Assembly: GCA_017551505.1 (NCBI GenBank)
Contig: JAFZLL010000012.1
Span: forward strand, 1 to 37,721
Reading direction: 5' to 3'
Source: Eubacteriaceae bacterium
GTDB lineage: Bacteria; Bacillota; Clostridia; Eubacteriales; Anaerofustaceae
Length of the DNA stretch: 37,721 nt
This document shows, in pieces, positions 1 to 37,721 of the stretch. The notes below the pieces were generated by a model that did not search any database, was not told where the DNA came from, and saw nothing but the letters and a program-made list of their open reading frames with translations. Positions within the stretch are counted from its first letter, which is position 1. Each line of letters begins with the position of its first letter. Both the position numbers and the translations under genes were made by a program.

Positions 1-123
1 AAGATCATCGTCGGCGGAGCTCCTGTCACCCAGGCATTCGCAGATGAGATCGGTGCTGACGGATATGCTGTAGACGCCGGCGCTGCCGCCATCAAGGCAA
101 AGGAAATGGTAAAGGACCTCTAA
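1..123 (+). CDS. Corrinoid (B12-binding) methyl-transfer protein, C-terminal end only
   Basis: The frame open from base 1 to the TAA at 121-123 encodes the last 40 residues of a protein whose start lies outside the window. The text GGAPVTQAFADEIGADGYA followed by D-A-G-A-A-A is the typical C-terminal end of the Rossmann-like B12-binding domain in MtaC/MtbC/MttC-type corrinoid proteins. These carry a methyl group between a substrate-specific methyltransferase and a tetrahydrofolate- or CoM-linked acceptor. Which substrate it serves cannot be seen. A MetH-reactivation-like gene 3.4 kb away fits a corrinoid methyl-transfer context, but the link is inference. Confidence 0.8.
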   Translation, partial: KIIVGGAPVTQAFADEIGADGYAVDAGAAAIKAKEMVKDL

Positions 124-151
124 TCCTTACCGGACAACTGATACGAATCAT

Positions 152-183
152 ACAGAGCGGGCCGAACGGCCCGCTCTGTTGTT
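152..183 (+). terminator. Intrinsic terminator after the corrinoid gene
   Basis: A perfect 12-bp inverted repeat (152-163 with 168-179) has a GAAC tetraloop and GC-rich arms, followed by a short T-rich stretch. It lies 28 bp after the stop codon. The T-tract is weak, but the stem is very strong. Confidence 0.75.
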
Positions 184-208
184 ATCTGCCCTGCGTGCGA
201 TCGGGCAT

Positions 209-266
209 AAAAAAGCCGCCCGTGATATGTACCCGGAATTCCGGGTACATATCATATATGGGCAGC
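209..266 (-). terminator. Intrinsic terminator for the nitroreductase gene
   Basis: Read on the minus strand, a long stem (215-266, with a perfect core at 224-236/241-253 around an AATT centre) ends in six T residues (A-run 209-214 on the plus strand). It begins 15 bp after the nitroreductase stop and faces the corrinoid terminator, so the two genes are convergent and insulated. Confidence 0.8.
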
Positions 267-280
267 TGTCCGGATGATCT

Positions 281-796
281 TTACAGCTCCTTGACGAAAT
301 CGTCCAGTTCGCGGAATGTCGTATGCTGCGGACGCGGCTCTGCTTTGTCGGAGGGATAGCCCATCGGCATCAGCAGTATGACCTTTTCCGTTTCGGGCAG
401 GTCGAAAGCCTCATGAGCGGCAGAATTGGCAAAGGCGTTTACCCAGCAGGAACCGATGCCGAGATCCCATGCCTCCATCATCATATGGGTAGCTACTATG
501 CTCACGTCTTCTACTCCGGAAGTGATCCCCTCTTCCAGAGGATTCTTCCATTCTCTTTCGGTGTCATAGGATATCATGAACACCACAGGCGCGTTGAATG
601 CACAGCGCGTGATGCCGCGGACCTTCTCGATGGCTTCCTTGCTCTTGAGGACATAGATCTTCTGGGGCTGTTTATTGGCCGCCGTAGGAGCCACCTTCGC
701 AGCTTCGATGATCAGACTGAGCTTTTCGGGTTCGATAGGCTTATTGCTGTAATCCCTGACTGAAAATCTCGCTTTTGCTAAATCAATAAAATCCAT
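281..796 (-). CDS. Nitroreductase family protein (FMN-dependent oxidoreductase)
   Basis: The 171-residue product has the nitroreductase signatures. An N-terminal RFSVRDYSNKPI segment (about 10-21) supplies the FMN-phosphate arginine and serine. APTAANKQPQ (about 37-46) follows. The C-terminal MPMGYPSDKAEPR segment (about 144-156) is typical of compact clostridial members. These flavoenzymes reduce nitroaromatics, quinones or similar acceptors with NAD(P)H; the physiological substrate here is unknown. The start at 796 has AAGGAGG about 8 bp upstream. The gene stands alone, with its own promoter and terminator. Confidence 0.88.
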   Translation of the reverse strand: MDFIDLAKARFSVRDYSNKPIEPEKLSLIIEAAKVAPTAANKQPQKIYVLKSKEAIEKVRGITRCAFNAPVVFMISYDTEREWKNPLEEGITSGVEDVSIVATHMMMEAWDLGIGSCWVNAFANSAAHEAFDLPETEKVILLMPMGYPSDKAEPRPQHTTFRELDDFVKEL

Positions 797-840
797 TTCA
801 TATCCTCCTTACTCTTCCTGTATTCGTTTGATCATAAACT

Positions 841-846
841 ATTATA
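841..846 (-). promoter_or_regulatory. Extended -10 element upstream of the nitroreductase gene
   Basis: On the minus strand a consensus TATAAT (841-846) is preceded by TGA, giving an extended -10 (TGnTATAAT). It lies about 45 bp before the start codon. I see no good -35 hexamer, which is common with extended -10 promoters. Confidence 0.55.
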
Positions 847-1002
847 TCACAGCCGGGTCGTTGTAATGATCATATAAGGCCATGGCTTTTCTGCCGCATG
901 CCCGCGTATCTGCAAAGGCGCACGGTCTTGTCCGGGCGGTGAGGGACATCGTATATGTCGATAAATAACCGATGCAGAAAGAAATCGGCAAACAGGGATC
1001 TG

Positions 1003-1533
1003 TCAATCACGGACGGTGATCCAATAACGCTGTTCGATTACACCGTCCGAATTGATAATTTCGTTTTCAAGGATCCCGCCGTTATTCATGATGGATTTGG
1101 CTGAGCCGATATTGTCTTTATCACAGGTCATAAGCACCCTGTCGATGCCAAGTTTCCTGCATTCGATCAGGGCCAGCCGGATCATTTCCGTGGCATAGCC
1201 TTTTCTGCGTTCGCTCGGTCTGATCCCGTCTGCTATATGACCGCCTTCCCTCAGCAATTCATCGTTCAGGTAATGCCGGATATCGATCGCTCCAAGAAGC
1301 CTGTCACGTTCCGTGTCCAGAAGAAAGAACACGGAGTCAGGAACCTTTCCGTCCGCAGTTTCTTTCACCTCGAGATGCTCAAGATAATAGTCGAAATCGT
1401 GATAATCGTTTTTGAATATCGCCCGGGGAGAGTGATTCGTATGATTGAGTTCCTGGTCCGCCCTCCATTCGTCGATCATCTCTCCCAATTGATGCTCATA
1501 AGCCTTTGTGAGCTTTATCAGTTTCAATTCCAT
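1003..1533 (-). CDS. GNAT-family N-acetyltransferase
   Basis: The 176-residue product carries the acetyl-CoA-binding motif A, I-R-P-S-E-R-R-K-G-Y-A (about 104-114), followed by a helix. Its C-terminal half (CRKLGIDRVLMTCDKDNIGSA) is typical of GNAT proteins, in which Asp-Asn precedes a conserved Ser. The acceptor is unknown. I place the start at 1533, not further upstream: GGGGA lies just before this ATG, and a longer reading would overlap the end of the upstream hydrolase. It follows that hydrolase by 43 bp and is probably co-transcribed. Confidence 0.85.
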   Translation of the reverse strand: MELKLIKLTKAYEHQLGEMIDEWRADQELNHTNHSPRAIFKNDYHDFDYYLEHLEVKETADGKVPDSVFFLLDTERDRLLGAIDIRHYLNDELLREGGHIADGIRPSERRKGYATEMIRLALIECRKLGIDRVLMTCDKDNIGSAKSIMNNGGILENEIINSDGVIEQRYWITVRD

Positions 1534-1576
1534 ACCGCGTTCCCCATTTGCAGATTTCAATCTGGCAAATTGCAGC

Positions 1577-2944
1577 TTACAGCTTTCTGCAGGTCTTTTC
1601 AAGGTATGTCACGCAGCCGTCGCCGAACGTCAGCACGAGCATGCCGCCCTTACGGCCGAATTTATTATCGCCGATGGGATAAAGGCGAAATTCCATCTTA
1701 TCGCCGTCTTCGCCAAAAGCCCTCGTGAAGAGCTCTCCGCCATGCATCCAAACCTCATCGACGCAAAAATCGTCGTCCTCGGGATGCTCGTACTTTCCGC
1801 AGAATCTCTCCCACTCGGACTTATCCGGATCCTTGACCGTAATGTCCTCGAGGGCAACGATGGGCTCGGGCTCATCGCCGCGGGCAACTGCCATCATGCC
1901 GTCCCATACGCCAGCAAGGGCTCTGTAGTCTTCAGCGTCGCGATTGATGAAGATGAGCAGCACCTTGTCCTCGTCGAGGTAACGCTCGAACCAGGTATTG
2001 AGCCCGGGCATGCCCCCCGAGTGACTGACCACAAGGCCATGCTCCTCATCCTGCCTGACGCACCAGCCAAAGCCGTAGCCGTCCCCGTCCTCGTCGAGAT
2101 AATACTCCCCGTTGTTCAGGCGAACGGTGGAGTACATGATCTTCTGCTCCTCAAGGGTAACGACCTTACCCGCACGCAGCGCGCGGTCCCACTTGAGCAT
2201 ATCGAACACGGTAGTATAGGCGTAATCGCAGCCGTTAAGGCCGTCCGAGCCGACAACGTAGCCCGCTGCCCGCGAAAGATCCGACGGAACGAGCACTCCG
2301 TCCTCCATGACCATGTTGCGGGCGATCCTTTCGGAAGGCCTGCCGTCCCTGCGGGTGTGGAGTATGGCAGTGTCTTCCATGCCGGCAGGTTCGAATATGT
2401 TCTTCTTCAAGTAGTCCTCGAATTTTTCACCGGAAAGCTTTTCCACCAGGTTTGCAAGCAGACAGTAGTTGATGTCGTTATACTCGAACCTCTCGCCCGG
2501 GGTGCTGCCGGCTTCTTCACCACACTCGATGAGGAAGCGGAGCATCTCGCTGCAGGAGGGGATCCTGTGCTCGTTCTCCCAAACAGGAACGACCAGATCA
2601 TCGGTCTCAAGACCCTTCGGCAATCCGCTGGTGTGTGTGAGAAGATGGCGGACGGTCAAGCCCTTATACGGGTATTCGGGGAAGAACTTCGTGTACTCAT
2701 CGTCAACGCTCAGCATGCCCTCCCGAACGAGAAGCATTATCGCCGTAGAAGTGAACTGCTTGGTCACCGAAGCCATCTCGAATATTGTGTTTTCCTGCAT
2801 GGGGAGCGTGTTTTCCGCATCGACCCACCCGAAGGCGCCTTTTGACACGATCCCGCCGTTTTCAGCGTAGAGCCATACTCCGTTGAAGCCACCCTTTTCG
2901 TAGGCCTCACGGGCGAGGGCTTCCATCATCGTTCTCTTATCCAT
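1577..2944 (-). CDS. Serine hydrolase, class C beta-lactamase / penicillin-binding-protein-like
   Basis: A 455-residue protein of the beta-lactamase-related serine hydrolase family. The catalytic SxxK is S59-V-T-K62. The second motif is Y155-N-D157, a Tyr-x-Asp variant of Tyr-x-Asn. The third is H308-S-G, standing in for KTG. The N-terminal ~340 residues form the hydrolase. The remaining ~110 residues resemble the small beta-barrel tail seen in esterase/peptidase members (F-C-G-K-Y-E-H at about 380). There is no signal peptide, so it is probably cytosolic. An esterase or D-amino-peptide hydrolase role is as likely as drug resistance; the substrate cannot be told. Confidence 0.85.
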   Translation of the reverse strand: MDKRTMMEALAREAYEKGGFNGVWLYAENGGIVSKGAFGWVDAENTLPMQENTIFEMASVTKQFTSTAIMLLVREGMLSVDDEYTKFFPEYPYKGLTVRHLLTHTSGLPKGLETDDLVVPVWENEHRIPSCSEMLRFLIECGEEAGSTPGERFEYNDINYCLLANLVEKLSGEKFEDYLKKNIFEPAGMEDTAILHTRRDGRPSERIARNMVMEDGVLVPSDLSRAAGYVVGSDGLNGCDYAYTTVFDMLKWDRALRAGKVVTLEEQKIMYSTVRLNNGEYYLDEDGDGYGFGWCVRQDEEHGLVVSHSGGMPGLNTWFERYLDEDKVLLIFINRDAEDYRALAGVWDGMMAVARGDEPEPIVALEDITVKDPDKSEWERFCGKYEHPEDDDFCVDEVWMHGGELFTRAFGEDGDKMEFRLYPIGDNKFGRKGGMLVLTFGDGCVTYLEKTCRKL

Positions 2945-2974
2945 GAATCCTTTTCCTCCACAAACCGGAATTTG

Positions 2975-3337
2975 TTATTCTGCAAGATAGAAAGATGGTA
3001 CTAAATCGTGGCTGATGTATTTGTCACCAAGAATAAGGCCCTGCTCTCTCTTTTCCTGAATATAAGCCTTTATATCTGCAAGGGACCTTTCTTCAAATCC
3101 ATCCTCATGAAGCCAGGTTTCGGCATACATCCATTCCTGATCATCTGGATCGGTGTATCCACCGCTTCCGCTAGATTCATGCTGCAGATTATTCTTGCAG
3201 TGATCCCACCAAAGGATGGACGAAACGCGGCCGCCTTCTTCATAGAGAAAATCCAGGAATGCTTCCCAATCTTTGAAAAGGTATTCTGAGCAGAAGGAAT
3301 GATCCTCTATATACGTTTGAATTTTCTTGCTTATCAT
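2975..3337 (-). CDS. Small acidic protein of unknown function
   Basis: I do not recognise this 120-residue protein. It is rich in acidic and aromatic residues (for example DWEAFLDFLYEEGG and EWMYAETWLHEDGF) and has no membrane segment or signal peptide. The ATG at 3337 has GGGGG 6 bp upstream, a better start than an upstream in-frame GTG at 3355. It lies 30 bp upstream of the hydrolase on the same strand, so the two may share a transcript. The composition and the regular spacing of aromatic residues suggest a real folded cytosolic protein. Confidence 0.6.
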   Translation of the reverse strand: MISKKIQTYIEDHSFCSEYLFKDWEAFLDFLYEEGGRVSSILWWDHCKNNLQHESSGSGGYTDPDDQEWMYAETWLHEDGFEERSLADIKAYIQEKREQGLILGDKYISHDLVPSFYLAE

Positions 3338-3376
3338 TTTGCCCCCATAAAACACCGATTTGTCATCGTAACTTTG

Positions 3377-3451
3377 CTATTTCAGATGCTCCGCATCCTT
3401 CGGTTCATAGAGCACGGAGATGAAGTCCTTCTTTTGCGGTATATGGAGCAT
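3377..3451 (-). CDS. Possible 24-codon ORF in frame after the reactivation-domain gene
   Basis: The same frame as the upstream corrinoid-reactivation gene continues after its TAA (3479-3481). It holds an ATG at 3451 and encodes 24 residues ending DFISVLYEPKDAEHLK before a TAG. The composition looks coding, but no ribosome-binding site precedes the ATG. It could be a small protein, the tail of a formerly longer reactivation protein, or chance. Confidence 0.25.
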   Translation of the reverse strand: MLHIPQKKDFISVLYEPKDAEHLK

Positions 3452-3478
3452 ACCGTTTCTGCGGGGACTGCCCTGTTC

Positions 3479-4180
3479 TTATACCTTCTGATCTCCCGGT
3501 GCTTCTCCGAAAATGCGGATATATTCCGATTCATCGAACGGCACCCTTCTTCCGATGCAGTCCAGGTTCCGGCAGAGTGAACAGTTCGTATACCCGGTAT
3601 CATCCGCAAAGATTATTCCGCTGCCGGACTGGAAAGGAATCATGGCTCCGGTGGGATTCATCGTGATGCCGAGATCCTCCTTAACGCCACCGATAGCACC
3701 GATAAGGGCAAAGTTGTTCTGCATGTTCCAATCGGGCAGGCTTCCGGGGGTCATGAAGGCGATCTTTTGGTTCCCGAAAGTGTCCCTGACATATTTCATC
3801 ATCTCTGCGTAAGCCGCACCGAGGACCTGGGAAGTCAGCATGTCTTTCAGCACTCCCATACTGTCCTCGATGTCCCCGTCGTTCTGCACCTCGTCGCCTG
3901 CCGTGATGGCGAAGAAGAAGACCTTCCTGCTGCCCTTCAGCTTGTCGGCCATGACCCTGCTGTCGAAACGGACGCCGTCGAGGACCGCATAGCCGTCGCC
4001 GATCTCGTCGACATCCACCCATTTGAGCACAGCCCTGGGGCGCGCCACCTCGTTGGCTTTTTCAACAGCCTCTGCCAGCTCGTCATAGAAATCGCTGTCT
4101 TCGCTTATATGCATGTACTCCGCCGTCCTTTTAAGGTCCAGCGGCGCTTTCATGTCATTGATAAGTATCCTGTCAGACAT
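3479..4180 (-). CDS. MetH-type corrinoid reactivation-domain protein
   Basis: The 233-residue protein matches the stand-alone version of the vitamin-B12-dependent methionine synthase activation domain. A central MNPTGAMIPFQSGSGI segment (about 174-189) corresponds to the S-adenosylmethionine/corrinoid-contact loop of that fold, and FFFAITAGDEV (about 88-98) belongs to the core. A Cys cluster (C200, C203, C208) close to the C-terminus could bind metal or an iron-sulfur centre. Such proteins are thought to reactivate or assist corrinoid methyltransferases. The ATG at 4180 has GGAGAATG upstream. A longer reading from 4249 would run through the leader hairpin and is rejected. Confidence 0.75.
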   Translation of the reverse strand: MSDRILINDMKAPLDLKRTAEYMHISEDSDFYDELAEAVEKANEVARPRAVLKWVDVDEIGDGYAVLDGVRFDSRVMADKLKGSRKVFFFAITAGDEVQNDGDIEDSMGVLKDMLTSQVLGAAYAEMMKYVRDTFGNQKIAFMTPGSLPDWNMQNNFALIGAIGGVKEDLGITMNPTGAMIPFQSGSGIIFADDTGYTNCSLCRNLDCIGRRVPFDESEYIRIFGEAPGDQKV

Positions 4181-4219
4181 TGCATTCTCCGTTAAACGTA
4201 TTCTGTTGACCGTGCCGGA

Positions 4220-4236
4220 GCCCCGGTTACCGGGGC
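4220..4236 (-). other. GC-rich hairpin in the 5' leader of the reactivation-domain gene
   Basis: A perfect 7-bp inverted repeat (4220-4226 with 4230-4236) with a 3-nt loop falls between the predicted transcription start (about 4246) and the ATG at 4180. No T-run follows. It could influence mRNA stability or translation. I see no cobalamin-riboswitch architecture around it. Confidence 0.5.
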
Positions 4237-4252
4237 ATCCCGCATGCATTTT

Positions 4253-4281
4253 AATATACCACCATTATAATTCAGATTCAA
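4253..4281 (-). promoter_or_regulatory. Sigma-A type promoter of the reactivation-domain gene
   Basis: On the minus strand TTGAAT (4276-4281), a 17-bp spacer and TATATT (4253-4258) give a well-formed -35/-10 pair about 75 bp before the start at 4180. It lies in the divergent region shared with the plus-strand membrane gene. Confidence 0.65.
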
Positions 4282-4384
4282 GGGAGGCGGAACCCGCGCT
4301 GCCAGCGGCCGGGCCCGCACCCGCAGGACTCATGCCGGCCCGTCTAAATCTCATCTTTTCCCATCGATGAGGCGGCAAAGATAG

Positions 4385-4390
4385 TATAAT
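4385..4390 (+). promoter_or_regulatory. -10 element of the TRIC-family gene
   Basis: A consensus TATAAT lies 26 bp before the ATG at 4416, with a GGGGGG ribosome site between. No convincing -35 hexamer is seen at 16-18 bp. Confidence 0.45.
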
Positions 4391-4415
4391 AATCGCAAGG
4401 CAAAGGGGGGACGAT

Positions 4416-5054
4416 ATGGACAGATTCAGGTTTTTGACCGAGATACTCGGGACGATCGCCTTTTCGGCAAGCGGGGCTCTGACCGCCTTGAAAAAGGATA
4501 TGGACGCCTTCGGGATAATCATCCTCGGGGTCATCACCGCCGTTGGAGGAGGGATCATGAGGGATGTGCTTCTCGGGATAACGCCGCCGACCGCCTTCGT
4601 GAACAAGTTCTATGTACTGCTCGCCGCAGCAGTCGCCTTCGTATTCGTCATCCCTAAATTCATACGCCTCACCCTGGGCATGTCCACTTTCGACAGGACG
4701 CTCTTCTGGCTGGATGCGATCGGGCTCGGCGCCTTCACGGTCACGGGGATAACCGTGGCCATGGACGCAGGTCACGGCGGATACTTCCTCCCGGTGGTGC
4801 TCGGGCTCATGACGGGTACCGGAGGAGGCGTGCTGCGGGATATCCTTGCCGGTGACAGGCCGTCTATCTTCGTCAAGGAGATATATGCCAGCGCCTCCAT
4901 CGCCGGAGGGATCATTTTCGTATTTCTGAACCGGTTCATCAGCGAAGCTGCGGGCGGTGCTGCGGCCATAGGCATAATAGTTCTCATAAGGTATCTGTCC
5001 ATGAGGTTCGGATGGAACCTTCCTCACCCCATGGATCATGTGGGCCGCACGTAG
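4416..5054 (+). CDS. TRIC-type cation channel / UPF0126 membrane protein (YicG-like)
   Basis: The 212-residue, strongly hydrophobic protein has about seven membrane segments arranged as two repeats. Each repeat contains the family hallmark glycine-rich turn followed by Arg-Asp: AVGGGIMRDVLLG (about 48) and GTGGGVLRDILAG (about 135). Bacterial members are trimeric potassium-permeable channels; the older name was glycine-transporter-like. A GGGGGG site lies 5 bp before the ATG. It precedes the pyridoxamine kinase gene with a separate promoter between them. Confidence 0.88.
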   Translation: MDRFRFLTEILGTIAFSASGALTALKKDMDAFGIIILGVITAVGGGIMRDVLLGITPPTAFVNKFYVLLAAAVAFVFVIPKFIRLTLGMSTFDRTLFWLDAIGLGAFTVTGITVAMDAGHGGYFLPVVLGLMTGTGGGVLRDILAGDRPSIFVKEIYASASIAGGIIFVFLNRFISEAAGGAAAIGIIVLIRYLSMRFGWNLPHPMDHVGRT

Positions 5055-5087
5055 GAATGGGATATGTACTTTGCGCCGTTTCTGCGG

Positions 5088-5093
5088 TATAAT
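5088..5093 (+). promoter_or_regulatory. -10 element of the pyridoxamine kinase-prmC-rsmD-coaD run
   Basis: A consensus TATAAT lies 34 bp before the ATG at 5128. The -35 region is not clear. It would drive the tightly packed genes down to the terminator at 8403. Confidence 0.45.
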
Positions 5094-5127
5094 AGAAAAA
5101 AGACAGTTTTCAAATATCGGAGGATCT

Positions 5128-5967
5128 ATGAAGAGGATAATTACGATTCAGGACATATCATGCGTTGGGAAATGCTCGCTGACAGTGGCGCTGCCGATAA
5201 TCTCCGCAATGGGGACTGAAGCGGCAGTGCTGCCGACGGCCGTGCTTTCCACCCATACGATGTTCACAGGCTACACGTTCAAGGATCTGACAGACCAGAT
5301 AGCCCCCATAGCCGAGCATTGGAAGAAAGAGAAGCTGGGCTTTGACGCCATCTACACCGGTTACCTGGGAAGCTTCGAGCAGCTCGATCTCGTGAGCAGC
5401 TTCTTCGATGATTTCAAGACAGAGGAGAACATCATTTTCGTGGACCCGGTAATGGGCGACAACGGTAAACTCTACACCGGCTTTACTGACGAATTCGCCC
5501 GTAAAATGGCGGAACTGTGCGGGAAAGCAGACATCATCGTACCGAACATGACCGAAGCCTGCGCCATGACCGGTTCGGAATACAAGACCGGTCCTTACAC
5601 AAAGGAGTACCTCCAGGACATGCTCAAAAAACTGGCCGGTCTCGGCGCGAAGAAAGCCGTCATAACCGGGGCATCCATGAAGGAGGGGATGACCGGCGTC
5701 ATGGCCTACGACCCTGTCACTGACGACTTCTTCACATACGCCCATCCGATGGTAGCGGCCAGCTACCACGGCACGGGGGACATTTTTGCCTCCGCCTGTG
5801 TCGGCGCCCTCATGAAGGGAAAGAGCCTGGAGCAGGCTCTCGCCCTGGCGGCCAGCTTTACCAGCCGCTGCATCCAAGTGACTTACGATTCGGGCAAGAC
5901 CCAGTGGTACGGGGTCGATTTCGAGGCAGTGATCCCCGAACTGATAGATCTTGTAAACGCTAAATAG
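5128..5967 (+). CDS. pdxY: Pyridoxamine/pyridoxal kinase (ribokinase-like fold)
   Basis: The 279-residue protein has the pyridoxal-kinase form of the ribokinase fold. Key features are the N-terminal QDISCVGKCSLTVALPI (about 8-24), VDPVMGDNGKLY (about 105-116), the nucleotide-side VPNMTEA (about 138-144), and the G-T-G-D motif (215-218) with the catalytic Asp218. It phosphorylates pyridoxal, pyridoxamine or pyridoxine with ATP in the B6 salvage route. The start at 5128 has CGGAGG 4 bp upstream; the longer open frame overlaps the TRIC gene and is not needed. The prmC gene follows after 16 bp. The symbol is by family; pdxK is possible. Confidence 0.85.
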   Translation: MKRIITIQDISCVGKCSLTVALPIISAMGTEAAVLPTAVLSTHTMFTGYTFKDLTDQIAPIAEHWKKEKLGFDAIYTGYLGSFEQLDLVSSFFDDFKTEENIIFVDPVMGDNGKLYTGFTDEFARKMAELCGKADIIVPNMTEACAMTGSEYKTGPYTKEYLQDMLKKLAGLGAKKAVITGASMKEGMTGVMAYDPVTDDFFTYAHPMVAASYHGTGDIFASACVGALMKGKSLEQALALAASFTSRCIQVTYDSGKTQWYGVDFEAVIPELIDLVNAK

Positions 5968-5983
5968 CTTAAGAAAGGCGTAT

Positions 5984-6862
5984 ATGGAGGACGCAGGGAA
6001 CTTCAAGGAAACGGTCACCATCGCATTCGCGATGGATAACATCACAGGGACCCTCGAGGCAGAAGGCTTCGATACCCCTGCGCTGGACGCCGGGCTGATA
6101 CTCGCGCATGTACTCGGGAAAGACCGGGCATATATCCTCGCCCACCCCGAACATGAATTCTCTGAGGACGAGATTCTCAGGATCAACGAGGAAGTCAGCG
6201 AAAGACTGTGCTGCAGGCCGGTAGCGTATATCACCGGTCAGAAAGACTTCTACGACCGTACGTTCTATGTGGACGAGCGGGTCCTGATACCCCGCCCCGA
6301 CACCGAGATCCTGGTGGAAGAGGCGCTAAAGTCAGCCGGGGCAACGAAGAAGGATATATCGGTATTGGACCTGTGCTGCGGCAGCGGAGCCATCGGGCTG
6401 ACCGTCGCGGGCAATCTTCCCGGGGCGAAGGTGACATTATCCGATATATCGCCGGATGCGCTGGACGTGGCAATGATAAACGCCGAACGTTTCGGCCTGA
6501 CGGGAAAAGTGCGTTTCATTGAGAGCGACCTTTTCGACGAACTGGCCGGGGAGAGATTCGACATGATCCTCTCGAACCCTCCCTACATCTCATCTGACGA
6601 GATGACAGCTTTGTCTCCTGAGATCACGCAGTGGGAACCGCACAGCGCGCTTTACGGAGGGTCGGACGGGCTCTCCTTCTACCGCAGCATCTTAAGCGAG
6701 GCGAAGGGCTATCTTGCCGAAGGCGGAGAGATGCTCCTGGAGATCGGGGAAAGCCAGGGCAGCGAAGTCAGGGCTATCGCTGAGGCCAACGGTTTTGCCG
6801 ACGTCAGGGTCGTAAAAGACCTTGCCGGCATTGACCGGGTCATCAGCATAAAGGAGAAATAA
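5984..6862 (+). CDS. prmC: Peptide chain release factor N5-glutamine methyltransferase
   Basis: The 292-residue protein has the HemK/PrmC layout. An N-terminal helical domain ends in RPVAYITGQKDFY (about 78-90). After it come IPRPDTEILVEEAL (about 102-115), SAM motif I LDLCCGSGAIGL (128-139) and the catalytic NPPY (198-201). PrmC methylates the glutamine of the GGQ motif in release factors RF1 and RF2. AAAGG precedes the ATG by 5 bp. Its TAA overlaps the rsmD ATG by one base (TAATG), so translation is probably coupled. Confidence 0.95.
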   Translation: MEDAGNFKETVTIAFAMDNITGTLEAEGFDTPALDAGLILAHVLGKDRAYILAHPEHEFSEDEILRINEEVSERLCCRPVAYITGQKDFYDRTFYVDERVLIPRPDTEILVEEALKSAGATKKDISVLDLCCGSGAIGLTVAGNLPGAKVTLSDISPDALDVAMINAERFGLTGKVRFIESDLFDELAGERFDMILSNPPYISSDEMTALSPEITQWEPHSALYGGSDGLSFYRSILSEAKGYLAEGGEMLLEIGESQGSEVRAIAEANGFADVRVVKDLAGIDRVISIKEK

Positions 6863-7425
6863 TGAGAGTCATAGCAGGGCTTTTCAGGGGGATGACCATC
6901 ATCTCCCCGAAAGGGAACGATATACGTCCGACAACAGACCGGGTCAAAGAAGACATCTTCAATATCATCCGGCCTAATATTGCCGAGGACACGGTCTTCC
7001 TGGATCTGTTCTGCGGCACCGGAGCCATCGGGATCGAGGCCGTGAGCCGCGGTGCCGGGACGGCATATCTCGTGGATTCATCGAAAGAAGCTATCGCTCT
7101 GGCGGCAAAAAACGTGGAAAAGACGAAAATGAGCGATCATTTCGTACTGAAAAGAAGCGAGGCGGCTTCCTTCCTTTCCTCAACGAGAGCTAGATTCGAT
7201 ATCATCTTCATGGATCCGCCGTATGAATTCGGCGGGACCGATGCCCTTGCAGGGGCAATAAGGGAACGCGGACTGCTGAAAGAAGGCGGGTTGCTGCTCA
7301 TCGAGCTGTCTTCCAGGTCGAATCACGACACTCCGCCAGGATATGAACTGATCAGGGAAAAGGTATATTCCGCCACAAGAGTAGGCTTTTATAAATTACT
7401 CGCAAACGAAGGAGAAGAGCAATAA
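6862..7425 (+). CDS. rsmD: 16S rRNA (guanine(966)-N(2))-methyltransferase
   Basis: The 187-residue protein begins MRVIAGLFRG. It carries the RsmD segment RPTTDRVKEDIFNI (about 22-35), motif I LDLFCGTGAIGIEA (about 47-60) and the DPPY catalytic motif (118-121). It methylates G966 (E. coli numbering) of 16S rRNA in the small subunit. It overlaps prmC and coaD by one base at each end (TAATG junctions). The rsmD-coaD pairing is classical in Firmicutes and supports both names. Confidence 0.95.
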   Translation: MRVIAGLFRGMTIISPKGNDIRPTTDRVKEDIFNIIRPNIAEDTVFLDLFCGTGAIGIEAVSRGAGTAYLVDSSKEAIALAAKNVEKTKMSDHFVLKRSEAASFLSSTRARFDIIFMDPPYEFGGTDALAGAIRERGLLKEGGLLLIELSSRSNHDTPPGYELIREKVYSATRVGFYKLLANEGEEQ

Positions 7426-7916
7426 TGGTAGTATATCCCGGAAGTTTCGACCCGGTCACGAACGGGCATCTTGATATCATCGAGCGCGGAGTGAAAATGT
7501 TCGGTGGCGTGGACATCGTCGTAATGGTCAATCCGAAGAAACAATATACCTTCGACCTCGAAGAGCGCATGGAGATGATAAAGGATGCCATCGACGGCCT
7601 CTGGTACCAGGACAAGGTCACTATCAACCACTGGGAAGGCCTGGCCGTGGATTACTGCGAAGCGCATGACACATACCAGCTCATGCGGGGAGTTCGCGCG
7701 ATGACCGATTTCGACGCCGAATTCCAGATGGCCATCACCAACAGGGAACTCAATAAGAAGGTCGAAAGCGTCCTTCTGGTCACGGATGTCAAGTATTCCT
7801 ATGTATCGAGCAGCGGTGTACGTGAGATCGCTTTCTTCGGAGGGGACACCAGCTTCATGGTACCCGTGAACGTCCAGGCTAAACTGAAAGAGAAGTACGG
7901 CGAGGGGAAACGATGA
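7425..7916 (+). CDS. coaD: Phosphopantetheine adenylyltransferase
   Basis: The 163-residue protein has the nucleotidyltransferase opening YPGSFDPVTNGH with the T/HxGH motif at 12-15, LMRGVRAMTDFDAEF (about 87-101) and the C-terminal YSYVSSSGVRE (about 124-134). It transfers AMP from ATP to 4'-phosphopantetheine, the penultimate step of coenzyme A synthesis. Length and motifs are normal. Its TGA overlaps the next gene's start (ATGA at 7913-7916). Confidence 0.96.
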   Translation: MVVYPGSFDPVTNGHLDIIERGVKMFGGVDIVVMVNPKKQYTFDLEERMEMIKDAIDGLWYQDKVTINHWEGLAVDYCEAHDTYQLMRGVRAMTDFDAEFQMAITNRELNKKVESVLLVTDVKYSYVSSSGVREIAFFGGDTSFMVPVNVQAKLKEKYGEGKR

Positions 7917-8395
7917 AGATACTTGAGTTGCTGGACAACCTGCAGTTCCAGATAGAAAATGCTCCCCATCTCCCATTCACCGACAAGGTGATCATGGAGA
8001 AAGACGATATCCTCGATCTTATCGATGAACTCAGGGAGGCTATACCGGAGGAAATCGCCGAGGGCATGCGCATCAAAGAAGACGAGGAAAAGATTCGCGA
8101 AAAAGCAAGGCGTGAAGCAGGAAGTCTGATCAAGGAAGCCAGGGAGCACAAGGCCCAGTTGATCGAGGAGAGCAGCGTTTCCGTCTCCGCACGAGAAGAA
8201 GCCGATCAAATTATAAAGGACGCTCAGCGCGAGGTCACCCGTATGCGCGCCAAAGCTACGGATTACATTACATCCCTCTTCGACGAAGCGCAGAACGATC
8301 TAAGGGAAACTATTGCTCTGATGGAAAAGAACAAGAAAGAACTTGCCGAGACAAAGAAATCTTTCACAAAGAGCGAAGAAGCGGATACAGAATAG
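7913..8395 (+). CDS. Coiled-coil protein encoded after coaD (ATP synthase subunit B/H-like helix)
   Basis: The 160-residue protein is almost entirely charged and helical. A short N-terminal part (MKILELLDNLQFQIENAP) is followed by DDILDLIDELREAIPEEI and a long Lys/Glu/Arg/Ala coiled coil (about 60-150). Genes like this are often found directly after coaD in Clostridia and are auto-annotated as ATPase or V-type subunit H because of the helix. I regard the true function as unknown. It is translationally coupled to coaD and ends the operon. Confidence 0.75.
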   Translation: MKILELLDNLQFQIENAPHLPFTDKVIMEKDDILDLIDELREAIPEEIAEGMRIKEDEEKIREKARREAGSLIKEAREHKAQLIEESSVSVSAREEADQIIKDAQREVTRMRAKATDYITSLFDEAQNDLRETIALMEKNKKELAETKKSFTKSEEADTE

Positions 8396-8402
8396 ATAGT
8401 GC

Positions 8403-8430
8403 AAAGGACACCCGATGGTGTCCTTTTTTA
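8403..8430 (+). terminator. Intrinsic terminator of the pdxY-prmC-rsmD-coaD operon
   Basis: A 10-bp stem (8403-8412/8417-8426) with a CGAT loop runs into a T6 tract, 7 bp after the last stop. The sequence becomes AT-rich immediately afterwards, so this is a natural edge of the host block. Confidence 0.9.
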
Positions 8431-8498
8431 AGATGCTGTTTTTCACTACCAGCCTTACACGAAACGAGGAGAATCGTTTTACAGTCTCGCCTTTTGAT

Positions 8499-8875
8499 GA
8501 ACTTTAACAAGAAATCAGTCAGTCTAACAACTGTAAACCCATTATCGTCCCTTGTCTCTCCGATTGGCTTATTCACGACCAACACCTTCTGTATCTCATA
8601 TCTCTAATCGAAGCGAATGGTTTAATCTCCTTTGTATTCTCATTTGACATATCTGCTTTTGCCTGTGTGTAGTAAAAGCGATTATTCTTCCTGGCATAAA
8701 AATCTATCTCATATGTTTTGCGAACACTCCTACAATCAGCGTCTTTTTCCACCGCCTCATAAGTGCCCACATTTACAAAATATCCATTGTGAATCGGCTC
8801 GTTGTATATAATGCTTTCAACCAGCTGACCTTCATCAGAAAAAACAAAGACCAACCTGGCATTATGCAGTCCGCT
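8499..8875 (-). pseudogene. Decayed C-terminal half of a DUF4143-type AAA ATPase
   Basis: Two adjacent minus-strand frames together give the C-terminal part of this family. The first (from about 8875) reads LVESIIYNEPIHNGYFVNVGTYE, then YEIDFYA...YYTQAK, which is the nuclease-like part, and PFASIRD. The second reads QKVLVVNKPIGETRDDNGFTV and LTDFLL, the usual C-terminal end. A frameshift near 8590 separates them. An in-frame TAA removes the N-terminal ATPase half, and the original stop after DFLL is missing. It belongs to a different lineage from the intact copy at 9100-10380. Confidence 0.7.
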
Positions 8876-8903
8876 TTACCGTCAATACTCCGTATACTAT
8901 TTT

Positions 8904-8916
8904 TGCGGATTCCGCA
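8904..8916. other. Small AT-flanked hairpin between the pseudogene and the repeat
   Basis: TGCGG/CCGCA arms around ATT are flanked by T-runs on both sides on the plus strand. It looks like a weak bidirectional terminator. Nothing else is evident between 8876 and the repeat at 8982. Confidence 0.35.
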
Positions 8917-8981
8917 TTTTTGTTATATAGACTGCTTGGCATATCGAAAAGTGTTCTCCGATTTTTGCGCCTTTAAAAGAG

Positions 8982-9033
8982 GCAGGTGAATAAATACAGA
9001 TTTACTCACCTACCCTGAAACAAAATGTCAAGG
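8982..9033. repeat. Hairpin-forming direct repeat, copy 1 (left of the ATPase gene)
   Basis: GCAGGTGAATAA...TTACTCACCTACC followed by TGTCAAG. The arms AGGTGAnTAA and TTAnTCACCT form a stem of about 10 bp with one internal mismatch. A close copy lies at 10526-10576, on the other side of the ATPase gene and in the same orientation. Confidence 0.6.
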
Positions 9034-9099
9034 ACTTTTTAATCCAGATGTACAAATCTGAGTCTGTTTCTTCAGTCTTCTTTTATCTCTCACGGCCCG

Positions 9100-10380
9100 T
9101 CAATTCTTTAAACATCCTATCGGGATAACAAAAACTCCGTCTTCCCGTTTATAGCCATATTGCGTTCCGGTAATGACAATTTTTAAATCAGGAAGTCTGA
9201 GCGGCACTTGTGTTTCTTTCTTGTTATACTCCTTAACTAATCGCTCTATTTCGTTCAGGTGTTCTGCGCCTTCATCCACTTCTGTTTGCCCAAGTTTTAT
9301 CTCTATTAACGCATACCTGCCGTCTTCCAAATGCAATACAGTATCTGCCTCAAGTCCCATTCTGTCATGGTAATAAGATATTCTACCGCCTTTAGCAGAT
9401 GAATAAATCTTTAAATCACGTATACACAAGCATTCAAAAAGAAATCCGAGTGTCTTATAGTCCCTTGAAAAGTATTCCGGTGAAACACCAAGCGCTGCAG
9501 CTGCAATTGACGGATCTACAAAATTGCGTTTTTTCGATGACCGGATTGAGGTTTTTGATCGTATGGAGGGGTTCCACGCCTCAATATCCTCAATCATCAT
9601 CAGTTTTTCGAATCCAGATATATAATCATAATATGTCTGTCTGGACATTTCACAGGTTGCCGTCACATCCGCCAGGATCGTTTTTGCTTCCGCCAAAGTG
9701 CACAGATTCCTGGAATAAGACCGCAGGATCGTGTTGGCCCAGACCGGATTACGTTTTACATTGTCGATCTTTGAGATATCTGTTTCACAGGTCTGTATAA
9801 ACAGGTCTTTGGCAACGGCAAGTTGTGCCCTCTCCGTTTTTCTGTTTAGACTGCCGGGCCAACCGCCTCTGCAGACCGCATATTTTATTCCGTCGATAGT
9901 CAGATCGGAGCGGCACCCATTAAAAGAACCCGGATCGTGAAAGAGCTCCATCAGTGACACTTCTCCGTTCGACTCCCCGCTTTCAAAAAGGCTCATAGGG
10001 TACATTTTCATACGGGATATTCTCAGCGTGCCGGTGTGAGGCGTATCAACGGTCACTGCACTGGATCCTGTCAGAATATACTGACCCACTTCACCGGTGT
10101 CATCCACATCTTTTCTGATCGCACCCCAGATCTTAGGCGCATCCTGCCATTCATCAAATAATATCGGCTTTTCGCCCTTGAGAAGATCTGATGGTTTTGT
10201 ATTCGCGATAAGCAGAAGATTTTCACGCTGATCTTCATCTTGAAACTCTACAAAGCTTTTGGAAAAATGCTTCCCTGTAGTTGTTTTTCCGCAGCCCTTT
10301 GGACCAAGGATCAAAGCAGCACCAAACGCTTCTATCTTCAGTGCAAGTTGCTCATCTGTGATCCTTCGTATATATTCCAT
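9100..10380 (-). CDS. AAA-family ATPase with C-terminal DUF4143 nuclease-like domain
   Basis: The 426-residue protein has Walker A G-P-K-G-C-G-K-T-T (26-34), Walker B PILFDEWQD (72-80) and sensor-like ILTGSSA. The C-terminal DUF4143 region has a PD-(D/E)xK-like pattern, EADTVLHLEDG...LIEIK. The family is abundant in gut Clostridia and Bacteroidetes and is poorly characterised. ATG 10380 is preceded by AGGTG; an upstream GTG (10389) is possible. It is AT-richer than the host block. It has a repeat-covered promoter and is flanked by direct repeats, which suggests a mobile or regulated module. Confidence 0.82.
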   Translation of the reverse strand: MEYIRRITDEQLALKIEAFGAALILGPKGCGKTTTGKHFSKSFVEFQDEDQRENLLLIANTKPSDLLKGEKPILFDEWQDAPKIWGAIRKDVDDTGEVGQYILTGSSAVTVDTPHTGTLRISRMKMYPMSLFESGESNGEVSLMELFHDPGSFNGCRSDLTIDGIKYAVCRGGWPGSLNRKTERAQLAVAKDLFIQTCETDISKIDNVKRNPVWANTILRSYSRNLCTLAEAKTILADVTATCEMSRQTYYDYISGFEKLMMIEDIEAWNPSIRSKTSIRSSKKRNFVDPSIAAAALGVSPEYFSRDYKTLGFLFECLCIRDLKIYSSAKGGRISYYHDRMGLEADTVLHLEDGRYALIEIKLGQTEVDEGAEHLNEIERLVKEYNKKETQVPLRLPDLKIVITGTQYGYKREDGVFVIPIGCLKN

Positions 10381-10416
10381 TACAAACACCTGCTTTCTCT
10401 TGATCGTAATGGTTGC

Positions 10417-10445
10417 ATTATAGCACGCGTTTTACATATTTGCAA
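10417..10445 (-). promoter_or_regulatory. Promoter of the DUF4143 ATPase gene
   Basis: On the minus strand an extended -10 (TGC-TATAAT, hexamer at 10417-10422) lies 17 bp from TTGCAA (10440-10445). The -35 hexamer falls inside the first of the phased repeats, so whatever binds the repeats would affect RNA polymerase directly. Confidence 0.65.
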
Positions 10446-10513
10446 TCATTTGATTGACATATTTGCATGATTTCGCCTGACAGTATTGTTCCTTTTTATT
10501 TGACATATTTGCA
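10434..10513. repeat. Phased repeats, 23-bp spacing, upstream of the ATPase gene
   Basis: ACATATTTGCA occurs exactly at 10434-10444, 10457-10467 and 10503-10513, with spacings of 23 and 46 bp. A degenerate copy (GACAGTATTGTT, from 10479) sits in the missing 23-bp phase. On the gene's strand the unit reads TGCAAATATGT(C/A)A. This looks like an operator array. Confidence 0.7.
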
Positions 10514-10525
10514 ACCATATAAATA

Positions 10526-10576
10526 GCAGGTGAATAAGCATCGACTTACTCACCTGCCCAAGTGCCACTTGTCAAG
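10526..10576. repeat. Hairpin-forming direct repeat, copy 2 (right of the ATPase gene)
   Basis: GCAGGTGAATAAGC...CTTACTCACCTGCC followed by TGTCAAG matches copy 1 at 8982. At the inner end of the stem an A-T pair in copy 1 is a G-C pair here, so pairing is kept while sequence changes. The same single A/C mismatch is present in both copies. Confidence 0.6.
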
Positions 10577-10614
10577 TACATTCTGATCAAAATTCATGGT
10601 TTTTTTGAAAACTA

Positions 10615-10644
10615 TTGACTTTCATGCCTCTGAACGACTATGAT
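10615..10644 (+). promoter_or_regulatory. Sigma-A type promoter of the candidate ncRNA
   Basis: TTGACT (10615-10620), an 18-bp spacer and TATGAT (10639-10644). The predicted start is at about 10650-10652, exactly where the first long stem (GGTTGTAG) begins. Confidence 0.65.
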
Positions 10645-10649
10645 AGCGG

Positions 10650-10828
10650 CGGTTGTAGCCAAGAAGTCCGGGTACAGTGTGCTTATACCACTCAAGTTTT
10701 GGTTCGACTCCAAATGCCACTACAACCACTCTGATTAGTCATACGGATGCGGTATGATGAAAGCAGCGTAACCAGCGGCACTTTGGGACGGACAGCTAAT
10801 CCGGGGCCCAGAGTGTCGGCTGGTTTTT
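10650..10828 (+). ncRNA. Candidate structured non-coding RNA, about 180 nt
   Basis: The segment has a promoter at its 5' side and an intrinsic terminator at its 3' side, and no convincing reading frame. Visible pairing: an 8-bp closing stem GGTTGTAG/CTACAACC (10651-10658/10720-10727). Inside it are a hairpin with AGTG/CACT arms (10676-10692) and a perfect tRNA-like T-arm, TTTGG-TTCGACT-CCAAA (10698-10714). Next come TCATAC/GTATGA (10739-10744/10752-10757) and the terminator stem. The part resembles tRNA only in its T-arm. I cannot assign a class; an Rfam covariance search (for example raiA-motif, tmRNA-like, 6S) would decide. Confidence 0.55.
10773..10828 (+). terminator. Long terminator hairpin ending the candidate ncRNA
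   Basis: CAGCGGCACTTTGGG pairs imperfectly (one bulge, G-U pairs) with CCCAGAGTGTCGGCTG. An inner CGGA/TCCG helix caps the hairpin, and TTTTTATT follows. The T-tract abuts the next promoter's -35 box. Confidence 0.65.
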
Positions 10829-10829
10829 A

Positions 10830-10858
10830 TTGACATAATCCCATTGATATGGTATAAA
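10830..10858 (+). promoter_or_regulatory. Strong promoter of the orphan gene at 10891
   Basis: TTGACA (10830-10835), a 17-bp spacer and TATAAA (10853-10858): a perfect -35 and a 5/6 -10. The predicted start near 10865 leaves a leader of about 26 nt that contains a TACCG/CGGTA hairpin (about 10867-10881) and no clear ribosome-binding site. Confidence 0.75.
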
Positions 10859-10890
10859 TAAATCCTTACCGGAACACGGTAAAATCTATA

Positions 10891-11634
10891 ATGCGTCTCG
10901 AAAAGACGCGTGCCCGTTATGGCACAGGTGATTTTTTGAAACTGAATAAGCGCAAGTGCAACATCAGTATCGAACTGGTACCTTGCGGAGCTGACATGCT
11001 GAAGATTATCTGGTGTATTGGCGAGGATCGTCACACCTTCCGGGCAAGCTCCGTTATGGGGTATCAGTTTTCTGCATTTGTAGGGGCAATGTATCAACTC
11101 TATTCTGAAGGATCTGATACCCACAGTCACAACCGTGGAACAGGCCACAAAGCGAGTTTTACTTATCCGGGCGGAGATGCCTCTCTTCAAGAGGACGAAG
11201 TGAGATCAATAACCAGGATTAACTGGGATGGAGAAGGGCCTTACTACAAAATAACACTGGACAGGAAATGTAAGCATTGGAATTATCCTGTTAAAGATGG
11301 CGAGGATCCGATTGAAATCAGTATCAGCAGCACGCGCAACGACCCATACACTTGCACAGTAGACGGACGCGATCTATGCTATGCAGTGGCAAAGGCCTAC
11401 ACAGAAGTAATAAAGAAGTATGGTTTCTATGGTTACTATTCATCTACTGGAGGCAACTGTAACGGTTTTGGTGATGTGATAGATCTCCACATGCTCCTGT
11501 TTATAAAGGCCTATGCACTTAACGTAATGGAAGTCCGTAAGCTTGAAACCGTATGGAAAGCTAAGCGCGGTTGGGAACATGCAGAAGGTACCTCTTTTGA
11601 TAAAGAGATAGAGCTTCTGCTTTTCGACATGTAA
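10891..11634 (+). CDS. Orphan protein of unknown function in the accessory region
   Basis: I do not recognise this 247-residue protein. It has no signal peptide or membrane helix. It is rich in aromatic and charged residues and in strand-like alternation (ITRINWDGEGPYYKITLDRK, about 109-128). The C-terminal half looks helical (GRDLCYAVAKAYTEVIKKYG, about 169-188; VIDLHMLLFIKAYALNVMEV). The ATG at 10891 lacks a Shine-Dalgarno sequence; with a leader of about 26 nt it may be translated by another route, or an internal start may be used. It follows the ncRNA candidate with its own strong promoter, and the pair may be one small accessory module. An immunity-type protein would fit the style, but there is no direct evidence. 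Confidence 0.6.
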   Translation: MRLEKTRARYGTGDFLKLNKRKCNISIELVPCGADMLKIIWCIGEDRHTFRASSVMGYQFSAFVGAMYQLYSEGSDTHSHNRGTGHKASFTYPGGDASLQEDEVRSITRINWDGEGPYYKITLDRKCKHWNYPVKDGEDPIEISISSTRNDPYTCTVDGRDLCYAVAKAYTEVIKKYGFYGYYSSTGGNCNGFGDVIDLHMLLFIKAYALNVMEVRKLETVWKAKRGWEHAEGTSFDKEIELLLFDM

Positions 11635-11651
11635 ACCATATAGATTGAGAA

Positions 11652-11701
11652 AACAACTGCAGACCCAAAATTCTAATCAGAGATAAAGGCCTGCAGTTGT
11701 T
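11652..11701 (-). terminator. 11-bp inverted repeat beyond tnpW, probable minus-strand terminator
   Basis: Arms 11652-11662 and 11691-11701 (AACAACTGCAG and its complement) enclose a 28-nt loop. Read on the minus strand, a TTTTC tract follows, so it can end transcripts coming from tnpW. The loop is long. It also stands just outside the likely left end of the mobile element, so it may belong to the neighbouring orphan gene instead. Confidence 0.5.
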
Positions 11702-11715
11702 GACTTTACCAGAAC

Positions 11716-11724
11716 GAACAATCT
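11716..11724. repeat. Candidate left-end inverted repeat of the mobile element
   Basis: GAACAATCT lies 13 bp outside the tnpW stop and matches in inverse orientation 22637-22645, about 110 bp upstream of the recombinase gene. Short imperfect inverted ends are known for Tn4451-type elements. Nine bases alone is weak evidence. Confidence 0.3.
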
Positions 11725-11736
11725 TGCCAGAGGCTC

Positions 11737-11931
11737 TTAAGCCGCTGGATCCGGATGATTTGCTTCGTTCATAAGCATCCTTTTGATTTTGTCATTAAGT
11801 GTCTCTTTGCTGTTATAGTTGAAGTGAATTCCGACGAGGTAAGTGACATCTCCGATGGTGGTCTTGATGCGAGACTCTGGCTCAGTGGCCGGAGTCTCTT
11901 TCACGTTCTCGATCTGGGTCTTAGCATCCAT
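11737..11931 (-). CDS. tnpW: Transposon-encoded protein TnpW family
   Basis: The 64-residue protein has the TnpW pattern: a variable N-terminus, then IGDVTYLVGIHFNYNSKETL and the closing DKIKRML (about 51-57). TnpW is a small conserved protein of unknown role encoded at the end of Tn4451-type elements distal to tnpX, which is its place here. The ATG at 11931 has GAGGA 8 bp upstream; an in-frame ATG at 11937 would leave only 2 bp. It overlaps the end of the upstream gene. Confidence 0.75.
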   Translation of the reverse strand: MDAKTQIENVKETPATEPESRIKTTIGDVTYLVGIHFNYNSKETLNDKIKRMLMNEANHPDPAA

Positions 11932-12241
11932 AGGCATCGTCCTCATCATCGAGATCATCGTCCTCGTCAACCTCAGCCTCCATATCCCAGCTGTAACGGT
12001 CAAGGCCGATGCTGTTGTCCATGTTCCACTTGGTCTGCCGGAGCAGTTCAGGCCAGACAAAATCGGAGATCTGGCCGATCTGCTCCTTCAGGATGAAAGC
12101 CTTCGTCCTGAGTTCTTCTTCCGGAAACACGGTGCAGACAGCGGCAAGCCGGTCCATGGTGTCCTTGCGGTCCTTCGTGCCGAACAGGGTGACGAGCAGA
12201 GCATCGTCAAAAGAGAGTTTCATAGCGTTGTTGTTCTTCAT
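11921..12241 (-). CDS. Small element-encoded protein with an acidic tail, unknown function
   Basis: The 106-residue protein starts MKNNNAMKLSFDDALLVTLFG, has a helical middle (DTMDRLAAVCTVFPEEELRTKA) and an acidic end (EAEVDEDDDLDDEDDAYGC). Proteins of this type are commonly found beside VapE/primase/TnpW genes in clostridial mobile elements, but no function is known to me. AAAGGA lies about 10 bp before the ATG. Its last codons overlap tnpW in another frame. It could be a replication accessory; that is a guess from position. Confidence 0.65.
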   Translation of the reverse strand: MKNNNAMKLSFDDALLVTLFGTKDRKDTMDRLAAVCTVFPEEELRTKAFILKEQIGQISDFVWPELLRQTKWNMDNSIGLDRYSWDMEAEVDEDDDLDDEDDAYGC

Positions 12242-12277
12242 GGTTTCATTATCCTTTCTTTGATTGATTGCGGGGTT

Positions 12278-12552
12278 GTCTACAAAGCTGTCTACGAACC
12301 CCTAAACACTTTTTCTGATTCCGGCGAACCCTTTTTCGTCCGAAATACTTTTTTACCCCTCGTAGACGTTTTTCGTTGACATCAATAGCAACTGTTCAGG
12401 AATAGCAAGGCTTTCCGGCCTTCCGGTATCACTTTTCCCTGTCTACGAACCGTCTACGGAGGGTGTCTACGGAGTTGCAAAAATCAAAAAGGGAAGTCCT
12501 CGTCCATGGCCGCCTGTTCCCAGTGGCCGTCCGTAGACATCCCTTCGTAGAC
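12278..12552. repeat. Iteron-like cluster of GTCTAC motifs, possible element origin
   Basis: GTCTAC occurs eight times in 275 bp. On the plus strand it begins at 12278, 12290, 12441, 12452 and 12465; on the minus strand it lies at 12362-12367, 12533-12538 and 12547-12552. Most copies extend to GTCTACGRA. Between the groups (12308-12373) lie four T-tracts 18-24 bp apart, like an unwinding region. The last two copies fall in the end of the helicase gene. The position beside primase and helicase genes suggests a replication origin. Confidence 0.6.
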
Positions 12553-13899
12553 ATCATCGACCCTTTCCCATCCCTTCTGTGAACCGTAATCCGTCCCGGT
12601 GAAGCGGCGCGGCTTGTCAAAGTAGCGCCAACCGGGGAGGGATCCTTCACGGATGAGCTGGTTCATGATGTCGTTGATCTCGTTCGTCTGCCACCTTTGC
12701 GGCTGTGCGAACTCGTTGTGAAGCGCTTCCTTAAATAGCTGCTTGGAGCATACCTTGTCCCCGGTGAAGTCCTGCATGAATGCCAGGATCAGGCCGGCAT
12801 CCACATCTTCCTGCATGAACAGTCTCTGTCTCTGCCGGACCTCGGCCTCTATCTCAGAGGAGAGCTTCAGCCTCACGTTGCCGGAGCGCCAGATCTCCAT
12901 CACCTCGGCCCACATCTGCCGGATGTATTCTCTGGATGCTTTTTCATCATCCAGAATGAATACCTCGGCTTCGCTTTCCTGACAGGCGATAGGCAGGAAC
13001 CGTCTGTTCCCGGTCCTGTCACTGGGCAGGAAACTGATCTTGTTCGTGGTCCCGGCGAACACACACTGCCTCGGCCTGTCCTTCGGATAGCGCTCATAGG
13101 GCGTGCGGTAGATCTCTTTCTGGCGGGAGAGGAAGCTCTTGATGGCCTCGTTACTCTTGGCATTGTTCGTGGCAAGCATTTCGGAAAGCTCGATGATCCA
13201 GTGGCCTTGAAGCTTTTCATAGACCTTTCCGCTTTCCAGATCCTTCAGGTCATCCGTGAACCACTCGTCATCCACTGCCAGAAGCCTGAAAAACGTCGAT
13301 TTCCCGGCTCCCTGATCACCGACCACACAGATGATATAGTCGAACTTGATCCCCGGCTTAAAGGCCCTTGAGACGGCTCCAAGCATGAAGAACTTCAGGA
13401 CCTCATAGGTGTAGTCACTGTCATCTGCTCCAAGGAAGTGCCGTAGAGCGAAACGGATCCTTTCCTGACCGTCCCATTCCAGACTGTTCAGGAAGTCCCT
13501 GACCGGATGATAGCTGTTCCTGTTCGCCACGATGTGAAGCGCTTCCTCGATCAGCTTCAGGGAACTGATACCGTAGGTCCTCTCACAGTACAGATGGATG
13601 TTGTATAAGTCATTGTCCGTTAGGGCCTTGCCGGAGCTTCCCCGGGTCCATCCGAGCGGCTTTACGATATCGACCCGCTGTGTCAGCTCGTTGTAGCGGA
13701 TCGCGCCTCTCAGGAGGGGATCATAGGACAGGATCAGCTCCGCGTTCGTGATACTGCTCTTGACCTGACCCTTCTCTGTCACATCCAGAAGATCCCGGAT
13801 CTCTTCCTCGGTCATATCCGGCTGGGCAAGTGCTGCCGCTTCGTGCAGAGCATTCGCCGTCACCGGAGCGATATTCCCGGATCCTTCTTTCAAGCGCAT
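12484..13899 (-). CDS. Virulence-associated E (VapE)-type replicative helicase/ATPase
   Basis: The 471-residue protein has Walker A G-D-Q-G-A-G-K-S-T (194-202), a DEWFTDDL segment, LQGHWIIELSEM (Walker B-like) and FAGTTNKISFLPSDRTGNRRF, the VapE/primase-C-terminal superfamily-3-like helicase signature. An N-terminal region of ~100 residues precedes it. In mobile elements such proteins pair with a CHC2 primase to replicate the excised element. AAGGAGG lies 3 bp before the ATG, inside the primase gene. The two frames overlap by 179 bp. Confidence 0.82.
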   Translation of the reverse strand: MRLKEGSGNIAPVTANALHEAAALAQPDMTEEEIRDLLDVTEKGQVKSSITNAELILSYDPLLRGAIRYNELTQRVDIVKPLGWTRGSSGKALTDNDLYNIHLYCERTYGISSLKLIEEALHIVANRNSYHPVRDFLNSLEWDGQERIRFALRHFLGADDSDYTYEVLKFFMLGAVSRAFKPGIKFDYIICVVGDQGAGKSTFFRLLAVDDEWFTDDLKDLESGKVYEKLQGHWIIELSEMLATNNAKSNEAIKSFLSRQKEIYRTPYERYPKDRPRQCVFAGTTNKISFLPSDRTGNRRFLPIACQESEAEVFILDDEKASREYIRQMWAEVMEIWRSGNVRLKLSSEIEAEVRQRQRLFMQEDVDAGLILAFMQDFTGDKVCSKQLFKEALHNEFAQPQRWQTNEINDIMNQLIREGSLPGWRYFDKPRRFTGTDYGSQKGWERVDDVYEGMSTDGHWEQAAMDEDFPF

Positions 13900-14464
13900 C
13901 CACCTCCTTTCCCTTGTCGATCACGGCCTGCGCCTTTTCTTCCTCTGAACCGTCAAGCAGGAGATTCAGAAGATACTCCACGTAGTCCCTTTTGTGCATG
14001 GCCTCCACGAACAGGGGATGGAAATCATCATCCGGCGATACCGGGGCATAGGCATTAGCCCACTCGTTCAGGAGGTGGTAATAATCGCAGTAGACATCAT
14101 AGATCCGGTCCACTGCCTGATCAAAAAGCTGTTTCTCCGTCCGTTCACGCTTGGCTTTCTGGCGAATGCCAGGCTGAACTTCCGGCCTGTTCTCCGCAGT
14201 CACCGTCAGGCCCATATCTTCTATGAGCTTTCCTGCGGCATCGTAGGGCGGCAGGCCAAACAGCTTTGAGGCGAACTGGATCACGTCACCTTTTTCCTGA
14301 CATCCGAAGCAGATGAAATTCTTATCGACCTTCATGCTCGGTGTCTTGTCCGGATGAAACGGGCAGAGCATCATGCCTTTCCGGTTGACCTTGTAACCGT
14401 AATGGACGGCAACATCACGGGTGCTGACCTGCTCTTTGACCTGCGAATAGAGTCCCAAATACAT
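13721..14464 (-). CDS. CHC2 zinc-finger DNA primase-like protein
   Basis: The 247-residue protein opens with a primase zinc ribbon: C34-P-F-H37 and C52-F-G-C55, with K-T-P-S-M-K between, as in DnaG CHC2 domains. The region about 60-85 (VIQFASKLFGLPPYDAAGKL) continues the fold. There is no TOPRIM domain, as usual for element-encoded versions. The last ~50 residues overlap the VapE frame and are unusually rich in Ser, Gly, Arg and Cys. They may be an extension gained by losing an earlier stop. It probably primes element replication together with VapE. ATG at 14464; a GTG lies one codon earlier. Confidence 0.78.
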   Translation of the reverse strand: MYLGLYSQVKEQVSTRDVAVHYGYKVNRKGMMLCPFHPDKTPSMKVDKNFICFGCQEKGDVIQFASKLFGLPPYDAAGKLIEDMGLTVTAENRPEVQPGIRQKAKRERTEKQLFDQAVDRIYDVYCDYYHLLNEWANAYAPVSPDDDFHPLFVEAMHKRDYVEYLLNLLLDGSEEEKAQAVIDKGKEVDALERRIREYRSGDGECSARSGSTCPAGYDRGRDPGSSGCDREGSGQEQYHERGADPVL

Positions 14465-14536
14465 CACCTTCTTTCTTGTCCGGACATAGAAAAAGCGCCG
14501 GTCTCCATCGGTAAACTCAAGAGAAACTGGCGCTTG

Positions 14537-15793
14537 TCATCTGTCCATATTCTGTTGTTTCTTCTTGCGGGTCTGGTCCTGTTCGGCCCTTCTCGCCGCA
14601 TTGGCGGCATCGACCTCGGCCTTGTTTCTGGCAAGCAGCTCCCGGATGGATCTGCGGATCGGCTCCTTAGCCTCGTCCTTCCTTTCCGGTTCCCGGAAGA
14701 TCTGCTTCAGCTTCGTGCTGATCGCCTGCGTCATTCCGGAGAAGGTCTGAAGGAGGTTTCCGAAGATCTGGTTGGCGAACTTCTTCTTTTCCGGGGAAAG
14801 CGCCGGATCGCCGACTACCTTCTTTCCGTGATGCATGACTATATCGAAATCAGCGTTATGGGTTTCCTCGACCACCTTGTCCGTTACAACTTCGACTGCT
14901 TTCTCATAGGCCACCTCGGAGACTTCCTCGACAAAAGCCTCGGTATCCTCGATGCGGACCGTGATGGCCTGAAGCTCGGCCTCCTTCGCGGAAATCGTCT
15001 GGTCCTGAACCGCGATCTTTTCCTTTTGCTTCATCAGGATGTAGTCCTGCTTCTCCAGATACTTCCGGCCTCCGTATTCCGGCTCGTGGTCCAGATGCAG
15101 TCCGTGCCTCTCGCAGATATCAAAAAGCATGGCGCGGCAGGCGGCATCAAAAGTCATCTTTCTGTTATTCAGCTTACCCGGCTTCTGATCCGGATTCGGA
15201 AGATCGAATCCCAGAGCTTCCAGCGCTTTTTCCTGCTGCGGGGCCACCTCTCCATAACGGTTTTCACAATCGAACACATGGCGCTCATGGATGTGCGGAG
15301 TCGATTCGTCCAGATGCAGTGACCAGTCCAAGATGTGGATGTGCTCACCGAACCGGCGCTCAAATTCCTCAAAGAACTCCATGGCGATCTGTGCAAGAAC
15401 GTCCGGCGGGACCGACTGCTCCATTGTCCCGATCTGGATCAGCGATTCTTCCGGGCAGGTCTTTTTGTCTTTTAGGAGATCCTCCGGGGTTCTGTCTCTG
15501 CTTGAATGTCCGGTCTGCCTGTTCCGTTCATGCTGTCCTTCGCAGTAATCGAGATAGTGTTCCAGATAGTAAGTCCGCTCGACCTGCTCGAAGGAATAAA
15601 CGATTTTGTCCTCCTGTTCCTGATCGGCGGGGAAGTGAAATCCCTGATAGCAGTCCCAGTAGACGTTTTGCTTGGCCCGGTCCTGATCGATATGATCACT
15701 GTTGGCGATATCGAATCTGCGGTCATTGTGTTTTGGATTGAAGGTCCCGTTCTTGCCGGACCTTCCATTGTGCCTTGTCATTTTCAGCGGCAA
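14537..15793 (-). CDS. MobV/Pre-type plasmid recombination-mobilization relaxase
   Basis: The 418-residue protein contains the MobV/Pre histidine motif H-L-D-E-S-T-P-H-I-H (160-169), which binds the metal ion for cutting DNA at oriT. It has a conserved N-terminal R-H-N-G region (about 7-10) and a long C-terminal coiled coil (about 255-310) as in this family. It would nick the element for mobilization by a helper conjugative system. The best start is a TTG at 15793, because GGAGG lies 8 bp upstream of it; the first in-frame ATG (15781) is 20 bp from that site. Confidence 0.82.
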   Translation of the reverse strand: MPLKMTRHNGRSGKNGTFNPKHNDRRFDIANSDHIDQDRAKQNVYWDCYQGFHFPADQEQEDKIVYSFEQVERTYYLEHYLDYCEGQHERNRQTGHSSRDRTPEDLLKDKKTCPEESLIQIGTMEQSVPPDVLAQIAMEFFEEFERRFGEHIHILDWSLHLDESTPHIHERHVFDCENRYGEVAPQQEKALEALGFDLPNPDQKPGKLNNRKMTFDAACRAMLFDICERHGLHLDHEPEYGGRKYLEKQDYILMKQKEKIAVQDQTISAKEAELQAITVRIEDTEAFVEEVSEVAYEKAVEVVTDKVVEETHNADFDIVMHHGKKVVGDPALSPEKKKFANQIFGNLLQTFSGMTQAISTKLKQIFREPERKDEAKEPIRRSIRELLARNKAEVDAANAARRAEQDQTRKKKQQNMDR

Positions 15794-15877
15794 CTGTCAT
15801 TCCTCCTTTTTTGAAAATCATGGTTTGCTCCTGCCTCCTGAACCCACGAAAACAGGAGATTTTGTCGGCAGGTAATA

Positions 15878-15914
15878 CCCAGTACTAAGTGTCGGTTCCC
15901 ATCACTTAACTGGG
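15878..15914. other. Candidate oriT hairpin upstream of the relaxase
   Basis: CCCAGTACTAAGTG (15878-15891) pairs with CACTTAACTGGG (15903-15914) apart from a 2-nt bulge. It lies about 85 bp upstream of the relaxase start, the usual oriT position in MobV systems. A second hairpin, CAAGGG/CCCTTG, follows at 15964-15983. The stretch 15794-16076 holds no believable gene. Confidence 0.45.
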
Positions 15915-16076
15915 CGGGGCCTTGCCCTCGACCCGCGCCGGACGTTTCTCCCCGGCACCCAGACAAGGGATTGCATCCCCTTGACCTTGCTCCGTAAGAA
16001 TTGATCCTCGCTGTTGGCCAGACAGCTCGTTTCAGTCCTTCCGGCTTTTTGCGGAACTGCTCGCCGGACAGTCCCA

Positions 16077-16136
16077 CAAAAAAAGCCGCTGAGTGTTCGC
16101 TGCCATCACCGGAGTGACGGAGCGAAGCTCAACGGC
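16077..16136 (-). terminator. Terminator of the R-M/Vsr cargo operon
   Basis: On the minus strand a long stem (GCCGTTGAG...CTCAGCGGC, with inner CGCT/AGCG pairing) is followed by eight T residues (16077-16084). It lies about 135 bp after the vsr stop and separates cargo from the mobilization genes. The remaining 16137-16269 carries a short in-frame remnant ending EYDKDQGIALVEVR on the minus strand and nothing else I can name. Confidence 0.8.
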
Positions 16137-16269
16137 TTCCTCATCTGACTTCGACCAGGGCGATGCCTTGGTCTTTGTCATATTCGGTTTTCACAGGATC
16201 GCCTTGAGGTCAATCCTATGTAGTGGGCAAAACAAAAGCGGCCAGCCCTTTCGGTTGATCGCCTTCGCT

Positions 16270-16725
16270 TTACTCGTTATTCGGCTCAGATTCTACTTCG
16301 CTAATCATGTTATCAAAGATTGCCTCTTCGATAACCCTAACACATTCGTCAGGATTCTTTTGTATTTCTTCTCCCCAGAAATGAATAACTGTCCACCCAA
16401 GAGGCATGAGCTTTTGATCGTTCTCATGATCCCTTTGCATATTTCTTTCAATCTTGTTAATCCAAAAATCCGGGTTATTTCCTCTTTGAAGCCGTTGCTT
16501 CTTGTCTTCCCAGTCCTTACCATGCCAAAACTCACTATCGCAGAAAACAGCAACCTTCTGTCTGGTCAGGGCAATATCGGGAGATCCTGGGAGCTTCTTG
16601 TAATTCTTCCTGTATCTATACCCCTTGTGCCATAAAGCTTTTCTCAAAAGAACCTCAATACTTGTATCTTTTGAGCGATTGCCCCGCATACTTTTTCGTC
16701 TTTGTTCAGGAGTAAGGACGTCCAT
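16270..16725 (-). CDS. vsr: Very short patch repair endonuclease
   Basis: The 151-residue protein matches Vsr throughout: RRKSMRGNRSKDTSIEVLLR (about 9-28), GYRYRKNYKKLPGSPDIAL with catalytic Asp50, and VAVFCDSEFWHGKDW (about 58-72), which holds the metal-site His68. It nicks 5' to the T of T:G mismatches that arise when 5-methylcytosine deaminates. This protects the methylase's own target sites from C-to-T mutation. GGGAG precedes the ATG. It is the last gene of the cargo operon, 27 bp after the endonuclease gene. Confidence 0.93.
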   Translation of the reverse strand: MDVLTPEQRRKSMRGNRSKDTSIEVLLRKALWHKGYRYRKNYKKLPGSPDIALTRQKVAVFCDSEFWHGKDWEDKKQRLQRGNNPDFWINKIERNMQRDHENDQKLMPLGWTVIHFWGEEIQKNPDECVRVIEEAIFDNMISEVESEPNNE

Positions 16726-16752
16726 AACAATTACTCCCTTCGTTCCCTACAG

Positions 16753-17964
16753 TTAAAGCTGCGCAAGATCGTACTCTACCGGATCCCCTAATAGCAATCC
16801 GATATCCTCTGGCCGCATCTTAAATAGCATACCGTGATCTCTCCATCTGCCATCCTCTTTGAAATGTGCGGCCAGATCCAAAGTAATCTTCCCGTTGTCT
16901 AACAGGGGAGCCAAAAGCGACGCGTTCGGCTGCTTGGTATGAAGGACCTTATCGTACCGGAAAAACTCTCTGCCATTACGATCTTCGGAAACAGCTTTAA
17001 CCCAAAAGGTCTCATGGTGCTTTAGTAATAATGCACTTTTCAAGTTGGCCATCTGCCAAGAAGAAACATATTTCATGAGGCGCTGTTCCTGGGCATATTT
17101 CATTTCCAGCCTATCAGCAGCAGTGTTCACTTCCAATTCAAGTCCGTATGCGTTTACTCTCTGGGTAGTAAAGGTTTCATAAAGCTGAAGTCTGGCAAGT
17201 GTCGATCCGCGAGGAACTTGCCATTTACCATATGTTTCGACAATCTCCCTATAGGTTAATCCATCATCTGGCACTTTTGTAAACAGGGTAGAACGAGTTG
17301 TGGCTCGTTCAGCTCCGTGTCTTGTTAAGCGGGTAGTCTTTAATTCAATGCCCTTATAGTCAGGGGCTCTGGAATTATTCCGTTCAATTCCAAGGGCGTG
17401 TTCCAAAGTATCGCCAACACCGGGATCACCGGGGGTAATCGATGGAAGGAAACCACCATCGTGAATGATTTTGATCTTGTGTAGCAATTCAAGGGAAACC
17501 GATTGCTTGCTATACTTTATCTGCTGAAGCAGATCATAAACAAATCCATGTTGTAGCAACGAATTGCGTATCGTAGCATTTGACAAGTTCAACACATGGA
17601 TCTTGTTCTCAAAAACAAATAGGGAGAGCAGGTTCTTCGGATTGCAATACTGCCTGAGGTTCTTAAACCATATTCTCGGATCCCCTTTTTTCGTAACCGG
17701 CCTATAAAGGGAAGCTTCCGTCTCAATAAGGCCATCTGCGGTTACGAAGAATGACGGCCACATCTTTTTTGCCGCTGGTCCCTGTTCCTGAAGTTCGTAA
17801 TCATGGATCCCCTCATCCTTGAGCAGTTCCCTGACAGATCCTATCGCATCCATGATGGACTTATCATAACCAGTGGGAGTAGGGACCAGAAAAGCAACCG
17901 ATACCCCAACGTCGGCAAATACTGGAAGGAATTGATCTATGTTTATATCAGACATAGCTAACAT
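16753..17964 (-). CDS. MvaI/BcnI-family type II restriction endonuclease with extra N-terminal domain
   Basis: A 403-residue protein. Residues ~165-403 match the MvaI/BcnI family: GDPGVGDTLEHALGIERNN leading to the catalytic P-D202-Y-K-G-I-E207-L-K209, a PD-(D/E)xK site. The known enzymes are about 240 residues. Here an extra ~160-residue N-terminal part (ending SLYRPVTKKGDPRIWFKNL and NLSNATIRNSLL) may help target recognition or regulation. The ATG at 17964 is chosen because GGGAGGA lies 6 bp upstream. Prototype family members cut CCWGG or CCSGG; the exact target here is not determined. Confidence 0.8.
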   Translation of the reverse strand: MLAMSDINIDQFLPVFADVGVSVAFLVPTPTGYDKSIMDAIGSVRELLKDEGIHDYELQEQGPAAKKMWPSFFVTADGLIETEASLYRPVTKKGDPRIWFKNLRQYCNPKNLLSLFVFENKIHVLNLSNATIRNSLLQHGFVYDLLQQIKYSKQSVSLELLHKIKIIHDGGFLPSITPGDPGVGDTLEHALGIERNNSRAPDYKGIELKTTRLTRHGAERATTRSTLFTKVPDDGLTYREIVETYGKWQVPRGSTLARLQLYETFTTQRVNAYGLELEVNTAADRLEMKYAQEQRLMKYVSSWQMANLKSALLLKHHETFWVKAVSEDRNGREFFRYDKVLHTKQPNASLLAPLLDNGKITLDLAAHFKEDGRWRDHGMLFKMRPEDIGLLLGDPVEYDLAQL

Positions 17965-17982
17965 TGTCATTCCTCCCACATA

Positions 17983-19962
17983 TTATTTCAGATGTTTTAT
18001 GATTTCAGTCGCTATCGCTCTTGCCATGAGGGGCGGTACTGCGTTCCCCACCTGGGTAAACTGCGGTGTTTCAAGCTTCCTTCGATCACCGCCGGTAGTT
18101 CGCTTTCCTTGGAAAACAAAGGAATCATCAAAGCTCTGGATCCTTGCCATTTCCCTTACCGTCAGGGAACGGTTTGAGGCATAATGGACATAATCATCAG
18201 GCATTGTAGTGATGGTCATGGACTGGGTTTCGGGATCCAGGACAGTGTAGTTGCGTTTCTTTGTTTCAAGCAAGGGGTTTTCCGGATCGGCAGCTTGAGC
18301 TTCATGGTAACCACCATAACGCCTCATTAAAGCATAACGGGCCTGCACCTCTTCATTGTGCCTTGATGTTTCATGGTTTTGAAGCGTAGCATATTTGAAG
18401 CCATTTGGATCGACTTCCCCGATTGCATTGGCGGGGGTGTAAACTGGTTTCTGTTCTAATAGTTTCGGGAAACGTTTAGGATCCAAACGGCCCTTCTTGC
18501 TCCACTCGGAAAACGTTAAGCCGTCCTCTGACGGTTTTCCATCGACCTTTCTTTTGATGCTCCCAGCTTTCGTTTTAGCGAACCTCGTTGCAAAGGAGCT
18601 GTCATAATCATAAGGATGGTCACCTATTCCAATATAATCCAGATCTCCAATAGCCTCCGCTACTGTTACCTTTTCCTCTGGACCAACCGTAAACGGGATG
18701 TGGTCAATGACATCCTGATCATTTCTGCACCCCACAAAAATAACCCTTTGTCTGTTCTGAGGAACCCCATAGTTTGATGCTAAAAGTACTTGTTCCCCAG
18801 TCACACGGTACAAAGCCACTTGTTCTGATAGCGCGACAAAAGAATCGTAATCCGGGCAGCCCTTCATCAGAGAGAGAACTCTCTGCATAGTTTCAAAGGC
18901 TCCCTCCTGAAGGATCTCTAAAGCAAGCTTAGTCCTCTGCACAACTGCGACTGTCTTTTCATTGTTCGTGACTGAGCAAAGATAATCACACTGCTTCAGT
19001 GCGGTTTCAAAGATGCTTGAGATGTCAAGACTATCTGTTATACTGTCAAAGCTCTCCTTGTATGCACTTCTTTTAAGCTGGGCAGTGTTGATGTGATACT
19101 TGACCAGTCTGGCAATACGTTCCAAATCGTTCTGTGAAGCAATCAGCGAAAGTGCCTGACGTATTACATTCCGATCATCTTCAGCTACGACCTTATTGTT
19201 GCGGTAAGCTTCAACAAACGCACCGGACAGTTCATCACACAATGCTTTCAGAACCGGGTTGTCAATCTCGGTTTTGTTGTCCAGAATAGCCTTATTCATA
19301 AAAGCCTTCTGCTTATCGGTCAGAGGGAGTCCCTTTATTGCTTTCCTGCTTGCAAGATAATCGATCCGGCGTTGCCGTTCTGCTTCATTTTCAGCTATCC
19401 ATGCTTTCAGTACTCGAAGGGAAAGGGTAAGTTCATCAGACCTAATATCTGAGGCTTCGCATTTCTCTACGAATAGCTTCAAATGGTCATAGTCAACGAT
19501 ATTCCTGATTTCCTTCAGGATTCTCTCCTTGACTTTACCGTTATCTTTTGTGAGGATGCCGTAGACATTCTCCATTATGAAATACTTAGGACGGATTGCC
19601 TCTATCACCTTCAGGTAATAGGAAAACAAATCGTCCTTCTTGTCGTTTTTCCTGCGTTCACCAGCAAGTGAAAAAGACTGACAAGGAGGGCCGCCTGTCA
19701 GCACATCGATACTTTGATCCCCAAAGTTCATTTGGATTCGTTCTAACAATTCCTCTATGAAGTCCGGGTCAGTGATATCCTTTGTGAGAAACACCGTGTC
19801 GAGGCCAAGCTGCTCGTTGTACCTCATCCTGTGAGTCACTTCGCAGGTCGGGTTGATATCAGACCCAAGAAGGAAATCAAATGTCTTTCCGTTTTCCTCT
19901 ACTTGAAGAAAACCCTCGGAGAATCCTCCGGCTCCGGCAAACATATCAATAAAGGTTGCCAT
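17983..19962 (-). CDS. DNA (cytosine-5-)-methyltransferase with a large internal insertion
   Basis: The 659-residue enzyme has all key C5-methylase motifs: I FAGAGGFSEG (8-17), IV GGPPCQSFS with catalytic Cys94, VI ENV (131-133), VIII QNRQRV (402-407), IX RSLTVREMARIQSF (598-611) and X QVGNAVPP (637-644). Motifs VI and VIII are ~270 residues apart, against about 40 in M.HhaI, so ~230 extra, mostly helical residues are inserted. The target-recognition region lies at about 410-595. It methylates sites recognised by the endonuclease 18 bp downstream. AAAGGTGG precedes the ATG. Confidence 0.93.
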   Translation of the reverse strand: MATFIDMFAGAGGFSEGFLQVEENGKTFDFLLGSDINPTCEVTHRMRYNEQLGLDTVFLTKDITDPDFIEELLERIQMNFGDQSIDVLTGGPPCQSFSLAGERRKNDKKDDLFSYYLKVIEAIRPKYFIMENVYGILTKDNGKVKERILKEIRNIVDYDHLKLFVEKCEASDIRSDELTLSLRVLKAWIAENEAERQRRIDYLASRKAIKGLPLTDKQKAFMNKAILDNKTEIDNPVLKALCDELSGAFVEAYRNNKVVAEDDRNVIRQALSLIASQNDLERIARLVKYHINTAQLKRSAYKESFDSITDSLDISSIFETALKQCDYLCSVTNNEKTVAVVQRTKLALEILQEGAFETMQRVLSLMKGCPDYDSFVALSEQVALYRVTGEQVLLASNYGVPQNRQRVIFVGCRNDQDVIDHIPFTVGPEEKVTVAEAIGDLDYIGIGDHPYDYDSSFATRFAKTKAGSIKRKVDGKPSEDGLTFSEWSKKGRLDPKRFPKLLEQKPVYTPANAIGEVDPNGFKYATLQNHETSRHNEEVQARYALMRRYGGYHEAQAADPENPLLETKKRNYTVLDPETQSMTITTMPDDYVHYASNRSLTVREMARIQSFDDSFVFQGKRTTGGDRRKLETPQFTQVGNAVPPLMARAIATEIIKHLK

Positions 19963-19989
19963 TTCTATTCCACCTTTCCAAATTCCGGG

Positions 19990-20181
19990 TTATAAAGCGC
20001 TCTTGCCACTCTTGACCCACTCGTCAAGTTCAGAGCATTTGAACTTCCAGAGCTTTCCTATTTTGCAGGCTGGAATGTCCTTTTCCTTCTTGATCCATTC
20101 GCGAAGCGTTGATACCTTGATGCCCAGATGTTCGGCTGCCTCTTCAATACCTATCCATTTTTCTGTGTTTTCTGTATTCAT
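19990..20181 (-). CDS. Helix-turn-helix DNA-binding protein (excisionase/MerR-like), first gene of the R-M operon
   Basis: The 63-residue protein has the HTH_17-type fold: IGIEEAAEHLGIKVSTLREWI (about 10-30), then the wing K-I-G-K-L-W-K-F-K and a C-terminal DEWVKSG. The start at 20181 follows GAGGTG by 7 bp; the longer frame runs into the promoter. It stands 27 bp before the methyltransferase under a promoter full of AAACCTGG repeats. A controller role like that of R-M C-proteins is therefore likely, although those are Xre-type. It could instead be an element excisionase. Confidence 0.75.
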   Translation of the reverse strand: MNTENTEKWIGIEEAAEHLGIKVSTLREWIKKEKDIPACKIGKLWKFKCSELDEWVKSGKSAL

Positions 20182-20221
20182 TCGTTGCACCTCGCACTTC
20201 AATGCACATTGATACCCATGT

Positions 20222-20277
20222 ATGATATCAGATTTTTCCCAGGTTTTCAACCAGTTTCTCCAGGTTTAGCCAGGTTT
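20222..20277 (-). promoter_or_regulatory. Promoter and operator-like repeats of the R-M operon
   Basis: On the minus strand TTGAAA (20245-20250), a 17-bp spacer and TATCAT (20222-20227). Three AAACCTGG copies (20239-20246, 20260-20267, 20270-20277) and one variant, GAAACTGG (20251-20258), lie about 9-12 bp apart. One lies inside the spacer and touches the -35; the rest lie just upstream. Confidence 0.65.
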
Positions 20278-20297
20278 ACAAATACTCTTTCGCTTAT

Positions 20298-20346
20298 AAA
20301 AAAAGCCGCCCCCCCTGACGACCAGACGGACGGCTTTCATTTTTCC
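20298..20346 (-). terminator. Terminator after the recombinase/CD1845-like genes
   Basis: GCCG(C)CC and GG(A)CGGC arms (20305-20334). The minus-strand side runs into seven T residues (A-run 20298-20304). The plus-strand side also has a T5 tract, so it can work in both directions. It separates the recombinase unit from the R-M promoter. Confidence 0.75.
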
Positions 20347-20356
20347 CCTGTGGACC

Positions 20357-20656
20357 TTAAAGCCTGATTAGCTTTTTTACCTTTCCATTTACTACGGAAA
20401 TTGCAGTCAATATCCCTTCACCAGCTATCGGAATCATAAAAAATACGAATCCAGTCAGAATCATCTTTAAAACGTCCGATCCACCAGTCAGTCCTAAAAA
20501 GTAGGACGCGACTCCCGCCAAAAAGAAGAGTCCGGCCAACAGATTAAAGACCACTGACGAGACGCTGATCAGGAAGATCCCGGCCCACTCCAACAGCTTC
20601 AATAACAGCATCAGCGGCAGGACTGCCAGCTTTGCGAACCATTTCAGAAATATCAT
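20357..20656 (-). CDS. Small integral membrane protein, CD1845-like
   Basis: The 99-residue protein is mostly membrane segments: LAVLPLMLLLKLLEWAGIFL, VVFNLLAGLFFLAGVASYFL and ILTGFVFFMIPIAGEGILTA, with basic ends. It resembles the CD1845 family that accompanies clostridial integrative elements; its role is unknown. The ATG at 20656 is preceded by AGAGGA and a GGAG further upstream. Its first 113 bases overlap the recombinase frame. It may be needed for mobilization or may be a passenger. Confidence 0.65.
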   Translation of the reverse strand: MIFLKWFAKLAVLPLMLLLKLLEWAGIFLISVSSVVFNLLAGLFFLAGVASYFLGLTGGSDVLKMILTGFVFFMIPIAGEGILTAISVVNGKVKKLIRL

Positions 20657-22529
20657 ATCCTCTTACTCCTTCCGGTATGTCGGCCTCAGTCCTTGTGGCC
20701 TTTCTCATCTCGACGTAATCAGTATGTTTGAAGCTTGGCTGGACCAATGCCAGGTCTGCTTTCTGCTGGGCTTTCTTGGCCTCCCTGATCGGTCTGTACT
20801 TTTCTTCATAGGCCTTATGCTGTCCGTTGGCCTTCCGGCGCAGATAGTTCTGATGCAGGCGGTCTTTCCTTGCCTCGATCTTCCTGCGTTCTTCTTCCTG
20901 AGCGGCGGCAACTTCAGGATCCACCGGTTCCGCAGGCGGCACGAAATGGCCGATGAAAGAGAAGTAGATGTCGACCCGCTGGGTGGTCTGACGGCTCCCT
21001 TTGCGATCACGGTCATAGACGATGATCTTGTCGATCAGTTCATTGGCCATGGCTGTAGTCAGATGGTCGAAATCCTGATATTTACTGATCAGGCCCATGA
21101 AACGTCTAGCCTCGCTGGTCCCATCGGTGTAATTATCGATGGCCGAAGTCAGTGTGCTGATTTCCTGCTCAAGAGCCGCGCTTTCGCTTTCATACTGACT
21201 GCTGAGGATATGATATCTCTTGTCAGGCAGTTTGCCGAGGATGTTGTCCTCATAGATCTTGCAGAGAAGCATTTCAAGCTCCTGAGACCTTTTCTGGCAC
21301 TCTCCAAGACGCTTTTTCTGCGCTCTGACATCTTGATCCTGCCTGCTTGCCATCGTTTCCTCGACGGCCCTGATAAACTCGCTGTTGTCCACCTGAATGA
21401 AGTCATAGACTGACTTAAGAGTCTTGCTGACCAATGCCAGAAGATCATCAGCGTCGATCCTGTGGGCAGACGCGCATTTCTTCAGCGGATAGTTGCCGCA
21501 GGCGAACTTTCCTTTGAGCTTGCCGTTATCGTATCGATGGCAGTAAAGCTTGCCTCCGCAGTCAGGGCAGTAGACAAGTCCTGTCAGGGGATGTGCCGGA
21601 CCCCATCCGTTCGGCCATCTGGTCACATTCGACCTGAGCTTCTGGACCAGATCGAAGGTCTCTTGATCAATGATCGGTTCCTGTGTGTTCTCAAAAACGA
21701 CCCAAAGATCTTCATCCACGTAATGGCTGTGAGAGTCCTTGAAATGCTTCTTGGTCTTGAAATTCACGGTATGGCCGAGGTATTCGCGGCGGGTCAGAAT
21801 CCCAACCACCGTGGAACTTGACCATCGGTATGGGTACTTGATATCTCTGCTCTGGCAGTTGCCGACACCGAGCTTCTTCATATGAATCCCCGGAATCGGA
21901 ACCTTATCATTTTCAAGTACACAGCAGATCTGATAAGGGCCAAGTCCTTCCACGGCCATCCGGTAGATCCTGCGGATCACTTCAGCCGCCTCTTCGTCCA
22001 CGATCCATTGATTCGGATCATCCTTACTCTTGAGATAACCGTAAGGTGGACTGCTGGCAACGTGCCTGCCGGACCGACCTTTGGCCTGAAAGACTGACTT
22101 AATCTTCCGGCTGGTGTCCTTGGCGTACCATTCGTTCATGATGTTCCTGAACGGCACGAAATCATCGTCACCTTTGGACGTATCTACGCCGTCATTGATA
22201 GCAACGAGCATAACATCCTTCTGTCTGAGCATTTCCATGAGCTGGCCAACCCTCAGGTGGTCCCTTCCATAGCGGCTCATGTCTTTCGCGACAACCAGAA
22301 AGATCCTTCCGGCATTGATCTCGTCCATCATGGCCATAAAGCCGGGACGGTCAAATCGTGTGCCGGAGATGCCATCATCCGTGAAGTGACGGAAGTTACG
22401 ATAGCCATGTGTCCGGGCATATTCTTCGAGCATTTCCTTCTGGTGCGAGATACTGTTGGACTCGCCCAGCTGTTCATCATCGTGGCTCAGACGCTCATAC
22501 AAGGCCACATACTTTTGCTGATTGTTCAT
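20544..22529 (-). CDS. Large serine recombinase, TnpX-like
   Basis: The 661-residue protein has the resolvase catalytic domain at its N-terminus (YVALYERLSHDDE with nucleophile Ser15; GISGTRFDRPGF; AKDMSRYGRDHLRVG) and the recombinase domain (about 155-270). A zinc ribbon (CPDCGGKLYC...C...C, about 320-355) is followed by a long coiled coil and a DUF4368-like end (QRVDIYFSFIGHF). TnpX-type enzymes excise and insert Tn4451-like elements at GA dinucleotides. AAAGGAGG precedes the ATG. It reads inward from the right end of the element, as expected. Confidence 0.9.
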   Translation of the reverse strand: MNNQQKYVALYERLSHDDEQLGESNSISHQKEMLEEYARTHGYRNFRHFTDDGISGTRFDRPGFMAMMDEINAGRIFLVVAKDMSRYGRDHLRVGQLMEMLRQKDVMLVAINDGVDTSKGDDDFVPFRNIMNEWYAKDTSRKIKSVFQAKGRSGRHVASSPPYGYLKSKDDPNQWIVDEEAAEVIRRIYRMAVEGLGPYQICCVLENDKVPIPGIHMKKLGVGNCQSRDIKYPYRWSSSTVVGILTRREYLGHTVNFKTKKHFKDSHSHYVDEDLWVVFENTQEPIIDQETFDLVQKLRSNVTRWPNGWGPAHPLTGLVYCPDCGGKLYCHRYDNGKLKGKFACGNYPLKKCASAHRIDADDLLALVSKTLKSVYDFIQVDNSEFIRAVEETMASRQDQDVRAQKKRLGECQKRSQELEMLLCKIYEDNILGKLPDKRYHILSSQYESESAALEQEISTLTSAIDNYTDGTSEARRFMGLISKYQDFDHLTTAMANELIDKIIVYDRDRKGSRQTTQRVDIYFSFIGHFVPPAEPVDPEVAAAQEEERRKIEARKDRLHQNYLRRKANGQHKAYEEKYRPIREAKKAQQKADLALVQPSFKHTDYVEMRKATRTEADIPEGVRGYDISEMVRKAGSPAADAVIEAVGVGRDLPDQRLVSGL

Positions 22530-22548
22530 AGCTTCCTCCTTTCTGATG

Positions 22549-22594
22549 GCTTAAGCAAATTCTTGAGAATAAAATAAGAACCGCCTAAGCAATT
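22549..22594. repeat. Imperfect direct repeats upstream of the recombinase gene
   Basis: GCTTAAGCAAATT (22549-22561) and GCCTAAGCAATT (22583-22594) are 34 bp apart in the recombinase leader. They could be recombinase-binding sites of the element's right end. The rest of 22530-22913 is AT-rich, with no gene that I can see. Confidence 0.35.
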
Positions 22595-22636
22595 ACAGAC
22601 CAGCGATTCTATCGTGTATTTGGTATGTAATTGATC

Positions 22637-22645
22637 AGATTGTTC
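22637..22645. repeat. Candidate right-end inverted repeat of the mobile element
   Basis: AGATTGTTC is the inverse of GAACAATCT at 11716-11724. It lies outside the recombinase start, where the right end of a Tn4451-type element is expected. Confidence 0.3.
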
Positions 22646-22913
22646 TTACATAGTAGCGTTACCAGCAGCGAGTTTATGTTTTTTATACTACATGGATTCG
22701 AAATGATTTTTTTGCTTTATTTTCCAGATTACCAAACATAGTATCTCATTAAACACAATTGCCTTGAGATCGTATCCCATGCTTTCCGAATCACCCTATA
22801 TTTGTTTTCCGTGACATCAATAAATGTATTATGAATTTTCCGGTCGATCCTTTTATTGTCCCCGACCTAAGTACCTATTTCGCTTTGACTCCCGAAATCA
22901 AGCATATAGACAT

Positions 22914-23471
22914 TTAAGCACATACGCTCAAATTCAGCATCACATTGTTTTCGAACTGAGAATCCGCTGGATAGAGGCCATTAAGGTAGCTGACGACCCT
23001 TCCTGCGGTCAAAAGTATCGGCATGCGGTGATGTACGGGTGCGACTGTATCGTCAGCATCCCCGGTCATTATGACGAAACCCGACGGAGCGAGCATCCCT
23101 GCCATATAAAGCATTCCCGCATTCTGCGGGGTAAAAAGGTACTTGCGGTTCTTGTCATCGAACTCGTAAAAGCCCGAAGCAGGGATAACGCAGCGTGAGT
23201 TAAGCCAAAGAGGCCTGAACGTCGGTCTTTCTGCAGCTGTCTCACTCCTTGCGTTGATGAGAAGGGAATTTCTCCCCTCCGTTTTTATGCCCCATTTCTC
23301 AAGTGCCACTTTCGCCTTATCCCCTCCGGGGACAAGCACGGGCAGCCTCTGTCCGGGGAAGACTTCCCCGTCAGGCAGTTCGTAATCCGGGTCGATGCCC
23401 CAGACCAGGTCTTTAAGGCGTATCATCTCGGCGATCTGTTTATCCCATATGAAATTGTAGCGTCCGCACAT
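22914..23471 (-). CDS. SOS response-associated peptidase (SRAP / HMCES-like)
   Basis: The 185-residue protein begins M-C-G-R-Y-N, with the catalytic Cys2 that crosslinks to abasic sites in single-stranded DNA. The family's INARSET segment (about 73-79), CVIPASGFYEF (about 94-104) and the VHHRMP histidine motif (about 146-151) are intact. It protects abasic sites by forming a stable DNA-protein link. At 185 residues it is shorter than YedK (about 220), and the end after HHRMP is compact. It is the first host gene right of the mobile element. The start is fixed by Cys2. Confidence 0.87.
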   Translation of the reverse strand: MCGRYNFIWDKQIAEMIRLKDLVWGIDPDYELPDGEVFPGQRLPVLVPGGDKAKVALEKWGIKTEGRNSLLINARSETAAERPTFRPLWLNSRCVIPASGFYEFDDKNRKYLFTPQNAGMLYMAGMLAPSGFVIMTGDADDTVAPVHHRMPILLTAGRVVSYLNGLYPADSQFENNVMLNLSVCA

Positions 23472-23633
23472 ATCAATGCTCTCTTCTGTTTTCTAAGTGA
23501 CTGGTATTATATCCCCTCCATCCGGTCAGATATGCGGCACGGACCCCAAAAGGGCACACCCGGCCGGGCTGCAGAAGCAGCGGCCGGCATTACGCTGCAG
23601 CAAGCCGGACTTCCAGGGTCAGTAAAGGGAAAG

Positions 23634-23659
23634 AAAAAACTCCGCATAAAGCGGAGCTT
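23634..23659 (-). terminator. Terminator of the SEDS-like gene
   Basis: CTCCGC/GCGGAG stem with an ATAAA loop and, on the minus strand, a T6 tract. It lies about 20 bp after the stop at 23679. Confidence 0.85.
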
Positions 23660-23678
23660 TGATCTGGATCGATCGGCT

Positions 23679-24881
23679 TTATTTCTCCTGACCTGCCTTG
23701 TCTTCGAAGCTCTTTTCAGCTGATCTGCTGCCTTTCTTTTCCGCTTTTTTCTGATCGAGACGATTGACGAGTTCAGTGTAATATTCGTTGAGGACAGTCT
23801 TGAAGGTCCTTTCCGGTACGGCATTGCGGCTGTACGAGCGGCGTTTCACTGCGATAAGCGGTGCACCGGAGACTACCATATACAGCCATATGGCCAATAG
23901 GACGGCATATGTTATATTGCCTGCAGACGAAAAGATGAACGGAAGGGCCATGGTGTTTTCGGTCCAAAGCAGCCCGAAGGTCACCGGCAGCTCGGCCAAA
24001 ACGCGCAATGCCAGCGTGAGTATTATAGCAAGGCTGAATACTCTTCCCTCATAGCCGTTGACGAGCTTTATCATCTGGTAGAAGGAATACGCAGGCAGAA
24101 TGAGCAGGGCAGCCATTATCACGGCACCAGCCCATCCCCAGTTGTACAGATAGAAAAGCAGCGCGTAATCTGCCAGGACTGTCTTTGCGGGGGCGCTGAT
24201 CGCCGCGCCGCCTCCGATATAGTTTATGCTTTTGATCACTTCCCATATCGCAGGGAGCTTTGACGCCAAAAACCCTTCTCCGTTCGCAAATATCACTTGC
24301 GGCCCTGCGATGGTGTATGCCCTTTTGACCAGCAGATAGGTTATGGGGAGGATGACCATCGCGTACTGCAGGGCTTTGTCCTTCTTGCCGAAGATATCGT
24401 TTTTGACCGAGATGCACAGGACGATCATGATGACCAGCATCACGCAGAAGAGCGCTCCGTAGGAGATACAGTTCACCACGAAACAGACCAGAAGAGCATA
24501 GATCACCGATGCGCAGGTCCCCATAACGCCTTTGCCCGCGGTAAGGCAGATGATCGCAAATGTGAGGACCGGGTGCAGGGCGATGATGTAATCCATCGGG
24601 TATGCCGAGCCGGCATTCCTGCCCACAGCAAGGGAGATGACGCCGGCGACTGCGAAGACGACGATCCCCACAGCCAGATATATCTTGCTGTGCGATGTGA
24701 AGCTCTTCTCCGCCACAAGGTAGATGACGCAGAACACCCCTGCCACGACGAAAAGGATGTCTATTGAGCGGGAATAAGCCGCGTTGCCGCCGTATGCCGC
24801 CATCTGGTGGAATACCGAGAGCACGAGCTGGATGGAGATCGGGACGAGCAGCATCATGATGTATCTTTTGATTCTATCCAT
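23679..24881 (-). CDS. Polytopic membrane protein, divergent SEDS (FtsW/RodA-like)
   Basis: The 400-residue protein has about ten membrane segments and a soluble basic/acidic tail (about 355-400, Lys/Glu-rich). The loop LYNWGWAGAVIMAALLILP, followed by LAELPVTFGLLWTENTMALPFIFSSAGNITY, resembles the SEDS E-x-G-x-x-G and G-x-x-L-P-F-x-S-x-G regions, but key residues have drifted. If truly SEDS it would be a peptidoglycan glycosyltransferase or a paralogue; no partner transpeptidase is adjacent. The start at 24881 has GGAGG 10 bp upstream. Confidence in a membrane protein is high and in the SEDS assignment moderate. Confidence 0.6.
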   Translation of the reverse strand: MDRIKRYIMMLLVPISIQLVLSVFHQMAAYGGNAAYSRSIDILFVVAGVFCVIYLVAEKSFTSHSKIYLAVGIVVFAVAGVISLAVGRNAGSAYPMDYIIALHPVLTFAIICLTAGKGVMGTCASVIYALLVCFVVNCISYGALFCVMLVIMIVLCISVKNDIFGKKDKALQYAMVILPITYLLVKRAYTIAGPQVIFANGEGFLASKLPAIWEVIKSINYIGGGAAISAPAKTVLADYALLFYLYNWGWAGAVIMAALLILPAYSFYQMIKLVNGYEGRVFSLAIILTLALRVLAELPVTFGLLWTENTMALPFIFSSAGNITYAVLLAIWLYMVVSGAPLIAVKRRSYSRNAVPERTFKTVLNEYYTELVNRLDQKKAEKKGSRSAEKSFEDKAGQEK

Positions 24882-24971
24882 AATTAACAGGCCTCCGAGA
24901 TTACATTTTATTGTTGCATAATTTATGCTTTCCGTCAACTGCCAAGGTGTTTTTTGCGACCGGGCCGGAAA

Positions 24972-25958
24972 CTACACGAAGAGCAGGGACACGAACTCTT
25001 CGACGGAGAAATTCGATATAGCTCCTTCGAACCTGCCGGCCTCGAGATATTCCCGTACGGCCTCCTCCGTGAACCTGACTCCCCTGAGCCCGGCGATGAT
25101 ATCCGAAAAATCCCGGTTGGCGAAAAAATCCCCCGAGAGGGAGAAATCCGCGATGACTCCCTTCTTCACGTCGAAGCCGGCATGGAATATGCCTGCCGGG
25201 AATTTGCGTTCCTTCTCCACCGAGAAGCTCGGGCGTTCCCCGTAGTTGTACTCGCGCAGGGAGAACTTGTTCTTCACCAGCTCGTCGACCCTCTCCAGAT
25301 CCTCGTCGGTCAGGGCGTACTCGTCGACATCGCCGCCAAGGAAGAAAGTCCTTACGAGCCTGTCCCTGAACTCCTCGATAGTGATATCCTCCTTCATGAT
25401 CTCCTTCAGATTGATCACCCGGCTGCGCACGGAATCCACGGCCTTGGATCTTATCTTGAGGTCGCTGACGTTAAGGGCGCTGACCATATCCTCGATGTTC
25501 TCGTCGAACAGAAGGGTCCCGTGGTGCAGCACCTTCCTGCTGTTGATATACTGGGCGTTGCCGGAAAATTTCCTGTCTCCCACGCACAGGTCGTTGCGCC
25601 CGGACAGATGTGCATTGATGCCGAGATCCTCGAGAGTTTTGATGACAGGCTCGGTAAAGCGCGCGAAATCGATCTTTTTCGAGCCGTTGGAGTTGACTAT
25701 AAAGGAATAGTTGAGGTTCCCCCTGTCATGGTACACCGCGCCACCGCCCGAAATGCGGCGGGCGACATAGATGCCCCTCTCGCGCACGAAGCTCTCGTTC
25801 ACCTCCGCATACGTGTTCTGGTAGCGCCCGATGATGATGGACGGGGAATGGATATAGAAGAATACATAATCGTCATCCATGCCCAAGTCCCCGGTGAGGT
25901 GCTCCTCGAGGGCCATGTTGTAATAAGGGATATCCCAGTTCGTCTTTATATATTTCAT
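24972..25958 (-). CDS. lplA: Lipoate-protein ligase A
   Basis: The 328-residue protein has the LplA motif RRISGGGAVYHDRGNLNYSF (about 67-86) and the lysine-bearing RNDLCVGDRKFSGNAQ (about 120-135). It also has the C-terminal accessory domain (about 245-328) of full-length ligases. It activates free lipoate with ATP and attaches it to E2 or GcvH-type proteins. AAGGAGATAATC precedes the ATG at 25958. The C26 hydrolase gene ends just 2 bp upstream, so the pair is an operon. Confidence 0.88.
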   Translation of the reverse strand: MKYIKTNWDIPYYNMALEEHLTGDLGMDDDYVFFYIHSPSIIIGRYQNTYAEVNESFVRERGIYVARRISGGGAVYHDRGNLNYSFIVNSNGSKKIDFARFTEPVIKTLEDLGINAHLSGRNDLCVGDRKFSGNAQYINSRKVLHHGTLLFDENIEDMVSALNVSDLKIRSKAVDSVRSRVINLKEIMKEDITIEEFRDRLVRTFFLGGDVDEYALTDEDLERVDELVKNKFSLREYNYGERPSFSVEKERKFPAGIFHAGFDVKKGVIADFSLSGDFFANRDFSDIIAGLRGVRFTEEAVREYLEAGRFEGAISNFSVEEFVSLLFV

Positions 25959-25960
25959 GA

Positions 25961-26668
25961 TTATCTCCTTGAAGCGCTCTTTACGAAAGCGTCGATTATC
26001 ATAAGCTGCTCGGGGTGTTTCCTGAACATCTTCTCGGGATGCCACTGCACGCCCCATACGAATTTTTTATCGGGCATGTATACGCCTTCGATCAGCCTGT
26101 CCTCCGCCTCGGCCATGACGAGCAGCGGGGAGGCCAGGTCCATTATGCCCTGGTGGTGGCAGGAATTGACCTGCATCTGCCCTGTGCCCCACAGGTCGAA
26201 CAGCGGGGTTGCGGGCAGGACTCTCAGATAGTGCGCGTGACGGTCGTAGGGCTTGCGCATGTAGTGCCTGGTGTTGCTCTGATAAAGGGCCGGAAGGTCC
26301 TGGTACAGCGTGCCGCCAAGGGAGGCGTTCAGTATCTGCACTCCACGGCATATCGCCAGTATGCTCTTGTCGGCTTCCAGGAATGCGTCGATCAGGAGCT
26401 TTTCCGCCGCGTCCCTTCTCGGGCAGGTCATGGAATAGCCCAGGTCGTTATGATGGTAGAAAGAAGGTTCCACATCCACACCGCCCGTGAGCATAAGCCC
26501 GTCCGCGATCCTTGCGTATCTTTTCGCTTCCTCCGGAGTGATGTCGTACGGGACGATCACCGGCACGCCGCCGGTCTCCCTTAAGGTATCCAGATAGTTC
26601 GTAGGGGAAACGTAGGCGTCTTTTTTCTCGATATAGCTTGTGGTCATGGCTATGAGCGGTCTTTTCAT
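25961..26668 (-). CDS. Class I glutamine amidotransferase-like gamma-glutamyl hydrolase (peptidase C26, PuuD-like)
   Basis: The 235-residue protein has ADGLMLTGGVDVEPSFY (about 55-71), the nucleophile elbow LAICRGVQILNASLGGTLYQDL (split around I-C-R-G, about 103-124) and VWGVQWHPE (about 203-211) with the catalytic His-Glu. The family cleaves gamma-glutamyl amides, for example gamma-glutamyl-GABA in the putrescine route; the substrate here is unknown. It is immediately upstream of lplA. GGAGG precedes its start. Confidence 0.87.
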   Translation of the reverse strand: MKRPLIAMTTSYIEKKDAYVSPTNYLDTLRETGGVPVIVPYDITPEEAKRYARIADGLMLTGGVDVEPSFYHHNDLGYSMTCPRRDAAEKLLIDAFLEADKSILAICRGVQILNASLGGTLYQDLPALYQSNTRHYMRKPYDRHAHYLRVLPATPLFDLWGTGQMQVNSCHHQGIMDLASPLLVMAEAEDRLIEGVYMPDKKFVWGVQWHPEKMFRKHPEQLMIIDAFVKSASRR

Positions 26669-26954
26669 CGCAAATACCTCCGTAAAGGATCATATTCTAG
26701 TATATGGTATATTATGATACCACGCCTGGAGCTGTTTATTCCGCCCACAGGCAAAAAAACGCAACATTCCCCGTATCTTTCGGAAGGTCCCCGGTATCTC
26801 GCAGAGCTCTTTCAGCCCATGCCGGCCCCTCCGCTGCCTCTGCCCGGTAGGGATCCCCCTCCGACTGCCCTGTCCTTTTTTGTTTTTTCCGCTGTTTGCC
26901 GTGATTTTTGATATATAATGATAATTACAATATGATCCGCCTCAGGAGGAAGAG

Positions 26955-28745
26955 ATGTATACCCAGAACAAAACCGTGCTCGAATGGATAGACGAGATGA
27001 AAAAGCTGCTCGATCCGGACGATGTGGTATGGATCGACGGCAGCGACGAACAGCGCGATGCCCTGAGAAAGCAGGGCTGCTCTACCGGCGAGATGGTCGA
27101 GCTCAATCAGGAGAAGCTGCCCGGGGGATACCTGCACAGGACTGCGGTCAACGACGTCGCCCGTGTTGAGGACAGGACTTTCATCTGCACCCGCAATAAG
27201 GATGACGCAGGGCCGACGAACAACTGGTGCGATCCCGAGGAGATGTATGAAAGGCTGTATTCCATAGCCAGGGGAAGCTACAAGGGCCGCACCATGTACA
27301 TAATACCCTATTCCATGGGACCCGTAGGCTCGCCGGCTTCAAAGATAGGCATCGAGATCACCGACTCGATCTACGTCGTGCTCAACATGCTCATCATGAC
27401 CAGAGTGTCTCCGAAGGTAATGGAAGTCCTCGGCGATTCAAACGACTGGGTGCGCGGGCTCCACGCGAAAGTGGATGTCGATCCCGATAACCGCTACATC
27501 TGCCAGTTCCCGGAAGACAACACGATAATATCCGTCAATTCAGCTTACGGGGGAAACGTCCTCCTGGGCAAAAAATGCTTTGCCCTCAGGATCGCCTCGT
27601 GGCAGGCTAAGCATGAGGGCTGGATGGCCGAACACATGCTCATCGTAGGGGTGCAGGATCCCGAAGGCGAGATACGTTATATATGCGGGGCCTTCCCCTC
27701 CGCCTGCGGCAAGACCAACCTGGCCATGCTCATCCCCCCGGAAATCTACCGAAATAAAGGATGGAAGGTCTGGACCGTGGGAGACGATATCGCATGGATG
27801 CATATAGGCAAAGACGGCAGGCTGTACGCCATCAACCCCGAAAACGGCTTCTTCGGAGTCGCTCCGGGCACCAACGAAAAGTCAAATCCGAACGCCCTTG
27901 CTTCCACAAGGCAGGGCTCCATCTTCACTAACGTGGCATATGACCCTTCGGACGGCACGGTCTGGTGGGAGGACCTGACGAAGGAGGCTCCCGAGGAGCT
28001 GATCGACTGGACAGGCAAGCCATGGCGCAGGGAGCAGTACGATAAGAACGACAAGTCCACCTGCGCGGCAAATCCCAACTCCCGCTTCACCGCGCCTGCA
28101 GTCAACTGCCCGTGCCTCTCGAGCGAATTCGAGAATCCCGAGGGCGTACCGATCTCGGCCATAATCTTCGGCGGAAGACGGGCCAGGAGAGCGCCGCTGG
28201 TGTATCAGAGCTTTGACTGGACGAACGGGGTCTTCGTGGGCAGTACGATGGCTTCGGAGACCACTGCGGCAGCAGCCGGAGCCGTAGGGGTGACCAGGCG
28301 CGACCCAATGGCGATGCTCCCGTTCTGCGGCTACAACATGGGGGACTATTTCGCCCATTGGCTGGAGATGGGCAGGAAACTCGGAGACAAGGCTCCCAAG
28401 ATCTTCAACGTGAACTGGTTCCGCCGGGGCGAAGACGGCAGCTACCTCTGGCCCGGGTTCGGTGAGAACCTGCGGGTGCTGAACTGGATCATTGGCAGGT
28501 GCGAAGGCACTGCCGATGCGGTAGAGACTGCGATCGGCTATATCCCTTCCGCTAAGGATATCGATACCGAGGGCATCGATGTCACGCCCGAGACGATGGA
28601 GGATCTCCTTTCCATCGATAAGGATGAATGGACGGCCGAAGTCGCCGAGATTAAGGAACACTACCTCAAGTTCGGGGACCGTCTGCCCGCCGAGCTTGCA
28701 CAGCAGCTGAGCGACCTGGAAAAAAGGGTCGGTCGAATGGAATAA
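26955..28745 (+). CDS. pckG: Phosphoenolpyruvate carboxykinase (GTP)
   Basis: The 596-residue protein is a GTP-type PEPCK. It has YIIPYSMGPVGSPASKIGIE (about 115-134), the P-loop-like FPSACGKTN (247-255), the metal-site VGDDIAWM (275-282) and the specificity region GGRRARRAPLVYQSFDW. It interconverts oxaloacetate + GTP and PEP + CO2 + GDP. In anaerobes it often runs toward oxaloacetate. AGGAGG lies 6 bp before the ATG. It is a single-gene unit with a TATAAT 40 bp upstream and a terminator at 28814. The 287 bp before it hold no gene. Confidence 0.95.
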   Translation: MYTQNKTVLEWIDEMKKLLDPDDVVWIDGSDEQRDALRKQGCSTGEMVELNQEKLPGGYLHRTAVNDVARVEDRTFICTRNKDDAGPTNNWCDPEEMYERLYSIARGSYKGRTMYIIPYSMGPVGSPASKIGIEITDSIYVVLNMLIMTRVSPKVMEVLGDSNDWVRGLHAKVDVDPDNRYICQFPEDNTIISVNSAYGGNVLLGKKCFALRIASWQAKHEGWMAEHMLIVGVQDPEGEIRYICGAFPSACGKTNLAMLIPPEIYRNKGWKVWTVGDDIAWMHIGKDGRLYAINPENGFFGVAPGTNEKSNPNALASTRQGSIFTNVAYDPSDGTVWWEDLTKEAPEELIDWTGKPWRREQYDKNDKSTCAANPNSRFTAPAVNCPCLSSEFENPEGVPISAIIFGGRRARRAPLVYQSFDWTNGVFVGSTMASETTAAAAGAVGVTRRDPMAMLPFCGYNMGDYFAHWLEMGRKLGDKAPKIFNVNWFRRGEDGSYLWPGFGENLRVLNWIIGRCEGTADAVETAIGYIPSAKDIDTEGIDVTPETMEDLLSIDKDEWTAEVAEIKEHYLKFGDRLPAELAQQLSDLEKRVGRME

Positions 28746-28754
28746 AGTTCAAAC

Positions 28755-28802
28755 AAAAAAGCCGGCGGACTGCGGCTGATATCACAGCCCATGTCTGCCG
28801 GC
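28755..28802 (-). terminator. Terminator read from the VOC gene (minus strand)
   Basis: GCCGGCGGAC (28761-28770) pairs with GTCTGCCGGC (28793-28802) with one G-U. On the minus strand six T residues follow (28755-28760). It faces pckG, so it closes the convergent VOC transcript. Confidence 0.75.
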
Positions 28803-28813
28803 AGAAAGCATAG

Positions 28814-28863
28814 GAACGGGCAGGACCGCATCATTCATTAAGGCGGGCTGCCTGTTCTTTTTA
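28814..28863 (+). terminator. Terminator of pckG
   Basis: GAACGGGCAG (28814-28823) pairs with CTGCCTGTTC (28848-28857), and TTTTTAT follows on the plus strand. It overlaps the last bases of the VOC gene by about 3 bp. Confidence 0.75.
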
Positions 28864-29253
28864 TCTTTCCCGGAAAAATTCTATCTCCTCCCCGCAGGGG
28901 CCGTAGCAGAAGCCCATCCTTATCGGCAGCGGCGGTTCTGACGGGATGGCGACATCAGCCGGTTCGGTGATCACCTCGTATCCGGCCCTCCTCACCGCAT
29001 CGATGCAGCCGTCCACGTCGTCGGTTGCAAGAGCGATATGCTGCAGACGGTCGTGCCCGATATCCGAGGTGCCGTTGTCAAACAGCTCGACTATCACGCC
29101 TTCGTCTGTCCCAACCATGCAGGCCATCCTTTCCGCCCCTCCCCAGCTGCGTATTATCTTCAATCCCAGTACTTCCGTGTAGAAACGCACGGCTTCACGG
29201 AACTTCTCGTTTCCGTGGCAGCGTATCGCCGCGTGATGGATACCCTTAATCAT
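28861..29253 (-). CDS. VOC (glyoxalase/dioxygenase fold) family protein
   Basis: The 130-residue protein has two beta-alpha-beta-beta-beta units. The metal-type residues are His6 (GIHHAAIRC), Glu56 (VIVELFDN), His72 (LQHIALATDD) and Glu126 (EEIEFFRER), the usual H-E-H-E set. VFYTEVLG-like text (RFYTEVLGLKI) is the family signature. Members are isomerases, dioxygenases or drug-binding proteins; the substrate here is unknown. It is a stand-alone gene between two oppositely oriented blocks. Confidence 0.85.
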   Translation of the reverse strand: MIKGIHHAAIRCHGNEKFREAVRFYTEVLGLKIIRSWGGAERMACMVGTDEGVIVELFDNGTSDIGHDRLQHIALATDDVDGCIDAVRRAGYEVITEPADVAIPSEPPLPIRMGFCYGPCGEEIEFFRER

Positions 29254-29324
29254 ATGTTGCTTCCTTCCTTTTAAATAAATGTTTTGCCGCTAAACGCCCT
29301 TCCGGGCATCAAGCGGCGCGTTCC

Positions 29325-32300
29325 CTACGCCCCGAAGCCCGTCCTTTCCGCCTTCTCGTTCACGCCCTCCCTGATGTACGCGATATACAGCCCGTCCGGC
29401 GATGCGCCGTAGAGGCGCTCGAAAGCTGCCGCGTAGACATTTATCTGGCGGGTATTGGATGCGTTGATGGAGCGGAAATGCTCCTCATCCCGGAAGCGGT
29501 CCGTCTTGTAATCGACGATGCCGCTCGCCCCGTCCTTAAAGAAGATAAGGTCAATCTTGCCCTGTATGAGTATCTCGCCCGTGGCTCCTTCCCAGGCCCT
29601 GTCAATGAGCCCAGGATCCACGGCCATGATGAATTCCTTCTCCCTCTCTATACGGTCTGCGGTGAGGACCTTCTGCCCGAGCCCGCTCATAAGGAAGCTT
29701 ATGATGCCGCTGACGTTTACCGCTCCTGCCTCATCAGCGCTGAAGATATCCAGCGATACCATGCGGTCCAGCTGCCTGGTAACTTCGGCAGCGACGTCGC
29801 TCCAGTCGGAGCTAAAATCCATGTACTGCAGGAAACGGTGCGTCAGGGTGCCCGCCTCGGCGCCGCTGAAAGAACCTTCGCGCATGAATGACGGCTTTTC
29901 GGCGATATAGGGCACACGGCTGCCGATCTCAAGCTCTCCTTCATGCTTCAAAGCGGAGACGGACAGTTTTGCCGGAAGGACGGTGTCGGCCAAGTAGGGA
30001 TATATATACCCGATATTGTCCCGGAAAGCCTTTTTGAGATCTTCCTTTTCCCCGGGTCCCAATTCCGTTGCCTCTTTGATCTCAGGCATCGCCGCATACG
30101 TGTTCCTTTCTCCCGGCGCGGTCTTTACGACTGAGATGGCCGACGAACGAGCCGCGGCCCCGAGGACGAGCTCGAGCGCGTTGTCCGCCCGTTCGCTCCT
30201 GGCGCGCAGGACGGGCTGCGAATACGTCTCGTATTTATCCTCGGTGACGGCTCCCACGAAGAATAGCTTCTGCTCTGCCCTCGTCGACGCGACATACAGC
30301 AGTCTGAGCTCCTCGGAATTCGTGGAGCGCCTGGAATCTTCCTGGAAAAGATCATGCTCCAGCGTCGGAGCCTTGGTATGCGTCTCAAAATCAAGGCACC
30401 TGGCCGCGATCCTGCCCTCGTTCACGGTTATGTCGGAGAAGGTATTCCTACCACTGTCGCCGTAGCGGTAGCCGGCTTCCAGGCGCGGTATTATGACTAC
30501 GGGATACTGGAGGCCCTTGCTCTTGTGTATCGATATCACCTGCACGCCTTCCCCCGGGGCATCCATGCTCCTGAAAGCAGACTGGTTCTCGCGGGCGCGG
30601 TCCGCGTAGCGGATGAAGCCGTACAGCCCGCCCAATGCGGACTGCTCGTATTCCTCCGCAAGATCCTTGAGCCTGATGAGGTTCTCCCTGCGCACGTTCC
30701 CGGCGGGCAGGGCGGAGACATATCCCATAAGGTTGGTCCTGGCATACACCGTGGCGATGAGCCTGGCGAGGGATTTCTTCTCGCAGTCCTCCCTGAAGCC
30801 CGTTATCTGCGCTGTCAGGTACTTCGCCTTCTCCTTTAGCGCGCCTTCCGGGCCAGAGGAGGCGTATTCCCTGACGGCCTCGTGCAGGGACAGCGCCCTG
30901 TCGTATGCCTTCAGTGCGACTAGGTCGTCCGGTGAGAAATTGTATATGAAGCTGCGCATGACGCCGGCAAGGGCGATGTCGTCGGTGAAATTGTCTATGA
31001 CCTTCAGCAGGCTGATGGCCAGCATGATCTCCGTCAGGTCATAGAAGGGCTTGTCCTCCGGGCTGGCTGCGGGAATCCCTGCCTGCCTGAGTGCGGCGGT
31101 GAAGTCCGGCGCGACGCCCCGTACCGTCCTGAGAAGTATCGCGATGTCGCCCGGGACGATCTTATCCTTCCTGATCTCCCCGCCGCCGTCCTTCCTGCAG
31201 ATGTACCCGGAGGACATGAGCTCGCTGACGAGCCCGGCGGTATAGGCCGCCTCGGCAGCGTTGATCTCGGCCGCCCCGTATCTGACCGACTCGGGGTCAT
31301 CCTTATCATATTTGGGCAGGATGATCACATCCAGCCTAGGCTTTTCCCCGGGGAAGGGATCCTCACGGGCCTCCAGCGCTTCTTTTTCCCTGCCGTAATC
31401 GATCCCGCCCAGGGTCCTGGTCATGACGAGGGAGAATACGGCGTTCACCGCATCGATGATCCGGGAAGTGCTGCGGTAGTTTTTGGTGAGGCGTATGAGG
31501 CTCTTCGTCCCGGACGTGTCCGCGGAGTATTCGTCATAGCGTTTCATGAAAAGCTGGGGCTTCGCGCCTCTGAAGGCGTAGATGCTCTGCTTTATGTCCC
31601 CGACCGTGAACAGCCTCCCGGGAGAAGCCACCCGGTTTATTATCGCCTCCTGTATGTCGTTGGTGTCCTGGTACTCGTCGACGAACACATATCGGCATTC
31701 GTTCTTTATCTCGCTGAGCGAATCCTCGTCGCCGAGCACCTTGAGGCACAGCTTTTCCAGATCGCTGAAATCGAGCACCCCCATCCGGTCCTTGGCCTGC
31801 GCGTATTTTTCATCCAGCACCCTCAGGGCTTTTATAAGCCCGCACAGAGGCTTGTATGTTTTGGAAGCGAAACCGGCATATTCCTCCAGGGTGAGGTCCG
31901 TGTACTTCTTCAGCCTGTCCATGATCTCCTTGCCGGTGCCCCTCGCGCCCTGTATCACGTCCAGACAGGATTCCGCTATCTGCCTTTTGTCTGTGAAGCG
32001 CGAGAAGCTGAAGCCCGCCAGCCTCGGCCAGAAGCTCTCCAGCCCCTTGCCGGCCAGGTGCGCTCTCAGGCTGTCCGTTTCGGAGATATATTCCGACAGC
32101 TTCGCGATGACCTTTTCTCCCGCGCTGTTCTCAATGGCATAATCCCGGGCGAACGTGAAGCATTCCACAGCCGCGGACAGTTCGCCCTCAAAGTACTCGG
32201 TCAGCCTTTCCCCAGTGCTCCTTGAAATGCCTCCGTTTTTAAGCTCCTCTACGCATGAAGCGGCCCTGCCGATGCCGTCGATGCCTTCCGCGAGCCTGGT

Positions 32301-32834
32301 GTACAGATACGTTACCGTCTCCTTCAGGTTCTCCGCGTTGGCCCTCGTATCGAAGGCCATGGCGAACGCGGTGAAGTCCTCGTCGGCTCCGCTGAACAGT
32401 TCTTCAAAAGCCTCGTCGGCTGCGTCCGAGAGGAGTATTGCCCCCCTCGTCTCGTCGGCGACGGCAAAAGCCGGGTCGATGCCTGCCGTCTGGTAGAACC
32501 GCCTCAGCACATTGGCCGCAAAGGAATGCAGCGTGGATATCTGGGCGTTCTCAAAGGCAGCCGCCTGAGGCGCGAGCGCCGGGTCCTCCTTTATCTTCGC
32601 GTAAAGGGCGTCCCTTATCTTTTTTTTCATCTCGCCTGCGGCAGCCTTGGTGAAGGTCACCACGAGGATCTCGTCCGCGGATACTGCCCCCTCGGAGATG
32701 AGCGAGACGATCCTTTCCGTCATGACGGCAGTCTTCCCGCTGCCCGCCCCGGCGGAGACCAGTATGTCCTTTCCCCTCGAACCGATGGCTTCCAGCTGGT
32801 CGTCGTTCCACTTTACGGCGCTGTTCCCTGCCAT
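29325..32834 (-). CDS. addA: ATP-dependent helicase/nuclease subunit A
   Basis: The 1169-residue protein is a UvrD-type helicase fused to a RecB-type nuclease. It has Walker A AGAGSGKTA (28-36), Walker B FVDEYQDTND, motif III VGDIKQSIYAFRGA, motif V VQVISIHKSKGLQYPVV and, near the C-terminus, nuclease motifs KIDLIFFKDG...GIVDYKTDRF. With AddB it resects double-strand breaks to Chi-like sites. The ATG at 32834 follows AAGGAGG; the longer frame overlaps addB. The addB stop lies 2 bp upstream, so the two are coupled. Confidence 0.95.
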   Translation of the reverse strand: MAGNSAVKWNDDQLEAIGSRGKDILVSAGAGSGKTAVMTERIVSLISEGAVSADEILVVTFTKAAAGEMKKKIRDALYAKIKEDPALAPQAAAFENAQISTLHSFAANVLRRFYQTAGIDPAFAVADETRGAILLSDAADEAFEELFSGADEDFTAFAMAFDTRANAENLKETVTYLYTRLAEGIDGIGRAASCVEELKNGGISRSTGERLTEYFEGELSAAVECFTFARDYAIENSAGEKVIAKLSEYISETDSLRAHLAGKGLESFWPRLAGFSFSRFTDKRQIAESCLDVIQGARGTGKEIMDRLKKYTDLTLEEYAGFASKTYKPLCGLIKALRVLDEKYAQAKDRMGVLDFSDLEKLCLKVLGDEDSLSEIKNECRYVFVDEYQDTNDIQEAIINRVASPGRLFTVGDIKQSIYAFRGAKPQLFMKRYDEYSADTSGTKSLIRLTKNYRSTSRIIDAVNAVFSLVMTRTLGGIDYGREKEALEAREDPFPGEKPRLDVIILPKYDKDDPESVRYGAAEINAAEAAYTAGLVSELMSSGYICRKDGGGEIRKDKIVPGDIAILLRTVRGVAPDFTAALRQAGIPAASPEDKPFYDLTEIMLAISLLKVIDNFTDDIALAGVMRSFIYNFSPDDLVALKAYDRALSLHEAVREYASSGPEGALKEKAKYLTAQITGFREDCEKKSLARLIATVYARTNLMGYVSALPAGNVRRENLIRLKDLAEEYEQSALGGLYGFIRYADRARENQSAFRSMDAPGEGVQVISIHKSKGLQYPVVIIPRLEAGYRYGDSGRNTFSDITVNEGRIAARCLDFETHTKAPTLEHDLFQEDSRRSTNSEELRLLYVASTRAEQKLFFVGAVTEDKYETYSQPVLRARSERADNALELVLGAAARSSAISVVKTAPGERNTYAAMPEIKEATELGPGEKEDLKKAFRDNIGYIYPYLADTVLPAKLSVSALKHEGELEIGSRVPYIAEKPSFMREGSFSGAEAGTLTHRFLQYMDFSSDWSDVAAEVTRQLDRMVSLDIFSADEAGAVNVSGIISFLMSGLGQKVLTADRIEREKEFIMAVDPGLIDRAWEGATGEILIQGKIDLIFFKDGASGIVDYKTDRFRDEEHFRSINASNTRQINVYAAAFERLYGASPDGLYIAYIREGVNEKAERTGFGA

Positions 32835-32836
32835 TG

Positions 32837-35800
32837 CTAGGACCTCCTTCCCTTCCCGGAGAAGCTGCCGTTGCCGGAGAACTCCTCGGAATATTTGCAG
32901 AACGGCCGGTATTCGCAGTACCGGCACGGCCTGTTCCGGCTTCCCTCCTTCGGGGCGATCTCTATATTTCCCGAGAGGATGCGCGAACAATAGAGGCTCA
33001 CGCTCTCCTGTGCCTCGTCGATAATCTCCCTCATCTCCTCCGCCGTCACCGCCCTGCCTCCGGGATAACTGCCGTCCTCCCCGGCGAGCGTCACCCCGCT
33101 CATGGCGAATCTTGCCTGCTGGGCATTCTCGGCGTCTATGTTGTCCTTGCTCTTCTTTATCTCCGTATAACCGGGGTTCAAAGGCATGTACAGCATTCCT
33201 GCAGGGGTGTCCCCGGACGCGGCAAGCGCGCTGAGGTACACGGGCAGCTGCACCGCGCTCCCGCTGATGACGTCGTCTTCACTGAAGTTCTTGACGCTGC
33301 TCTTGTAATCGATCACGACGACAGACCTGCCGTCTCCTGCGGCCTTTTCGTCCACCCTGTCGATCTTCCCCCTCAGGAACGAAGGACCGTAGATGCCGTC
33401 CACACGGATAGCGTCATGCCTGCCGCCCTCCCCGAAATAGCCTTCGCTCTCCGCCAGGGCGAACGAGGACCCCTTCATCTGGCGGGAAATGACGGCCAGT
33501 ACCCTGCGGGAGATGTCCTTAAGCTTGCTGACCGTGTAGCCGCTGTAGGCGATCTTCGAATAAATGCCGGTCCGGTATCCCGAGATCACCCTTGAGCATA
33601 TCTCATCGGAGATCGCGGCGATGTCGCCGTCAAGCGTGATATCCCCGCTTAAGAGCAGCTTTTCGTATTCCTCCACGACCTTATGGAGGACATTGCCCAT
33701 ATCGACGGCCTCCACCGCGAATTCCTCGCGCTGCTTTAGCCCCAGGACGTACCTGGAGAAGTACATGAAGGGACAGTCCGCATATGTCTCGATGATGCTG
33801 ACCGACGAGACCATCGGCATCCCTATGAGAGACTGGTATGCGGGAATGTCTTCGATTACTGCGGCATTGTCGAAGGCCGCGCCGATGTCGAGCACTGCGG
33901 CATAGCCCTTAAGGGACTCTTCCTCTCGGAAGACCTCGTTGAGAGCGTCCATGACGGGATCCGCCTTCCCCTGCTCTTTTTCCTTCAGGTACACGCCGAG
34001 GGCATTGAAGGCGCTCACGGCGGAGGACAGCCTGTCCGGCACGTCCATCTCCCCCCTGTCGGAGCCGAAAGCGGCTTCGAGCAGGTCGAACACGGCGGAG
34101 GAAACGAAGGCTCCCGTCTCGCTCTCGCCTTCGCTGCGCGTGATGACGAGCTTCTCCTCTGGTTTGCTCATGAGCGTATAGATACTGAAGTTTTCATTGG
34201 CCCGGCGGTACTCCGCGGTGGACATCAGCTTCAGCCCGTTTTCCGCCATGACGTGCTTTTCCTTGTCCGTGAGGATGGCGGCGGAGATCCCGGCCGAGGG
34301 AAGCATCCCCTCGTTCGCTCCGAGGACGAACATCGCCCTGACGGCAGGGAAGCGGCTCCTCATGACGTCGCCAACGAAGACCTTGTCCGTCACCGTGGGG
34401 ATGATGCCCACGTCGGCGCGGGACAGGGCGTAGGTGATGAGCTCCACTATCTCGGCGCTGCCGATGTCCTCCTCCCCGAAAAAGTCGTAGAGGCATTCGA
34501 GCACCGATATTATCTCGTTATAGATGCCCGCGCACACGGAAGACGTCTCGATGTCGCCGTCCATGGTCAGTTCCTCGCAGTAGGCCATTATCCTGTCGTA
34601 GAAGCGGTATTCCTCAAGGAAACCGTATATGCCGCGGCAGTATTCCCCGACGCTGCCGGCCCCGGCGACCTTTTTCTTTATGGCGTTTATCGGGGCAGCC
34701 ACGGCCTGCGCGGCGCTGTTTATCATTTCCATGTACTCCGGGCTCTCCCCTGCGGAGGCCTCGAAGGGCCTGTCCGGCAGGTAGTTTATCCCGTGCTTTA
34801 AAAGGTAGTTATCCAATTCGTCGACCATCCCGCGGTCCAGCGGGATGAAGCCGGTCCTGGCAAATGCCCTCACGTCCCCAGTGCGGCCGCTGAGGGAGGC
34901 CTCGAGCAGGAAGAGGAACGCCCTTACGGGCGGCATGTGCGAGATGGGCCGCCTGACATCCAGAAAGAACGGTATCCCGTACTGTTCGAAGGCGTCCTCG
35001 AGGCTCTGGCGGTAAAGGGCCATATCGCCTGCCACCACCCCGATGTCGCTGAGGCGGTATCCTTCATCTTTCAGGAGGCGCCGTATCGAAGAAGCCACGA
35101 ACAGGGTCTCGGAAGCGATGCTGTCAGTCTGGGTGAGCCTGACGCTGTCCTGCGCGGGAAGGGCCTGCGCGCTCACGTCCCCCGCAAGGAGCTTCTCCAC
35201 ACAGCGTATCCCGGGCGACGAGCCCTTCTTTTCCCCCATATCCTCTATGACAAGGGGCACTCCTGCCGCAGCAGCACACGAAGTGAGCTCCCCTAAGGTC
35301 TCCTTCGTAACGGAAAAGAAATCCTCCTCTGATACCGTCAGTGTGAAGACGGCGTCCTTTGCGCCTGATATGATGGCGGTGAGGAAGGCATAGTCGCTCT
35401 TGTCAAAGATGTGGAAATCGTCAAAGAAAAAATAGCAGTCCCGTATCATCGGGCTCGACGAGGCGGCTTCCGCGCACAGGGAGAGGTACTCGGCGTCATC
35501 CACGGCCTGATCCCCGACGAGAGAGCGCATGCTCTCGGCGATGACGGAGATATCGTGCAGTTTGCGCGTGAGCAGCGGCGGGAATACTCGGGACGGGTCA
35601 GCGGTCAGCTCGCAGACATCGATCGAGTTTTTGCCCAGTTCCTCCAGTAACTCCATTACATTGTCCGCAAAGCCCTTCTTTGCGGCCACGGCCCCGAAAG
35701 CGGCGAGCCTGTCCCTGTTTATGTCTATCGCGTATTTGAGCAGTATCTCCTGAGCGCGGGAGGACAGCCTCTTTATATGCGTATGCCCGGCTTCCTCGAA

Positions 35801-36007
35801 CAGCCTGGCCGCCAGGCGCTTAAGGCTGAGCACAGCGATGCGCGACGAAGCCCTGCTGCCGAACAGTGAGAGGAGGGCGCGTTCCGCGACATACGTATAC
35901 TGCGCGGGCACGACGAGGACGGCGTTCGCATCCTGAGGGAGGGATCTTATCATCTCGTACAGGGCCTCGGTCTTGCCACTGCCCTGCCTGCCGGTAATTA
36001 TCTTCAT
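32837..36007 (-). CDS. addB: ATP-dependent helicase/nuclease subunit B
   Basis: The 1056-residue protein has an N-terminal P-loop G-R-Q-G-S-G-K-T (6-13), an inactive helicase-like core and a C-terminal RecB-type nuclease (KIDRVDEKA...VVVIDYKSSVK). The four iron-sulfur cysteines expected in AddB are present: one in ADCPFMYFSRY and three in CRYCEYRPFCKY. The start must be at 36007 because the P-loop begins at residue 6. There is no Shine-Dalgarno sequence, and a TATAAT lies 6 bp upstream, so the message may be leaderless. Confidence 0.94.
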   Translation of the reverse strand: MKIITGRQGSGKTEALYEMIRSLPQDANAVLVVPAQYTYVAERALLSLFGSRASSRIAVLSLKRLAARLFEEAGHTHIKRLSSRAQEILLKYAIDINRDRLAAFGAVAAKKGFADNVMELLEELGKNSIDVCELTADPSRVFPPLLTRKLHDISVIAESMRSLVGDQAVDDAEYLSLCAEAASSSPMIRDCYFFFDDFHIFDKSDYAFLTAIISGAKDAVFTLTVSEEDFFSVTKETLGELTSCAAAAGVPLVIEDMGEKKGSSPGIRCVEKLLAGDVSAQALPAQDSVRLTQTDSIASETLFVASSIRRLLKDEGYRLSDIGVVAGDMALYRQSLEDAFEQYGIPFFLDVRRPISHMPPVRAFLFLLEASLSGRTGDVRAFARTGFIPLDRGMVDELDNYLLKHGINYLPDRPFEASAGESPEYMEMINSAAQAVAAPINAIKKKVAGAGSVGEYCRGIYGFLEEYRFYDRIMAYCEELTMDGDIETSSVCAGIYNEIISVLECLYDFFGEEDIGSAEIVELITYALSRADVGIIPTVTDKVFVGDVMRSRFPAVRAMFVLGANEGMLPSAGISAAILTDKEKHVMAENGLKLMSTAEYRRANENFSIYTLMSKPEEKLVITRSEGESETGAFVSSAVFDLLEAAFGSDRGEMDVPDRLSSAVSAFNALGVYLKEKEQGKADPVMDALNEVFREEESLKGYAAVLDIGAAFDNAAVIEDIPAYQSLIGMPMVSSVSIIETYADCPFMYFSRYVLGLKQREEFAVEAVDMGNVLHKVVEEYEKLLLSGDITLDGDIAAISDEICSRVISGYRTGIYSKIAYSGYTVSKLKDISRRVLAVISRQMKGSSFALAESEGYFGEGGRHDAIRVDGIYGPSFLRGKIDRVDEKAAGDGRSVVVIDYKSSVKNFSEDDVISGSAVQLPVYLSALAASGDTPAGMLYMPLNPGYTEIKKSKDNIDAENAQQARFAMSGVTLAGEDGSYPGGRAVTAEEMREIIDEAQESVSLYCSRILSGNIEIAPKEGSRNRPCRYCEYRPFCKYSEEFSGNGSFSGKGRRS

Positions 36008-36013
36008 GGTATG

Positions 36014-36019
36014 ATTATA
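36014..36019 (-). promoter_or_regulatory. -10 element immediately before addB
   Basis: TATAAT on the minus strand ends 6 bp before the addB ATG. A transcript from it would begin at or within a base of the start codon. The -35 region is weak. Confidence 0.5.
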
Positions 36020-36126
36020 CTACAAAGGGAGGGCGGTAACGATTTCACTTAATTTTAATCGTCTTATCACCTTTTTTTCAGGGAAATGGGGTACACTGTA
36101 CTGGTTAGACGAAAGGATCCAAAGAA

Positions 36127-37335
36127 ATGGAAAACGAGAACTACAGTTATGAGAATACAGGATATCAGTCCGGCTACGACCGTTCGGTTCCGAGAAGGCA
36201 GAAAAGCGGTCCTGCTGCAGCTTTGATACTGGCGCTGTGCATGATCCTCTCCGCGGCATGCGGTGCGGCGGCAGGCTACTTTGCGGCGGGATACCGCCCG
36301 GCAGCCGAGTCCGGGTCCGACAGCCCGGAGATTCTGTACAAGTCCGTGGTCAGAGAGGTCTCGTATGAGGGCAAGGGGACCGAGGACGCCCCGCTGAGCG
36401 TTGCCCAGGTGAGCGCCCTCGTCTCGGACAGCGTGGTCGAGATCACGACCGAGAGCATCTCCACCTCCTCATTCATGAGGCAGTACGTGACCAAAGGCGC
36501 AGGCAGCGGCGTGATCATCACCGCGAGCGGATATATAGTTACGAACTACCACGTCGTTGAAGGAGCGACATCGGTCAATGTGACCCTTCATGACGGCACC
36601 GAATACGCAGCCGTAGTCAAAGGCTACGACGAAGCCAGCGACATCGCGGTCATCAAAGTTGACGCGGCGCAGCTCAAGCCCGCCGTACTGGGCAATTCAT
36701 CCGTCCTTGCCGTGGGCGAGCAGATCGTCATCATCGGCAACCCTCTCGGGGAGCTGGGAGGCAGCGTCTCCACAGGCATCATCAGCGCACTGGCAAGGGA
36801 CGTGTATGTCGAGGACAGGCCGATGACTCTGCTGCAGACCGACGCGGCCGTCAACCCGGGCAACTCCGGAGGCGGGATGTTCAACCTCTACGGGGAGCTG
36901 GTCGGCATAGTCAACGCCAAGAGCCAGGGCGAGTCCATCGACAACATCGGCTTCGCCATACCTCTGGACGACGTCAAGAGCATCATCGAATCCATCATGA
37001 GCGTAGGCTATGTGCCCGGCAGGCCGTACCTCGGCTTCGAGACCGTATATATAGACAACGCCTTTTCAGCCATGCAGTACCATGTCACGAGCTTCGGCGT
37101 ATACGTGCTCAATGTCAGTGACGGCTCCAATGCCGCCAAAGCGGGCATCGAGGAGGGCGATATGATAATCTCGATCAACGGGGAAGCGGTCAGCAGCGAC
37201 TCCGACATCACCGGAATTATCAGCGGGATGAACGCCGGCGATACCGTGACCGTAAAGGTGCGCCGTTATTACTCCGAAGAGGAGATAAGCTATGAACTGG
37301 AGGAATACGTGCCCGATTACATCGTCACCAGATAG
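36127..37335 (+). CDS. HtrA/DegP-family membrane-anchored serine protease with PDZ domain
   Basis: The 402-residue protein has a short cytosolic Tyr/Glu-rich tail, one membrane segment (about 29-52), then a trypsin-like domain with the triad His142 (TNYHVVEG), Asp172 (ASDIAVIKV) and Ser247 (NPGNSGGG). A PDZ domain (about 300-390) follows. Such proteins face outside the membrane and degrade or manage misfolded envelope proteins under stress. AAAGGATCC precedes the ATG. It is divergent from addB and closed by a strong terminator. Confidence 0.93.
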   Translation: MENENYSYENTGYQSGYDRSVPRRQKSGPAAALILALCMILSAACGAAAGYFAAGYRPAAESGSDSPEILYKSVVREVSYEGKGTEDAPLSVAQVSALVSDSVVEITTESISTSSFMRQYVTKGAGSGVIITASGYIVTNYHVVEGATSVNVTLHDGTEYAAVVKGYDEASDIAVIKVDAAQLKPAVLGNSSVLAVGEQIVIIGNPLGELGGSVSTGIISALARDVYVEDRPMTLLQTDAAVNPGNSGGGMFNLYGELVGIVNAKSQGESIDNIGFAIPLDDVKSIIESIMSVGYVPGRPYLGFETVYIDNAFSAMQYHVTSFGVYVLNVSDGSNAAKAGIEEGDMIISINGEAVSSDSDITGIISGMNAGDTVTVKVRRYYSEEEISYELEEYVPDYIVTR

Positions 37336-37350
37336 GCGGCAGCCTTTCAG

Positions 37351-37378
37351 GCCTCTTCCGCAGGGAAGGGGCTTTTTT
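37351..37378 (+). terminator. Terminator of the HtrA-like gene
   Basis: GCCTCTTCC (37351-37359) pairs with GGAAGGGGC (37364-37372) with one G-U; T6 follows. Confidence 0.85.
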
Positions 37379-37394
37379 ATTGGCGCGGAGTGAT

Positions 37395-37427
37395 AAAAAA
37401 AAACAGGCAGGTGTTTTCTTCCTGTTT
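37395..37427 (-). terminator. Minus-strand terminator-like hairpin between two plus-strand genes
   Basis: AAACAGG (37401-37407) and CCTGTTT (37421-37427) form a 7-bp stem. On the minus strand an unbroken T-run (A-run 37395-37403) follows. No minus-strand gene is seen to its right within the window. Confidence 0.5.
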
Positions 37428-37446
37428 ATTGCCCGAGGGACTGATG

Positions 37447-37452
37447 TATAAT
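37447..37452 (+). promoter_or_regulatory. -10 element of the last gene
   Basis: Consensus TATAAT, 30 bp before the ATG at 37483, preceded by TG. The -35 region is poor. Confidence 0.5.
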
Positions 37453-37482
37453 AGAGCGTAAAATATTAATGAGGTTTTATAA

Positions 37483-37721
37483 ATGAACGCGCAATCAGTA
37501 ATCAAAAGCTACATCAGCCCAAAACCGATCCTGAGGATACTCGCCCTGGCGACAGCCGTACTGGGCGCAGTGTTCCTCGCCCTGGCTTTCGGAGCCGGAG
37601 GCAATGACGACAAGGCTTCGGCAGAGCCCTTCTATCCTTCGGATTCAGCGACCGGCTCCTACTGCTACGTGGACGTCGTCGGCGTCTCCGACTGGCTGTA
37701 CAAGGTGGGCGATTACGATAC
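37483..37721 (+). CDS. Membrane-anchored protein, N-terminal part (cut by the window end)
   Basis: From the ATG at 37483 (GAGG 8 bp upstream) the frame stays open to the window end, giving 79 residues. An amphipathic start (MNAQSVIKSYISPKPILRIL) is followed by a membrane segment (about 20-39, LALATAVLGAVFLALAFG). An extracytoplasmic-looking segment then includes YCYVDVVGVSDWLYKVGDYD. Too little is present to assign a family. It has its own -10 and follows the HtrA gene's terminator, so it is a separate unit. Confidence 0.7.
   Translation, partial: MNAQSVIKSYISPKPILRILALATAVLGAVFLALAFGAGGNDDKASAEPFYPSDSATGSYCYVDVVGVSDWLYKVGDYD

Follow-up and report, generated by a model that had tools for sequence, protein, structure and literature searches.

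Mobile elements leave tRNA gene fragments behind (PMC9897764), and the locus described here resembles the bacterial tRNA genes, fragments and pseudogenes that lie near mobile DNA in having a T-arm, an anticodon-like loop and a D-arm-like segment at near-normal spacing, as well as a promoter, a terminator and a position in accessory DNA. It differs in its sub-cut-off score (17.6 bits) and in carrying 6-8 surplus bases ahead of the 3' acceptor strand; in addition, it is not a clean 3' tRNA fragment of the kind seen in attachment-site copies, and no parent tRNA was found. The yjdF riboswitch has a tRNA-like fold and has been proposed to be a homologue of tRNA-Lys (PMC9142559). It is likewise a non-tRNA RNA with T-loop and D-loop-like elements; however, yjdF controls the translation of its own mRNA, whereas the RNA here is terminated before the next gene and has no yjdF match in Rfam. 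tmRNA (RF00023) has in common with it a T-loop of the TTCGACT type and a tRNA-like end, but the tmRNA model has no match in the window (the whole 37,721-nt stretch analysed), and the genome has its own canonical tmRNA elsewhere (contig C23, tag ANNNYAFAA).

We propose, with a probability of about 0.42, that the locus, which lies in a gut-type Clostridia genome, is a solitary non-coding transcription unit of ~180 nt, the diverged tRNA-like 5' part of which is most likely the remnant of a tRNA gene. Transcription by RNA polymerase would begin at approximately position 10651 and end at a strong terminator. The first 77 nt would represent diverged tRNA-like sequence, probably left from a tRNA gene brought by mobile DNA, in which D-, anticodon- and T-like arms persist. 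Maturation or charging as a tRNA would not be expected, because the extra bases would ruin the acceptor end. In our working model, the tRNA-like relic would be transcribed but have no part in translation, and the terminator would shield the next gene, equipped with a promoter-like site of its own, from transcription of the unit. Transcription, tRNA descent and the absence of function are the parts of this proposal that we infer; the sequence features, the terminator, the sub-threshold tRNA score and the lack of relatives in the collections searched were observed.

Layout of the transcription unit

The features of the unit are as follows.

10615-10644 (+): promoter-like site of sigma-70 type, TTGACT-N18-TATGAT, 10 of 12 matches
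10651-10658 (+): 5' arm of the closing stem, GGTTGTAG, with the probable transcript start at ~10651
10656-10673 (+): D-arm-like segment, TAGCCAAG...GGT, as drawn by ARAGORN
10677-10693 (+): anticodon-arm-like GTGTG-CTTATAC-CACTC, "anticodon" UAU, 4 of 5 pairs
10698-10714 (+): T-arm, TTTGG-TTCGACT-CCAAA, 0.083 expected per shuffled window
10715-10727 (+): linker TGCCA and 3' arm of the closing stem, CTACAACC, too long for a tRNA by 6-8 nt
10738-10758 (+): hairpin GTCATAC/GGTATGAT
10770-10828 (+): long intrinsic terminator capped by an inner hairpin and followed by a T-tract, z -5.0

The original prediction had described a promoter-like site, an 8-bp closing stem, a perfect 5-bp/7-nt T-arm with the loop TTCGACT, a TCATAC/GTATGA hairpin and a long capped terminator with a T-tract, all of which are present, although they depart from chance to very different degrees. 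The -35-like (10615-10620) and -10-like (10639-10644) elements are separated by an 18-nt spacer; promoter-match sites are not enriched in 4.1 kb of sequence (10 observed versus 7.1 +/- 2.8 in shuffles). The closing stem (10651-10658/10720-10727) consists of eight Watson-Crick pairs and encloses the T-arm, but perfect 8-bp stems enclosing 50-80 nt are common (30 in the window versus 14-29 in shuffles). The T-arm (TTCGANT loop with a perfect 5-bp stem) is rare in shuffles, and in combination with an 8-bp closing stem was never encountered in 60 shuffled windows. The terminator stem-loop (10770-10824, with the inner hairpin CGGA/TCCG and T residues on the 3' side) lies far outside chance, its folding z having been reached by 0 of 300 shuffles. 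The full unit has a folding z of -2.5, whereas the stability of the 5' domain alone does not exceed that of shuffles (z about 0.0; 0.01) and the 5' domain with the hairpin has a z of +0.7; the terminator therefore supplies all of the excess stability.

The claim that no reading frame explains the RNA broadly holds: the one frame of note (10640-10738, 32 aa) begins within the -10 box, lacks a recognisable ribosome-binding site and matches nothing in Pfam. At the sequence level, the short unit, the real terminator and the lack of a credible reading frame support a stand-alone RNA in an accessory region, as had been suggested, although not its further designation as a new class, given that the collections searched contain no relative and that the 5' domain is without excess stability.

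tRNA likeness and the search for relatives

ARAGORN predicts a tRNA-Ile(tat) cloverleaf at 10648-10723, with D-, anticodon- and T-arms that are near-normally spaced and an acceptor that is defective. The tRNA likeness is thus stronger than in the original prediction, according to which the sequence does not fold as a tRNA; this is true of the acceptor, which clearly fails, but the three arms can be drawn. The T-arm conforms to the tRNA pattern of a 5-bp T-stem with a TTCRANN loop, and GTTGTAGCCAAG, from the D-arm-like segment, is found also in phage tRNA-Gln and tRNA-Asn genes. The anticodon-like arm has U33 but also a U-U mismatch, and is not favoured by energy folding. A proper 7-bp acceptor stem directly after the T-stem is lacking (one T-C mismatch and two G-T pairs), and forcing an acceptor into the normal place gives -11.7 versus -17.0 with the perfect 8-bp stem, a cost of about 5 kcal/mol. 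The perfect stem requires 5-6 additional nucleotides between the T-arm and the 3' strand, which bears out the earlier remark on extra nucleotides before the 3' acceptor.

ARAGORN made no call in 60 shuffled windows, nor when the local sequence was shuffled 20,000 times. The Rfam tRNA model (RF00005) aligns end to end, but its score lies below the 29-bit gathering cut-off and corresponds to an E-value of 0.47 across the 1.56-Mb genome, which is about chance; the tRNA-model matches listed genome-wide comprise 41 tRNAs (44.7-72.1 bits), the present locus, and one partial match inside the tmRNA gene. In global alignment to 33 tRNAs of the same genome, with shuffles and other windows of real sequence as controls, the region scored 10.4, a value reached by 5 of 2,000 shuffles, yet at least seven other sampled 85-nt windows aligned equally well or better (up to 14.7). 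The likeness is therefore striking locally but unremarkable genome-wide. No tRNA gene was recognised as the parent; at best, local matching recovered the universal T-arm only.

An Rfam scan for a known class, as had been recommended, found no family at gathering score over the 37.7 kb (raiA motif, 6S and others included), and a permissive search gave only the sub-threshold tRNA match and chance matches; the yjdF riboswitch model was not listed at E-values up to 10. DNA comparison, also recommended, found no homologue in 101 related genomes, 50,697 phage records and 72,556 plasmid records, with only 22-31-nt chance pieces when relaxed to E-values up to 10, and a pattern search of viral contigs gave no match other than true phage tRNAs. 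Homologous VapE elements are without the RNA. A covariance model (R1) built on the single sequence 10651-10765 recovered the source sequence alone, under strict filters, in 67 genomes of the order, 391 of the class and 398 of the phylum (partly overlapping sets, about 790 genomes overall); on inspection, weak matches turned out to be either genuine tRNA-Gln genes or chance stretches. The best other R1 match (28.1 bits, E 0.004 per genome) was rejected: both strands of the stretch are open for proteins, Rfam gives no match to it, and chance would produce about one such score across 398 genomes. As no homologue was found, there is no compensatory change to be seen. Of the findings that were to count against the original prediction, the lack of homologues has thus been observed, and the sub-threshold tRNA match is such as a decayed tRNA would give.

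The proposed solitary unit with a tRNA-gene relic is favoured by the strong terminator, the promoter-like site, the absence of an Rfam family at gathering score, the end-to-end tRNA alignment at a sub-threshold score, the 0 of 20,000 shuffles called by ARAGORN, the 1,995 of 2,000 shuffles beaten in alignment to the genome's own tRNAs, the recovery of true tRNA-Gln genes by R1, the acceptor defect and the lack of homologues. Descent from a tRNA is nevertheless not proven by these results, because of the genome-wide E-value and the other windows that align to tRNAs equally well. Also counting against a relic, an intact promoter with a very strong terminator would be unusual in a dead gene. For the tRNA-like 5' half, a relic is more likely than a device, with chance resemblance as a close rival. 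The RNA is most likely an ordinary one-off rather than a new RNA class, and should not be filed as a tRNA, a tmRNA, a yjdF member or a new class.

Competing explanations

The explanation that comes nearest to the tRNA-gene remnant, and that we regard as a serious contender with the odds somewhat against it, is a plain lineage-specific small RNA or orphan terminator in which the T-arm and the 8-bp stem arose by chance, without tRNA kinship; any function would then be ordinary base-pairing regulation. Duplex prediction (which ignores accessibility) gave nothing convincing for pairing of the RNA with the translation starts of neighbouring genes. The shuffle-level stability of the 5' domain, the commonness of 8-bp stems, the genome-wide tRNA E-value and the equal alignment of other windows to tRNAs are all as chance would have it, and in a genome scan of many windows, features expected 0.01-0.1 times per window will appear; by contrast, a cloverleaf at a given location is rare, as the ARAGORN shuffles indicate. 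Either as a relic or as an orphan small RNA, the locus would have little significance beyond annotation, where it would exemplify how a sequence flanked by a promoter and a terminator can draw a tRNA-like call and yet not be a tRNA.

It is improbable, in our estimation, that accessory DNA here encodes a functional tRNA mimic, a stable RNA whose T-arm and cloverleaf body would serve, as a decoy or regulator, to bind a factor that handles tRNA (RNase P, a tRNA-modifying enzyme, or a defence nuclease that cuts tRNA). The unit has its own promoter-like site and a strong terminator, the cloverleaf body has an intact T-arm, and the adjoining element carries restriction-modification and Vsr genes; on the other hand, the collections searched contain no homologue, homologous mobile elements lack the RNA, and the 5' domain is no stabler than its shuffled counterparts. 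The RNA may act in trans as a tRNA mimic, for which the only positive evidence is its shape. Less probable again is a new tRNA-mimicking regulatory or decoy RNA with a cloverleaf body, its closing stem offset from the T-arm by the short linker, that is too rare or too fast-evolving for relatives to be present in the collections searched. If the RNA were a true functional mimic on mobile DNA, it would suggest that mobile elements are directly linked to the tRNA-handling enzymes of the host.

We consider it very unlikely that the RNA acts in cis on the downstream gene (10936-11634) as a leader or attenuator, operating as a riboswitch-like terminator-antiterminator switch. Alternative pairings can be drawn between 10710-10718 and the 5' arm of the terminator, and between CACTCTG (10727-10733) and CAGAGTG (10809-10815), and the former is, for a time during elongation of the transcript, the fold of lowest energy; however, 274 and 335 of 500 shuffles, respectively, reach such pairings. 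The downstream gene also has a promoter-like site of its own just past the terminator (TTGACA-N17-TATAAA, identified by eye and absent from the promoter scan list), and none of the 20 loci homologous to this gene carries the RNA. The absence from these loci and the shuffle-level antiterminator pairings together make a cis-regulatory role unlikely. That the RNA works as a tRNA-Ile(UAU), or is a second tmRNA, as the ARAGORN call might suggest, is already contradicted by the score of 17.6 bits versus 44.7-72.1 for the tRNAs of the genome, by the broken acceptor, and by the canonical tmRNA elsewhere.

Downstream gene and mobile element

The downstream gene lies on the + strand, and its most likely start is the TTG at 10936, behind AGGTG; the start residue is shared with homologues. 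The leader at 10848-10935 (+) has tandem hairpins (TTACCG/CGGTAA, GCGTCT/AGACGC and GTGCC/GGCAC; z -2.6) before this AGGTG ribosome-binding site. The encoded protein has no Pfam, NCBIfam, PHROG or PADLOC match; its 20 homologous loci are distributed across several phyla, mostly in gut and rumen MAGs, and the family has the conserved core D-x-CYA-V-AK. An AlphaFold model from a 19-sequence alignment (pLDDT 80.7) shows weak similarity to PUR/Whirly-like proteins (best Z 6.6) and to CdiI immunity proteins (best Z 5.8), values in a range that may reflect no more than a common arrangement, and Foldseek alone found no significant fold match. That the product may be an orphan immunity protein is a guess.

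Upstream, a DUF4143 ATPase gene (9100-10389) is divergently oriented on the opposite strand. The wider neighbourhood encodes VapE, a CHC2-type primase, a MobV-like relaxase, MvaI/BcnI restriction and modification, Vsr and a large serine recombinase; this gene set is an integrated mobilisable element, which adjoins, or may include, the RNA unit. The inverted repeat TTAAGTG...CACTTAG (15870-15905), upstream of the MobV-like relaxase gene (15793), is a candidate transfer origin. A transfer origin was also considered at AGTGTGCTTATAC, which is reminiscent of the pMV158 nick region, and was rejected: a longer version of the pMV158 sequence finds no match even when 3 mismatches are tolerated, and a separate repeat, TTAAGTG/CACTTAG, occupies the site ahead of the relaxase gene where an origin would be expected.

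The DUF4143 gene is flanked, in the manner of cassette ends, by similar hairpins GGCAGGTGAATAA...TTACTCACCT (8981-9011 and 10525-10558), of which the genome has no further good copy. Upstream of the same gene, three near-identical 14-mers, TTGACATATTTGCA (10431-10513), are operator-like; allowing up to 3 mismatches, the 14-mer has 7 matches in the window versus 2.4 expected. The restriction-modification cargo is compact (16270-19962), comprising Vsr, an MvaI/BcnI-type nuclease and a C-5 cytosine methylase.
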